Shown here: piece by piece, positions 1 to 59,350 of the stretch | Position numbering within the stretch: the stretch's first letter is position 1 | Layout of the letters: the number at the start of each line of letters is the position of its first letter | DNA from: an uncultured Bacteroidales bacterium | GTDB lineage: Bacteria > Bacteroidota > Bacteroidia > Bacteroidales > Paludibacteraceae | NCBI GenBank assembly: GCA_946187555.1 | Contig: CAMHQP010000004.1 | Location: forward strand, 1 to 59,350 | Direction of reading: 5' to 3' | DNA: 59,350 bases | The notes under the pieces: model-generated | Databases searched by the model: none | The model's input: the letters and a program-made list of their open reading frames with translations, nothing else | Told to the model about the DNA's origin: nothing | Position numbers and translations under genes: made by a program

Positions 1-53
1 CCCGCGACCCCCAGCTTGGAAGGCTAGTGCTCTATCGACTGAGCTACTTTCGC
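1..53 (-). tRNA. tRNA-Gly(UCC), truncated by window start
   Basis: Minus strand GCGAAAG-UA-GCTCAGTCGATAGAGC, anticodon loop CTTCCAA; 3' end lies outside the window. Confidence 0.85.
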
Positions 54-82
54 GCAAGACGAGAGGTAGCCTCTCGATTGTG

Positions 83-164
83 TGGGTGCGGATGGATTCG
101 AACCACCGAAGTCGAAGACAGCAGATTTACAGTCTGCCCCATTTGGCCACTCTGGAACACACCC
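83..164 (-). tRNA. tRNA-Tyr(GUA)
   Basis: Long variable arm, ACTGTAAATC anticodon loop, paired acceptor GGGTGTG/CGCACCC. Confidence 0.9.
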
Positions 165-312
165 TCGTCGGAATCCGTTTGCAACGACTGCGTTACAATA
201 TAACTTGTGTAGTTGCCGCGATTCCTCCTCTCCGATCAAAACATCGCTTGCGCTATCATTTTAATCGGCTTACCTCTCTTATGTCAAGGATCTATTTTTT
301 TCCTTATTTTTG

Positions 313-385
313 AGCCTCTAGTCGGACTCGAACCAACGACCGCTGGATTACAAATCTAGTGCTCTACCAACTGAGCTATAGAGGC
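313..385 (-). tRNA. tRNA-Thr(UGU)
   Basis: GCCTCTA/TAGAGGC acceptor, GATTTGTAATC anticodon arm, GGTTCGAGTCC T arm. Confidence 0.9.
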
Positions 386-621
386 GCGCTTGAGTTAAAA
401 CTCGCACGACTGCGCGCCCTGCGCTTGTGTAGTGCTACGTTTTACTCTACGCTTTTCGGTCGGACTCACGAAGTCCTCCCGAGGGTAGGATTTAGCAATC
501 CATTTTTCTCCTTCCGACGAAAAAGCGTGCAAAAGTACTGCTTTTTTTTGATATGACCAAATATTTTTGCAAAAAAAATGCAAATTTAGGTCATTTTTCT
601 TGATTTTGCACCCTTAATGCC

Positions 622-1530
622 TTACTTTTTCTCTTTCTTTGCCCTCGGATGCGTCTGATTATAAACGCGTTTGATCTGCTCGAAGGTCGTATGCGTATAA
701 ACTTGCGTCGTGCTCAGCGAGGCGTGTCCGAGTAGTGTTTGGATGGTACGTATATCTGCGCCGTTATCCAGCATCGCTGTCGCGAAGGTATGACGCAGCA
801 CATGCGGCGAGTGTTTCTTGAGCGTCGATACCTCCCCCATCCGACTGCGAACGATGGTATATAAACGGCTCTTCGTCAAATTTGGGAAGAAACGATTCTC
901 GATTTCAGATTCTCGATTTTTGATCTCCTCATCGCGAAGGGTCATATACTCGCGTATCTGCTCAATGAGCTTGCCTCCGATAGGCACGATGCGTTCTTTA
1001 CGGCGCTTACCGAAGATGCGCACTTGCCCTTGCTGCAGATCCAAGTCCGCATCGGTGAGGCCTAAGAGTTCCGCCTGACGCATGCCGGTCTGATAGAGCA
1101 TCTCAATGATCAGTCCGTCCCGAATCGCCTCGTAACTATTGTCGCTATCCGCTATTCGTTCATCGCTCTTCCGCTCCTCTGCCTCCATCTCTTCCTGGCG
1201 AAAGAAGACGGGGAGCGGTTTGTCTGCTTTGGGCGGGATGATGCGGGCGGTGATGTCACGCGTCACTTTCTTTTGACGCAGCAGGAATTTATAGAAAGAG
1301 CGCAACGCAGAAAGTTTGCGTTTAACAGATCGTGGCGACTGATGTTGCTGTTCGATCATGTCTAACATCCATAGTTTGACATCTGACTCGCCAACTTGAT
1401 TCGGATCGAACTCCTCTATCCCCCAGCCCATAAAACGACAAAAGTCCCGCAGATCATCGTGGTAGGCTTCCACGGTGCGCTGCGAGTACTTTCGCTCGAT
1501 GGCAATATAATCGAGAAAATGCTGAATCAA
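622..1530 (-). CDS. xerC: Tyrosine recombinase XerC/D-like
   Basis: Tyr recombinase motifs TGMRQAELLGL, HVLRHTFATAML, LGHASLSTTQVYTH. Confidence 0.85.
   Translation of the reverse strand: MIQHFLDYIAIERKYSQRTVEAYHDDLRDFCRFMGWGIEEFDPNQVGESDVKLWMLDMIEQQHQSPRSVKRKLSALRSFYKFLLRQKKVTRDITARIIPPKADKPLPVFFRQEEMEAEERKSDERIADSDNSYEAIRDGLIIEMLYQTGMRQAELLGLTDADLDLQQGQVRIFGKRRKERIVPIGGKLIEQIREYMTLRDEEIKNRESEIENRFFPNLTKSRLYTIVRSRMGEVSTLKKHSPHVLRHTFATAMLDNGADIRTIQTLLGHASLSTTQVYTHTTFEQIKRVYNQTHPRAKKEKK
893..927. repeat. 7-nt tandem array in xerC
   Basis: CGATTCT CGATTTC AGATTCT CGATTTT TGATCTC. Confidence 0.75.
1143..1177. repeat. Degenerate 7-nt tandem array in xerC
   Basis: CGCTATC CGCTATT CGTTCAT CGCTCTT CCGCTCC. 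Confidence 0.6.
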
Positions 1531-2174
1531 ATCTCCTTGCCTTTTTTCTCTTCGGTTTCGAACGGGAAGAGTCCGAAGAGTTCAGCATCGATGCGGTCGG
1601 TAACCCAACGGAAATCCTCGGGGTTGTCGCCGAACTTAATACGGTCGCCCTCGACGATGAGCAGTTTGCCTTTATAGTCCTTAATCCAGTTCTCGTACTT
1701 ATCATTCAGACCTTGAAGGTAATCGAGTTTGATCTGCTGCTCATACCCGCGGGCACGTTTCTGAATCTGCGACACGAGCGTCGGCACGGATGCACGCACA
1801 TAGATCAGCAGGTCAGGCATCTTAACGAGCGTGGTCATCAGATCGAACAAGTCCTCGTAGTTCTCGAAATCGCGGTCAGACATGAAACCCTGATCATGCA
1901 GGTTGGGCGCAAAGATACGTGCGTCTTCATAGATCGTACGATCCTGGATGATATACTTATCCGACTTGCCTATCTCCACCACGTCCTTGAAACGTTTATT
2001 GAGGAAATAGACCTGCAGATTAAATGACCAACGCGCCATGTCGGAATAGAAATCCGCGAGATAGGGGTTATAGTCCACGCTCTCGAAACGCGGTTCCCAG
2101 CCGTAATGTTTGGCTAACATGTTTGTCAGGGTCGTCTTACCGCACCCGATGTTACCTGCTATAGCAATGTGCAT
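1527..2174 (-). CDS. Deoxynucleoside kinase (dAK/dGK family)
   Basis: P-loop GNIGCGKTTL, DRTIYEDARIFA; 4-nt overlap with xerC. Confidence 0.85.
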   Translation of the reverse strand: MHIAIAGNIGCGKTTLTNMLAKHYGWEPRFESVDYNPYLADFYSDMARWSFNLQVYFLNKRFKDVVEIGKSDKYIIQDRTIYEDARIFAPNLHDQGFMSDRDFENYEDLFDLMTTLVKMPDLLIYVRASVPTLVSQIQKRARGYEQQIKLDYLQGLNDKYENWIKDYKGKLLIVEGDRIKFGDNPEDFRWVTDRIDAELFGLFPFETEEKKGKEI

Positions 2175-2177
2175 ATT

Positions 2178-2212
2178 AGTAATGTTGAATGTTTAATGTT
2201 GAATGTTTAATG
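2178..2212. repeat. 7-nt tandem array at kinase gene junction
   Basis: AGTAATG TTGAATG TTTAATG TTGAATG TTTAATG. Confidence 0.8.
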
Positions 2213-2840
2213 ACCAGTTATTCTCGCTGAATAGTCCGAAGAGCTCGGCGTCCACGCGGTCGATGACTTTGCGGAAGTCCTCGGGGTTGTTCTCAAAATC
2301 CATTCCGTCGGACTCGATGACCAGCACACGACCTTCGTACTTATGGAAGATGAAGTCTTCGTATTTGTCGTTGAGGTCTTTTAGATAGTCGATCTGCATG
2401 GTCTGCTCGTAGTCCCGGCCACGTTTCTGAATCTGGTTAATGAGCGCCGGCACGGACTTACGCAGATAGATCATCATATCGGGCATCTTCATCTGCGATT
2501 TCATGAGGTCGAACAGTTCCATGAAGGTCGTGAAGTCCCGTTCGGAAAGGTCACCGCGCTCGTAGTTATTACGCACGAACACATAGACGCCCTCGAAGAT
2601 CGAGCGGTCTTGCACGATGGTATGACTCGCCCGCTGAACGGCCAGCATGTCTTTGAAACGCTCCTTGAGGAAGTAGGTCTCCAGACAGAACGCCCACCGC
2701 TGGATGTCACCGTAGTAGTCCTCCAGGTACGGGTTGAAGCTCACGCTCTCAAAGCGTGGCTCCCACCCATAGTACTTCGCCAACATCTTGGTCAGCGTCG
2801 TCTTTCCTGCTCCGATATTTCCGGCAATCGCTATATACAT
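2193..2840 (-). CDS. Deoxynucleoside kinase paralog
   Basis: GNIGAGKTTLTKMLAKYYGWEPRFESV, near-identical N-terminus to neighbour; start overlaps amylase stop (TAATG). Confidence 0.85.
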   Translation of the reverse strand: MYIAIAGNIGAGKTTLTKMLAKYYGWEPRFESVSFNPYLEDYYGDIQRWAFCLETYFLKERFKDMLAVQRASHTIVQDRSIFEGVYVFVRNNYERGDLSERDFTTFMELFDLMKSQMKMPDMMIYLRKSVPALINQIQKRGRDYEQTMQIDYLKDLNDKYEDFIFHKYEGRVLVIESDGMDFENNPEDFRKVIDRVDAELFGLFSENNWSLNIQH

Positions 2841-5536
2841 TATTGAACGCGCGCGCCTGTGATCGTATATACATGGTCACCGCGTACGATGAGTACCTGA
2901 CCGTTGCGAATCACTTTATAAGCAGCTCCGGAGGTATTCTCCCAAATGATATTGTCGAGATCCTCGGAGTAGTCGTACGAAGCCGGGATTACCGGCGGTG
3001 TGATCTTACTTCCGGTGAATACCTTGATCTCACCCGGTTGGAGAGTATAGCTGGCTGCAGCATTCGTGCCGCCGCCCAGATAGTCATACCATGTACCGGA
3101 AGGCAGCGATACGTTCTGTGGTGCCGTAGCAGACATATTACCGCATACGAACACATTGCTACCCCATTGGATAGTACGCACCCAACCTCCAGATAATAAA
3201 TGGTCAGTCGGGTCGCCCTCGAAGACCTCCGGCATAATACGCGTACGCAGTTGGATGATCTGCGCAACCTTTTGGTAAGCCTCCATACGGACACCGCCTC
3301 TCATCCAAGGTTCCGGACGATGCTTGGGTTGCATCTTCACATCCTCTGCGATCTTCGGCGTTGGGTTACCATAGTCGCCAGGATAACCATCCTCGTTATC
3401 CTTACCCCAGTAACCATCTTTGTTCTGGAACTTCGAATAATCAAAGCCTAACTCTTCGAAATGATAGAGCATCTTCGAACCATTCAGCATCGTCAACAGA
3501 CCCACTACCAACGGTGTACGTTTGACGCGTGCATCCTCGTTTGTCTTCAAATCGGATGCTCCCCAAAGCTTCACCTTCGCCATATTACGCTCCTCGTCAT
3601 GGCTCTCGCTATAGGAGATATACTTGTCTTTATTCGCTCCTGAAATAGAGGAGTTCTCCGTATAACCCATCGCTATCTGTGCAAACGGGTAATTATTCTT
3701 AGCCCAGGGTAGCATACCTCTGTTAGCCAAGGTATCTTGCTGTGCCCAATCCATATCCCCATTGGGTTTCTTTCCCCAATGCTCCAGGATCAAGTATGCG
3801 TTAGGATCTTCCGCCTTGACGCCGTTATTGTAATAATCGATCAGATTAGCCACGGCGTTATCCGTCGGACCGCAGAGACCGTGACTCAAGTCAAGACGAT
3901 AACCATCTACGTGGTACTCACGAATCCAATATTTGAGCGCACGGATAAACATCTGATGCGTCGGACCGAAGTCATGATTCCAGTCCTCGTACACATTGTC
4001 CCCGTGAGGCACGTTATAGTTGAACCACGGGTTCTGCTGGAACTCCGGTTCGCCGGCCTTACCGGTCTTCGGATACAAGCGGTTCATCGGGTTATTACCC
4101 GTCGCGTGGTTGAAGACCATATCCATGATAACGGCAATACCACGTCTGTGGCACTCGTCCACCAGTTCTTTGAACTGGGTCGGTGTACCGAAGGTCTTGT
4201 CGATTGCGAAATACAGACACGGCGAGTAGCCCCAGCCGTTATTTCCGTCACACTCCGTGATCGGCATCAACTCGATGGCATTTACGCCCAAGTTCTCTAT
4301 ATAATCCAGACGCGACATCATTCCCGCGAAGTTATGACTCGGGGTGAAGTCATAGAGCCAAGTCTCGTATATAATGAGATTGTTCTTGTTCGGACGCTGG
4401 AAGGTGTGCTTCCATTGATAGGGATCTTTGCCGGTCTCAAACACCGACACAAAACTACCGTCCGCCTGAGCCGGGTACTCGCGCAGCGTCGGGTCGGTAT
4501 CTCGGGGTTCCCACTCATCATCGCGCGTCAGCACTTTCTCCGAATAGAGGTCGCAGATATGTTTGATCACGCCATCCGCACGCATTACTACATACTGGAA
4601 AGCGTACTCGCGCTTCGGCGTCAGGTTGTTCAGTTCGATCCAGAAATACGCACTATCGTTCGCCTGCTTGAGTTGGTACTCATTGCTGATAGTCCAGTCG
4701 TTGAAGTCACCGACCACGAACACATGCTGCGCAGCCTGCGTCTTACTCGAAGCATAGGTACAGAGTGTTATTTTGGACGGATCGGTATTATAATAGATAC
4801 CGTTCACGATACCTGCCGGACGGTTCTGGCGCGTCGGGTTGGTAGGTACACAAGTGCTGGCCTTTGCCGTAGCGGTTTGGGCACCACTGGTCGCTATGAA
4901 CTCGAATACATAATCGCCCAATGCACTGAGCGTCGTGTTGTAAGTCAACTCCGTACCGGTTCCCGTCTTAACCACCTGTCCGTTCTGTTTGAGCGTCAGC
5001 GTAGCCGACTCGGTTGCGTTACAAATGAGCGACACCGAACTATTCAACGCACTGATCTCCGGCATAGCAGTATTGATGCTGGCGCTCAATTGACCGGGCT
5101 CTACCAAATCAATGATGATATCAGCGTCGCCAGGACCACGACCGGCTTTTCCTCCGGATTTTCCGTCGGTAAAGAGCACCAGCATCTTCGTGATGGTCTC
5201 GCCCGAACGAATACCATAGAACTCATTGAGGTTCGAGATGACGAGTTTCCAGTTATTGCCGTCTTTCGTCATCTTTGTCTTCGGGGAGTTCGAAGGCCAA
5301 TCAGCCAATTGATACTCCCATTTCGGTTTGCCACCATCCATCCTGTTATCCACTTGCACGCAGGAATAGAGATAGCATTCGGTAGCCCCTACCATGCCTC
5401 CATTGCCTTGAGTCGGGTCAAACGTGAGTGTCACCTGACCGCTGTATCCTTGCACCAGGATAGCCGGATCGGTCGTTACCTGTGCGCCGGCATAGGCAAC
5501 CACGAGGACGAATAAACTAAGAAAAATCTTGCGCAT
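2840..5536 (-). CDS. Secreted GH13 alpha-amylase-family protein with N-terminal beta-sandwich modules and short C-terminal tail
   Basis: GYRLDLSHG, LILEHWG, SYSESHDEERN; signal peptide; ends KVIRNGQVLIVRGDHVYTITGARVQ. Confidence 0.85.
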   Translation of the reverse strand: MRKIFLSLFVLVVAYAGAQVTTDPAILVQGYSGQVTLTFDPTQGNGGMVGATECYLYSCVQVDNRMDGGKPKWEYQLADWPSNSPKTKMTKDGNNWKLVISNLNEFYGIRSGETITKMLVLFTDGKSGGKAGRGPGDADIIIDLVEPGQLSASINTAMPEISALNSSVSLICNATESATLTLKQNGQVVKTGTGTELTYNTTLSALGDYVFEFIATSGAQTATAKASTCVPTNPTRQNRPAGIVNGIYYNTDPSKITLCTYASSKTQAAQHVFVVGDFNDWTISNEYQLKQANDSAYFWIELNNLTPKREYAFQYVVMRADGVIKHICDLYSEKVLTRDDEWEPRDTDPTLREYPAQADGSFVSVFETGKDPYQWKHTFQRPNKNNLIIYETWLYDFTPSHNFAGMMSRLDYIENLGVNAIELMPITECDGNNGWGYSPCLYFAIDKTFGTPTQFKELVDECHRRGIAVIMDMVFNHATGNNPMNRLYPKTGKAGEPEFQQNPWFNYNVPHGDNVYEDWNHDFGPTHQMFIRALKYWIREYHVDGYRLDLSHGLCGPTDNAVANLIDYYNNGVKAEDPNAYLILEHWGKKPNGDMDWAQQDTLANRGMLPWAKNNYPFAQIAMGYTENSSISGANKDKYISYSESHDEERNMAKVKLWGASDLKTNEDARVKRTPLVVGLLTMLNGSKMLYHFEELGFDYSKFQNKDGYWGKDNEDGYPGDYGNPTPKIAEDVKMQPKHRPEPWMRGGVRMEAYQKVAQIIQLRTRIMPEVFEGDPTDHLLSGGWVRTIQWGSNVFVCGNMSATAPQNVSLPSGTWYDYLGGGTNAAASYTLQPGEIKVFTGSKITPPVIPASYDYSEDLDNIIWENTSGAAYKVIRNGQVLIVRGDHVYTITGARVQ

Positions 5537-5556
5537 AATTATGCGTATTTAAGGAT

Positions 5557-6498
5557 TTATAATGCTTTACCGGTTGCGTCGTACATCTTGTCGCCGCGGA
5601 TGATAACGAGCTGACCATCAATGATCTGCTTGCGAGCCTTTTCGGTTACGATGGTATTCTCGATAGATTGATTCTCGCTTCCCCAATCAATCGTATATGC
5701 ATCATAGGTAGCTTGATCTACCTTCTCTACCTCGATAGAGCCCTTGAAGGTGCACTTACGCATAATAAGATAGATGGTTTCACCTGCCGGTAATTGCCAT
5801 ACGTTGCTATTTTCGAAACCATTTGCCCAATACAAAGTAACACTGGTAGCATTCTCTCCAGCCCAACCTTTGGTCTTGTATTGATTGCCTTCCTCGTCTA
5901 TCATTACCACGTAAGAGATGTTTTGCTTTGCTGGATGTGAAGCAAGGGTACCCGACCAACGGCCACGAGCATCGAACATAAATTCCTGCAGTTGTTCTTG
6001 AATATTCCAATCACCACCTATCGAGCCCATCAACGCAAAGTCATGCCCCTCGCCGGACTCTTCGAGATCTTCGCCACCTGGGTTATCTCCACCACCGGGT
6101 TCATCGCCACCACCTTCACCGGGAGCAGCTACCCATTGTTCGGTAGCGTGTACATACATCTTACCATTGTACTCAGTCGCAAAAGTCCATGTGGAAATTG
6201 CCTGCTTCTGGCTTTTCCAATTATCACCATCATACAATTGGAACTGCATCACGCCTACACCGTCGTACATATCCGTATAAGTATACGTGTAAACCGGATC
6301 ATTGTTATAGGACATATTCGTCAGGGTCATGTTGTACTGATGCCATTCATCACCATCACCCTTAAAATTAACATTCAACTTAACGGTGTACGAACCGATT
6401 TCTGAGGCCGGAGCCGTGTAATAAACGGTGGTCTCTGTTGCTGCGAACATAACTACGCTGAACACAGCAGTCATCATCAAAGTAAAAATCTTTTTCAT
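5557..6498 (-). CDS. Secreted non-catalytic two-module protein, putative starch-binding accessory
   Basis: Signal peptide, aromatic-rich N-terminal module, GGGDEPGGGDNPGG linker, second module, tail QIIDGQLVIIRGDKMYDATGKAL; sits between amylases. Confidence 0.6.
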   Translation of the reverse strand: MKKIFTLMMTAVFSVVMFAATETTVYYTAPASEIGSYTVKLNVNFKGDGDEWHQYNMTLTNMSYNNDPVYTYTYTDMYDGVGVMQFQLYDGDNWKSQKQAISTWTFATEYNGKMYVHATEQWVAAPGEGGGDEPGGGDNPGGEDLEESGEGHDFALMGSIGGDWNIQEQLQEFMFDARGRWSGTLASHPAKQNISYVVMIDEEGNQYKTKGWAGENATSVTLYWANGFENSNVWQLPAGETIYLIMRKCTFKGSIEVEKVDQATYDAYTIDWGSENQSIENTIVTEKARKQIIDGQLVIIRGDKMYDATGKAL

Positions 6499-6516
6499 AA
6501 TATCAAAATTTTAAAA

Positions 6517-8367
6517 TTAGTAAATTTTTCTTCCTTGTGCATCGAACACATGCTCGCCACAACGAATATAAAGTTGTCCGTTCTCAATATACTTCTCGCC
6601 TTTCTGTTCGGATTGCACGTTCTCAATGCCCTGAGGGCCTGTGCCAGTATAGTACATTGCATAGTCCGTACCCTTGACTGCCTGCGTATACCCGGCGGGA
6701 GCCGCATCATTAGCCGCTGTACCGAGCATCAGTTTGACGCTACCGTACTTACCCTGCACCGTCGCGCGGTAGTATCCGCTACCGGACTCCTCCTGTACGG
6801 AACTCTCCGAATGAATACCTGCCATACGACGCGCGTTGATCATCGCTTTGATCTCGCTCTTGTACTTCACCCAATGCGGATAGAACACACACGGCACACC
6901 AGGCATGGAGAGCAGATACGCGTTACAACGCATCATCAGACTCTTGTCATTGATACTCGATCCGTCACGCTTATTCGCCACGTCATCATTATCGCTACGG
7001 TTGAACGTATCATGGTTATCGATAAACGTTACGGCATACTTGCTATAACCTTTTCCACGCAGACCTCCGTTCTTACATTTATCGTAACTCTTATAAAAGA
7101 TACCATCGCGGAACACATTGTATTTAGCAGCGAAATCAAACGCCAAATTATTCTTGCCCGCCTCGTCAATACGCGTCTTCAGTTCATTCGCATCACCTTT
7201 CCAATACTCCATGACGGAGAAATAGGGTTTGGCATTCGTGACATAGTCATTGATATGGCTTACATGATAACCGCCCGCTACATCAAAGCGGAAGCCATCA
7301 TAGTTCATCGTGTACTTAAGGAACTTCAGATAGGCGCGGCACATTTTCTGTACCGAATCATTCTTATGGTCAAAATCACGCGCACCGACGAAATTGGCAT
7401 CCGTACCATTCTGACCATCGTCATAATTGGGACCTAACTTACTTGCATATTTACCACCTTCTGCGGTGCTGGCTTCATCATCCTTGGTAATCCATTTGCT
7501 GTTCGGTTTAAAATAACCATATGTACCAAAGTCCTGATCAAAGAAATCGATCCAATTGCTCTTGTTTCCAGCATGGTTAATCACCACATCTGCCAACACA
7601 CGCGTACCGCCGTCATGGAGTGCACTGATCAAAGAGCGTAGGTCGTCTTCTCGTCCCATACTATTACGTTGATAGTAGTATTTGGTGGGAAGATATCCCA
7701 TACTGCTCGTCTTTGAGTTACACGAAGGAGCCAACCATACCAATTGGAAATTCTGCGAGATCTCGGATGCCTGAGATAATAGTACCGTCCACTTGGTTGT
7801 ACCATACGAATTGTCAACATCCGAATTCCAATAGAAAGCCTGCAGCATCACATCCGTACACTGACTCGGTACGGCAGTCTCAAAATCACCCGGAGTCACA
7901 GGATCTCCGCCACCTCCCGGAGTATCACCGCTGGTGTTGTACTTCATCCACTCGCCTGGGCAGACATTCGTACCTTGTCCCCAATCGGAGATCGAGTACA
8001 TATCCTTATCCGAAGGTATGGTCAAGTCAGCCGTCTTATTCCATATGTTGCCGTCATCCCACGTAGGAGAAGACATGGACGTGTTAAAACGGCAGATAAT
8101 TACTCTATCGCTGGCATCGCTGATAGTGGTTTGCCATATATTGCCGCTCACGCGGGTCATCCAACTAGTCCATTGGCCTTGACCGGAACCCTGCCAATGC
8201 CATGCCGCGAACTTATTCGCGTTATCTGCCTCCCACAGGGCATTTCCGCCTGTATCCAAGTACAGAGTCTTGGCGCTCGCATTAGAGGCGGCGGCCAAGA
8301 ACATCGTACATAACGCCGTTATGGACAATAACGAGGCGACCGTTGATGATAACTTTGTATACTTCAT
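6517..8367 (-). CDS. Secreted GH13 alpha-amylase
   Basis: LADVVINHAG, GFRFDVAGGYH, SVMEYWKGD, FIDNHDTFN; signal peptide MKYTKLSSTVASLLSITALCTMFLAAASNASA. Confidence 0.88.
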   Translation of the reverse strand: MKYTKLSSTVASLLSITALCTMFLAAASNASAKTLYLDTGGNALWEADNANKFAAWHWQGSGQGQWTSWMTRVSGNIWQTTISDASDRVIICRFNTSMSSPTWDDGNIWNKTADLTIPSDKDMYSISDWGQGTNVCPGEWMKYNTSGDTPGGGGDPVTPGDFETAVPSQCTDVMLQAFYWNSDVDNSYGTTKWTVLLSQASEISQNFQLVWLAPSCNSKTSSMGYLPTKYYYQRNSMGREDDLRSLISALHDGGTRVLADVVINHAGNKSNWIDFFDQDFGTYGYFKPNSKWITKDDEASTAEGGKYASKLGPNYDDGQNGTDANFVGARDFDHKNDSVQKMCRAYLKFLKYTMNYDGFRFDVAGGYHVSHINDYVTNAKPYFSVMEYWKGDANELKTRIDEAGKNNLAFDFAAKYNVFRDGIFYKSYDKCKNGGLRGKGYSKYAVTFIDNHDTFNRSDNDDVANKRDGSSINDKSLMMRCNAYLLSMPGVPCVFYPHWVKYKSEIKAMINARRMAGIHSESSVQEESGSGYYRATVQGKYGSVKLMLGTAANDAAPAGYTQAVKGTDYAMYYTGTGPQGIENVQSEQKGEKYIENGQLYIRCGEHVFDAQGRKIY

Positions 8368-11300
8368 GGTTCTTAATCGAATTAACTACTATTTCTTCTA
8401 ATCCTTCGTCGATCACGCCGTCGCAGTTAGAATCCACCACTGCCTTACCGCAGTTCGGATTCCACAGATAACAGGTATTCTCCGTTAGATAGATATCCTG
8501 CGTCTGCGGTTTCTTATTGCCTTCCGTGAAGATGACGTAGATCTCTTTCAGGTCTGCACTCATGGTATGCACATACCACTGTCCTTCCGTCCGAGTCCAT
8601 TTCATACCCGGCCATTTAGGACTCTTACCATCCAGTGAGTACGGTGTATCTTTGTACTTACCGTCCACTTTCACACGCGTGAACGCATATAAATAGAGGT
8701 CTTCCCATGCTTCCGGTTTGATGAACTTAACCGTCAACGGCCCCGATTGCGGTGCCTTATAGGTGTAAGTAGCCGTGCGTGTGGCTGTCCTTGTTTCCGT
8801 TATTGCGTCGTACGCAAACGCTTTCACCGTCGTGGTCTGGGTCACCTTGAAACTCGTCTGACCTACTGCCTGCTGCGATGCTGTCGTCGGTTCACTGCCA
8901 TCCGTGGTATAGTAAATCATTGCATTCTCTTTGCCGATGGCGTTGATGGAGACATTGACACCCTCTGCCTGGTCGCTGAAATAACCGCTCTCGGGACCCA
9001 CTGCGATATCAAACGCAGGATGCAAAATCGTCTCACAATCCATCAGCACTTCTTGGTTGGACGCGGTATCCTTACCTGCCATCCAGCCGTAGCATACGTC
9101 ATAATCGGTTACCAGATCATTCGAACGTACGTTGATACCACCACAGTCATCGCCCGAGTTGATACAGAAGTTCACCGAATCCATCGAAACATCGAACTCA
9201 TATGCGTACCAACCTTCTACATCTTGATAAATGCGTTGCCCCGGGTATGCACCCATGATGTTCTCCGATGCGTCTTCGCCCTGCTCATCTTTGTACGGTT
9301 TCCATGCATAGATATACACTTTTTCCCAGCTCTCCGGTTTGTCGAAGCGAACGATGATACCGCGTTGCAGCGGCTCACGATAGGTATAGGTGTACGTCTG
9401 CACTTTCGATTGCGCGCTACCACAAGCAGCCATGATCTTCAGTGTTGTCGTCTGCTTGAAGTTCAGCGGTCCCGTATAAACAGGCGAACTCGTCGTCGGA
9501 ACAGATCCATCCGTTGTATAATGGATGGTCGGCGTTGCGCAACTACCGCCAACGGCTTGAGCCGTTACGTTGATACCGGCAACCGCATCCTCAAAGAATG
9601 TGCTCGGTGTAACTATCAGACCCGGAGCGGCATCGCCTGTTGCGTTCACCCACATCTCATAACTCTCGTTAATCAAGTTGCCGTTATCATTAAACGTGCT
9701 GTACAGGCTGGCTACTTTAGTGTAACCATCAAAGTTACCTCCGGTCTTGGTACCCAAACATAAGATCAGATAACCGTTTTTACCTACAATAGTAGCTTGG
9801 TAACCCGTAGCACGCGAGCCGTCGCTATCCCAGTACTCGTCCTTCACTTCGCTCTCGCTATGTACGCCGGCCAAGTGACGCGCGTTGATCATGTCCTTGA
9901 TCTCGGCTTTGTACTTATACCAATGCGGGTAGAAGATACACGGTACACCCGGCATAGCGAGGATGAACGCATTAGCGCCCAACAGACGTGCCTTGATCTC
10001 CGGCTTCATCGAGTTACCACGGCCGCAGAACTCCAACTCATTATCTCCACGCATGAACATATCGTGGTTATCTACCCATGTCACAGCGTGTTTCTTCCAG
10101 TAGTCACTACCCGTGCCGTCATTAGCAATCAGACCGCGGCGACCTACATAGTTCCATCCCTGCATCGCATTGATACCATCGAACTTCAACGCGAAATCCA
10201 GCGCCATCAGATTCATCTCCGCGCTACGGATAGAGTTTCTCAGCGTCTCCACATTACCGTCATAATACTCCTCAAAAGCGATATACGGCTCCGATGCCTG
10301 GTTGTAGTTACTCATATGCCAGTTGTTATAACCGTCACCCTTATCGTAACGCCAACCATCATAATGCATCACGTTTTTCATCCATTTCAGATAAGCCTTG
10401 AACATCGCCTGCACCTCCTGGTTATCATGCGCCCAGTCGCGCGCTGCCTCCCAGTTGGCTCCATCGTCTGCACGCGAGTTCTTTGAATACCCCCAACAGT
10501 CGCCTGCCAACGTATCGACATTCGTAGAAGGATCATTCACCTCATCGTTGCTGGTGATAAAACTCGGCCCCGGTTCAAACAAACCGTACTCATCAAAGTC
10601 CTCAACCGCCATGTCGCACCAACCTGCCATCGCCTCGGCGTGGTTGATCACGATGTCGGCAACGACCTTCGTACCACTGTTATGGAACGTCGAGATCAGT
10701 TTTTCCAATTCCGCGCGGGTACCCCATGCCGAGTTCTGGTTACAGTATTGCTTCGGGTGATAACCCACTCCGCTTGCCAAGCCACTGGGCGGCAACCATA
10801 CGAGGTCAAAATACGCACCTATCTCACCAGCCTGTTTCTGCAGCGTTTTCCATTTGGTATCGCCGAAAGTCTGCGTACCGGCATGGGTCGAATCCACTTC
10901 GTACGAGTCATAGAAGAAAGCCTGCAGCAACACGTCCGGACACTCGCTCGGCACGCCTGTACCGCTCACAATCTCCTCCGTCTCACCTACGATAGTAACG
11001 CACAGATGACCGTCCACGACGCTCACCGTTATACTTCCCGTGCTTACCAATTTAATCGACACATTACCGTCATTATCCGCGCTATACCCCTGCGTACTAC
11101 AAGAGGCATCAACAGCATCAGCTCCCAGGATTATACCTTCCCAGTTACCTGTCGTCACCTTGAACTTATACGTTCCGGCTGCCAAGTCCGCAAAACTGAT
11201 CGTATTGTCGGGCATCTGCAAGTGATTGTCCCAATTGACACCGGGAAGTCCCTCGCCGGCAATGTAGTACGAAAGCGGCGCGGGTTCATACGCGTTCCAT

Positions 11301-11668
11301 TCTCCGGTACTGTACTTCGTGTCTTTCACCCAACCGGTAATCGTATAGCAGTTCTTGTCAGAAGGAATCTCCAGATCATACGTCTGATTCCAATACGTGC
11401 TCCAATCAAGACTAGCGCTGCCACCCGGCATACGAACAAAAATCACCTTGTCATTCCCGTCCGGAACCTCTACTCCGTACACGCCGACTCCGGCAAGATT
11501 CATCTTCAAGTCCTGCTCATTCGTACTTGTACCAGTCCAAGAGTGAGCAAAGAACACTGCTCCACCTTGATCCCAAAAAGTACTTCCGCCTGCATTAAGG
11601 TAAATCGTTTTGGCCTGCAAACTCATTGCACATACAAAGGTCGCAAAAATCAAAAAGAATCTCTTCAT
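8282..11668 (-). CDS. Secreted multidomain GH13 alpha-amylase with two chitobiase-C-like/CBM26-like module pairs
   Basis: VADIVINHAEA, GWRYDKGDGYN, FEEYYDG, WVDNHDMF; IHYTTDGSVPTTSSPVYTGPL and IYYTTDGSEPTTASQQA repeats each followed by a VRFDKPESWEKVYIYAW / VKFIKPEAWEDLYLYAF module. Confidence 0.88.
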   Translation of the reverse strand: MKRFFLIFATFVCAMSLQAKTIYLNAGGSTFWDQGGAVFFAHSWTGTSTNEQDLKMNLAGVGVYGVEVPDGNDKVIFVRMPGGSASLDWSTYWNQTYDLEIPSDKNCYTITGWVKDTKYSTGEWNAYEPAPLSYYIAGEGLPGVNWDNHLQMPDNTISFADLAAGTYKFKVTTGNWEGIILGADAVDASCSTQGYSADNDGNVSIKLVSTGSITVSVVDGHLCVTIVGETEEIVSGTGVPSECPDVLLQAFFYDSYEVDSTHAGTQTFGDTKWKTLQKQAGEIGAYFDLVWLPPSGLASGVGYHPKQYCNQNSAWGTRAELEKLISTFHNSGTKVVADIVINHAEAMAGWCDMAVEDFDEYGLFEPGPSFITSNDEVNDPSTNVDTLAGDCWGYSKNSRADDGANWEAARDWAHDNQEVQAMFKAYLKWMKNVMHYDGWRYDKGDGYNNWHMSNYNQASEPYIAFEEYYDGNVETLRNSIRSAEMNLMALDFALKFDGINAMQGWNYVGRRGLIANDGTGSDYWKKHAVTWVDNHDMFMRGDNELEFCGRGNSMKPEIKARLLGANAFILAMPGVPCIFYPHWYKYKAEIKDMINARHLAGVHSESEVKDEYWDSDGSRATGYQATIVGKNGYLILCLGTKTGGNFDGYTKVASLYSTFNDNGNLINESYEMWVNATGDAAPGLIVTPSTFFEDAVAGINVTAQAVGGSCATPTIHYTTDGSVPTTSSPVYTGPLNFKQTTTLKIMAACGSAQSKVQTYTYTYREPLQRGIIVRFDKPESWEKVYIYAWKPYKDEQGEDASENIMGAYPGQRIYQDVEGWYAYEFDVSMDSVNFCINSGDDCGGINVRSNDLVTDYDVCYGWMAGKDTASNQEVLMDCETILHPAFDIAVGPESGYFSDQAEGVNVSINAIGKENAMIYYTTDGSEPTTASQQAVGQTSFKVTQTTTVKAFAYDAITETRTATRTATYTYKAPQSGPLTVKFIKPEAWEDLYLYAFTRVKVDGKYKDTPYSLDGKSPKWPGMKWTRTEGQWYVHTMSADLKEIYVIFTEGNKKPQTQDIYLTENTCYLWNPNCGKAVVDSNCDGVIDEGLEEIVVNSIKNHEVYKVIINGRLVIVHNGVMYDVLGRRL

Positions 11669-11738
11669 TGTATTAGTTATTTTTATTTATTTTTAGCATG
11701 TTAAGTCTCGCGCAACAGACATACGCCCATTTTGCTCT

Positions 11739-11771
11739 GCAAAATTACAAAAAAAATCCGATATACGCAAG
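11739..11771 (-). promoter_or_regulatory. Bacteroidetes-type promoter for amylase operon
   Basis: Minus strand CTTG - 20 nt - TAATTTTGC. Confidence 0.65.
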
Positions 11772-11806
11772 TATTTCGGACAAAAAATGTTATTTTTGTG
11801 CAAATT

Positions 11807-12463
11807 TTATGAATTTTTCTCTATTTTGCGCACAATCACTTGGGTGCCTTCCACCACAAAAGTGACCGTCCATCCCGCGTAATCCATCTTATATTCGCGC
11901 GCAGGGTCATCCTGATATCCGGGACGGGGATCTTGTGATAAGATATAACGGAGATCCCGAAGGACATCTTCAGGAACAGTATCCAACATACAATGTCCCA
12001 TATCCAATTTCAGTTTATAGTCTTTGGAGTCCCCCGCAAAGCCGTTTTGGGCATTTTCGTGGCTGTCCGAAAAACTCAAGTACGGCTTGATATCGTATAT
12101 CGGCGTTCCGTCCAATACATCTGCACCGCTCACGAGCAGATCGCCGTTCTCAATGCCGATTAATTTTACACTGCTTAATCCAACAGGATTAGGTCGGAAC
12201 GGACTCCTCGTAGCAAACACGCCCATGCGCTTGTTGCCACCCAACCGAGGCGGACGTACCGTCGGCGACCAATCGGTCGTATTGAAGCCCCAGATGAGCC
12301 ATAAATAGCTATAGCCCTCAATGCCGCGCAGCGCTTCTGCGACCTTATATTCGGGTTCAAAAACGATACGCGTCAAGATCGGACTTTCCTCCCTGCTCTG
12401 CCGCGGGATGCCGAACTTGTCCGTATGCCCATTTCGGGCGTATGCAATCACTTTGAGTTCCAT
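11807..12463 (-). CDS. trmO: TsaA/TrmO-like tRNA (N6-threonylcarbamoyladenosine) methyltransferase; start trimmed to MELKVIAYARN
   Basis: RSPFRPNPVGLSSVKL, GADVLDGTPIYDIKPYL; upstream part of the ORF reads antisense through tRNA-Phe. Confidence 0.8.
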   Translation of the reverse strand: MELKVIAYARNGHTDKFGIPRQSREESPILTRIVFEPEYKVAEALRGIEGYSYLWLIWGFNTTDWSPTVRPPRLGGNKRMGVFATRSPFRPNPVGLSSVKLIGIENGDLLVSGADVLDGTPIYDIKPYLSFSDSHENAQNGFAGDSKDYKLKLDMGHCMLDTVPEDVLRDLRYILSQDPRPGYQDDPAREYKMDYAGWTVTFVVEGTQVIVRKIEKNS

Positions 12464-12529
12464 TTTCTGCACAAATTCGGCACAAAAGTACTGCTTTTTT
12501 AGCAAAAATGCAAAAAAAATGCAAAAAAA

Positions 12530-12562
12530 TTTGGTCAATTCAAAAAAAAGCAGTACTTTTGC
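12530..12562 (+). promoter_or_regulatory. Promoter of tRNA-Phe
   Basis: TTTG - 20 nt - TACTTTTGC. Confidence 0.65.
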
Positions 12563-12598
12563 ACCCGCTTTCGACAAGAGCGACATATTTTGCCCTCT

Positions 12599-12640
12599 TA
12601 GGCGGAAGCCGCTTCTCCCGATTAACGGGAGAATGCTCCG
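12599..12640 (+). repeat. Two-hairpin structured repeat, copy 1 (tRNA-Phe leader)
   Basis: TAGGCGGAAGCCGCTTCTCCCGATTAACGGGAGAATGCTCCG; GGC-GGAA-GCC plus TTCTCCCG/CGGGAGAA. Confidence 0.65.
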
Positions 12641-12713
12641 GGTGCCATAGCTCAGTTGGTAGAGCAAAGGACTGAAAATCCTTGTGTCCCTAGTTCGATT
12701 CTCGGTGGCACCA
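12641..12713 (+). tRNA. tRNA-Phe(GAA)
   Basis: GGTGCCA/TGGCACC acceptor, ACTGAAAATC anticodon arm. Confidence 0.92.
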
Positions 12714-12715
12714 CG

Positions 12716-12743
12716 AAAAACGACCTGATGAGGGTCGTTTTTT
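12716..12743 (+). terminator. Intrinsic terminator after tRNA-Phe
   Basis: AACGACC-TGATGA-GGTCGTTTTTT. Confidence 0.75.
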
Positions 12744-12828
12744 GATGCCAAGGAACGAGAATCTCACTAGAGTTCTTATCTCGCTTCGCTCGAACGATTA
12801 TTGCGAGCTATATACTCTGCCCGCATTT

Positions 12829-12879
12829 TTCGATTCTCGGTGGCACCACGAAAAACGACCTGATGAGGGTCGTTTTTTG
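12829..12879 (+). repeat. 51-nt direct duplication of tRNA-Phe 3' end plus terminator (first copy 12694-12744)
   Basis: TTCGATTCTCGGTGGCACCACGAAAAACGACCTGATGAGGGTCGTTTTTTG identical in both places; third partial TTCGATTCTCGGTG at 12882-12895. Confidence 0.9.
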
Positions 12880-12939
12880 TTTTCGATTCTCGGTGATGAT
12901 TGTAAGAGAATCAGATTTTTTTGCACTCATGGTATTATT

Positions 12940-12967
12940 CAGCTATCAGTTATCAGTTTTCAGCGTT
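12940..12967. repeat. 7-nt tandem array over DUF4861 gene stop
   Basis: CAGCTAT CAGTTAT CAGTTTT CAGCGTT. Confidence 0.75.
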
Positions 12968-13834
12968 GTCAGACCACTCGCTCCATGTAGCACTGAAGAA
13001 ATAGGTCAGGGTGTCGCCGAGGGCATAGGGTTTGACGGCAATAAGGTTGCCATCCTGGATATCGGTGATCTCGGCTTCGGGCGTCTGAACGGTGATGTAA
13101 ATCCGTCCTTGGGACGTGGAACCGTTATAGTCGTAGTTCATCTGCGCCGCCTGTTTGTCACTCAGCGCGTCCTCCTCGTAGAAGACCATGCCTATCTGGT
13201 CATACACCTCGAAATGATCAATGGTATCGTGCATATAGATGCCGCCACCGGCGTACAGGATTGGTAATTGGTGATGGGTGACGGGTGATGGGTCGGTCAG
13301 TACCACCTCGGCTTTGTTCATCGCCGTACCAGCTTCGGCAGTGATGGTAAGGGATTCATGGAGGATATGTCCGGCGACGAGAAGCGAGTCATACTCGAGG
13401 CGGAAGACGAAGCGGTCAGGCGTCTGCTCGAGGATCTCCCAGCGGTCATAGGGACCACCGATCCAGGTTTTGTACACACCCTCCTCTTCGGTCAGCACCA
13501 CCAATCCGCCGCAACCGCAGGTATGTCCTACCTTGTAGCAATCGAGCCCCTTGCCATAGTTGATATGGTATGGCAGACCGAGTTGGTGCTCGCGGTAGTA
13601 GAAACTATCCACCACGAGTTCCGGCGAGGCTTTAAGCCATAGATCGACACCGTTGGAGGGGTTCTCGGGCTTGAGCGCTGCGCCGTACAAACGGAAGGCG
13701 GCGTACTCATTCTCCCATGCGAAATCTTCCTTGCGTTCGGGCACATAGCGGCCATACACTTTAGGTTGCACGGCTTCTTTATGACACGCTGTCAAACTCA
13801 ACAGCACCAGTGCGAAAAATAAGATCTTTTTCAT
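12953..13834 (-). CDS. DUF4861-like lipoprotein
   Basis: Lipobox LSLTAC; recognised family sequence GVDLWLKASPELVVDSF, YHINYGKGLDCYKVG. Confidence 0.7.
   Translation of the reverse strand: MKKILFFALVLLSLTACHKEAVQPKVYGRYVPERKEDFAWENEYAAFRLYGAALKPENPSNGVDLWLKASPELVVDSFYYREHQLGLPYHINYGKGLDCYKVGHTCGCGGLVVLTEEEGVYKTWIGGPYDRWEILEQTPDRFVFRLEYDSLLVAGHILHESLTITAEAGTAMNKAEVVLTDPSPVTHHQLPILYAGGGIYMHDTIDHFEVYDQIGMVFYEEDALSDKQAAQMNYDYNGSTSQGRIYITVQTPEAEITDIQDGNLIAVKPYALGDTLTYFFSATWSEWSDNAEN
13263..13290. repeat. 7-nt tandem array in DUF4861 gene
   Basis: GGTAATT GGTGATG GGTGACG GGTGATG. Confidence 0.8.
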
Positions 13835-14634
13835 TTGGGTTGACGTCCGATATAAGCCAAAATACCACCATCTACATACAAAATCTGTCCGTTGACGGCA
13901 TCGCTCGCATGACTAGCAAGAAAGACCGCCGGGGCACCTAACTCATCCGGTTCTAACCAACGGCCGGCAGGGGTCTTGGCGCATATGAAGGAGTCAAACG
14001 GATGACGGGAGCCGTCGGGTTGACGCTCACGTAGCGGAGCCGTTTGGGGGGTAGCGATATAACCCGGTCCCAGACCGTTGCATTGGATATTATACTCTCC
14101 GTACTCGGAGCAGATATTACGGGTAAGCATCTTCAGGCCACCCTTGGCGGCAGCGTAAGCGCTTACGGTTTCGCGGCCAAGTTCAGACATCATCGAGCAG
14201 ATGTTGATGATCTTTCCTTCGCGACGCTCCATCATCTCCGGCAGAACGGCGGCAGAAACGATATAGGGCGCTACAAGGTCGATGTCGATCACCTGTTGGA
14301 ACTCTTCGCGCTTCATCTCGTGCATCGGGATACGCTTGATGATACCGGCGTTGTTAACGAGGATATGAATCGGTCCCACCTCTTCGTGAATACGCTCTAC
14401 AAGGGCTTTGATCGCCACCTCATCGGTCACGTCGCAGACGTAGCCGTGTACGTTCTCTATGCCTTCAGCATGATAGAGCTCATACGCTTTGTCTATCGCC
14501 TCCTGACTGCGGGCATTAAAAATAATATGGTTCGCGCCCGCCTGCGCATACGCCTTGGCGATAGCGAAACCGATTCCGTAACAAGCGCCTGTAACCCAAG
14601 CGTTCTTGCCTTCAAGGCTAAAAGGATTTGCCAT
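13831..14634 (-). CDS. SDR oxidoreductase, gluconate 5-dehydrogenase-like; start trimmed
   Basis: TGACYGIGFAIA, NNAGIIKR, YAAAKGG; 4-nt overlap with DUF4861 gene. Confidence 0.8.
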   Translation of the reverse strand: MANPFSLEGKNAWVTGACYGIGFAIAKAYAQAGANHIIFNARSQEAIDKAYELYHAEGIENVHGYVCDVTDEVAIKALVERIHEEVGPIHILVNNAGIIKRIPMHEMKREEFQQVIDIDLVAPYIVSAAVLPEMMERREGKIINICSMMSELGRETVSAYAAAKGGLKMLTRNICSEYGEYNIQCNGLGPGYIATPQTAPLRERQPDGSRHPFDSFICAKTPAGRWLEPDELGAPAVFLASHASDAVNGQILYVDGGILAYIGRQPK

Positions 14635-14699
14635 ACTGATCGAAAATTTATGATTTACGCTGCAAAGGTACAATAAAAAAATGACATATGCAAGAAAAA

Positions 14700-14732
14700 T
14701 TTGCATAATTCAAAAAAAAGCAGTACCTTTGC
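14700..14732 (+). promoter_or_regulatory. Promoter of ychF
   Basis: TTTG - 20 nt - TACCTTTGC. Confidence 0.65.
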
Positions 14733-14760
14733 GCTCGCAAAGGTTTTTTGAGACAAAGAT

Positions 14761-15867
14761 ATGAGTTTACAATGTGGAATAGTAGGATTGCCGAATGTGG
14801 GCAAGAGTACGCTGTTTAACTGTTTGAGTAATGCGAAGGCGCAGAGCGCCAATTTCCCTTTCTGTACGATCGAGCCGAACGTAGGTGTGATCACCGTTCC
14901 GGACGAGCGGTTGATCAAACTCGGTGAGTTGTGCAAGCCCGAGCGCGGTGTGATTCCGACGACGGTGGAGATAGTCGATATAGCAGGCTTGGTGAAGGGT
15001 GCGAGCAAAGGTGAGGGCTTAGGAAACAAGTTCCTCGCGAACATCCGTGAGACGGATGCAATCATTCATGTGCTCCGTTGCTTTGACGATGAGAACGTGG
15101 TGCATGTCGATGGTTCGGTGAATCCGGTTCGCGATAAAGAGATCATCGATGCGGAGTTACAGTTGAAAGATCTGGAGACAGTGGAGAGCCGTATTGCCAA
15201 GTGCGAGAAAGCGGCTAAAGCCGGTGGGGATAAGAACGCGAAGTTGCAGTTAGAGGTGCTGGTTAAGTACCGCGAGGCGCTGTCGCAAGGCAAGAATGCC
15301 CGTACGGTGGAGTTGGAGAACAAAGACCAAGAAGCGGCCGCACGCGATTTGTTTTTGTTGACCAACAAACCGGTGATGTATGTATGCAACGTCGATGAGT
15401 CTGCCGCCGTGACGGGCAATGCCTATGTGGAGCAGGTTCGCGAAGCGGTGAAAGACGAAGACGCACAAGTGCTTGTGCTCGCTGCAAAGATAGAGAGCGA
15501 GATAGCCGAGTTGGAGACCTACGAGGAGCGTCAGATGTTCCTTGAGGAGATCGGGTTGAAAGAGTCCGGCGTGAACCGGTTGATCAAAGCCGCATACGCC
15601 CTGCTTAACTTGCGGACGTTCTTGACGGCGGGTAGCGATGAGGTACGCGCCTGGACGTTCAAAGCGGGATCGAAAGCACCGCAATGCGCAGGCGTTATCC
15701 ACACGGATTTCGAGCGCGGTTTCATACGCGCGGAGGTCATCAAATACGATGATTATATTGCACTCGGCGGTGAGGCAGCTTGCCGTGCTGCGGGTAAACT
15801 GGGTATCGAGGGCAAGGACTACATCGTTCAAGATGGCGATATAATGCACTTTTTGTTTAACGTATGA
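14761..15867 (+). CDS. ychF: Redox-regulated ATPase YchF
   Basis: GIVGLPNVGKSTLFNCLSNAKAQSANFPFCTIEPNVG. Confidence 0.95.
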   Translation: MSLQCGIVGLPNVGKSTLFNCLSNAKAQSANFPFCTIEPNVGVITVPDERLIKLGELCKPERGVIPTTVEIVDIAGLVKGASKGEGLGNKFLANIRETDAIIHVLRCFDDENVVHVDGSVNPVRDKEIIDAELQLKDLETVESRIAKCEKAAKAGGDKNAKLQLEVLVKYREALSQGKNARTVELENKDQEAAARDLFLLTNKPVMYVCNVDESAAVTGNAYVEQVREAVKDEDAQVLVLAAKIESEIAELETYEERQMFLEEIGLKESGVNRLIKAAYALLNLRTFLTAGSDEVRAWTFKAGSKAPQCAGVIHTDFERGFIRAEVIKYDDYIALGGEAACRAAGKLGIEGKDYIVQDGDIMHFLFNV

Positions 15868-16868
15868 TAGAGCAGTTATTAGCATATGGATGGTGGGTCG
15901 GTGCGATAGTCATCGTGCTGGGCTTTGTGGCGCTGGTGAAGGGTGCGGACTGTCTGGTGGACGGCGCATCGGCGATTGCCAAGCGCTTCGGCATCAGCGA
16001 TCTGGTGATCGGTCTGACGGTAGTGGCGTTCGGAACCTCGATGCCGGAGTTTGTGGTGAATATGGTCTCCGTAGCGGAAGGTTCGACCGATCTGGCCATC
16101 ACCAATATCTTAGGTTCGAACATCATCAACACCTTCGTTATCCTCGGTCTGACCGCCTTGGTCTATCCTATCGTTTCGCAGAAACGCAGTCGTGATTTCG
16201 ATATCCCGCTTTCTATCATCGCGGGATTCTTGGTGTTGATCTTCGTGAGCATCGAGTTACCCTTCGGCGAGTGCGGCAAGGGTATCGGTCGTATGGGTGG
16301 TATTACGCTGTTAGTGCTCTTCTGCTATTTCCTGTATAACACCTTCCGTCATGCCAAGGATCATCCGGAGGAAGGATTAGGGATTAGTGATGAGGGATTA
16401 GGGATTAGCGAGATCCCTGTACGCCGAGCCATCGGATTAGTCATTGGCGGACTGGTAGGGTTGGTAGTAGGCGGCGAACTGATTGTGAAGAGTGCCGTCG
16501 ATATTGCGACCCGTATGGGGGTGAGCGAAGCGATCATCGGTCTGACGATTGTGGCATTGGGGACATCGTTGCCGGAGCTCGCGACCTCGGTGATAGCGGC
16601 TGCGAAACATAACAGCGATATTGCGTTGGGTAATGTGTTCGGCAGCAATATCTTCAATGTATTCTTTGTGTTAGCGACGAGTGCAACCGTTCGTCCGTTG
16701 CCTGCGTACGACGGCATCGAATTAGACGCGGTGATGGCTGCCTTAGGCAGTATCATTGTATGGCTGGCGGTGAAGACGAACCACGAACGGAAGATTCAAC
16801 GATGGGCAGGTGCACTGCTGCTGTTAATCTATGCCGGTTATTTGACATACAGATTGATTCACATTTAA
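15864..16868 (+). CDS. CaCA-family calcium/sodium antiporter (YrbG-like)
   Basis: Two alpha repeats: VVAFGTSMPEFVVN and IVALGTSLPELATSV. Confidence 0.88.
   Translation: MIEQLLAYGWWVGAIVIVLGFVALVKGADCLVDGASAIAKRFGISDLVIGLTVVAFGTSMPEFVVNMVSVAEGSTDLAITNILGSNIINTFVILGLTALVYPIVSQKRSRDFDIPLSIIAGFLVLIFVSIELPFGECGKGIGRMGGITLLVLFCYFLYNTFRHAKDHPEEGLGISDEGLGISEIPVRRAIGLVIGGLVGLVVGGELIVKSAVDIATRMGVSEAIIGLTIVALGTSLPELATSVIAAAKHNSDIALGNVFGSNIFNVFFVLATSATVRPLPAYDGIELDAVMAALGSIIVWLAVKTNHERKIQRWAGALLLLIYAGYLTYRLIHI
16374..16408. repeat. 7-nt tandem array in CaCA antiporter
   Basis: GGATTAG GGATTAG TGATGAG GGATTAG GGATTAG. Confidence 0.85.
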
Positions 16869-16879
16869 TATTTAATAGT

Positions 16880-19378
16880 ATGAAAAAACTTCTCACTCTT
16901 TTTGCAGGATTGCTGCTTTGTTTGCAGCTGACCGCAGCGCTGCGCACCCAGGAAGAGGCGATGCGTATCGCAGCTTCTTTTAGAACAGACAACCAAGTTG
17001 CCCACCTTCCGGCGCCTCAACCGCAAGTGCTCACTCACTGCTTCACGGTGAAGCAGGCGAGTGGTCAACCGGCATTCTATGTCTTCAACCGCGGCGAGGA
17101 GAACGGCTTCGTTCTCATCTCTGCCGAAGACCGCACCCGTACGGTGTTGGGTTATTCGGATGCCGGTCATTGGGATGCAGACAATATACCGGACGCTTTG
17201 CGCGCATGGATGGATATCTACAGCCACGATATCGCTCGTGTAGCTTCAGCTCCTGCCGCTCCGTCCGCTCCAATCAAACGTGCGCAGGCGAAGACAGCGC
17301 AGCAGTACACGCCTATCAGTCCGATCTGTCAGACCCTATGGGGACAAAGAGCGCCGTATAACCTCTGGTGCCCGAACTATAACGGTTCGCATTGCGTGAC
17401 GGGTTGTGTAGCGACAGCCGCAGCCCAGATCATGAAGGTACATAACTACCCTACGCAAGGTACGGGTACGTCTTCGTACAAATGGCTGAGTGATACCGGC
17501 GATTCGATCACCCTTTCGGTGGATTATGGAAACACAACCTATGACTGGTCACACATGTTGAACGACTACAACTACTCGTATGGTACAGCGGAAGAGCAGG
17601 AAGCCGTAGCTATTTTGATGCACCACTGCGGTGTTGCGAGTGAGATGAGTTACGGAACGGGGGCGAGTGGTACATCCAATAATTTTATGTTACGAGGCAT
17701 GGTGGAGCATTTCGGTTATGACCCGGGTGTACAAGTGCTGATCAAAGACTGTATGACCGATGATGATTTCGTAGATGGCATTGTGTCCGAGCTTCAGCAG
17801 GGTCGTCCGGTTATGTTCAGCGCCCGTACGGTCAATGACGAGGGTCATGCTTTTGTAGGCGATGGTGTAGATGCCGACGGTCTGATTCATATCAACTGGG
17901 GTTGGAATGGTGCCTGCGACGGTTATTTCCAGGTATCAGCCATGGATCCGGAGAACCAAGGCACGGGTGGTTCGGTAACCGATGAAGCCTTCACCGAGCA
18001 GGTTCTCGCCTACACGCATATCCGTCCTATGGCAGGTGGTTCGTACAACTATAACTTTGTGAGCGACAAGGTATATCCGCACCAAACAAGCGTAGATCGT
18101 TCAGAACAAAACTGGGTAGCCCTGCAGATGGATGTCTTCAATAACCTATCCATCCTCACTTTATCCGGTACTTCTGCGGCACTGAAGGTGTATGATGCGA
18201 ACGGTAATTTCCTTACTTACTGTGACTATGACGACTGGGGTTATGACGGTTTACAACCCGGTTACTTCTATCGTTCTAACTATGCCATCGGCTACGTATC
18301 CGATCTGCCGAACGGTAATTACTACGTGAGTCCGGTGGTGAAGATCAACGGCCAGTATTATCCGGTACAAGTACGAGGGTACACCGACTACCGCTGTCCG
18401 ATGCAAGTGACCACCAGCACTATTTCCTTCACCGAGCCGGAGCCGGATCTCAACCCGGAGAAAGCGATCAACGCGTATGATTTTACGAAGCTCAACTCGT
18501 ATTACTACCCAAGCTATTCGGGTAATAATTTCCAATACTGGACTCTTCAGTTGAGCACGGAAGATTTCTATGAAAATAATGCTGAAGACCAGATGTTGCT
18601 CTATTTCGCCATCTATACGTCCTCAGCCAATTCGGTCATCGGCTCTTTCCTCAACGACAACACAGCGCTCTATAACATATACTCTTATGCTGCCTACAAA
18701 GGGAACATCAGCTCGTACGAATCGGTAGCACTTGAGGATGCCGGCTTGACCATCGCGTACAATAGCGTGAGTGATGCCTATACGGTATCCTACTTCGTAG
18801 TGGTAAACGGAACTACATATGTCGACGAGGCGGTTCTACCGATGGACAAAGTGTGGGCAGGCTACGGAGAAGCATACGGATCTCATGACAAATACGATAA
18901 TATCACGGTGGACAACACGCTCTATACCGGCATCACAGTCAGCCAAGCGTTGGAGATGCTCGGCGCGAACGAGATTGGTTGGATATCGGCTATCCCTTAT
19001 ATCGTAGAAGGTGAGATCTCCTCCATAGTAAACACGCCGGCGCAGATAGCCCAGCGCGGAAACTGCCGTTTGTATATCTCGGACGGGGAGAACAATCTGT
19101 ACTGCTATAATGCCAAGTGGTTCAATAATCAGTCTTTCCAGACGGGTCATGAGATTGCTGTGGGCGGACAGGCTGCTATCATCGGTCAACTCTGCAACTA
19201 CGATGCCAACACCAAGGAGATAGGCAACTGCTATTTCTACGACTACAACGAGCCAACCGGTATCGAGCAGACAACGGACGACAAGACGTCAGTACAGAAA
19301 TTTGTTCGCAACGGACAGATCTTCATCCTGCGCAACGGCAAGACGTACACCATGCAGGGTGCAATAGTGAACGAGTAA
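16880..19378 (+). CDS. Secreted C10-family cysteine peptidase (streptopain-like); start trimmed
   Basis: CVTGCVATAAAQIMKVHNYP, GHAFVGDGVDADGLIHINWGWNG; tail KFVRNGQIFILRNGKTYTMQGAIVNE. Confidence 0.85.
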   Translation: MKKLLTLFAGLLLCLQLTAALRTQEEAMRIAASFRTDNQVAHLPAPQPQVLTHCFTVKQASGQPAFYVFNRGEENGFVLISAEDRTRTVLGYSDAGHWDADNIPDALRAWMDIYSHDIARVASAPAAPSAPIKRAQAKTAQQYTPISPICQTLWGQRAPYNLWCPNYNGSHCVTGCVATAAAQIMKVHNYPTQGTGTSSYKWLSDTGDSITLSVDYGNTTYDWSHMLNDYNYSYGTAEEQEAVAILMHHCGVASEMSYGTGASGTSNNFMLRGMVEHFGYDPGVQVLIKDCMTDDDFVDGIVSELQQGRPVMFSARTVNDEGHAFVGDGVDADGLIHINWGWNGACDGYFQVSAMDPENQGTGGSVTDEAFTEQVLAYTHIRPMAGGSYNYNFVSDKVYPHQTSVDRSEQNWVALQMDVFNNLSILTLSGTSAALKVYDANGNFLTYCDYDDWGYDGLQPGYFYRSNYAIGYVSDLPNGNYYVSPVVKINGQYYPVQVRGYTDYRCPMQVTTSTISFTEPEPDLNPEKAINAYDFTKLNSYYYPSYSGNNFQYWTLQLSTEDFYENNAEDQMLLYFAIYTSSANSVIGSFLNDNTALYNIYSYAAYKGNISSYESVALEDAGLTIAYNSVSDAYTVSYFVVVNGTTYVDEAVLPMDKVWAGYGEAYGSHDKYDNITVDNTLYTGITVSQALEMLGANEIGWISAIPYIVEGEISSIVNTPAQIAQRGNCRLYISDGENNLYCYNAKWFNNQSFQTGHEIAVGGQAAIIGQLCNYDANTKEIGNCYFYDYNEPTGIEQTTDDKTSVQKFVRNGQIFILRNGKTYTMQGAIVNE

Positions 19379-20137
19379 TTAGACTTGGCGGTACTTCTTG
19401 TAGAAATACAAGAGTGCCTTTAGGTGCAAGAGACCCAAGCGGTTGAAGGGATTAGCGTGTGTCCTTCGTTGGCAATAATGCACCATTGCCACTTGCGGAA
19501 GATACATCACACGCCAACCGGCATTACGGGCTCGAAGACAATAATCACAGTCTTCGGGTCCGTAAAAAATTGCCTCATCCAGATCACCGATGGCATCGTA
19601 GGTCTGTTTGCGAATCATTTGGCAAGCACCGATGAGATACACCGGTTCAAAGGGTTCGGTGCCAGTTATTTGTTCGTGATACACGAAAGGAGCAGACGGG
19701 CGGACCAGGCTGCGTATCTTTGCGCGAATACCCGGATAGGCTTTGCAACTCTCTTGTGTCTCACCATCGGGAGAGAGGAGTTTGCATCCGCAGATACCCA
19801 CCTCGGGATGGGCATCCATGTAATGCTCCATCGTCTCGACGGCATGGTCGTTGATGCAGATGTCATTGTCAATGATGAACAGATACTCGCCCTTGGCGCG
19901 CCTCAATGCTATATTACGCGCAAACGCCACGCCCTTGTTCTCCGACAGGCATACCAACTCAAGGGAGGGATAGTGCTGCCGAAGGAAATCCAAGGTACCG
20001 TCAGTGGAACCGTTATCCACAATGATGAGCTCTACGTCCTCGCGCGTTAACTGCTGCTTCATAGAAGTCAGCAGCTGCTGCATGAACGAGAGACCGTTCC
20101 ATGTAATGACAATATAACTGATCTTAACGGGCTTCAT
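19379..20137 (-). CDS. Family 2 glycosyltransferase
   Basis: IVITWNGLSFMQQLL, DNGSTDGTLDFLRQ, FIIDNDICIN. Confidence 0.85.
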   Translation of the reverse strand: MKPVKISYIVITWNGLSFMQQLLTSMKQQLTREDVELIIVDNGSTDGTLDFLRQHYPSLELVCLSENKGVAFARNIALRRAKGEYLFIIDNDICINDHAVETMEHYMDAHPEVGICGCKLLSPDGETQESCKAYPGIRAKIRSLVRPSAPFVYHEQITGTEPFEPVYLIGACQMIRKQTYDAIGDLDEAIFYGPEDCDYCLRARNAGWRVMYLPQVAMVHYCQRRTHANPFNRLGLLHLKALLYFYKKYRQV

Positions 20138-21567
20138 CCGAATAATTTGATTTTGAGAGAGCGTAATGCATGCGTGAAATCAGACCACGAACGGAACTTG
20201 CGTAGTTGTTTCCATACGAAACGAGGCGACAGGAAATAACTGAGGTTGGAAACGAACAACAGATGCTCCATCTCCTTGTTAGTCAGATTCGGGTAATTGA
20301 GTATGGACTCGCGCTGCACGTCTGTGGGGGTATAGACGCCGTCTTTGAGCCAGCCGTTCTCCAATGCCATGTGGTAGAACTCTGTGCCGGGGAAAGGCGA
20401 AACGATATTAATCATCAGCTGATCCACCTGCAGTTTCTTGGCCTTTCGGATGGTATCTTTGATGGTCTGCTTGGTCTCCAGCGGACTCGTACCGATGAGT
20501 ATATTCAGTTTGACCGGCACCTTATATTTCTGGAGCAAGCGGATGGCGTTGTATATCTGATCACTGGTAATGCCTTTGTGGATATACTCCAGAATGGCAT
20601 CATTGAAGGACTCTACGCCCAGATCCACATAACGGCAACCGGAGGAGCCCAACTGCTGCGCAATCGGTTCGGTGATGGCATCGACGCGTGCCTGGCAACC
20701 CCATACGATACCGGTCTCACGCAAGGCCCCGCAGATTGCCGCCGTGCGTTGCTCATTCCATATAAAGTTATCGTCCATGAACCCGATCGCCTTGATGCCT
20801 TCGGCAGCCAGTTGACGTATGTCTTCCGCCACTTTCTCCGGCGAACGGAACGAGATAGGCGGTTTGCGGTGATTATACTCCCTGTTCTCTATCTCGCGAG
20901 CAAAGGTGAGCGATGAAGGCACGCAATAGATGCATCGAAACGGACAGTTACGGGACGTAACCATCGTGGTGTACGGCGTACATTTGAGTTTGGGATTGCG
21001 GTAGGCGATGTCACTCACCAGATGGCGCGCGGGCACCGGCAGCGCATCCAGATCCTTCATCAATGCCCGCATCTTATTACGATGGTGCTTGCCGTCTGCC
21101 AGATACGAGATACCATCTATGGCATGCCAGTCTTCGTGCTTATCCAGTTTGTCTAACAGCTCCATGACCGTCATCTCCGGCTCGCCGTGCACAACAATCG
21201 TGCGTTCGTCCACATGGCACTCTTTATGGAACCACGAAGCACCGGGCCCAAGAAGGAGCACCCATGCGTTCGGTTGAACGGCATGAATACGACGGGTTAT
21301 CTCGATATCGTTTTGCACGGACAGGTTCACCGTCCAGATTGCATACACATCCGCCGGATGACGCTGGATATGCGTCATCAGTCCCTCTGCGTCTATCGAA
21401 TGGTTGACGCAGTCCAAATACGTTATCGGGTACTTCTGCTCCACGCATGCAGCGACCTGCAATTCATATATGTTCGGTGTCGGGTACACCACGCGTGTAC
21501 AACCGGAACTACGTTCCGCAGGATGTTCACCGACTACCACAGGGGGTACAAGAAAAGAAACTAACAT
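20134..21567 (-). CDS. B12-binding-domain radical SAM protein; start trimmed to MLVSFLVPP
   Basis: CPFRCIYC (CxxxCxxC), N-terminal Rossmann-like cobalamin domain, GFMDDNF. Confidence 0.85.
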   Translation of the reverse strand: MLVSFLVPPVVVGEHPAERSSGCTRVVYPTPNIYELQVAACVEQKYPITYLDCVNHSIDAEGLMTHIQRHPADVYAIWTVNLSVQNDIEITRRIHAVQPNAWVLLLGPGASWFHKECHVDERTIVVHGEPEMTVMELLDKLDKHEDWHAIDGISYLADGKHHRNKMRALMKDLDALPVPARHLVSDIAYRNPKLKCTPYTTMVTSRNCPFRCIYCVPSSLTFAREIENREYNHRKPPISFRSPEKVAEDIRQLAAEGIKAIGFMDDNFIWNEQRTAAICGALRETGIVWGCQARVDAITEPIAQQLGSSGCRYVDLGVESFNDAILEYIHKGITSDQIYNAIRLLQKYKVPVKLNILIGTSPLETKQTIKDTIRKAKKLQVDQLMINIVSPFPGTEFYHMALENGWLKDGVYTPTDVQRESILNYPNLTNKEMEHLLFVSNLSYFLSPRFVWKQLRKFRSWSDFTHALRSLKIKLFG

Positions 21568-22682
21568 GACTCGTAAATGGTTGGTAATTTTTGTATCTGG
21601 TCTTTGAGAAAATGCTCGCGCACCCATTGTTGGGCAGCCGCGCCGTATTGGTTCCGCCGTTTCTCATCGCGCAGTAGATCCGTTATGGCTTGGGCGTACG
21701 CTTGCGCCTCCTGCTGCGGAACGATGATTCCTGTTTGGCCGTCTTGGTTCACCCATATACTTCCCGAACCGGCAATGTCGAACGAGACAGCGGGCAAGCC
21801 GCAATACAAGGCTTCAGCCAATGCCACCCCGAATGCCTCGCGGCGGTCGATAGAGGGGAACGCATACACATCGGCAGCGTGTAAGTAACAGCGCAACTCC
21901 TTATCTTGCAGACGTCCCAAAAACTGCACTTTCTCGCCCAAAGGCAAGGCCTGCTGTTGGAGGTTAGCCGTTTGTTCACCGGTTCCACCGATGAGCACCA
22001 CACAATCGTTCGGCAAGAAAGAGGTTGCCTGTATCAGGATATCAATACCTTTATAGGGCACATGACGGCCGACAAAAAGCACTATTTTTCTGCCTTTGTA
22101 CTGCTCACGGATATTTCTGATCATCGCCTCATCTCCCGACAGAAGCTGCAGTTTCTCTTCGTTAACGATATTGGGAAGGATGTGTATCTTCTTTTTATAC
22201 GCCTGCAAGGGGATCGATTTCTCGACATACTGTTCGCTCGTAGCAATCACGGCATCCGCGCGCTCCAAGATACGTTTCTCCCAGCGACGGTACAGCGCGT
22301 ATAGGCATCCCTTGCCGATGATATCCGAATGCCAATGAATGATCAACTTGGCATGGATGGGCATGGATAACAGCAAAACACCAATCAACGGATTCGGAAA
22401 ATGCACATGTATCACGTCCGGCTGAAAGGTCTCTATTTCTTCGCGCAGTTTGGTATAATAGGATAGAGAAAGCGGTTGGGATGCGAGGGTAAGGGGGGCA
22501 CTCACACGAATGACCTCTACCCCGTTCTGAGTCGTGCGTATGGTTCCGCTTTTCTCGTGGTTAAAACAGATGATATGCTGCTCATACTTCCCCTCCATCT
22601 CCGCCACGATAGAGTGCACCACATCTTCTATTCCGCCAAAATAGGGATAGTAAAACTTCGATATATGTAGTATCTTTTTCAT
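21561..22682 (-). CDS. GT4-type glycosyltransferase; start trimmed
   Basis: YYPYFGGIEDVVHSIV, FVGRHVPYKGIDILI, EAFGVALAEALYCGLP. Confidence 0.85.
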   Translation of the reverse strand: MKKILHISKFYYPYFGGIEDVVHSIVAEMEGKYEQHIICFNHEKSGTIRTTQNGVEVIRVSAPLTLASQPLSLSYYTKLREEIETFQPDVIHVHFPNPLIGVLLLSMPIHAKLIIHWHSDIIGKGCLYALYRRWEKRILERADAVIATSEQYVEKSIPLQAYKKKIHILPNIVNEEKLQLLSGDEAMIRNIREQYKGRKIVLFVGRHVPYKGIDILIQATSFLPNDCVVLIGGTGEQTANLQQQALPLGEKVQFLGRLQDKELRCYLHAADVYAFPSIDRREAFGVALAEALYCGLPAVSFDIAGSGSIWVNQDGQTGIIVPQQEAQAYAQAITDLLRDEKRRNQYGAAAQQWVREHFLKDQIQKLPTIYESC

Positions 22683-23719
22683 AATTCGTTTATTATCTTC
22701 TCGATGGCTTTGGCCGATTGCTCCCAACTGAAGCGTGCTGCTTGTTGTGTGCCGGCCTTAACCAGTTGCCGGCGTAAGGGTTCATCCTGCATGATGCGGA
22801 TCATTTTCGCTTGTATGTTTTGTACATCCAGCGGATTAAAATAGAGCGCAGCCTTATCGCACACCTCATGGAATACAGGTATATCCGATACCACTACGGC
22901 ACACTCCTGCGTCATGGCCTCCACCAACGGGATGCCGAATCCCTCGTACAAAGAGGGGTTGATATACGCAGTGGCGTTCCGGTATAATTGCATCAACTCA
23001 TCACGCTGCACGTAACCCAAGAAGCATATGCCTCTCGTGCGTGCGTACGCCTGCAGATGCGCATCAGCGAAAGAGGATTGCAATCCGCCCACGACATATA
23101 AGTCAAAATCCGGATGGTCTAATGCAGCATAGGCGTCCAAAAGGCGCTTTATATTCTTACGAGGCATCAGACTGCCTACCGCCAGCAGATAACGGTCTGC
23201 TTTCTCCCGAGGCAATAAGGGAGCCGGACGTACGGCATTATACACCACGGCTATCTTATGCTCCTCTACTCCCAGATAGTGCATAATCTCTCCCTTCGAG
23301 AACTCGCTCACCGTCAGTATCTTACGCGCTCGTTTTGCTGCCAACGGAGTCATGAGGCGATAGTACAGACAATACAGCCTACTGTACGCACGAGGTTTTA
23401 AGAGATAGGACACATCATGGATAGTCAGGATCGTATGCTTGTATAATAACGGACTCAAACCGCTCAGGCTCAATAGGATCTGTCCGTTATGATGGCTTTT
23501 CATGTAGCGGGGTAAGGTCACCTGTTCCCATAGATGCGAGCCCTTGCCGCCGATGACATCTACCGATAAACCGGTCAAGTCGTATTCCTCACGAATATCC
23601 GCCGGCGCCAGAATAGTGAACGCGACACCTATCTGCTGCAAGGCGCAACAGATCTCGTAGGCAAACCGCTGAATACCGGTGATGCGTTGACTCAAAAAAC
23701 GACCGTTTATAACTATCAT
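22679..23719 (-). CDS. GT4-type glycosyltransferase; start trimmed
   Basis: GIQRFAYEI, PRKNIKRLLDAY, YEGFGIPLVEAM. Confidence 0.85.
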   Translation of the reverse strand: MIVINGRFLSQRITGIQRFAYEICCALQQIGVAFTILAPADIREEYDLTGLSVDVIGGKGSHLWEQVTLPRYMKSHHNGQILLSLSGLSPLLYKHTILTIHDVSYLLKPRAYSRLYCLYYRLMTPLAAKRARKILTVSEFSKGEIMHYLGVEEHKIAVVYNAVRPAPLLPREKADRYLLAVGSLMPRKNIKRLLDAYAALDHPDFDLYVVGGLQSSFADAHLQAYARTRGICFLGYVQRDELMQLYRNATAYINPSLYEGFGIPLVEAMTQECAVVVSDIPVFHEVCDKAALYFNPLDVQNIQAKMIRIMQDEPLRRQLVKAGTQQAARFSWEQSAKAIEKIINEL

Positions 23720-24780
23720 GGACGCAGTATGTTTTGTAAGGCATCGAGGAATTGTCTTCCCCAGCGTTTGTCCGGTTCGATATAATTGCCCTCCCCCCAT
23801 TCGTTCCAAGACTTAAGCATGACAAGTTGGTTTTTCTTGGTATCTGTTATGCGCTTTATTGCCGCCACATGTGCTTGGAAAGCCTGCGGTGTAGCATGAT
23901 GCAGAATGAATGCCCGCATACGACTGCGTGGTGAATGATCCCAGCCGGGCAGGATAGTCGGTACCACCTCTTCGCGGCGCATAACGCGCGATGCAAACAC
24001 GCGCATCGTCTCTGCGTACTCATACACCAACGGCGCTTTGCCTCTCAGATAGCGAAGCATCGTCGGCAAGTGGCGAAGAGCGAGCCATACATTACGTTTG
24101 GCATCCCCTAACGGCACCAGATTCACGGCATCAAAGCCCAACGCTAACACCTCGTCTATTTGCTTTTGATAGGGTACGTGACCCAAAAGATACAGTCCGT
24201 TGAATCCGGCCTTTTTCGCCATCTGTTGCCAACGTGCTATCCATGCTTTGCCGTCCGGCAGGTCGAGCGGGCGATAGACCATCAGCAGCGGCTTGCCGTC
24301 CACCTGTATATAGCGCTTATCGCGCAACATGGGTAAGATAGCAGCAAAATGGGCTTCGTCATCTTCGGGCGAATAGGTCTGCTCAATGAGCATACGATCG
24401 GGAGCCATCTGCTGATCGAGCCAGGTCTTGGCTTTCCAACTCTCGTTTGCCCAACCAAGGCAGAATGGGAAATCAGGGTGACCGCTCTGCAGCACCTGTT
24501 GCAGCGGTTTCTCTAATAGCTGTTTACCACCGAACCAGTAATGCCAGTAGCAGAACCCTTCGATACCTGCCTCGCGTGCGAGTTGTACCTGACGCTCTTT
24601 GACAGCTACGTCCAACAGGTTGTAATACCCCAACTCACCGGGTTCAACGGGTTGGTGATGCCCCTTGAACAAGGGCTTACCATTACGCACGCTGACCCAT
24701 TCGGTGAAGCCTTTGCCCCACCATGCATCATTCTCGGGTATCGCATGGAACTGCGGCAGGTAATACGCTATCACACGCAT
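23716..24780 (-). CDS. WbsX/GH99-like glycan protein
   Basis: AYYLPQFHAIPENDAWWGKGFTEW, GFCYWHYWFGGK, SWNEWGEGNYIEPD. Confidence 0.85.
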   Translation of the reverse strand: MRVIAYYLPQFHAIPENDAWWGKGFTEWVSVRNGKPLFKGHHQPVEPGELGYYNLLDVAVKERQVQLAREAGIEGFCYWHYWFGGKQLLEKPLQQVLQSGHPDFPFCLGWANESWKAKTWLDQQMAPDRMLIEQTYSPEDDEAHFAAILPMLRDKRYIQVDGKPLLMVYRPLDLPDGKAWIARWQQMAKKAGFNGLYLLGHVPYQKQIDEVLALGFDAVNLVPLGDAKRNVWLALRHLPTMLRYLRGKAPLVYEYAETMRVFASRVMRREEVVPTILPGWDHSPRSRMRAFILHHATPQAFQAHVAAIKRITDTKKNQLVMLKSWNEWGEGNYIEPDKRWGRQFLDALQNILRP

Positions 24781-25886
24781 AGGAGCTTCGTTATTTGGTC
24801 GTCAAACGACTGGTTATTTACTAATTGCATCGCTTTCTCTTGTCCGGTTCGGGCAATCTGCTGACGCTCTTCCTTGTCCATACATTGCGTCAACTGCAGC
24901 AGGAGTATATCAGGTTGGTCGGGCGGGAAAAAGAGCGTCTCTTTGCCGTGTTCCAACAGTTCGCTCATTCCCGAACGATTGGTCTGGAGCACACAGACAC
25001 CAACCTGCATGGCTTCCAACACCACCAGAGGCATCGTCTCGCGCCATGAGGGCAAAACGAGGATATCGATCTTGCTGTAGAACGATGCCACGTCGGGTGT
25101 CTGCGGCAGTATGTTCACCACCGGTTCACGCCAGTCGGTCATCCGCTCCACATAACGTCGGTCGTGCTCATTGATGGCACCGCACAACCAAAGCGAGGTG
25201 TCCGGTTCAGATTCATGCAGTTGTTCGAAGGCTTGCATCAACAGTTCGATGTTTTTCCGCTCCTCAAAACGACCGATAAAACCGATACGTACGCCCCTGG
25301 GCAACCCCGACCGACCGACCGCCACCGGCACGATTCGTTTGATGGGGTTGTAGATGATGCGGGCATTGGTGAGTTTGAGATCCAGTACTTGCTCCCACTC
25401 TTCCTTTTGTTGGCGGGAGATACACACGATGGTTCTCGCTTTTTGCGCCCACTCCTGATACATCTCTGCCTGTGAAAAATGCCATCCGTAGCGCGCATCT
25501 ACCGGTTCGTGCCAATGCCATATATGGCGTGCGTATGTTAGGGCAGAAAGCGCTACACCAAGGATAGTAACCGACGTATTGGAATAGATGGTGTCCACCC
25601 CCTCGCGTATAACAAACTTTTTCAGTCGGCGCAAGGTAGGTATATTATAGATCTGCACGAATGTAGTGCGCAAGTATCCTTTGCCGGCTGAGCGATAAGG
25701 CAAAGCCAGCTGTTGCACGCCGCGTATCCCCTTCAACGCCTCTTCCAAGCCCTCGTCCGGTGCGAGAGAAGGCACGACAACCGTCACACGCGCACCCTTC
25801 GCTGCACAGGCTTTAATTGCCTGCACCATCACTGCCTCTGCGCCATGAATGCCGCGGGCGTGGGATATGAAGAGGACATGACTCAT
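24771..25886 (-). CDS. GT4-type glycosyltransferase
   Basis: IGFIGRFEERKNIELLMQAF; PSWRETMPLVVLEAM. Confidence 0.85.
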   Translation of the reverse strand: MSHVLFISHARGIHGAEAVMVQAIKACAAKGARVTVVVPSLAPDEGLEEALKGIRGVQQLALPYRSAGKGYLRTTFVQIYNIPTLRRLKKFVIREGVDTIYSNTSVTILGVALSALTYARHIWHWHEPVDARYGWHFSQAEMYQEWAQKARTIVCISRQQKEEWEQVLDLKLTNARIIYNPIKRIVPVAVGRSGLPRGVRIGFIGRFEERKNIELLMQAFEQLHESEPDTSLWLCGAINEHDRRYVERMTDWREPVVNILPQTPDVASFYSKIDILVLPSWRETMPLVVLEAMQVGVCVLQTNRSGMSELLEHGKETLFFPPDQPDILLLQLTQCMDKEERQQIARTGQEKAMQLVNNQSFDDQITKLLCV

Positions 25887-27064
25887 TGGCGTTCGTCTTG
25901 GAAAGCTTTCTTGGATTGCTCCAACCGCTGGTGACCGGAACTCGGCCGCGGATGGATCTTGTATTCAATATAGTTCTGATAAGGGTTATACGCCGCAGCC
26001 TGCGGGTACTCCAAGAAGATCATACGCGAGAAACTAAAGCAATAAAGCGCGATCACCACCAATCCCGCCAGACGCTCCAGGAAGAGCGGAAGAACCTCCA
26101 ACACCATCGGCAACAAAGCGATGATGCCGATCAGGAAGAAGAGCCGCACACGGTTGCTCACCTCCACCAACTCAAAGCAGTAGTAATACAGCACCAGACT
26201 GAGGGCGAACATATTGAGCATGACCGTTCCGTATGGCAGGGTATCGATCTTTTTCTTAAAGAACATCACCACGATAATCATCGCCAGATTAAGCACAAAG
26301 CCCAGACTCAGCCCTCGGTTGACGGCAAACAGCGCATTCTCCGTATAAGTCTCCGCCTTCGCTGCGTAGGTCTCCCCTAACCAACCGGCAACTGTCAGGA
26401 AGATCGTCTGGATCCACGGGATACCCGCTACCATCATAACCGCTCCAATACCGATCACCGTCAGATAGACCCACTCCGGCAACTTGCGATCCAAGAAGAA
26501 ATAGAGCGGAAGCATCAACGCCGCTACGCGGTGGAACGTACATGCCAGCAGAACAAAAAGCATGTAGGGCACGATCTTCTTCGGCCGGATATACTGCAGT
26601 GCAAAGAAACAGAGCGCCACTGCAGTCGCTTGCCGGATATAGATCATCTCCAAGTTGAAATACAAAAGGCCGTAATAGCACAGCAAGGCCACTACCGGAT
26701 ACTTCGTATATTTCTGCAACGCAGAGGTGATGAGCGCGATGTTAATAAACGTTACCACAAAGAACAGATGCTGCACCGTGCCGCCCAAAGACTTAACGAA
26801 GGTGCACAGCAGTACAAAACCCTCTTCGATTCCCATATGCAGCAGTTCCGTCGGATGACCGATTAGACGGCTAAAAGGAGGTAACGTCGCAAAAATCTTA
26901 GTATAGGCATCCCAGTCACCACCCGTTTCATAGCGTAAGCCGGCGATGCATATCAGTAGTATCGCCGCCAAACCGCTCAGGACTTGCCGACTGAGCTTAT
27001 CGTGCATCTGAACGTTCAATACCGCCAACACGAATAATATGCCGAAACAAATCAGATAGAACAT
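25883..27064 (-). CDS. EpsG-family polysaccharide polymerase-like membrane protein
   Basis: Multi-TM; GLRYETGGDWDAYTKIF N-terminal motif. Confidence 0.8.
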   Translation of the reverse strand: MFYLICFGILFVLAVLNVQMHDKLSRQVLSGLAAILLICIAGLRYETGGDWDAYTKIFATLPPFSRLIGHPTELLHMGIEEGFVLLCTFVKSLGGTVQHLFFVVTFINIALITSALQKYTKYPVVALLCYYGLLYFNLEMIYIRQATAVALCFFALQYIRPKKIVPYMLFVLLACTFHRVAALMLPLYFFLDRKLPEWVYLTVIGIGAVMMVAGIPWIQTIFLTVAGWLGETYAAKAETYTENALFAVNRGLSLGFVLNLAMIIVVMFFKKKIDTLPYGTVMLNMFALSLVLYYYCFELVEVSNRVRLFFLIGIIALLPMVLEVLPLFLERLAGLVVIALYCFSFSRMIFLEYPQAAAYNPYQNYIEYKIHPRPSSGHQRLEQSKKAFQDERQ

Positions 27065-27978
27065 GTTCCTTGGGTTCTTATTACTATTCGATGCAACTTA
27101 TATACCAACCATGACCACCATCCGAAAAGCGGTTCTTTCTGCCATTCTCTCATAGCGCATTCCCGGCCTTGCGGGGTCACCCACGGTTGGTGCATCGCTT
27201 GCCAATGATAGCCGCACACCAGACGTTGTTGGTAGGTTGTCAAAGGCAGAAGGGAACGTACTTGCTGATAAATGTGGTGATCCTGAATACAATTCAGTCC
27301 CTGCCCCGCCGCCGCGATAGATACTTTTTGGGTATGCTGACGGAACTTATTGAGCGGTTCTGCCACAAAAGCCACCCGTCCTTGCCAGGCAATCCGGATC
27401 CAGAAGAGACGATCACCGCTTACCCGATACTGCACTACCTCAGCCATATCAACGGTATTGGCAGCCTCTCGGCGAAAGAGGACGGCACTGGCATTGCAGA
27501 TCGTATTCTCTCCTAATAAATGCCGAAGGACATAGGTCTTTCCGTCTATTGCGAAATCATGCAGAAAAGGCGCAGTAATACGTCGCGGTAGTGCGCGTCC
27601 GCGCTCATCGATACATCTGCTTTGCGCAAAGGCCAGTACGGCATCTTGGGTCTCCATCGCTGCCACTAAGCGGGAAAGCATCGTGGGGGCGGCCACGTCA
27701 TCACTCTCTGCAATCCATATATAGTCTCCGGTCGCTTGCCGGATGCCTCGTTGCCATTGGATAAAGGGGTTACCGGAATTGGTTTCCGAACGGAGAAAAG
27801 CCGTCACACGAGGATGCTTGGCATACGCACCGAGGATCGCAGCGCTCTCATCGGAAGAAGCATCATCCAGCAGGATTATTTCCATTTCCGGATAATCCTG
27901 CGCCAAGATACTATCTACACGCTCTTTGAGGTACGGAGCGTGGTTGTAATTAGGCACTATGACGCTTACTTTCTTCAC
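27052..27978 (-). CDS. Family 2 glycosyltransferase, probable GTG start
   Basis: VKKVSVIVPNYNHAPYLKERVDSIL; upstream ORF extension reads through the promoter/terminator region. Confidence 0.8.
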   Translation of the reverse strand: MKKVSVIVPNYNHAPYLKERVDSILAQDYPEMEIILLDDASSDESAAILGAYAKHPRVTAFLRSETNSGNPFIQWQRGIRQATGDYIWIAESDDVAAPTMLSRLVAAMETQDAVLAFAQSRCIDERGRALPRRITAPFLHDFAIDGKTYVLRHLLGENTICNASAVLFRREAANTVDMAEVVQYRVSGDRLFWIRIAWQGRVAFVAEPLNKFRQHTQKVSIAAAGQGLNCIQDHHIYQQVRSLLPLTTYQQRLVCGYHWQAMHQPWVTPQGRECAMREWQKEPLFGWWSWLVYKLHRIVIRTQGTCSI

Positions 27979-28039
27979 TGTTTCTTGTCCTTTCTGCGCA
28001 CAAAAGTGCGCAAAGGTACTACTTTTTTTTGATATACAC

Positions 28040-28071
28040 AAAAAAAAAGTCCAAAACTTTCGTTTTGGACT
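28040..28071 (-). terminator. Intrinsic terminator of rpsP
   Basis: AGTCCAAAAC-gaaa-GTTTTGGACT followed by T tract on minus strand; T tract merges into next promoter. Confidence 0.7.
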
Positions 28072-28096
28072 CATTTTCGCTGTTAAATGGAGCTTT

Positions 28097-28672
28097 TTAT
28101 GCTTCTGCTTCAGCAGCCGGTTCCTCTGCCGGAGCCTCGCCGTTAGCCTCAGCCTCAGCGGCAGCAGCCTCTTTGGCAGCCTCTTGAGCGGCAGCAGCCA
28201 ACTCAGCAGCGGCAGCAGCACGCTTCTCAGCGATCTTAGCAGCTTTGGCCTTGTTAGTCTCTACTTCTTGAGCGAGCAGAGCCTTCGCAGCAGCACGCTT
28301 CTTGTCTGCTTCTGCAGCGCTGATCTTACCATTCTTAGCATCTTTCTCAGCTTTCCAAGCGTCGAAACGCTTCTGAGCCTCTTCTTGGCTAAATGCGCCT
28401 TTGGCGACACCACCGTTCAGGTGCTTCATCAGCAGTACGCCCTCGTTCGAGAGGATAGTGCGTACGGTGTCTGTCGGTTGTGCTCCTACACCTACCCAGT
28501 ACAATGCGCGATCAAAATTGAGGATCACAGCTGCGGGGTTAGTGTTCGGGTTGAACGAACCGATACGTTCGATAATTTTGCCGTCACGCGGCGAGCGGCT
28601 GTCTGCTACTACGATGTGGTAGAAAGCGTAGTCTTTGTGACCATGACGAGCCAAACGAATCTTTGTTGCCAT
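28097..28672 (-). CDS. rpsP: 30S ribosomal protein S16 with Ala/Glu-rich C-terminal extension
   Basis: [42 protein letters not shown]. Confidence 0.95.
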
Positions 28673-28846
28673 TTAGTTTTGTTGTTTTATGGGCTTCGAA
28701 TTACGCGAATTCATGCCCGGGTTAGTAATAATGACGTGCTTTTTTCACGAAAAAGCGTGCAAAGGTACGACTATTTTTCGGAATACGCAAATTTTTCTTG
28801 CAATTTTCATTTATTTTTTGTAATTTTGCAGTCGATTTTGCAAAAT

Positions 28847-30313
28847 ATGCTTGTAAGCGATCCGAAAATAGAGAATCCTATTCTGCATCTGGTGGGTGAA
28901 ACAGCTGACCGGATGGGCTTGGAATGTTATGTCATCGGCGGGTGGGTGCGGGACTTATTCCTGCATCGTCCTTCGGATGATATCGACGTCGTGGTCGTTG
29001 GTTCGGGTATCGCGTTGGCGGAAGCAGTGGCCAAGAAACTCGGGCGCGGAGCGCATCTGTCGGTCTTCAAGACCTACGGTACAGCACAGGTAAAGAAAAG
29101 GTTACCGGTTACGGGTGACGGGTTACAGGAGATAGAGTTGGAGTTCGTGGGTGCACGGCGGGAGAGCTACACGCGCGACAGTCGCAATCCGATTGTAGAA
29201 GACGGGACGCTTCAGGAAGACCAGAACCGCCGGGACTTCACCATCAACGCCATGGCGATCTGTCTGAATAAGGCACGTTATGGGGAACTGCTTGATCCGT
29301 TTGACGGCATGGGAGATCTGGAGCGTTGTATCATCAAGACGCCGCTCGATCCGGATATCACGTTCAGCGACGATCCCCTGCGTATGATGCGGGCTATTCG
29401 TTTTGCCACGCAGTTGGGCTTTAACCTCGACGGCGAAACTTTCGATGCGATCGCGCGTAACAAAGAACGAATAGGTATCATCACGCGCGAGCGCATCGCA
29501 GAGGAGTTGAATAAGATCATGCTCAGCCGCCGGCCGTCGGAAGGCTTCATCTTGCTCGACAAAACCGGACTGCTGCCCCTTATTTTCCCGGAGTTAGCGG
29601 CGCTGAAAGGCATCGAGGTGAAGGAAGGTCGCGGGCATAAGGATGTGTTCTATCACACTTTGAAGGTACTGGATAACGTAGCAGAGTTACAGCGGTTACG
29701 GGTGACGGGTGACGGGTTACAGGAGAAAGATTTATGGCTTCGCTGGGCGGCACTGCTGCACGATATCGGCAAACCGAAGAGCAAGGCCTGGGATCCGCAT
29801 GCCGGTTGGACATTCCGCAACCACAATTATATCGGGGCAAAGATGGTGCCTAAGATCTTTGCGAAGATGAAACTGCCGCTGAACGAGAAGATGGAGTACG
29901 TTCGCAAGATGGTGGATCTGCACATGCGGCCGATCAACCTCATCGAAGACACCGTTACGGATAGTGCGGTAAGACGTTTGCTCTTCGAGGCAGGCGACGA
30001 CATCGAGGATCTGATGTTGCTTTGCGACGCGGATATCACGAGCCGCAACGAAGAGAAGAAAGCACGGTTCCATCAGAACTATCAACTCGTGCGGCAGAAG
30101 ATGGTGGAACTCGAAGAGCGGGATCGTATCCGTAATTTCCAACCGCCGGTAGATGGCATGGAGATCATGGAACTGTTCCATCTTGAACCCTGTTCGCTCG
30201 TGGGCGAACTCAAAGCGGCGATCAAGGATGCCATCTTGGATGGAGTCATCCCCAACGACCACGACGCCGCTAAAGCATTTGTTATAGAATTATGGCAGAA
30301 GAAACAGAAATAA
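28847..30313 (+). CDS. cca: CCA tRNA nucleotidyltransferase / HD domain protein; start trimmed
   Basis: [36 protein letters not shown] motif LLHDIGKP. Confidence 0.9.
29100..29127. repeat. 7-nt tandem array in cca, site 1
   Basis: GGTTACC GGTTACG GGTGACG GGTTACA. Confidence 0.8.
29694..29721. repeat. 7-nt tandem array in cca, site 2
   Basis: GGTTACG GGTGACG GGTGACG GGTTACA. Confidence 0.8.
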
Positions 30314-32214
30314 CGAAAACCGCCGTAGCATACGGCGAAGAGAACATTATCCACTTGGATGACATGGAACATATCCGGCGTCGTCCGGGTATGTACATCG
30401 GTAAACTCGGCGACGGCAGTCACTCCGACGACGGCATCTATGTGCTCATCAAAGAGAGTATCGACAACTCAATTGATGAGTTCCGTATGGGTGAAGGCAA
30501 GGTCATCGAAGTCGATGTCCAAGACGGTCGTGTACGCGTACGTGACTACGGCCGCGGTATACCCTTGGGCAAACTGGTCGAAGTGGTCAGTGTGCTCAAT
30601 ACCGGTGGCAAGTACGACAGCAAGGCTTTCCATAAGTCCGTCGGTCTGAATGGTGTGGGTACCAAAGCCGTCAACGCGCTGTCGAGTTTCTTTGCCGTCG
30701 AGTCCTACCGCGAGGGTAAGATGCGTCGGGCAGAGTTCGCGCAGGGTAAGTTGACCAAGGACACCGATATCGTCGATTATAACGGCAACGAGAAACGCGG
30801 TACGATCATTGAGTTCGTGCCCGATGACAGCAAGGGACTTTTCGAGAACTACCATTTCCGCGATGACTATATCGAGGAGTTGCTGCGTAACTACGCGTAT
30901 TTGAACACTGGTCTGACGCTGGTTTATAACGGCAAGAAATTCGTGAGCAAGAACGGTCTCTTGGATCTCTTAACAGAGAACATGACTGTGCCGTCGCTCT
31001 ACCCGATCATTCACCTCAAAGGCGAAGATATCGAGATTGCATTGACCCATACCGACCAGAACGGCGATGAGTATTTCTCCTTCGTTAACGGTCAGCATAC
31101 CATCCAAGGCGGTACCCATCAAGCCGCTTATCGCGAGGCAATCGGACGTACGATTAAGGAGTTCTTTAACAAGAACCAGGAGTTGTCGGACATCCGTAAC
31201 GGCGTGGTAGGTGCGATCGCCATCAACGTAGAGGAACCGGTTTTCGAGAGCCAGACCAAAGTGAAACTCGGCTCGAAGGACATGAGTCCTACCGGTGGGG
31301 TCGGTATCAATAAGTTCGTCAACGATTTCGTCAAGCAGCATCTGGATAACTACCTGCACAAGAACCCGCAGACCGTGGAGATCATGCTGCAGAAGATCCA
31401 AGACTCCGAGAAAGAGCGCAAGGCGATAGCGGCAGTAAGTAAAGTAGCTCGTGAGCGTGCGAAAAAGAACCTCGTCAATAATCCCAAACTGCGTGACTGC
31501 CAGATCCACCTCAACGACACCAAGCCCGTTAAGTCTTCCAAAGATGCGGATGACGATCTGCGTTTGGAGAGCAGTATCTTCATCACCGAGGGTCTGTCTG
31601 CATCGGGTTCGATCACCAAGAGCCGTGATGTCCGCACGCAAGCCGTGTTCTCGCTCCGCGGCAAACCCCTCAACTGCTACGGGCTGACCAAATCGGTGGT
31701 GTATGAGAACGAAGAGTTCAACTGCCTGCAGTCGGCGCTCAATATCGAAGACGGCCTGGATGAGTTGCGTTACAACAAAGTGATCATCGCGACCGATGCC
31801 GATGTGGACGGTATGCACATTCGCCTGCTGATGCTCACCTTCTTCCTGCAGTTCTTCCCCGACCTCGTCAAGAAAGGTCACGTCTATATCCTCCAGACCC
31901 CGCTCTTCCGCGTGAAGGACAAGAATAACATCATCTATTGCTATTCCGAAGAGGAGCGCCAGAAGGCACTCAATAAGATCAAGAACCCCGAGATCACGCG
32001 ATTCAAAGGACTCGGAGAGATCTCGCCGGATGAGTTCAAGGGCTTCATCGGTCAAGGTATCCGTCTGGATCAAGTGACCCTGCGTAAGGAAGATGCGGTG
32101 AACGAGTTACTGGCTTACTACATGGGTAAGAACACCACCGAGCGCCAGCAGTTCATCATCGACAACCTCGTTATCGAAGAAGACAGGGTGGATAATGATG
32201 AAATGATGGAATGA
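30292..32214 (+). CDS. parE: DNA topoisomerase IV subunit B (type IIA)
   Basis: [39 protein letters not shown]; overlaps cca end by 22 nt. Confidence 0.88.
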
Positions 32215-32225
32215 TGAAATGATGA
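32194..32225. repeat. 8-nt tandem array at parE stop / next ATG
   Basis: AATGATGA AATGATGG AATGATGA AATGATGA. Confidence 0.85.
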
Positions 32226-32226
32226 A

Positions 32227-32409
32227 ATGAAAGCACTCATTGCGTTCATAGTCATGGCGGTGTTGATCCTCGTGCTGATCGAGATCAACGAACGTATCAA
32301 AGCGAAGCGTCCCAAGCAAGACTGTCCGCAAAATAAACCCGAGCAGGAAGATTGCTCGGGTTGCGGATTGTTAGAGGTTTGCGACAAGAAGTCTACTCCC
32401 TCACGGTGA
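32227..32409 (+). CDS. Small membrane protein with Cys-rich C-terminus (60 aa)
   Basis: One TM helix then CPQNKPEQEDCSGCGLLEVC; immediately follows parE. Confidence 0.5.
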   Translation: MKALIAFIVMAVLILVLIEINERIKAKRPKQDCPQNKPEQEDCSGCGLLEVCDKKSTPSR

Positions 32410-33118
32410 TATGGAAACAACTTTGTTTCCATTCATACTTAACGTATATCTTCCCCGCTCGCTGATGGTTCAGTAGCACTTGTCCCAAGACCAACTTGAG
32501 ATTATCTTCGTGCATGTACATATGCGTGCGCGTCACTTTATCATAACGCATATACGCGAGATCGAAGGTGGTGCCGTAGCAGTGACAAGACTGCGTGGTG
32601 GAGTTGATATTACCGCTGCGTTGCAGGTACTTCACATCTTCTTGCGTGCGCAGTACGGACGTCACATAGAATCGGTAATGCGGCAAACCGTTGCGCTGTA
32701 AAATATCTGCCCACTCAGCTCCGATAGCGTCCAGTTCCCGCTTGGCGGAAGGGATGAGGTACGGCACGGAATGCGTCAAACTATCCACGATATAGTTCTC
32801 ATTGGTCTTGATCTCCACGAGACTCTTACGCATTGAGGCGGCATCAGCTCTATCCTTCGGCGGACGCGGCAAACCGATACGAGAGGCCGTCGCATGTTGC
32901 TTGAGTTGCAGGTCATTAAACTTAATCCGGTAATCAAACGTCCGCCCGGGATACCAAACAAGGCTGTCTTCTACTATTTCTTCCTCAGCCTGCGGCGTTG
33001 GAGAGCCGCAGCCGAGGAAGAAGACCGTTAAGACTGTAAGACCGGCTGCCAGCAGCCTGTAAGACCACTTCGTTGTTAGACCGGCCTTCGGCCTGTTAGA
33101 TAGACCACTCAAAGCCAT
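32393..33118 (-). CDS. DUF5715-like lipoprotein, M15 peptidase-like; start trimmed
   Basis: Lipobox [22 protein letters not shown]...[13 protein letters not shown] resembles SxHxxGxAxD. Confidence 0.65.
33035..33106. repeat. Hairpin-bearing interspersed repeat at cysS/DUF5715 junction
   Basis: TGTWAGACC repeated at 33035, 33058, 33074 and (extended) 33094; hairpins GGCTGC-CA-GCAGCC and GGCC-TTC-GGCC. Confidence 0.65.
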
Positions 33119-34577
33119 CCTTGGTATCTTTGATTTGGAAACCGAGAGCGGTGAGTTCGTTACGGATCTTATCGCTGGTAGCCCAGTCTTTGTTCTGCTT
33201 GGCTTGGAGACGGATACCGAGGAGCAGATCGATGGCACCGTTAAAGGCTTTCTGTTTGCCGGCCCCCTCCGACTCCCCCATGGAGGGGGAGAGAGCCGAT
33301 TCCAGACGCAGACCGAGAATGTCGATGGCGAAGGTCTTCCATACCTCACGAAGTTCTTGGAGGTCGGCTTCGGAGATCGTGCCCTTGCCGTCAAAGACGG
33401 TGTTGATAGCACGCGTGGAATCGAAGAGCGCAGCGATCACAAACGGTGTATTCAGATCATCGTCCATCGCCTCTTGGCAATGCTGACGCAGACCGGCCAC
33501 CTCTACCGTCGTTTCCTTGCCTGCCTGCAGTTTGCCGAGTCTTGCATAGGCTTCCTGCATGCGCTGGAGACCTTTCTCTGCGGCCTCTAATGCCTCCGAC
33601 GAGAAGTCCACCGTCGAACGGTAGTGCGCCTGGAGGATGAAGAAACGGATGACCATCGGTCCGAAGGGCTTGGAGAGCAGCGGGTGTTCGCCCTTGAAGA
33701 ACTGCTCGAGGGTGATGAAGTTATTGTAACTCTTACCCATCTTCTTGCCGGCGATGGTGATCATGTTGTTATGCATCCAGTAGTGGACAGTCTCGTGACC
33801 GAGCGCTGCGCACGACTGCGCAATCTCTGCCTCGTGGTGCGGGAAGATGAGATCGAGTCCGCCGCCGTGGATGTCGAACCGTTCGCCGAGGTATTTGGTT
33901 CCCATCGTGGAGCACTCCATATGCCAACCCGGGAAGCCTTCGCTCCACGGACTTGGCCAATGCATGATATGCTCGGGTGCAGCTTTTTTCCAAAGGGCGA
34001 AATCGTAGGAGTGTTTCTTCTCTTCCTGACCGTCTAACTCGCGGGTCTCGGTAACGATATCGTTGAGGTTACGTCCGCTGAGTTTGCCATATGGATAGTC
34101 CTTGGCGTATTTCTCCACATCCATATAAACAGAACCGTTGGAGACATATGCGTAGCCCTTATCGAGGATCTTCTGCACAAAAGCAATCTGCTCAATGATA
34201 TGTCCGGAGGCATGCGGCTCAATAGACGGCGGCAACACATTGAGCGCTGCCATGTCGCGATGATAGCGGTTGGTGTAGTACTGCACGACCTCCATCGGTT
34301 CGAGTTGCTCAAGCCGCGCTTTCTTGGCTATCTTATCCTCGCCTTCGTCGGCATCATGCTCGAGGTGTCCCACATCGGTGATGTTGCGCACATAGCGCAC
34401 CTTATAACCGAGGTACTGCAGATAGCGGTACAGCAGATCGAAGGTGATGGCCGGTCGCGCATGTCCGAGATGGGCATCGCCATAGACGGTAGGCCCGCAG
34501 ACATACATGCCTACGTGTCCCTCGTGTAGGGGTTTGAAGGTCTCTTTGAGTCGAGTTAATGAGTTGTATATATCCAT
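33096..34577 (-). CDS. cysS: Cysteinyl-tRNA synthetase
   Basis: [38 protein letters not shown]. Confidence 0.95.
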
Positions 34578-34683
34578 AAAAAAATAGAGTCTCTTATTCT
34601 TAAACGTATTTTGGGTGCAAAATTACAGCTTTTTTTTGACATATGCAAATATCAGGGCAGAAATATGCAAAATAGATCTAATA

Positions 34684-36795
34684 TTACTCATTCTTGAAGC
34701 CGTAGCCGTTTTGGAAACCTCCGGTGGAGAGAATCTGCGGAGTGAAGGGCCAGAGGTATATGGGGGCATGCGTGTAGTCGTAATCGTAGAAGAGGTATGT
34801 GTAATACTCATCTTCGTACTTGACGATATCCGTTCCCCAGTCTTGCGGGGTGTAGCCCTCAGCCTCCAAGGCGCTTATTTCACTGGAACTGAGAGGCTTG
34901 AAGAGTCCTTTTATCGCCAAATTGGTCAAGGTATCTCCTTTATATACGCAGCCTAATTCTTCCCAATTATCCTTCTGTCCTCGCCATCCGGGGTAAAGGA
35001 GGGGATCATCTTCTTGTCCTTCCGGGCATTGGGCGGTAAGGCGGTAACCTTTCTCCTTTTTGGCGTTCACCATCTTGGTATAGACGGTGTTGCTGATGGT
35101 ATTTCCGTTCTCAAAGGTGTAATATCCGTTCGCTTTGAGTCCGTCAATCATCGCGCGCGTCAGATCCTTGATATATTTGATTTTCACTGGCAGAAGTCCT
35201 GTACGAATAAGGGTGAAGCGTCTGTCACCCTCCGCTGCGAACTCAAATCCCCGTTCCTGAATGATAGCATTGAGGAGTGATCCTTCCTGTGCGATGAAAG
35301 CATCTGTTTTGGCTTTCGCTGCATCTCCGAAAGCACGATTACGTATCAAGTCCAGATAGGTACGCGCTTCACCGTTGTCGCCCAAAGCGGCACATGCTTC
35401 CGCGTAGCCGAGGTACATCTCCGAAAGCCGCATGTAGGGTCCGTTGATGCCTGACATGCGCTGTGCTTTCACCCATGGATGGGCTTGTCGGTTCTCGTCC
35501 CACTTATTGAAGGAGAGTCCGCCTCCGTTGGCCTTGGAGTTCGGCACAAAGGGGATCAGTTTCTCGTTTCCTGCGCCATCAGATCCTGTTACAGTTACGG
35601 CAACGTCCCGTCGTTTGTCCTGCGGGTCGAAAACACCATAATAGAAAGCCGGATTGACGCGTCCCTGTCCGTAGGCTTTGCAGGGATAAGCGTTCTTGGA
35701 ACCACCGTTGGAAGGCCGTCCGAAGGAATACGGACGGGCATCGTTGACGATGCCTTGTTGCATGGGATATTCGTATATCGACTCATCCGCGTACATTCCA
35801 TCACCGTCCATCATCTGCTGGAAGAAATACTGGTAAGGGTTGTTGTATATTCGCCCGTTCGCCTCATCAGCACGCGGGTCTGTCTCATGGAAAACAGCAG
35901 TTCCCAGATGCTCCGAAAAGGCTTTGTGGAAATACGTTTTCGCGAGAGAATAAAAACGCTGCCAATCGGCACGACGGGCATATGTTGCGTCATTATTAGT
36001 TGTTCCTAACTGCTCATACGCAATAGTGTTTCCTTTAAGATCCTTGCGTACGATGTCATTGCGTCGTGTCTGGTAGCCTCCCGCTTCGAGTGCCATGCGC
36101 CCGATCAGACCATCCACATAGGTCTGCGAGAAGCGGCTTTTGATATTCACGGGACTCATGACGGGTTCCACTTTCTGCAACTCCTCCAAACATTTCTCAT
36201 AGATCCAGTCGCGCCCTACCAATCCCTGCGCCACCTCGCCTATTCGGTTGTTATAGGGTACATCTCCGAAGTTCTTAATCAACTCGCGATAGGCAGTGGC
36301 ACGCATGGCAACCGCTTCACCGTATAGCTGTCCCATTTCCGAAGGCTTGCCGTTGATCATCGATTCATAGTCGTCTCTCGCCTCGACCGCCTCCGTGATT
36401 GCGTTGGAGACGGCGATGATCTTATAGAGGCTGGCGAAGATATCGTCCTCTTTCAGATAGGACAGCAAGCCATACTGTGAGGCATAATTGCCGTTCTGAT
36501 AGAGACATTCTGGCCAATGCCGTCCGGGCTGGTTGGTGAAAGCTTCGGGATGACGTGTGATGTCCGAACCGGGTACATCGGCTCCGTACCATAGTCCGTC
36601 CCCGAACACTTTGTTTTGCGCGCAATCACGCCACGTCTCGTACAAACCACTCATTGCCATGCGTATATTCGCTTCGGATGACGTCACAAAATCACCATCC
36701 ATCGTAGATGCCGAGCGGGTTTCTAAAAAATCATGGCAAGCAGGAAATATTCCGACGAACATAAATATCAATGTTGTATAGATAGTTCTTTTCAT
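34684..36795 (-). CDS. SusD/RagB-like nutrient-binding lipoprotein
   Basis: Signal/lipobox FPAC, RAFGDAAK and RGFEFAAEGDRRFTLIRTG typical of SusD/RagB. Confidence 0.85.
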   Translation of the reverse strand: MKRTIYTTLIFMFVGIFPACHDFLETRSASTMDGDFVTSSEANIRMAMSGLYETWRDCAQNKVFGDGLWYGADVPGSDITRHPEAFTNQPGRHWPECLYQNGNYASQYGLLSYLKEDDIFASLYKIIAVSNAITEAVEARDDYESMINGKPSEMGQLYGEAVAMRATAYRELIKNFGDVPYNNRIGEVAQGLVGRDWIYEKCLEELQKVEPVMSPVNIKSRFSQTYVDGLIGRMALEAGGYQTRRNDIVRKDLKGNTIAYEQLGTTNNDATYARRADWQRFYSLAKTYFHKAFSEHLGTAVFHETDPRADEANGRIYNNPYQYFFQQMMDGDGMYADESIYEYPMQQGIVNDARPYSFGRPSNGGSKNAYPCKAYGQGRVNPAFYYGVFDPQDKRRDVAVTVTGSDGAGNEKLIPFVPNSKANGGGLSFNKWDENRQAHPWVKAQRMSGINGPYMRLSEMYLGYAEACAALGDNGEARTYLDLIRNRAFGDAAKAKTDAFIAQEGSLLNAIIQERGFEFAAEGDRRFTLIRTGLLPVKIKYIKDLTRAMIDGLKANGYYTFENGNTISNTVYTKMVNAKKEKGYRLTAQCPEGQEDDPLLYPGWRGQKDNWEELGCVYKGDTLTNLAIKGLFKPLSSSEISALEAEGYTPQDWGTDIVKYEDEYYTYLFYDYDYTHAPIYLWPFTPQILSTGGFQNGYGFKNE

Positions 36796-36800
36796 ATGGC

Positions 36801-39800
36801 TTAGAAGAATGAAAGGTTAAGACCGAAAGTGAACGTGCGCGCTTTTGGGTACGCCAGATAGTCATACGCCGGTGTGGGGAAACCTCCCGTAGTAGGAGTG
36901 GTATTCACATCGGGATCGAGTCCCTTGTATCCGGCAATGCAGAACAAGTTACCGCCTGTGAAATAAAGGCGGAGTTTGCTAATTTTCGCTTTCTGCATCC
37001 ATTTATCCGGGAAAGTATAACCCAAGGTGAGTGTGTTAAGACGCAGATAGGAGGCATCCTCAATAAAATCCGAGGAAACGATACCGTATTCGCAATAAGG
37101 CAGTCCGTACTGCGCATCGGCATTAAGCGCCCTCAGTCCGTCAGGATCGGTCACAGGAACGAGGTCCCCGGCTGCGTTCACGTCGTACATCTTCCAGGCA
37201 TCAGCCACAAATGACAGACGGTTAGCACCCAACGAGTTATCTTTGTTACCCATCATAGAAAACATGGCATTGGCATTATACACACTGCCGCCAATCTGAT
37301 ATACAAAACCTGCTGCAAAATCCAAGCCTTTCCATGTCAAGTATAGATTAAAACCACCGGTATGCTCGGGCATAGCGTGACCAATAATCGTCGCGTCGTC
37401 ATTATTGACTACTCCATCATTGTTGATATCTTTAAACTTTACCATGCCGGGGAAAGCATTCTGCGCTTTGTTCTTGAATTGCCCGCCGGTAGCGTAGTTG
37501 GTTACATCCACCAAATCGGGAACACCCGGGCGCAACTGCCATGTACCGGTGGAGTTATAGATATCCATGTCGAAATCATCCACCGTATAGAAACCGTCAC
37601 TCATGAATCCATATATCGAACCTATGGGTTGGCCACTTCGAATGACGTAGTCGTAATAGGGTTTACGCATGGTCGAACCCCAGTTGGTATGCGTATCGGC
37701 AATCACGTCCGGCGCGAGTTTGTCAATATTGTTCTTGTTGTAGTTATAGGTGATATCAATGCCTATATTCAGATCACGGGAACGATACAGATCTGCGTGC
37801 AGGGATATTTCGGCACCTTTGTTGGAGGTCTGACCAATATTCTGATATTGATAGCTGTAGCCCGTAGTAGCATCAACCGGCACGCGCAACAAGATATCCT
37901 TGGTTGTATTCCAATATCCCTCAATCGTTCCTCGTAAGCGCCCGTTCCAGAAGCCAAAGTCCAGACCTATATTCCTGCTGATTGTTTTCTCCCATTTGAG
38001 GTTCTCATTCCCCATTAGTTCAGCAGGTCTGTAGATATTCGTCTGTACACCGTCTATAGCGACGATAGCGCTGGTCCATAAGCCGTTCTGCCATAACGAA
38101 GGGTCGATGTTATCCGAACCGGACATACCCCATGACAAACGCAGTTTAAGGTTGTCCAACCATCCGGAAGCACCGCTCATGAAAGGCTCTTCGTTGATCC
38201 GCCAAGCAGCTGCGGCTGCGGGAAAATAACCCCAGTGATGTTTCGGAGCGAACTTGGAACTACCGTCCGCACGGAATGTGACAGTAAAGAGATACCTGTC
38301 CAACAAGTCGTAGTTGATGCGTCCGAACCATGAGAGCGTGCGAGTCGGTACGCCGATTACGTTGCCGAACTCGTCCTGGCCAATAGTCGGGTCTGTGAGT
38401 GACAGACGTGCCATCGCCAAATCCAGATCGTACTGTTTCGGATATCCGGCTCCGTAAATATGGCTGGTTGAGGATTTGCCGGACAGCAACTCGTTGCCGG
38501 CGAGGAAAGACAGACGATGTGCGTCACCCAAGCCTTGTACCTGATAACTGAGCGTAGTCGTCCAGCGGATATTTGAACCTTGGGTTTGCGTGAGTTTCGC
38601 TACCGTGATGCCGGAGAAATGGCCGCCGTCCCAGTAATCGGTCTCGTTCCAATACCGTCCCAAGGAGACCTCAGTCTTGGCAGTCAGACCTTTTACAGGC
38701 ACCCATGTAAGCCCGATAGTACCCGTTAGACGGATACGTTTGACAGTATTTTGATAGTTATTGAGCACCGCCGTCGGGCTATTGGAAAGCTCCATATAGG
38801 TATCGCCATTACCGAAATAACTGGTATTATCTTCGCCTAAAGGCACATCTATCGGGCGAAACTGATATGCCGAAGTCGCCAATTCATACATATCTTTCAC
38901 TCCCTTGTAATGCCTTTCAGTATAACGGACGTCGGCATCCACATGGAGACCCTCAAGAATCTTCTGGCTCACCTTAATATTACCATTCCATCGGGTAAAA
39001 CCGGTGTTGCGCAGCAATCCGCCATCGTTGGAATAGTTGAAAGCGGCATAGTACTTGGTCCATGCAGTACCGCCGCTGAGCGTCACGTCATGATTCCAGC
39101 AGCCGGCATTGCCTACTATCTCGTCCACATAATCATGTACCTTGACATCGCGGTATTCCCCCAAGTGGTTTCCGTACGCACTGCCTAAACCGAAATATTT
39201 GGCGACATTGTCCCCATACGAGTCTCCATACGCCTGCGCGTACGCCCACGTGAACTTTACATAATCGTACGCGTTAAGCGTCTTCAGCTTACGGGCGTTC
39301 GTCTTTAGCTGATAGTACATGTTATAACTGATCTTCACCTTCTGCTGACCGTCGGAACTTTTGGTGGTAATAAGGATTATTCCGTTCGCTCCGCGTGCAC
39401 CGTATATTGCAGTAGAAGCGGCATCTTTGAGCACATCTATGCTTGCAATATTATCCGCAGGGATGTCGCTGATATCACTCACTATTACACCGTCCACGAC
39501 GAAGAGAGGGTCGTTCGACTGGGTGATCGATCCTCCTCCTCGGATACGGATAGCGGAAGCGGCTCCAGGACGACCGTCCTGCGTACTGATACTCACACCC
39601 GCTATCCGGCCTTGAATAGCCTGCGTCACGTCGGCAACAGGAACCGATGAAAGTTCGTCCCCCTTAATAGAGGAAACGGCGCCCGTCAGGTCTTTACGGC
39701 TTGTTGTACCATAACCGACGACCACGACATCTTCAAGGGTTGTTACGTCTTCCTCCATGGAAACAACCATATTCTCGTCTGCCATGGCAGAGATACTCCG

Positions 39801-40031
39801 GAAACCCATGTAGGAAAATGTCAGTTTGGTACCCTGCGGCACTTCTATGCTGAACTCGCCATTCAGGTCAGTACTCGTTCCTTGACCTTCTCCCCATGTG
39901 ACACTTACTCCGATGAGGGGCTCGCCGCCTGTGTCTTTCACTATGCCCGAGAAATGAGTTGTGGCAAAAGAAGTCAATCCCATTGCGAGGAGCAACAGGA
40001 CTGACATGATTTTAAGGTATTTATTCCTCAT
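36801..40031 (-). CDS. SusC/RagA-like TonB-dependent transporter
   Basis: Carboxypeptidase-D-like N domain, plug VVVGYGTTSRKDLTGAVSS, VLKDAASTAIYGARGANGIILITTK. Confidence 0.95.
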   Translation of the reverse strand: MRNKYLKIMSVLLLLAMGLTSFATTHFSGIVKDTGGEPLIGVSVTWGEGQGTSTDLNGEFSIEVPQGTKLTFSYMGFRSISAMADENMVVSMEEDVTTLEDVVVVGYGTTSRKDLTGAVSSIKGDELSSVPVADVTQAIQGRIAGVSISTQDGRPGAASAIRIRGGGSITQSNDPLFVVDGVIVSDISDIPADNIASIDVLKDAASTAIYGARGANGIILITTKSSDGQQKVKISYNMYYQLKTNARKLKTLNAYDYVKFTWAYAQAYGDSYGDNVAKYFGLGSAYGNHLGEYRDVKVHDYVDEIVGNAGCWNHDVTLSGGTAWTKYYAAFNYSNDGGLLRNTGFTRWNGNIKVSQKILEGLHVDADVRYTERHYKGVKDMYELATSAYQFRPIDVPLGEDNTSYFGNGDTYMELSNSPTAVLNNYQNTVKRIRLTGTIGLTWVPVKGLTAKTEVSLGRYWNETDYWDGGHFSGITVAKLTQTQGSNIRWTTTLSYQVQGLGDAHRLSFLAGNELLSGKSSTSHIYGAGYPKQYDLDLAMARLSLTDPTIGQDEFGNVIGVPTRTLSWFGRINYDLLDRYLFTVTFRADGSSKFAPKHHWGYFPAAAAAWRINEEPFMSGASGWLDNLKLRLSWGMSGSDNIDPSLWQNGLWTSAIVAIDGVQTNIYRPAELMGNENLKWEKTISRNIGLDFGFWNGRLRGTIEGYWNTTKDILLRVPVDATTGYSYQYQNIGQTSNKGAEISLHADLYRSRDLNIGIDITYNYNKNNIDKLAPDVIADTHTNWGSTMRKPYYDYVIRSGQPIGSIYGFMSDGFYTVDDFDMDIYNSTGTWQLRPGVPDLVDVTNYATGGQFKNKAQNAFPGMVKFKDINNDGVVNNDDATIIGHAMPEHTGGFNLYLTWKGLDFAAGFVYQIGGSVYNANAMFSMMGNKDNSLGANRLSFVADAWKMYDVNAAGDLVPVTDPDGLRALNADAQYGLPYCEYGIVSSDFIEDASYLRLNTLTLGYTFPDKWMQKAKISKLRLYFTGGNLFCIAGYKGLDPDVNTTPTTGGFPTPAYDYLAYPKARTFTFGLNLSFF

Positions 40032-40036
40032 AAGAG

Positions 40037-40846
40037 TTACAGAAGCGTCATGGGATCGAGGTTATTCTTCTCGATGTCTTTGAAGTACTTGAAGGTACCG
40101 AGTTTGAGTTCCTCACAAGCTGCCTCGTCACAAACGATGATTCCGTGCCGGTGCATCTGGAGCATGGAAACCGTCCACATGTGGCTGATCGGCTCCTCGA
40201 TAGCGTGCTGCAGCGCACGAGCTTTGTTATGACCGTTCACCATGATGAGTACCTCTTTAGCATCCATGACGGTTCCTACACCAACGGTGAGGGCAGTCTT
40301 GGGCACTTTATTCACATCATTGTCGAAGAAACGACTGTTGGCGATGATGGTGTCGGTGGTCAACTCTTTCTTACGGGTACGGCTGGTAAGGGACGAACCC
40401 GGTTCGTTGAACGCGATGTGTCCGTCCGGGCCGATACCACCCAAGAAGAGGTGGATACCGCCGATATTGCGGATCTTCTCCTCATAACGTGCACACTCAG
40501 CAGCGAGGTCATCGGCGTTACCGTTGAGAATATTGACGTTCTCCTTGCGGATGTCGATGTGAGAGAAGAAATTATTCCACATGAAGGAATGGTAGCTCTC
40601 GGGATGCTCTTCCGGCAGGTTAACGTACTCGTCCATGTTGAACGTTACGACATTGCGGAAGGATACTTTTCCGGCTTTGTTGAGTTCGATAAGAGCTTTG
40701 TACATACCCAGCGGTGAAGAGCCGGTCGGAAGACCCAACACAAACGGTTTGCCCTCCTTGGGCTCAAACTCATTGATACGTTTTGCTACATAGTTCGCAG
40801 CCCACTGACTGAGCAGGTCATACGAAGGTTCAATAATTACTCGCAT
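40037..40846 (-). CDS. nagB: Glucosamine-6-phosphate deaminase
   Basis: [46 protein letters not shown]. Confidence 0.95.
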
Positions 40847-40873
40847 TGTTATTAATAATTTCAAATTTATGAT

Positions 40874-42925
40874 TTAATCTACTTTTTGTAATACTACCGC
40901 GCTACGAGCCGGCAGGTACATCTTGAGCCAACCCTTACCGTCCTTGGCATAAAGGTTATCATGCTCGGTGAAGTGCTCTACGGAGTCGTCGCTGAGACCG
41001 AAACCGGCAAACTCCTTGGCATCCGTATTGAGTACTACTTTGTACTTGCCTTCCGGTACCAACATGCCGTAATCAGCGAAGGATTTCTGACCGTTCCAGT
41101 TAAAGATAAACAGCAGGTCGTTGCGGGAGTATGCCACTACTTGGTCGCCCTCGTTGTCCCACCATTTCATTACCCACGGCAGGTGTTTGGTCGGATTCCG
41201 GATGAGAAGATGCTTCTTCAAGAGATGAATCATCTTCTCATCAAAGCGGTTGAGGTCGGCGAAGAAATAGTTGGGGTTATCCACGAGACTCCATTGACGA
41301 CGCGCGTACTTATAGCTCCAACCGTTGCCCTCACGCGGGAAATCGATCCATTCGGGATGACCGAACTCATTGCCCATGAAGTTGAGGTATCCGCCATTGA
41401 TAGTGGAAGCCGTCACGAGGCGGATCATCTTATGCAGCGCTATACCGCGGTCGGCCATATAAGTCGAATGACCATGCTCGAAATGCCAATACATATCCGC
41501 ATCGACGAGACGGAAGATGATGGTCTTATCGCCCACCAATGCCTGGTCATGGCTCTCGGCGTACGAGATTGTTTTCTCATCCTCACGGCGGTTGGTCATC
41601 TCAAACAGGATATGTCCGGCTTTCCAGTCCTCATCTTTGACTTCCTTGATATACTTAATCCAGAAATCAGGAATCCCCATCGCCAGACGGTAGTCAAAAC
41701 CAACGCCTCCATCCTCGATAGCCGCAGCGAGCCCAGGCATTCCACTCATTTCTTCCGCGATAGTGATAGCTTCGGGCTTGACCTCGTGAATCACTTTGTT
41801 CGCCAGCGTCAGATACATGAGGGCATCGCCGTCTTCGTTGCCATTGAAATAAGAAGGATACCCGTTGAAGTCCTCACCCAAACCGTGGCTACGGTAGATC
41901 ATCGAGGTGACGCCGTCAAAACGATAACCGTCGAAGTCATACTCATCGAGCCAGAACTTACAGTTGGAAAGTAAGAAATGAAGTACTTCGTTCTTGCCGT
42001 AATTGAAGCAGAGTGAGTCCCACGCCGGATGCTCACGGCGAGCGCCGTCATGGAAATACTGATAGCCTGTACCGTCGAAATTACCGAGTCCCTCAAGTTC
42101 GTTCTTTACTGCGTGACTATGCACCAGATCCATGATTACATGCATGCCGCGTCCGTGGGCATCATCGATGAGGGCTTTCAATTCATTCGGCGTACCGAAA
42201 CGGCTGGAGGCAGCAAAGAAATTCGATACATGGTAACCGAAGGATCCGTAGTACGGGTGCTCCTGGATGGCCATGATCTGGATACAGTTATAGCCGAGTT
42301 TTTCGATACGCGGCAACACATCGCGACGGAACTCCTCGTAGGAATTGACTTTCTCCTCTTCGGACGACATGCCGATATGACACTCGTAGATATAGAGCGC
42401 TTCCTTCGATTTTCGATTTTCGATTTTCGATTTTCGATGTTTCCATTGGTACTCGGGTTCGTTCCACACTTGTGCGGAGAAGATCTTTGTCTGCTCGTCT
42501 TGCACTACGCGTCGTACATAAGACGGGATACGCTCTCCGTAACCGCCGTTCCACTCTACAAGCAGTTTGTACATCTGTCCGTGCTGCATCGCGTTCTCGG
42601 GCAGTTGAGCTTCCCATACTCCGTTTCCTACAGGTTGGAGCCGATAGGCCTCGTCCTTGCTCCAGTTATTGAAATCGCCTTTGATATAGATGGCGGTGGC
42701 ATTCGGAGCCCACTCGCGGAGTACCCACCCTTTATCGGTATGATGGAGGCCGAAATAGAGATAACCGGTTGCCCACTCGTTGAGCGGCTTTCCGCCAGTC
42801 AACTCCGCTTCTTTATTACGCGCATAGTCAGCGCGTGCCTGAAGGGCACCCTCGTACGGTTGCAGATACGGATCACGCTCCACGATCTTCAGATGCTTCG
42901 GAGCGGTAGCTTTTTTTGTTGCCAT
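40874..42925 (-). CDS. glgB: 1,4-alpha-glucan branching enzyme (GH13_8-like)
   Basis: YECHIGMSSEEEKVNSYEEF, GYRFDGVTSM, TIAEEMSGMPG, YAESHDQALVGDKT. Confidence 0.9.
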   Translation of the reverse strand: MATKKATAPKHLKIVERDPYLQPYEGALQARADYARNKEAELTGGKPLNEWATGYLYFGLHHTDKGWVLREWAPNATAIYIKGDFNNWSKDEAYRLQPVGNGVWEAQLPENAMQHGQMYKLLVEWNGGYGERIPSYVRRVVQDEQTKIFSAQVWNEPEYQWKHRKSKIENRKSKEALYIYECHIGMSSEEEKVNSYEEFRRDVLPRIEKLGYNCIQIMAIQEHPYYGSFGYHVSNFFAASSRFGTPNELKALIDDAHGRGMHVIMDLVHSHAVKNELEGLGNFDGTGYQYFHDGARREHPAWDSLCFNYGKNEVLHFLLSNCKFWLDEYDFDGYRFDGVTSMIYRSHGLGEDFNGYPSYFNGNEDGDALMYLTLANKVIHEVKPEAITIAEEMSGMPGLAAAIEDGGVGFDYRLAMGIPDFWIKYIKEVKDEDWKAGHILFEMTNRREDEKTISYAESHDQALVGDKTIIFRLVDADMYWHFEHGHSTYMADRGIALHKMIRLVTASTINGGYLNFMGNEFGHPEWIDFPREGNGWSYKYARRQWSLVDNPNYFFADLNRFDEKMIHLLKKHLLIRNPTKHLPWVMKWWDNEGDQVVAYSRNDLLFIFNWNGQKSFADYGMLVPEGKYKVVLNTDAKEFAGFGLSDDSVEHFTEHDNLYAKDGKGWLKMYLPARSAVVLQKVD
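42407..42441. repeat. 7-nt tandem array in glgB
   Basis: (CGATTTT)x4 CGATGTT. Confidence 0.95.
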
Positions 42926-42938
42926 GGTATAAGAAAAT

Positions 42939-42980
42939 TTTCAAATTTCAAATTTCAAATTTCAAATGTTAATTGTTAAC
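42939..42980. repeat. 7-nt tandem array between YhcH gene and glgB
   Basis: (TTTCAAA)x4 TGTTAAT TGTTAAC. Confidence 0.9.
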
Positions 42981-43424
42981 GCGTGCTTTAACAATTAACT
43001 TGCGGTACTCTTTGCCCGGCGCGATACCCGGCTGGTGGGCATCGGAGGGGAAGAAGACAGCAAAATGGCCGGCAGGAACAGTGAACTTAGCGGTCGCTTT
43101 GTCGGCATAGAACTCGACATCCTTGCCTTCGTCATACTCCTGGGTTACCTCCTGGCAATCGACTTGCGCTTTCCAGCCCATGATCTCATCATCACCCAGC
43201 GGAATCTGGATATCCAGATAGTCCTTGTGCGCCTCCATACGGCATTTGGATTCCTCTTTACCCTTGAAATCCAAAATATTCACGAACAGGTCTTTGCCGT
43301 CCAAGTAAATCTTACATGCCGGAAGTTCCTCTAAATCATTGTCATTGTAGAATTGCATGAATTCTTTCAAGCCGGGTACACTGTCGTAGTACCAATCAGC
43401 ATTCTCTAATTTGTCGAGTATCAT
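42969..43424 (-). CDS. YhcH/YjgK/YiaL family protein; start trimmed
   Basis: MILDKLENADWYY, HKDYLDIQIPL, FFPSDAHQPGIA. Confidence 0.85.
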   Translation of the reverse strand: MILDKLENADWYYDSVPGLKEFMQFYNDNDLEELPACKIYLDGKDLFVNILDFKGKEESKCRMEAHKDYLDIQIPLGDDEIMGWKAQVDCQEVTQEYDEGKDVEFYADKATAKFTVPAGHFAVFFPSDAHQPGIAPGKEYRKLIVKARVNN

Positions 43425-43529
43425 AATAAAAAAACAATTTTGCGGGGCAAAATTACAAAAATATTTTGATATGTGCAAGATTTTTTGTAATTTTGCAGTC
43501 GATTTTACTTCAATTAACAATCGTTTTAT

Positions 43530-45548
43530 ATGAGAAAACTAATTTTTACGCTGGCAGCGTTAGCGCTTATGACAACAGCATGCACTACTAAACAACAGAC
43601 CACGGGTATCGACTTGGCGAATCTGGACACCACCGCCATACCTCAGAATGACTTCTATCAATTCGCCTGCGGCGGATGGATGGCAAACAATCCCTTAACC
43701 CCGGAATACAGTCGTTTCGGTTCTTTCGACAAACTCGGTCTCAACAACTTAGAGCAGGTAAACGGCCTTATCAAGGATATCGCAGCGAAGAACCACTTGC
43801 AGGGTTCTATCGAGCAGAAGATCGGCGACGTGTATAACATGGCGATGGATACTGCGCGTCGGGATAAGGAAGGTATCGAGCCGGTACGGAAAACGCTCGA
43901 GCAGATTGAAGGCATTGCATCCCGCGATGAGTTATCCAAGGTACTCGGTGCCGCAATGGACTTCCAGCTTTGGGCAATGTACGTCGATGCCGATGCGATG
44001 AACAGCTCGATGAACATTCTCAACGAGTACCAAGCCGGTTTCTCCCTCGGAGAGAAAGAGTATTATATAGATGAAGACGAGCACACGCGCATGATACGCG
44101 ACGCGTACGTCGCGTATGTAGAGAAGATGTTCGGTCTCTTCGGCTTTGAGAACGCAGCCGATAAAGCACAGACGGTATTGCGTATGGAGACGCGTCTGGC
44201 GAAGGCAGCGTACAGCAATGTGGAGTTGCGCGACCCGATTCGCAACTACAACAAGATGAGCATTGGCGAACTGCAAGAACTCGTTCCGCAGGTAGATTGG
44301 AAGGTGTATTTCGCTGCGTTGGGTGTCGAGTTGGACAGCCTCTCTATCGGTCAGATTCCGCACCTGCAGGAAGCGGGTAAAATGCTGGAGGATGAACCGC
44401 TTGAAGACCTGAAGACGCTCTTTGCATGGCAGGTCATCGAAGGCGCCGCATCGTATCTGACGACGGAGATCTACATGACGAGTTTTGATTTCTACGGCAA
44501 AGTGCTGTCGGGTCGTGAAGAACCGAGCCCGCTGTGGAAACGCGCCGTGGGTATCGTAAATGGTACGCTAGGCGAGGCAGTTGGTCAGATGTACGTGAAG
44601 AAATACTTCCCGGAGGAGAACAAAGAACGTATGCTGGCGCTGGTGCACAACCTGCAAAAAGCACTCGGTATCCGCATTGAGAACCTGACATGGATGAGTC
44701 GCGAAACGAAGGACAAAGCCTTGGAGAAACTGAACGCGATGACCATTAAGATTGGTTATCCGGACGAATGGCGCGACTATAGCAAGTTGAATATCAACGC
44801 AGAGGACACTTACTACGCTAACCTGCAACGTGCGGCAAAGTTCGAGCAGGAATACAGCCTGAGTTACCTCGGTAAACCGGTGGACAAGAAAAAATGGTAC
44901 ATGACCCCGCAGACGGTGAATGCCTACTATAACCCGTCGAGCAACGAGATCTGTTTCCCGGCCGGTATTCTGCAATACCCGTTCTTCGACATGAGTGCCG
45001 ATGATGCGTTCAACTATGGCGCTATCGGCGTGGTGATCGGTCATGAGATGACCCACGGCTTCGACGACCAGGGTTGTCAGTTCGATAAGGACGGTAACAT
45101 GGTTAACTGGTGGACAGAAGAAGACAAAGCGGCATTCGATGCCCGCACGAAAGTGATGGAAGAGGCGTTCAACCGCATCGAGGTAGCTCCGGGTGTGCAT
45201 GCCAACGGTGCGTTTACCCTCGGCGAGAACATCGCTGACCACGGTGGTCTGCAAGTGTCGTTCTTGGCATTTACGCTCAATGAAGAAGCCAAGCCCGAAG
45301 CAGAGCGTCTGCAGACCCGTGACGGCTTCACCCCGCAGCAACGTTTCTTCTTGGCGTACGCCAATGTATGGGCAGGTAATATCCGTCCGGAGGAGATCCT
45401 CAACCGCACGAAGTCGGATCCCCACTCACTCGGCCGCTGGCGCGTCAATGGTGCACTGCCGCAGATCAACGCATGGTACGAGGCTTGGAACGTGACGCCG
45501 GAGAGTCCGATGTACGTGGAACCAAATGAACGAGTGTCCATTTGGTAA
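43530..45548 (+). CDS. M13-family zinc metallopeptidase lipoprotein (PepO/neprilysin-like)
   Basis: VVIGHEMTHGFDDQGCQFD, lipobox TTAC. Confidence 0.92.
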   Translation: MRKLIFTLAALALMTTACTTKQQTTGIDLANLDTTAIPQNDFYQFACGGWMANNPLTPEYSRFGSFDKLGLNNLEQVNGLIKDIAAKNHLQGSIEQKIGDVYNMAMDTARRDKEGIEPVRKTLEQIEGIASRDELSKVLGAAMDFQLWAMYVDADAMNSSMNILNEYQAGFSLGEKEYYIDEDEHTRMIRDAYVAYVEKMFGLFGFENAADKAQTVLRMETRLAKAAYSNVELRDPIRNYNKMSIGELQELVPQVDWKVYFAALGVELDSLSIGQIPHLQEAGKMLEDEPLEDLKTLFAWQVIEGAASYLTTEIYMTSFDFYGKVLSGREEPSPLWKRAVGIVNGTLGEAVGQMYVKKYFPEENKERMLALVHNLQKALGIRIENLTWMSRETKDKALEKLNAMTIKIGYPDEWRDYSKLNINAEDTYYANLQRAAKFEQEYSLSYLGKPVDKKKWYMTPQTVNAYYNPSSNEICFPAGILQYPFFDMSADDAFNYGAIGVVIGHEMTHGFDDQGCQFDKDGNMVNWWTEEDKAAFDARTKVMEEAFNRIEVAPGVHANGAFTLGENIADHGGLQVSFLAFTLNEEAKPEAERLQTRDGFTPQQRFFLAYANVWAGNIRPEEILNRTKSDPHSLGRWRVNGALPQINAWYEAWNVTPESPMYVEPNERVSIW

Positions 45549-45583
45549 AAGAAAAGTCCGCGATTGGCGGACTTTTCTTTTTT
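45547..45583. terminator. Bidirectional intrinsic terminator between convergent M13 peptidase and HIT genes
   Basis: AAAGAAAAGTCCGC-gattg-GCGGACTTTTCTTT. Confidence 0.8.
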
Positions 45584-45989
45584 AGAGTTTCTCAATTGCC
45601 TCGGCAATCGAGTTGGCGATAATCGCCATCTCTTCAGCAGGCAGCGAGAGTTTGGGATTCGTGAAGAGCATATCTTTCTCGTGGTTCATCGGCACGAGGT
45701 GGATATGTACGTGGTTCACCTCCATGCCCAACACCGCTACGCCTACGCGTTTGCAACCCGTAGCGGCTTTGATGCCTTGCGCCACTTTCTTGGCGAAAGT
45801 GATCAAGCCTTGCAGCTGCTCGTCCGTGAGGTCGAAGATGTAATCTGCCTCCGGCTCAGCCAACTTAGGGATGACGAGCGTATGGCCTTTGACCAGCGGG
45901 TTGATGTCAAGGAAAGCGTAGTGCTTATCATCCTCGGCTACTTTGTAACTCGGGATCTCTCCCTTGATGATGCGTGTAAAGAGTGTCAT
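45582..45989 (-). CDS. HIT family hydrolase
   Basis: NHVHIHLVPM (HxHxH). Confidence 0.92.
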   Translation of the reverse strand: MTLFTRIIKGEIPSYKVAEDDKHYAFLDINPLVKGHTLVIPKLAEPEADYIFDLTDEQLQGLITFAKKVAQGIKAATGCKRVGVAVLGMEVNHVHIHLVPMNHEKDMLFTNPKLSLPAEEMAIIANSIAEAIEKL

Positions 45990-46453
45990 AACGAAATCTC
46001 CAATACTTCCATTTCCAATGTACCGGCGGGCACTTGAATCTGTGCCTTTTCGCCTACTTTTTTGCCCATCAGACCTTTAGCGATCGGGGTGGTAACAGAG
46101 ATCTTACCCTCAGCAAGGTTTGCTTCGCCTTCGGTAACGAGATGGAAGAGTTTCTCCATGCCGTTTGCCATGCGTACGCGCACTTTGGTCAGGATCTGCA
46201 CCTCATCGGTTTTGATGTCCGAAGCATCCAATACGCGTGCTTCCGCCAGACGTGCTTTCAGTACGGCAATCTTGGTTTCCAAAGCGCCTTGCGCTTCTTT
46301 TGCGGCATCATACTCCGCGTTCTCACTCAAATCGCCTTTCTCACGTGCCTCTGCAATCGCGGCAATGATACGTGGGCGCTCAACAGCCTCCAGCTGCTGA
46401 ATCTCCTCTTTCAATTTCTTCAGACCTTCTTCGGTCATGTACGTTACTGCCAT
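45986..46453 (-). CDS. greA: Transcription elongation factor GreA
   Basis: RPRIIAAIAEAREKGDLSENAEYDAAKE. Confidence 0.95.
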   Translation of the reverse strand: MAVTYMTEEGLKKLKEEIQQLEAVERPRIIAAIAEAREKGDLSENAEYDAAKEAQGALETKIAVLKARLAEARVLDASDIKTDEVQILTKVRVRMANGMEKLFHLVTEGEANLAEGKISVTTPIAKGLMGKKVGEKAQIQVPAGTLEMEVLEISL

Positions 46454-46487
46454 TCGCTGCTGGCTATGCTTTCGCTTGCTCCCCTTC

Positions 46488-46530
46488 TAGGCGGAAGCCG
46501 CTCTTCCCGTTCCGTCGGGAAGACGCTCCG
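46488..46530 (+). repeat. Two-hairpin structured repeat, copy 2 (upstream of greA)
   Basis: TAGGCGGAAGCCGCTCTTCCCGTTCCGTCGGGAAGACGCTCCG; TCTTCCCG/CGGGAAGA stem. Confidence 0.65.
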
Positions 46531-46613
46531 CGCTCTTAACTCGGACTCACGAAGTCCTCGTTAGTTGGAAAGCCCCTCCAAGCCAGCCCAGGAGGAATAA
46601 TTATTTAACAATA

Positions 46614-46718
46614 TTAATATTTTCGATTCAAAATCTCGCTGGCGATGATCGCCTTGCGCATCTCCTCGGCATCCGTCAAGTCCGGAATGAGGGAGGTATT
46701 TTTCGTTTCGTCTGCCAT
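46614..46718 (-). CDS. 34-aa microprotein MADETKNTSLIPDLTDAEEMRKAIIASEILNRKY
   Basis: Absent from the ORF track (below its length cutoff); good composition, own upstream promoter at 46837-46870. Confidence 0.6.
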   Translation of the reverse strand: MADETKNTSLIPDLTDAEEMRKAIIASEILNRKY

Positions 46719-46836
46719 ATAAAAAATAAGGCACAGCGCCTCGTTTTTGTTGTTTTTGTTTAAAAACGAAAGGAAACTTCACAGCCTCCTTTCGCCATTA
46801 AACCTAAACCTTAACTATGAAAATTTTATTTTCAGT

Positions 46837-46870
46837 GCAAAAGTACTGCTTTTATTTTAAATATCCAAAT
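46837..46870 (-). promoter_or_regulatory. Promoter upstream of microprotein/greA
   Basis: Minus strand TTTG - 20 nt - TACTTTTGC. Confidence 0.6.
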
Positions 46871-46913
46871 TATTTGAAGAAAAAATGCGTTTTTTCTTTA
46901 TTTTTAAGCCAAA

Positions 46914-48248
46914 TCACACTATTTCGCCACGTAATGTGGCAGCGGTGGCATCGAGAATGCGAACGTTGACCAAATCTCCGATCTTCTGGTCTGTTCGCGG
47001 GAAGACTACTGTCTTGTACTGCTCCGTGCGACCGAACATATCGTCATGACTGCGCTTGGAGAAACCCTCCACCAGTACTTCAACCGTTTTACCTATCTCG
47101 CGTTGGTTGGATTCGAGCGACAGTTGGGTCTGAAGCGTGATGATCTCATTGAGTCGCCGCACTTTCTCTTCCTCGGAGATGTTATCCGGCAGGTGCTTAT
47201 GGGCGTACGTGCCCGGACGCTCGGAGTACTTGAACATAAACGCGCTGTCAAAACCCACTTCACGCATGAGACTCAGCGTCTCAGCATGATCCTCGAGCGT
47301 CTCGTCATGGAAACCGCAGAAGATATCCGTGCTGATGGCGGCCGTCGGTAAGATGCGGCGGATGGCTGCGATACGATCCAGATACCACTCGCGGGTGTAT
47401 TTGCGGTTCATCAGTTTGAGGATGTGGTTTGAACCGGACTGCACCGCCAGGTGAATGAACTTACACAGGTTCTTATGGCGGCTGATGGCCTCGAGGGTCT
47501 TATCAGACATATCCTTCGGATGCGAGGTGGTGAAGCGTATACGCATGTCGGGAACGGCATCGGCAACGATCTCGAGTAAGTCCGCAAAATCCACCACTGT
47601 ACCATCTTCGCGCACGAACTTATACGAGTTGACGTTCTGTCCGAGCAGCGTCACTTCTTTGTAGCCCTTGGCTTGGAGATCGCGCACCTCGTTGAGGATG
47701 GACTCGACGTCCCTACTCCGCTCGCGGCCGCGGGTATAGGGCACCACGCAATAGGAGCAGAAGTTATTACAGCCGCGCATAATGGACACGAAGCCACTGA
47801 TGGAGCGCCCGATACGCGCAGGGATGATCTGACGATAGGTTTCCGTTGTACTGAGTTCCACATTCATCGCCTTGTGTCCTTGCTCGCATTGCGCTAAGAG
47901 ATTCGGGATATCGAGATACGCATCGGGGCCTGCCACGAAGTCCACACCGAAATCATCGATCAGTTCCCGTCCCATACGCTCCGCCATACAACCGATGACA
48001 CCAATGATCTTATCGCGATTGTCGATTTTGGATTTCCGATTTTGGAGATGCGCCTTCAGTTCGCGGAGGCGAGCACCGACTTTTTGCTCAGCGTTATCGC
48101 GGATGGAGCAGGTGTTAATCAGGATGATATCGGCATCCTCCCATTGCTCGGTGAGTTGGGCATCGGTGGTCTCCATAATGGCCGCCACCACCTCGCTATC
48201 CGCCACGTTCATCTGGCATCCGTATGTCTCAATATAGAATTTTTTCAT
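46914..48248 (-). CDS. miaB: tRNA-2-methylthio-N6-dimethylallyladenosine synthase; start trimmed
   Basis: YIETYGCQMNVADSE, RGCNNFCSYCVVPYTRGRERSR, TRAM domain. Confidence 0.95.
   Translation of the reverse strand: MKKFYIETYGCQMNVADSEVVAAIMETTDAQLTEQWEDADIILINTCSIRDNAEQKVGARLRELKAHLQNRKSKIDNRDKIIGVIGCMAERMGRELIDDFGVDFVAGPDAYLDIPNLLAQCEQGHKAMNVELSTTETYRQIIPARIGRSISGFVSIMRGCNNFCSYCVVPYTRGRERSRDVESILNEVRDLQAKGYKEVTLLGQNVNSYKFVREDGTVVDFADLLEIVADAVPDMRIRFTTSHPKDMSDKTLEAISRHKNLCKFIHLAVQSGSNHILKLMNRKYTREWYLDRIAAIRRILPTAAISTDIFCGFHDETLEDHAETLSLMREVGFDSAFMFKYSERPGTYAHKHLPDNISEEEKVRRLNEIITLQTQLSLESNQREIGKTVEVLVEGFSKRSHDDMFGRTEQYKTVVFPRTDQKIGDLVNVRILDATAATLRGEIV
48016..48050. repeat. 7-nt tandem array in miaB
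   Basis: CGATTGT CGATTTT GGATTTC CGATTTT GGAGATG. Confidence 0.75.
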
Positions 48249-48264
48249 TATTTTTGCATTAATA

Positions 48265-48297
48265 TTTGCACAATTCAAAAAAATGTAGTACCTTTGC
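48265..48297 (+). promoter_or_regulatory. Promoter of tRNA-Pro
   Basis: TTTG - 20 nt - TACCTTTGC. Confidence 0.65.
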
Positions 48298-48322
48298 ACC
48301 CGCTTTCGAAAAAATCGAAAGA

Positions 48323-48396
48323 CGGGAAGTGGCGCAGCCCGGTAGCGCAACGGTCTGGGGGACCGGAGGTCGCGTGTTCGAATCACGTCTTCCCGA
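48323..48396 (+). tRNA. tRNA-Pro(GGG)
   Basis: CGGGAAG/CTTCCCG acceptor, TCTGGGGGACC anticodon arm. Confidence 0.9.
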
Positions 48397-48397
48397 C

Positions 48398-48425
48398 AAA
48401 AAGATGACTGCGGTCATCTTTTTTA
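48398..48425 (+). terminator. Terminator after tRNA-Pro
   Basis: AAAAAGATGAC-TGCG-GTCATCTTTTTT. Confidence 0.7.
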
Positions 48426-51029
48426 TTTGAGCAAAGGCAGGTTTACTTCGGTGACTGCCTTTACTTGTACCTGTTGCAGGATCGTTTGCATCTCGGCGTT
48501 CTTCTGCGCCATACCTATCCACCACTCAGCCTCATCCAGATCAGCAAAACCACTGATACGCAACGCGCATCCTTCGCCCCATACGGGTAGTTTCTGCAGA
48601 TCGAAATCGCGGATGAGGAACTGGCTGAAGTTGAACAACGCCACTTCATACAGCAGTTCGTTCAGTGCTTGTTCATCTGCCGTCGGCATGATGAGCAATA
48701 CCACCGAGGGTTGTTTGCGGTCTTCGCTCCATTCTTGTGCTGCAGCGGCCACATCCTCCTGATCCGTTTCATCCGACTGTTGACGCAGTTCTGCCAAGTC
48801 ACCGGTAGCACCGCCTTTCCGGCTCTCCATACCCTGTCCCATCATGGCCAGCATGTCCTTAGCCATCGAACCTAACTCCGTTTCTCCGTAGTTCGCCACG
48901 AGTTCTTGCAAGGCCGTTATAAACGCCTGTTGTCCTTCGGTGCGTGCCACCGCCACGGCGTTGAGGAAGAGGAAACGCGGCATGAGCCGGCTCTGCGGGT
49001 ACTCCGTCTGCGCGTATTGCTTATTGGCCTTGACGGTAGCATACTCGCCTTTGGTATAGGCGGTATAGGTTGCCAGATAGAGCGAGTCCTGTTCGTCGAG
49101 CATCCTACGCATGCGGGCGATATAGGCCGTATCATTGCGCAACGCACGTAATCGCTCATCCTCGAAGATATCATCCAGACTCGGGTGCCCGGTGAAGCGC
49201 TCCACCAACTCACGCAGCGTCTCTTGCGCTAACTCTTCATCTTGCAGTTTGTCGCGGTAGATATAATAGAGCGCAATCATCGCTTCGCGCCATATGCTGT
49301 CGCTGATGATATAGTCCTGTTCGGTACGCGGTATCTGCTGGAGGTAATACTCCGGCTTATGGTTATCGGTCTCAACTCGATTAGAGATTTGCGAATTAGT
49401 GTTTAGTGAATCATTCGCCAGCGAGGTGGAGTCTCCTTCATTCTCTAATTCACTCATTCCTTCATCCTGAATGAGCACTTGCTTATTCTGTCTGCGCCAG
49501 TTATCTTCGAGTGGTCGGTTACCCCAACGACGACGCCATTCCTGTTGCCCTTGTTTGACAAGTTGCGGGTTGTAGAAATACCAATCTCCTTTCTGCGCGC
49601 CACCGCCGCCTAACATATTCGACGTATTGACGCTACGCGGGCCGTCATCGTCATGCTCGAGGTCACGCGCTGCCTGCACCTGTTGGATAGAGTCCTGTTT
49701 CTCCGCCTCGATAAGGTCGGCTATGATCTTATCCACAATCGCGCGTTGCTCTTCTTCGGTCATCCGGCCGAGTCGCTGGAGCGAGTCTTGTAGTTGGGCT
49801 TGCGTGTAGGACACAATCAGTTCGTCCAGTACTTCTGAGCGTTTCTGGATACGCGCATAGTCAGGGTTCTCGGCCGTGAGGATAGTCACCGCTTCGCGGT
49901 AACAGGGTTGCGCCGGTACGTACGCGCGCATTCCAAAATAAATATCGCCCGCGCGCACGAGGATAGCGGCTTTGGCAGAACCGGCTTGTGTCGATTCGGC
50001 AATGGCCGTCTCATACATCTCCAATGCCTTGGCGGTATCGCGTGCCGCGAGGTAGATATTTCCCATTGCGCCGTATATTTGATCGAGTCGGTCTTTGTAT
50101 TTCGACTGTTTGGTCATCGTACGCAGTTTGCGCAGCGAACTCTTACCTCCGAGTTCCGCCATACGGATACGCGCATTGAAGTCCATCTCATTGGACGGCG
50201 CCATGCGCACCACATATTTGTAGGCCTTGATGGCTTCATCGGGGTTGTTCTCTTTCTCGTACAATTGACCGAGCACGTAGGCAAAACGCGGACGGTATAT
50301 CTTGCGTTTCTCGTACGGCATGGCTATCTTGACGAACGGTAGGGCATCGTGATAATGCTCGCCGTGCAGCAATACATCCGCTTTAACGGCAGAATAGAGC
50401 TTGGCATGCTTGCGGCTGAGCGCATCGATCTGCACGCGCTGCAGCATGTCTTCCGCTTCGTATTGCCACCCCATCTCGGCATATGCACGCGCTATCCATA
50501 ATTGGCATTGCGCGATCATGTCCGGGTCGTTCTGATAATGATTGATGATATAATTGAACGTACTGACGGCACCGAGGAAATCACCTTTATGGAACTCCGC
50601 CTGACCGAGTCGCAGCCATGCGAGGTTCATGTTCTTATTGAATTCCTCCGATTGGAGCCACAGTTTATATTTGGGATCGTTGGCCTTTTTCGGGTCACGT
50701 TTGGGTTTCGCTTTGATGGAGTGCAGTTTGATGCACTTGCGGCATTTGTCAATGGTTCTATCCATGTGGGTTGCACTGGCCTCCGCCGCCGCATGATTGG
50801 AGACCGGATAGAGATAGAGGACGCGACTGTAGTCGTCCGTATTCGCATCGCGTATGGCCTTCAGACCTTCTTCATACGCGATATTGCCGTTGTATAGGAT
50901 GTTATATTTGACTTTCGTCTGATGGAACGAACGAGTCGCCCACGTGTTTTTTTGCGTGGAGCAGGAAGAGAGAATCATCATCAAGATGATGATATTGGAA
51001 ATTTGATATTTGATATTTGATATTCTCAT
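48423..51029 (-). CDS. TPR lipoprotein, PorW/SprE-like type IX secretion component
   Basis: Lipobox ILSSCSTQKNTWATRSFHQTKVKYNILYNGNIAYEEGL matches the conserved SprE/PorW N-terminus; TPR repeats; ~870 aa. Confidence 0.8.
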   Translation of the reverse strand: MRISNIKYQISNIIILMMILSSCSTQKNTWATRSFHQTKVKYNILYNGNIAYEEGLKAIRDANTDDYSRVLYLYPVSNHAAAEASATHMDRTIDKCRKCIKLHSIKAKPKRDPKKANDPKYKLWLQSEEFNKNMNLAWLRLGQAEFHKGDFLGAVSTFNYIINHYQNDPDMIAQCQLWIARAYAEMGWQYEAEDMLQRVQIDALSRKHAKLYSAVKADVLLHGEHYHDALPFVKIAMPYEKRKIYRPRFAYVLGQLYEKENNPDEAIKAYKYVVRMAPSNEMDFNARIRMAELGGKSSLRKLRTMTKQSKYKDRLDQIYGAMGNIYLAARDTAKALEMYETAIAESTQAGSAKAAILVRAGDIYFGMRAYVPAQPCYREAVTILTAENPDYARIQKRSEVLDELIVSYTQAQLQDSLQRLGRMTEEEQRAIVDKIIADLIEAEKQDSIQQVQAARDLEHDDDGPRSVNTSNMLGGGGAQKGDWYFYNPQLVKQGQQEWRRRWGNRPLEDNWRRQNKQVLIQDEGMSELENEGDSTSLANDSLNTNSQISNRVETDNHKPEYYLQQIPRTEQDYIISDSIWREAMIALYYIYRDKLQDEELAQETLRELVERFTGHPSLDDIFEDERLRALRNDTAYIARMRRMLDEQDSLYLATYTAYTKGEYATVKANKQYAQTEYPQSRLMPRFLFLNAVAVARTEGQQAFITALQELVANYGETELGSMAKDMLAMMGQGMESRKGGATGDLAELRQQSDETDQEDVAAAAQEWSEDRKQPSVVLLIMPTADEQALNELLYEVALFNFSQFLIRDFDLQKLPVWGEGCALRISGFADLDEAEWWIGMAQKNAEMQTILQQVQVKAVTEVNLPLLK
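49378..49412. repeat. Degenerate 7-nt tandem array in sprE-like gene
   Basis: CGATTAG AGATTTG CGAATTA GTGTTTA GTGAATC. Confidence 0.5.
51002..51029. repeat. 7-nt tandem array at tsaB/sprE junction, includes sprE start codon
   Basis: (TTTGATA)x3 TTCTCAT. Confidence 0.85.
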
Positions 51030-51718
51030 TTCAATCCCTTCACGTGACTCTGTGCGGCAATAAATTCTTTTAAATAAAATGGTTCATAGTAAGCCAAATC
51101 AACGGATTTGGCATTGGTGATTGGTGATTGGTGATTGGTGATTTGTTCGGCTAGTGCCCCGACGTACTTCGCTTCGGGTACGATACCGGGCACATAGTGC
51201 CAGTTGGATTTGGTAAAGATGCGGGAGCATTTCTCTGCCCCGTCGCCGAAATAATAGACATCTTCGTCTCCTGCATAGAGACTCTCTTCGTTCTCGACCA
51301 CCACCGCTTTGGTTTCGCCATCAATCATCGTATAGACCTCCATTCTGCGGGCATCTATCATCGGAATGAGAATCGCTAATCGCTCATCCCTAATCGCTAA
51401 TCGTTCTCTCGCTGCTTCGCATAGCACCTCGAGTGTCGGAACAGGAAGGAGCGGCACGTTAAGCCCATAGCAAAGGCCTTTGGCTGTACTGGTTCCGATG
51501 CGGAGTCCTGTATAACTGCCCGGTCCTTCGGAGAGGGCGACTGCCTCTATAGAGAGGGTTTGCTCCCGCGCGAACGAGAGCAGTTCCTCTATATAGCGAG
51601 GTAGCAACCGTGCATGGTTGCTACCCTCCAGGCATATACACTGCTTGATCGGCGCGCCATCCTTGCAGATGGCGGCCGAACAAACCGATGTACTAGTTTC
51701 GATACATAGTATCGTCAT
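51026..51718 (-). CDS. tsaB: tRNA threonylcarbamoyladenosine biosynthesis protein TsaB
   Basis: ILCIETSTSVCSAAICKDG, LSEGPGSYTGLRIGTSTAKGLCYG. Confidence 0.92.
   Translation of the reverse strand: MTILCIETSTSVCSAAICKDGAPIKQCICLEGSNHARLLPRYIEELLSFAREQTLSIEAVALSEGPGSYTGLRIGTSTAKGLCYGLNVPLLPVPTLEVLCEAARERLAIRDERLAILIPMIDARRMEVYTMIDGETKAVVVENEESLYAGDEDVYYFGDGAEKCSRIFTKSNWHYVPGIVPEAKYVGALAEQITNHQSPITNAKSVDLAYYEPFYLKEFIAAQSHVKGLK
51116..51143. repeat. 7-nt tandem array in tsaB, site 1
   Basis: (GGTGATT)x4. Confidence 0.95.
51374..51408. repeat. 7-nt tandem array in tsaB, site 2
   Basis: CGCTAAT CGCTCAT CCCTAAT CGCTAAT CGTTCTC. Confidence 0.8.
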
Positions 51719-51721
51719 GCG

Positions 51722-53296
51722 TTAGAAGAGTTTAGAGTCTTTGAAGTATCTCTTCTTCGGGAAGTTGAAGTGGTATGCCAGTTTGATACCTGCATCAAAA
51801 TAACCGAGCTTTTTAGCATATGCATGCGTAGCGGACAACACATCCAGCGTAGCAATCGAAGAACCTTTTTCACCCGGAGCTGCCAGGTTGAACAAGCCCT
51901 CCTTGTTGGGGGTGTTCTTATACGAATTGTAAACGCTGTAGTTTGCATACGCACCGAGACCGAGCGAGTTACCGGATTTGAGAATCCACTCGAAACCAAT
52001 CTCTGCGGTTAACATAACGTTGATATTGAACTGAATACCGTTCTTCTCCGTCGGTTGTTGTCCGGTGTACTTACCGGTCAACGTTTGGTTGATAACGGTG
52101 ATACCGGTTTCCTCGAAGTAAGCCGCGATACTGGTCTCGTCCACATTCGCCGTTTGCTTGTACGGCGTCCAAACCGGGATCATGAACTTCGGACCGATGT
52201 TGAAGAACAGACCGTTGTTATGGATCAAGGAGAACATGATCGGCACTTCGAGTTGAAGTTGATGATCGGTCTCTTTGATATCCTTGACATCGACGGTATA
52301 GAGCACATTGGATGTACCCGCCGACTTCGGGAATGTCTTATGATCGGAATCCAGACTCAGTCCACTCTGGTGGTATCCGATGCCAAGGCCTGCGATGATA
52401 CCAAGATCTACCTTACGACTGTCATCAGCCCAGTAGTGAGCATATTGGAGATCGAGCACGACGTCGCCGCCACATTTCCAGCTTCCACTATCAGCATGGT
52501 GCATCAGCGCCGAAGCACCGCCACGGAGACCGATTGTGAATCGGTCGTAGCTGTGTTTGAAGTGCTGTACAGACTTGATTGAGTCCTCTGCAGCGCGCAG
52601 CGCAGTAGCCTCTTCTTCCGCCGGACGAGCTTCTGCATCCGCCGGACGAGCCTCTTCGGCATGGCGAGCTTCCTCTGCTTGGCGAGCCTCTTCGGCAGCA
52701 GCGATAGCAGCAGCTTCTGCTGCAGCAGCGCCCTCTTCCGATTTAACAGTTGCGGACTCTTCTGGCTTTACGGTAGCACCCTCTTCTGACTTAGCAGTAG
52801 CAGGTTCTTCCGGTTTAACAGCAGCGCCTTCTTCCGGTTTAACAGCAGCACCTTCTTCCGGCTTAACGACAGCACCCTCTTCCGACTTAACAGTAGCGGG
52901 TTCTCCCTGCTTTGTAGTAGCGGGTTTTGTGCCGCGCTCGAAAGCAGCCTTCTCTTCAGCCTGCTCAGTAGCCGTCTCAGAAGCAGCTTCTGCTGCATTG
53001 CCACTAACGTTAACCAAACAGGTATCGCAGATCCATGAATAGATACTCATAAGCAGTACACCGTCCGGGTAACGCTGGGTACCCAACTGACGTACGGTAT
53101 GCACTTTATCCCATACCCAGGTAGAAGGTCTCTCACCGGTGGAGTACTGTTGGCACTCGCGTTTAATCATTACGGAGTCGCCTACTGCCACTCTAAACTG
53201 ATACGGAGCTACTGTTGCGTCTTGTGCCGACAAGGTCGATACCAACGAAGCACTGATCAGCGTGGCTGCAATTAGAATTGATTTTATAGTCTTCAT
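51722..53296 (-). CDS. Outer-membrane beta-barrel protein with Ala/Glu/Lys repeat linker; start trimmed
   Basis: Signal peptide, N-terminal TGERPSTWVWDKVHTVRQLG domain, repetitive linker, barrel-like C-terminus ending KDSKLF. Confidence 0.7.
   Translation of the reverse strand: MKTIKSILIAATLISASLVSTLSAQDATVAPYQFRVAVGDSVMIKRECQQYSTGERPSTWVWDKVHTVRQLGTQRYPDGVLLMSIYSWICDTCLVNVSGNAAEAASETATEQAEEKAAFERGTKPATTKQGEPATVKSEEGAVVKPEEGAAVKPEEGAAVKPEEPATAKSEEGATVKPEESATVKSEEGAAAAEAAAIAAAEEARQAEEARHAEEARPADAEARPAEEEATALRAAEDSIKSVQHFKHSYDRFTIGLRGGASALMHHADSGSWKCGGDVVLDLQYAHYWADDSRKVDLGIIAGLGIGYHQSGLSLDSDHKTFPKSAGTSNVLYTVDVKDIKETDHQLQLEVPIMFSLIHNNGLFFNIGPKFMIPVWTPYKQTANVDETSIAAYFEETGITVINQTLTGKYTGQQPTEKNGIQFNINVMLTAEIGFEWILKSGNSLGLGAYANYSVYNSYKNTPNKEGLFNLAAPGEKGSSIATLDVLSATHAYAKKLGYFDAGIKLAYHFNFPKKRYFKDSKLF
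52736..52927. repeat. 24-nt in-frame tandem repeat, 7 units plus 1 degenerate unit
   Basis: TTCCGGTTTAACAGCAGCNCCTTC-type units; encodes (K/P)(S/P)EEGA(A/T)VK octapeptides. Confidence 0.9.
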
Positions 53297-53310
53297 ATTG
53301 CTACCTCCTA

Positions 53311-56300
53311 TCATTTAACAATGTAACGTAAAGTTGTTTTCATGCTCTCATTGCTCAGTTCAACGAGATAGAATCCGTGGTCATTCGCGGCCTTGATCGT
53401 GTACGAGGTCTCGCCGTATGCCTTATAGGAAGCGTGCAGCAAGCCTTCGGTCGTATAGACGCGGATCATCGTTTCCTGAGTTGGATCGAGATTGATCACA
53501 TGTACCTCCTCACCCGGGCGAGCGAGCGACGGCACGAGTGCCGGAGCGGCAGCACTACCGGTTACGGGGTACACCTCCGTCTGACCCTTAGCGCCACACG
53601 GATTACTTGCGACAGCCGGGAGATCGATCTTTGCAAAGTACTGACCTACAGGCAGCGGATCACCACTCTCTAAGGTGTAGTAATAACCGTAATCCAAGAA
53701 GGTGGTATCACCGGCCGGGCTGATATAGTACCACTCTACATACTCCGGGTGCTCGAGTCCGAGCGAGTCGAGTTGCCATTCCGCAGAGATAGCGTTGATC
53801 TGATTACGGTTAATCATGATGATACGGTCACCATAATAAGCCTTCAGATCCAGCGTTGTCTCGTACGGTACCTTGATCGTGACGGTCAAATCAACTATAG
53901 AGTCGCAACCGTATTGGTTGATAAATTTGTGTCGGTAGGTGTTCGTACCGCCATCGATGATGGTAGTATCGAAGCCTTGTACGGAATCCTTCCACTCGAA
54001 TACGTTGCAGACAAAAGAAGGAACGGTCACAGGAACCGTATCCGGTTTGTAAACCGTGATTGTCTTCGTTACAACCGAGTCACAACCATAGATAGTTTTG
54101 AACTTGTGCGTGTAGTCATGCGTACCAATCGTTGTGATGGTAGTATCCGCATCAGCCCAATAATAGGACGAACAATTCTTTCCTTCCACCGGATCGATAG
54201 AGGACGTCGAGTTATGGATAGTCAGATGCAGCGTTACGATTGAGTCGTTACCACATGCGTTCTTGAGTGTATCCTTATAGTTACCACTTACCTTGTACGT
54301 CTTTCCATGCCATGTGTAGGAATCACATACATACGAATCAGCGCCAACACCGGTACCTACAGTTGTGTCACCATAGGATACAGGACACGGACTGAGCGAA
54401 TAGGTGAAGTCATCACTGGTCTTCGTCGTACCGCAACCGGTAGTGATGGTATAACGCAGATACAGCGGGCCTACCTCGTCGATAGCTACTGTATACGGCA
54501 GTGCTTGCCATGCACCGGTGCTAGCGGGTTTAACCTCCCATGTGATACCTGTTACGGACATCAGCGTCGTATCTGCAGCTACATCGGTAGCAAACCATGT
54601 CAGAAGAGCCGAAGTAGAATTGTCGACATCGATAGCCTTACCATTAACTACGATCGGTTCAGCGTTCTGAGCTTGCATGTCAGCTTGCGTGTACAGTGTC
54701 GGGAAGACAAGGGCATTATACGTAACGATGGTATCTACATAGCGTTGTCTCTGGAGCGTATCCGTTACGAGGTACGTGGTGGTCTTCGGGTTCACAGACG
54801 GAATCGATCCTGCACATACATACTCGTCTTTTGCAACGGTCTTATATGCCGCAGTCGAGAACTTATATAGCGTACGGGACTCGCTTCCGCACTCACCGGC
54901 TCCTTTCGCAGCCTTGATAACGAGCAACAGCGTATCTGCATCATCCGTCTTCTCATACCAACGGCTACCCAGCGGATTCTCATCTGTATAATCGTACTCA
55001 TCCCAAACAGGATTCGTCGGGTCATCCCATATCGGTCGTGCCCAATAAACGGTATCGATATGCATGATGGTGTCGTACGTATTACCTAAGTTGCGGTAAT
55101 ATTCCGTCAGTTTATGATTGGACGAGTCTGTGAACAACTCCATACCTTTTACCAGCAGCGGAGTGAGGCCTTGGGCTTTCAGCACCTCTGCATCCATCGT
55201 ATCCGGCATCATAACCGGATGAATCTTGAACCAAACAATAGAGTCTCTCATCATCACACCATCCTGGAAACGAGTCGTATCGTACCATGCGGTATAGGCA
55301 GTGATATCATGATCTATATTCTTAATCGAATCATGATAGATCGTATTCTGGCATACAAACCGTTCGATGGTATCGCGCACCGGTTCGGGTACCGAATCCG
55401 GAATCAGCTCTGCCCAGATATGCGTAGCCTGAGTGGACTTGAGGTCAATAATAAGGTCAGCCCATTTCATTTGGTCCATCAGATCACGGTCGATATCGAT
55501 TGAGTCTTTACCGTTAGCCGGCAGTTTGTACCCTTTGGACTTCGTAGCAGGATCGTTGCAGTCGAAATAGAGATCTGCATCAATCGAATCTGCTGCCAAT
55601 TTGCTCCAGTTATCCACGTGGAGACGGAGGTCACAGGTATCCGGAATGAGGAGCGAATCAAGACGTACGTGATACCAAGTTTGTGTACCGGCTGCGTTCA
55701 CGTTACCGTGCTCCCAGTCGAATGCCATCGGGTTGGTACCGCAATCCATACCGGTCTTCTGCTCCAGAAGGAGTTTCACCTTGAGGTCTTTGCTGGATTT
55801 GAGGCGCAAATAACCGGTAATCGAATCCTTCGTGATATAGCGGTGCAGCAAGCTATCCATGAAGGACGGTGCCGTACCTGTGAAATCAAATGTATAACCG
55901 GCTTTCTTGATACCCTTCTCAATCAGTTCGCGGACTGGTATAGTATCTGTGCGAGTGCCCTTATTGAACGAACGTGTCTTAACCGGCATCTTGCATTTCA
56001 TCGTATCCTGGAACGTGAAAGTACCTTCAACCGTTGTTGCCCCGTTTACTGTAAATATTAACCTTGCCGAATCGGAATAGATGTAGTTATTCTGCAAGTA
56101 CGGGATACAAGCCATGAACCAGGTTTCCTGGTTAGCCTTCAGCTCGTAATCTACATTCGGAACCAGCAGTTTGGCTTTCGATTGAGCCTTTGCTACAGAT
56201 TGAAGTGAATCAGAAGACAGCTCAGCATATTCGCCATCGAATCTGGTCTCGAATACGAGCGAGTCGGTGGTGCGAACCAAGATATAGAACTCACCGTCAC

Positions 56301-59300
56301 CTACTGCATATACAGCTTGTGCAGGAATGTCATGGGACTTACCCTGGCCTTTCTTGATGGTACGTTTGCGGTAGTCGCCTACGCCGTAGGACTCCAACAG
56401 ATCCTCGTTGGAGAGCAGACCTTCGTAAACGGAAACCTGTACTTCTGCATCGCCTTTACCGGCATTCTTGGACATTACCCAAAGGCGCTTGTTATACAAG
56501 GTCTTGTCTTTCTTGATATCCTGCGTTTTGAGTTTGTACCACATATCCGTATTCGGCGACTGTGCGTAACGTTTGCCCAGCGTGATAGGAATAGCAGCCT
56601 GACGGGTGTTACCGCCATAAGCCTGATCCATACCGGAACGGAAGCGGAACTTACCGGAAGCGGCTGTACCTGCAGGTATTTTAATCCGAACAAGGATGGA
56701 GTCATACTTGTTGATTGCCTGCATGAACAGCTTATAATCCAGCGTATGCGTGTACGATGTACCGGCAGCTACGTGAAGGGTCTGGCTGAGCATCTTCTCC
56801 GCAATCGGGAAACCGAAGGCAGCCTCGATAGTTACATCGCAAGCGGCAGCATCGTTATTCTCAATATGGATAATCGGAGTCTGCGGGTCAGTCTGGTTCA
56901 CCGTGCGTACGCGCGCTACTTCCTCTTTAGTTACTATATACCAAGCCTCGGCCGAGTTTTGCTCCGTGAAGTTCGGTGTATCGAGCAACAGCGTATCGAG
57001 TTTGCTTGCGCCTGTGATAGGCGTGAAAGTACCTGCGTCCACACGCTCTGCACTGATGTGCAGCGCCGTCGAACCTTGCAGGTTGATATAGATAATGCTG
57101 TCCTCCGGAGCCAACCACATAATGCTATGCGGGTGGAAGATCGTCTTTGGCTCGTGAGCCGCCAAAGTGAAGTTCTGCACAGACGGCGCATCTTCATCCG
57201 GACAACCCAGCGTCAACTGACCTGCACCGGTGCATGCTGCGTCGGACTTGTTCTCAATCTTCACATTCAAGTCCTGATTGTTTCCGATTTGCCTCAAATC
57301 CACTTTGTACCACAGGTTCTCATTCGCCTTCTGGTTATTACCGGATGTCCAGTTAAACGGAATAGCGGACGAGCAACTCGTACCCTCAGCCTCTTCATTC
57401 AGACGAATCTGCATAGAGATCTTCTGGGTCGAACGTACCTTGAGATAAACGGTATCCTTCTTGATGTTCGAGAACATGTTACTCGACAGCGTTTTGCTGT
57501 ACGAACCGTTCGCTTCAATAGTCAGCGAGCGTTTCTGGTTCTCAATGCTATCCGGGCACTCGAGCGAGAGCTCTGCTGTGATCTTAGCAGCAGCCGTGGA
57601 GCTTTCGTTCTGCACGAAGATTGTCGGGAACTTAGCTGCTTTCTCGCGAGCCACTTTCATATCAATCAGGAACCACATCGTGGTATCAGCACTCAGCGTG
57701 TCTCCTTCTGCCCAGTTGAATATCTTAGCTTTCTCACAGATGGTATCCACTACCGCCTGCTTCTTGGCGTCTGTGAGCTCTACCCAGAACTTAACTTCCT
57801 GGTTAGTCTCCAAACCGATGTAAACGGTGTCGCTCATCATCGCGTAGGTGGAATAAGCCAAACGCGTATGAGCGGTGTCACCTACTTCGATCGAACGGGT
57901 GATCTCTTGTACATCGATATACGGGCAGGAGAATGCGAGCGAAGCCTTAAGGGTAGCCTTGCCGGCACCCTGGTTCTCTACATAGACCTGCAGGTCTTTC
58001 GTGTCTTTTTTTGCCTCTGTCAAACCGATGGCATACCACTGGGTCGTAAGTGCATCCTGACGGTGACCTTCCTCCCAGTTGAAGTCGATATTGGTCTTAC
58101 AAGCCTTACCCTCACGGATATGTTTGAAACGGCTGATCAACCACATGTCTTGGTTCGGAGTCATCTTTACATAGATGTAATCGGCTTCCAAACCGATCAA
58201 GGTGTTCTTCGCCAGAACCTCAACCGCCTCTTCTTCCGGTGCCAGAACAAGCGTATTACCTTGTGCTACATAAGCCGCTACCTCGAACGCCATCTTACGG
58301 TCAATCGAACCGTCCACTACACCCTTGTTGCGGAACGTGAACTCCGGCTCATATTTCTTGAACGCGTTCATCTTCTTCACATCGTACTTGAAGTAGTACG
58401 TCGTACCTGCCAACAACAGCGTTGTGTCTCTCTTGTACATCATCGTATCGGTAGCGATCCTCTCTGTAGGCAGCACTTTCTCCGTGTAGTAAGTACCCGC
58501 CGTATCGGCCGGCATAACCGGCTGTGCGGGACGCTCAGCATACTCGGCTGTCACCGTAATCGGCTGGTTGTTCTCCAGACTCACGTACAGTTCGTCGTAA
58601 GCCATTCCGCTCAGTGCCGAGTTCGGGATGGTGTCGCGCAAGGTCTGACCTGCTTCCAGTTCAATCGTACGTCTGGTTACACCACTGGACGGACAGTCAA
58701 GCGACTGACCGGCATGGAGGGTTAATTTACTCGTACCGTTGTTGGTTACAACAACGCACACGTCCTTGTCCGTTTTGTTACGCGCAGTGGTGATGTTCAC
58801 CTTGTACCAAACCGGCACACCGGCTGCTTTGGTGATTCCGGTAGACCAGTTGAAGGGCAAAGCATCCGTACAGGTCTCATCGAGATCTTGCGCCTCGAAG
58901 ACACGAGCACTCATCTTCACTTCTCTGTCCGAAGTCAGCGTCAGATAAATCTCCTTTTGCTGGAGACGTATCAACATCGTAGCGTTAGCAGACCATACGC
59001 GCTGCTGTTTCGGATGGATAGTGAACGTTTTCTCGTCCGTCTGTCCGGCTACGGTTGCCTTCAATCTCGTGTTCGCATCGCTGAACGGATCCTTGTTGGC
59101 AAGAAACAGGTTGAGCGCCGGAGTCTCCTCTTCATACAGCGGAGCCAGGTCAACTCGATACCATTTCGTACCAGCCGGATGCGTCATCACGGAATCCCAA
59201 CTAAAGTCAATAGCATTGGCTTTGGTCGAACCGTCATTGTCGCCGATAGCCATCATCGGAATAGCCATCACCAATGCTACAACTAATGTAAGAATTTTCT

Positions 59301-59304
59301 TCAT
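53311..59304 (-). CDS. 1997-aa repetitive secreted/surface protein with C-terminal T9SS type A-like sorting domain
   Basis: Signal peptide; ~9-10 repeats of CxxAxPFNWxxGxxxxAxxxxWYKVDL type; GCDSIVxLxxTI repeats; C-terminus MIRVYTTEGLLHAS...GFYLVELSNESMKTTLRYIVK. Confidence 0.8.
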   Translation of the reverse strand: MKKILTLVVALVMAIPMMAIGDNDGSTKANAIDFSWDSVMTHPAGTKWYRVDLAPLYEEETPALNLFLANKDPFSDANTRLKATVAGQTDEKTFTIHPKQQRVWSANATMLIRLQQKEIYLTLTSDREVKMSARVFEAQDLDETCTDALPFNWSTGITKAAGVPVWYKVNITTARNKTDKDVCVVVTNNGTSKLTLHAGQSLDCPSSGVTRRTIELEAGQTLRDTIPNSALSGMAYDELYVSLENNQPITVTAEYAERPAQPVMPADTAGTYYTEKVLPTERIATDTMMYKRDTTLLLAGTTYYFKYDVKKMNAFKKYEPEFTFRNKGVVDGSIDRKMAFEVAAYVAQGNTLVLAPEEEAVEVLAKNTLIGLEADYIYVKMTPNQDMWLISRFKHIREGKACKTNIDFNWEEGHRQDALTTQWYAIGLTEAKKDTKDLQVYVENQGAGKATLKASLAFSCPYIDVQEITRSIEVGDTAHTRLAYSTYAMMSDTVYIGLETNQEVKFWVELTDAKKQAVVDTICEKAKIFNWAEGDTLSADTTMWFLIDMKVAREKAAKFPTIFVQNESSTAAAKITAELSLECPDSIENQKRSLTIEANGSYSKTLSSNMFSNIKKDTVYLKVRSTQKISMQIRLNEEAEGTSCSSAIPFNWTSGNNQKANENLWYKVDLRQIGNNQDLNVKIENKSDAACTGAGQLTLGCPDEDAPSVQNFTLAAHEPKTIFHPHSIMWLAPEDSIIYINLQGSTALHISAERVDAGTFTPITGASKLDTLLLDTPNFTEQNSAEAWYIVTKEEVARVRTVNQTDPQTPIIHIENNDAAACDVTIEAAFGFPIAEKMLSQTLHVAAGTSYTHTLDYKLFMQAINKYDSILVRIKIPAGTAASGKFRFRSGMDQAYGGNTRQAAIPITLGKRYAQSPNTDMWYKLKTQDIKKDKTLYNKRLWVMSKNAGKGDAEVQVSVYEGLLSNEDLLESYGVGDYRKRTIKKGQGKSHDIPAQAVYAVGDGEFYILVRTTDSLVFETRFDGEYAELSSDSLQSVAKAQSKAKLLVPNVDYELKANQETWFMACIPYLQNNYIYSDSARLIFTVNGATTVEGTFTFQDTMKCKMPVKTRSFNKGTRTDTIPVRELIEKGIKKAGYTFDFTGTAPSFMDSLLHRYITKDSITGYLRLKSSKDLKVKLLLEQKTGMDCGTNPMAFDWEHGNVNAAGTQTWYHVRLDSLLIPDTCDLRLHVDNWSKLAADSIDADLYFDCNDPATKSKGYKLPANGKDSIDIDRDLMDQMKWADLIIDLKSTQATHIWAELIPDSVPEPVRDTIERFVCQNTIYHDSIKNIDHDITAYTAWYDTTRFQDGVMMRDSIVWFKIHPVMMPDTMDAEVLKAQGLTPLLVKGMELFTDSSNHKLTEYYRNLGNTYDTIMHIDTVYWARPIWDDPTNPVWDEYDYTDENPLGSRWYEKTDDADTLLLVIKAAKGAGECGSESRTLYKFSTAAYKTVAKDEYVCAGSIPSVNPKTTTYLVTDTLQRQRYVDTIVTYNALVFPTLYTQADMQAQNAEPIVVNGKAIDVDNSTSALLTWFATDVAADTTLMSVTGITWEVKPASTGAWQALPYTVAIDEVGPLYLRYTITTGCGTTKTSDDFTYSLSPCPVSYGDTTVGTGVGADSYVCDSYTWHGKTYKVSGNYKDTLKNACGNDSIVTLHLTIHNSTSSIDPVEGKNCSSYYWADADTTITTIGTHDYTHKFKTIYGCDSVVTKTITVYKPDTVPVTVPSFVCNVFEWKDSVQGFDTTIIDGGTNTYRHKFINQYGCDSIVDLTVTIKVPYETTLDLKAYYGDRIIMINRNQINAISAEWQLDSLGLEHPEYVEWYYISPAGDTTFLDYGYYYTLESGDPLPVGQYFAKIDLPAVASNPCGAKGQTEVYPVTGSAAAPALVPSLARPGEEVHVINLDPTQETMIRVYTTEGLLHASYKAYGETSYTIKAANDHGFYLVELSNESMKTTLRYIVK

Positions 59305-59350
59305 AGAGTTGAATTTTAGTTAATAAATCTGTTAATTAATTTTGTTTTTG

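Follow-up and report, generated by a model that had tools for sequence, protein, structure and literature searches.

Two neighbouring amylase genes in the stretch of DNA analysed here (the window, 59,350 nucleotides) very probably form a genuine, conserved dual-coding overlap on the same strand, in which the DNA for the C-terminal tail of the upstream amylase (gene 1) is overprinted, in +1, with the Sec signal peptide of the downstream one (gene 2). The initial annotation had proposed dual coding of a tail and a signal peptide at this place from the window alone, and the proposal is strongly supported by the conservation of the overlap in 16 species, by constraint on synonymous sites and by comparison with control tails.

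Location of the overlap and start of gene 2

Read in the frame of gene 1, the overlap encodes the final 28 residues and the stop codon of that gene, while its +1 frame encodes the opening 28 residues of gene 2 (Table 1). The coordinates and both readings originally given for the 86-nt overlap (8282-8367) are correct, and the in-frame TAG that was said to force the start of gene 2 is present. The mature N-terminus of gene 2 also aligns with that of its paralog as claimed. Because the TAG closes the frame 7 codons upstream and the predicted mature part (KTLYLDTGG) starts immediately past the overlap, the ATG at 8367 is the sole start that would provide gene 2 with a full signal peptide.

Table 1. 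Features of the amylase locus in the window
Feature	Position	Strand	Remarks
Gene 1, GH13 alpha-amylase, predicted secreted, 1128 aa	8282..11668	-	CBM26 and Fn3-associated/CHB_HEX_C modules, C-terminal tail
Gene 1 C-terminal tail, HEVYKVIINGRLVIVHNGVMYDVLGRRL, candidate secretion/sorting tail	8285..8368	-	stop TAA 8284..8282
Gene 2, GH13 alpha-amylase, predicted secreted, 616 aa	6517..8367	-	start ATG 8367..8365
Predicted Sec signal peptide of gene 2, MKYTKLSSTVASLLSITALCTMFLAAASNASA	8272..8367	-	cleavage expected after A32
Dual-coding overlap, 86 nt, +1 phase	8282..8367	-	conserved in 16 species
TAG stop in gene 2 frame, 7 codons before ATG	8386..8388	-	read 8388..8386
Gene 3, 313 aa, predicted secreted, same tail family, no overlap	5557..6498	-	control tail

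The overlap is kept in 16 species

The source MAG belongs to a genus represented by 178 genomes; relatives that bear a name are classed as uncultured Bacteroidales and Paludibacteraceae, and most come from the rumen and the gut of herbivores. We compared 47 junctions between the two genes, window included, and found the overlap in 16 of the 178 genus members, the window being counted among the 16. Its length is 86 nt in most and 83, 95 or 104 nt in five (range 83-104 nt), and it varies because the position of the first ATG shifts slightly; an ATG is found within a few codons of the common position in 16/16, and both frames are open in all the overlap species. At the other 31 junctions the genes lie apart or overlap by at most 11 nt. 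Gene 2 has there mostly an ordinary signal peptide of the MKK- or MRK-type in front, and in several of these loci its mature start aligns with the mature start of the overlap species. A profile of the +1 peptide, searched against 178 genus and 358 family members, retrieved these 16 genomes and nothing else at E ~1e-15 or better. Profile matches outside the 16 species, at least three in number (L144, L146 and L148), were set aside as tails of other genes; the +1 frame is closed in the tails of L144 and L146.

Most long same-strand overlaps are assembly or sequencing frameshifts or mispredicted starts, and the initial annotation had itself raised a frameshift as grounds for doubt. The same overlap occurs with both frames intact in 16 separately assembled genomes, which rules out a frameshift in the assembly or the sequencing, and no other usable signal peptide is available to gene 2, whose frame is closed upstream and whose mature domain comes right after the overlap; such an error is thus extremely improbable here. 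Nor is either frame open by mere chance, since the tail has counterparts at ~60 further sites of the genome and the overlapping pair is found again in 15 species besides that of the window. The annotation had also suggested looking for the overlap in related genomes, where it is kept as described above, and had regarded relatives with clearly separated genes as an objection. Such relatives exist, but they carry a different signal peptide and do not refute the overlap, since the separation of the genes is a changed architecture rather than a disproof.

The +1 product has the features of a signal peptide

Judged by inspection and hydropathy, the N-terminus of gene 2 has the positive N-region, the hydrophobic core and the small residues at -3/-1 that are typical of Sec/SPase I substrates, and 28 of its 32 signal peptide residues lie inside the overlap. 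Across the 16 overlap species, Lys or Arg follows the Met in nearly all, L19-C20 of the core never vary, and all 16 have an [AL]-x-[AG] cleavage motif, which lies beyond the stop of gene 1 and hence outside that gene. The 12-residue hydropathy of these species (1.96-2.59) falls among the values obtained for gene 2 signal peptides at non-overlap loci; the overprinted core is rich in Ser and Thr, with a mean hydrophobicity below that of the signal peptides of non-overlap orthologues. Whether gene 1 stops with TAA or TGA decides whether the signal peptide has Asn/Lys or Asp/Glu. From these features we infer that gene 2 is translated from the ATG and that its product is exported by Sec and cleaved. 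What follows the signal peptide is not uniform in the overlap species: the mature N-terminus is of the KTLYL- or the YGI-type, which points to an exchange of modules just 3' of the signal peptide.

As the two frames are adjacent and jointly open across the overlap, programmed +1 frameshifting from gene 1 could in principle yield a fusion of the two enzymes, the resemblance to a signal peptide being then incidental. A fusion, however, requires neither the ATG in all 16 species nor the Lys/Arg in nearly all of them, the hydrophobic core and the cleavage motif; moreover, ATG and core are lost in G161, where a separate signal peptide serves gene 2. We consider programmed frameshifting very unlikely and retain the overprinted signal peptide as the reading of the +1 frame.

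Both frames are constrained

Synonymous-site constraint, which had been proposed as a check on dual coding, was found in the overlap: at residues shared between species, the identical codon is used at a frequency of 0.67, compared with 0.50 over the remainder of gene 1. The overlap value lies above those of all 273 windows of 28 codons tested, the highest of which is 0.64 (column resampling, p = 0.0007). Base diversity at gene 1 codon positions 1, 2 and 3 is 0.57, 0.28 and 0.87 bits. Summed over the 16 sequences, 151 of the 461 possible transversions that are synonymous in gene 1 would put a stop in gene 2, and 0 occur. When codons for the same tail peptide were redrawn from each gene's own usage, the +1 frame was open in 1.5% of cases for the window and, over the whole set of 16 overlap species, in 0.1-7%. 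A more recent shared ancestry of the segment could account for some of the codon conservation; this is allowed for in a matched-divergence simulation where codons are redrawn until pairs reach the observed synonymous divergence. Under this tail-only null, 4.8 of 11 lineages were open on average, whereas 11/11 are observed, and all 11 were open in 0 of 4000 runs.

Control tails from the same genome have an open +1 frame in 8 of 44 cases, and of these 8, none begins with ATG and none is equally hydrophobic. Pyrimidine-ending codons number 24/28 in the overlap against a mean of 14.9/28 and a maximum of 22 in the 44 control tails. The tail of gene 3 has an open +1 frame that is weakly hydrophobic and without ATG.

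Conservation of nucleotides might also be expected from an RNA or DNA element, or from recent gene conversion of the tail, with no second protein involved, and the patchy distribution of the overlap segment on trees, together with the apparent exchange of different tail types between orthologues, would fit such an origin. Against an RNA element, no conserved RNA structure was seen in the overlap (covariation term -0.08, z = -0.07), and against an element or gene conversion in general, about one third of the codons for the same residue vary, yet gene 2 is open in every lineage. An explanation by an element or by conversion is accordingly very unlikely, and constraint on a second protein remains the preferred reading.

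The tail belongs to a large family

The tail of gene 1 is the best among the 62 matches (E<=1) that a profile of the tail gives in the source genome, where it has ~60 homologues. The tail takes roughly the form K-x-I-x-N-G-Q-L-x-I-x-R-x-G-x-x-Y-x-x-x-G, to which no curated family corresponded, and is found on many large, probably secreted proteins; in the window, members of the family are located at 2846-2923, 5560-5640, 6523-6603 and 19292-19369. The genome also holds a T9SS sortase gene of the PorU-type (NF033707, 1006 bits) and eight TIGR04183 domains above the cut-off, none at the overlap locus, and the tail family is far commoner in it than these domains. TIGR04183 gave no match in either amylase (NCBIfam, E<=1), and no sorting-domain model of NCBIfam or Pfam matched the gene 1 tail. 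The suggestion that the tail is a candidate sorting element thus gains from the ~60 copies and the PorU-type sortase and finds no backing in the NCBIfam and Pfam sorting models; considering its position and number, such a role is plausible. Where the overlap is absent, gene 1 orthologues mostly carry a tail of another type, PMYNVLGQxVxxxYxGVVIQNGxKY (L032, L033, L037, L038, L040, L095, L101 and others), and tails seem on this basis to have been swapped between gene 1 orthologues.

History of the overlap

In G161 (locus L102), the same tail is intact, and gene 2 comes with a signal peptide of its own, located 14 nt downstream. The old overprinted region shows GTG for ATG and a Gln in the core, the cleavage motif is absent, and the hydropathy of the +1 frame is at the null level; this frame holds the overprinted signal peptide in decayed form. 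Because G161 groups with the non-overlap genome G172 inside the main overlap clade (90% in the marker tree), its state suggests a loss of the overlap. On gene 1, gene 2 and marker trees alike, ileS included, the overlap is scattered in patches and requires 4-8 changes; neither gene trees nor marker trees support a single clean origin. One gain followed by losses, horizontal transfer, or recombination of the segment would each be compatible with this pattern.

As to direction, tails of this family occur widely, unlike the signal peptide, and unrelated tails read in +1 show a weak match to the signal-peptide profile; for these reasons, the tail most likely came first and the signal peptide was overprinted on it. 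The +1 frames of the ~60 tail homologues in the genome are mostly closed.

On a plausible route, in which the deletion step is our inference, the spacer and the old signal peptide between the genes would have been lost, placing the mature part of gene 2 ~10-13 nt past the gene 1 stop, and an ATG would have arisen as a new start where one tail codon meets the next ([HND/A]AT GA.). The +1 phase would favour a signal peptide because the wobble base that is free in the gene 1 tail becomes the second base of the gene 2 codon, which sets hydrophobicity. Pyrimidine-ending Val, Ile and Leu codons of the tail mostly become Leu, Phe or Ser in +1, and a tail of V/I/L strands with pyrimidine wobbles thereby gives a signal-peptide-like reading rich in Leu, Ser, Thr and Ala. 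On balance we lean towards a Sec signal peptide born de novo by +1 overprinting, which replaced an ordinary one and has been selected in both frames across part of the genus. If this is true, the tail family, with its ~60 copies in the genome, would be raw material for further signal peptides.

Other long overlaps and neighbouring genes

Several further long overlaps at the loci compared, for example a 109-nt and an 85-nt pair in the window, were taken as probable mis-starts, because an additional internal ATG has the look of the true start and the overlap contains no signal peptide. A C10-family peptidase of the window (16760-19378), which carries a Spi inhibitor domain and ends in the type of tail seen in gene 1, has a listed start that overlaps an upstream exchanger gene by 109 nt, its likely start being the later MKKLLTLF. 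In L043 (G035), ORFs of 795 aa and 246 aa have a tail overlap of 107 nt, and the following ORF, without signal peptide, is possibly a mis-start. Two adjacent genes at 1527-2840, MHIAIAGNIGCGKTT and MYIAIAGNIGAGKTT, which we take from their motif to be deoxynucleoside-kinase-like, are apparently a tandem duplication.

Significance and comparison with known systems

Long same-strand overlaps in bacteria are usually taken as errors; the 86-nt case is kept in 16 species and comes with natural controls, namely sister loci without overlap and a single decayed copy. It clearly illustrates how existing coding DNA can give rise to an export signal, and it shows a phase in which the wobble bases of the upstream gene are free to set the hydrophobicity of the downstream signal. 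Gene callers may mis-start genes that overlap in this manner.

In the literature searched we found no precedent for a signal peptide overlapping the 3' end of an upstream gene. A survey of 338 genomes reported 0 genuine co-directional overlaps >60 bp, the longest real one being holD-rimI of Enterobacteria, at 56 bp (range 32-56 bp; PMC2478687). The holD-rimI pair is likewise a conserved co-directional overlap of two cellular genes, but it spans 32-56 bp, whereas the amylase overlap measures 86 nt and contains a tail and a predicted export signal. The short 1-4 nt overlaps of operons likewise occur between neighbouring genes that lie on one strand in operon-like arrays (PMC10666635). Termination-reinitiation works over a few to ~20 nt (PMC10666635), and as the gene 2 start lies 86 nt upstream of the gene 1 stop, far past this reach, the overlap is not the same coupling device and the translational coupling first suggested for the two amylases is not supported; gene 2 translation would most likely start independently inside gene 1.

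Two studies bear on how such a signal could form. Hydrophobicity is robust to frameshifting as a proteome-wide statistical property (PMC7084103), which explains the apolar tendency of a hydrophobic tail read in +1; that work describes a statistic over proteomes, while the amylase pair is one conserved locus that appears to exploit the robustness. Bacterial orthologues are reported to gain or lose signal peptides through acquired N-terminal regions or gradual mutation (PMC5952966), and the amylases resemble these cases in that orthologues differ in N-terminal export signals, but differ from them in that the new signal comes from overprinted coding DNA of the neighbour.

The nearest functional parallel is found in the two-component spanins Rz/Rz1 of phages, which occur in embedded and overlapped architectures (PMC6139136). 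In both systems the export signal of one envelope protein lies out of frame in another gene, often in +1 (PMC6139136). The spanins, however, are phage lysis genes with lipoprotein signals and are often wholly embedded, whereas the amylases are bacterial enzymes unrelated to lysis, whose genes share no more than the DNA of a C-terminal tail and a Sec signal peptide.
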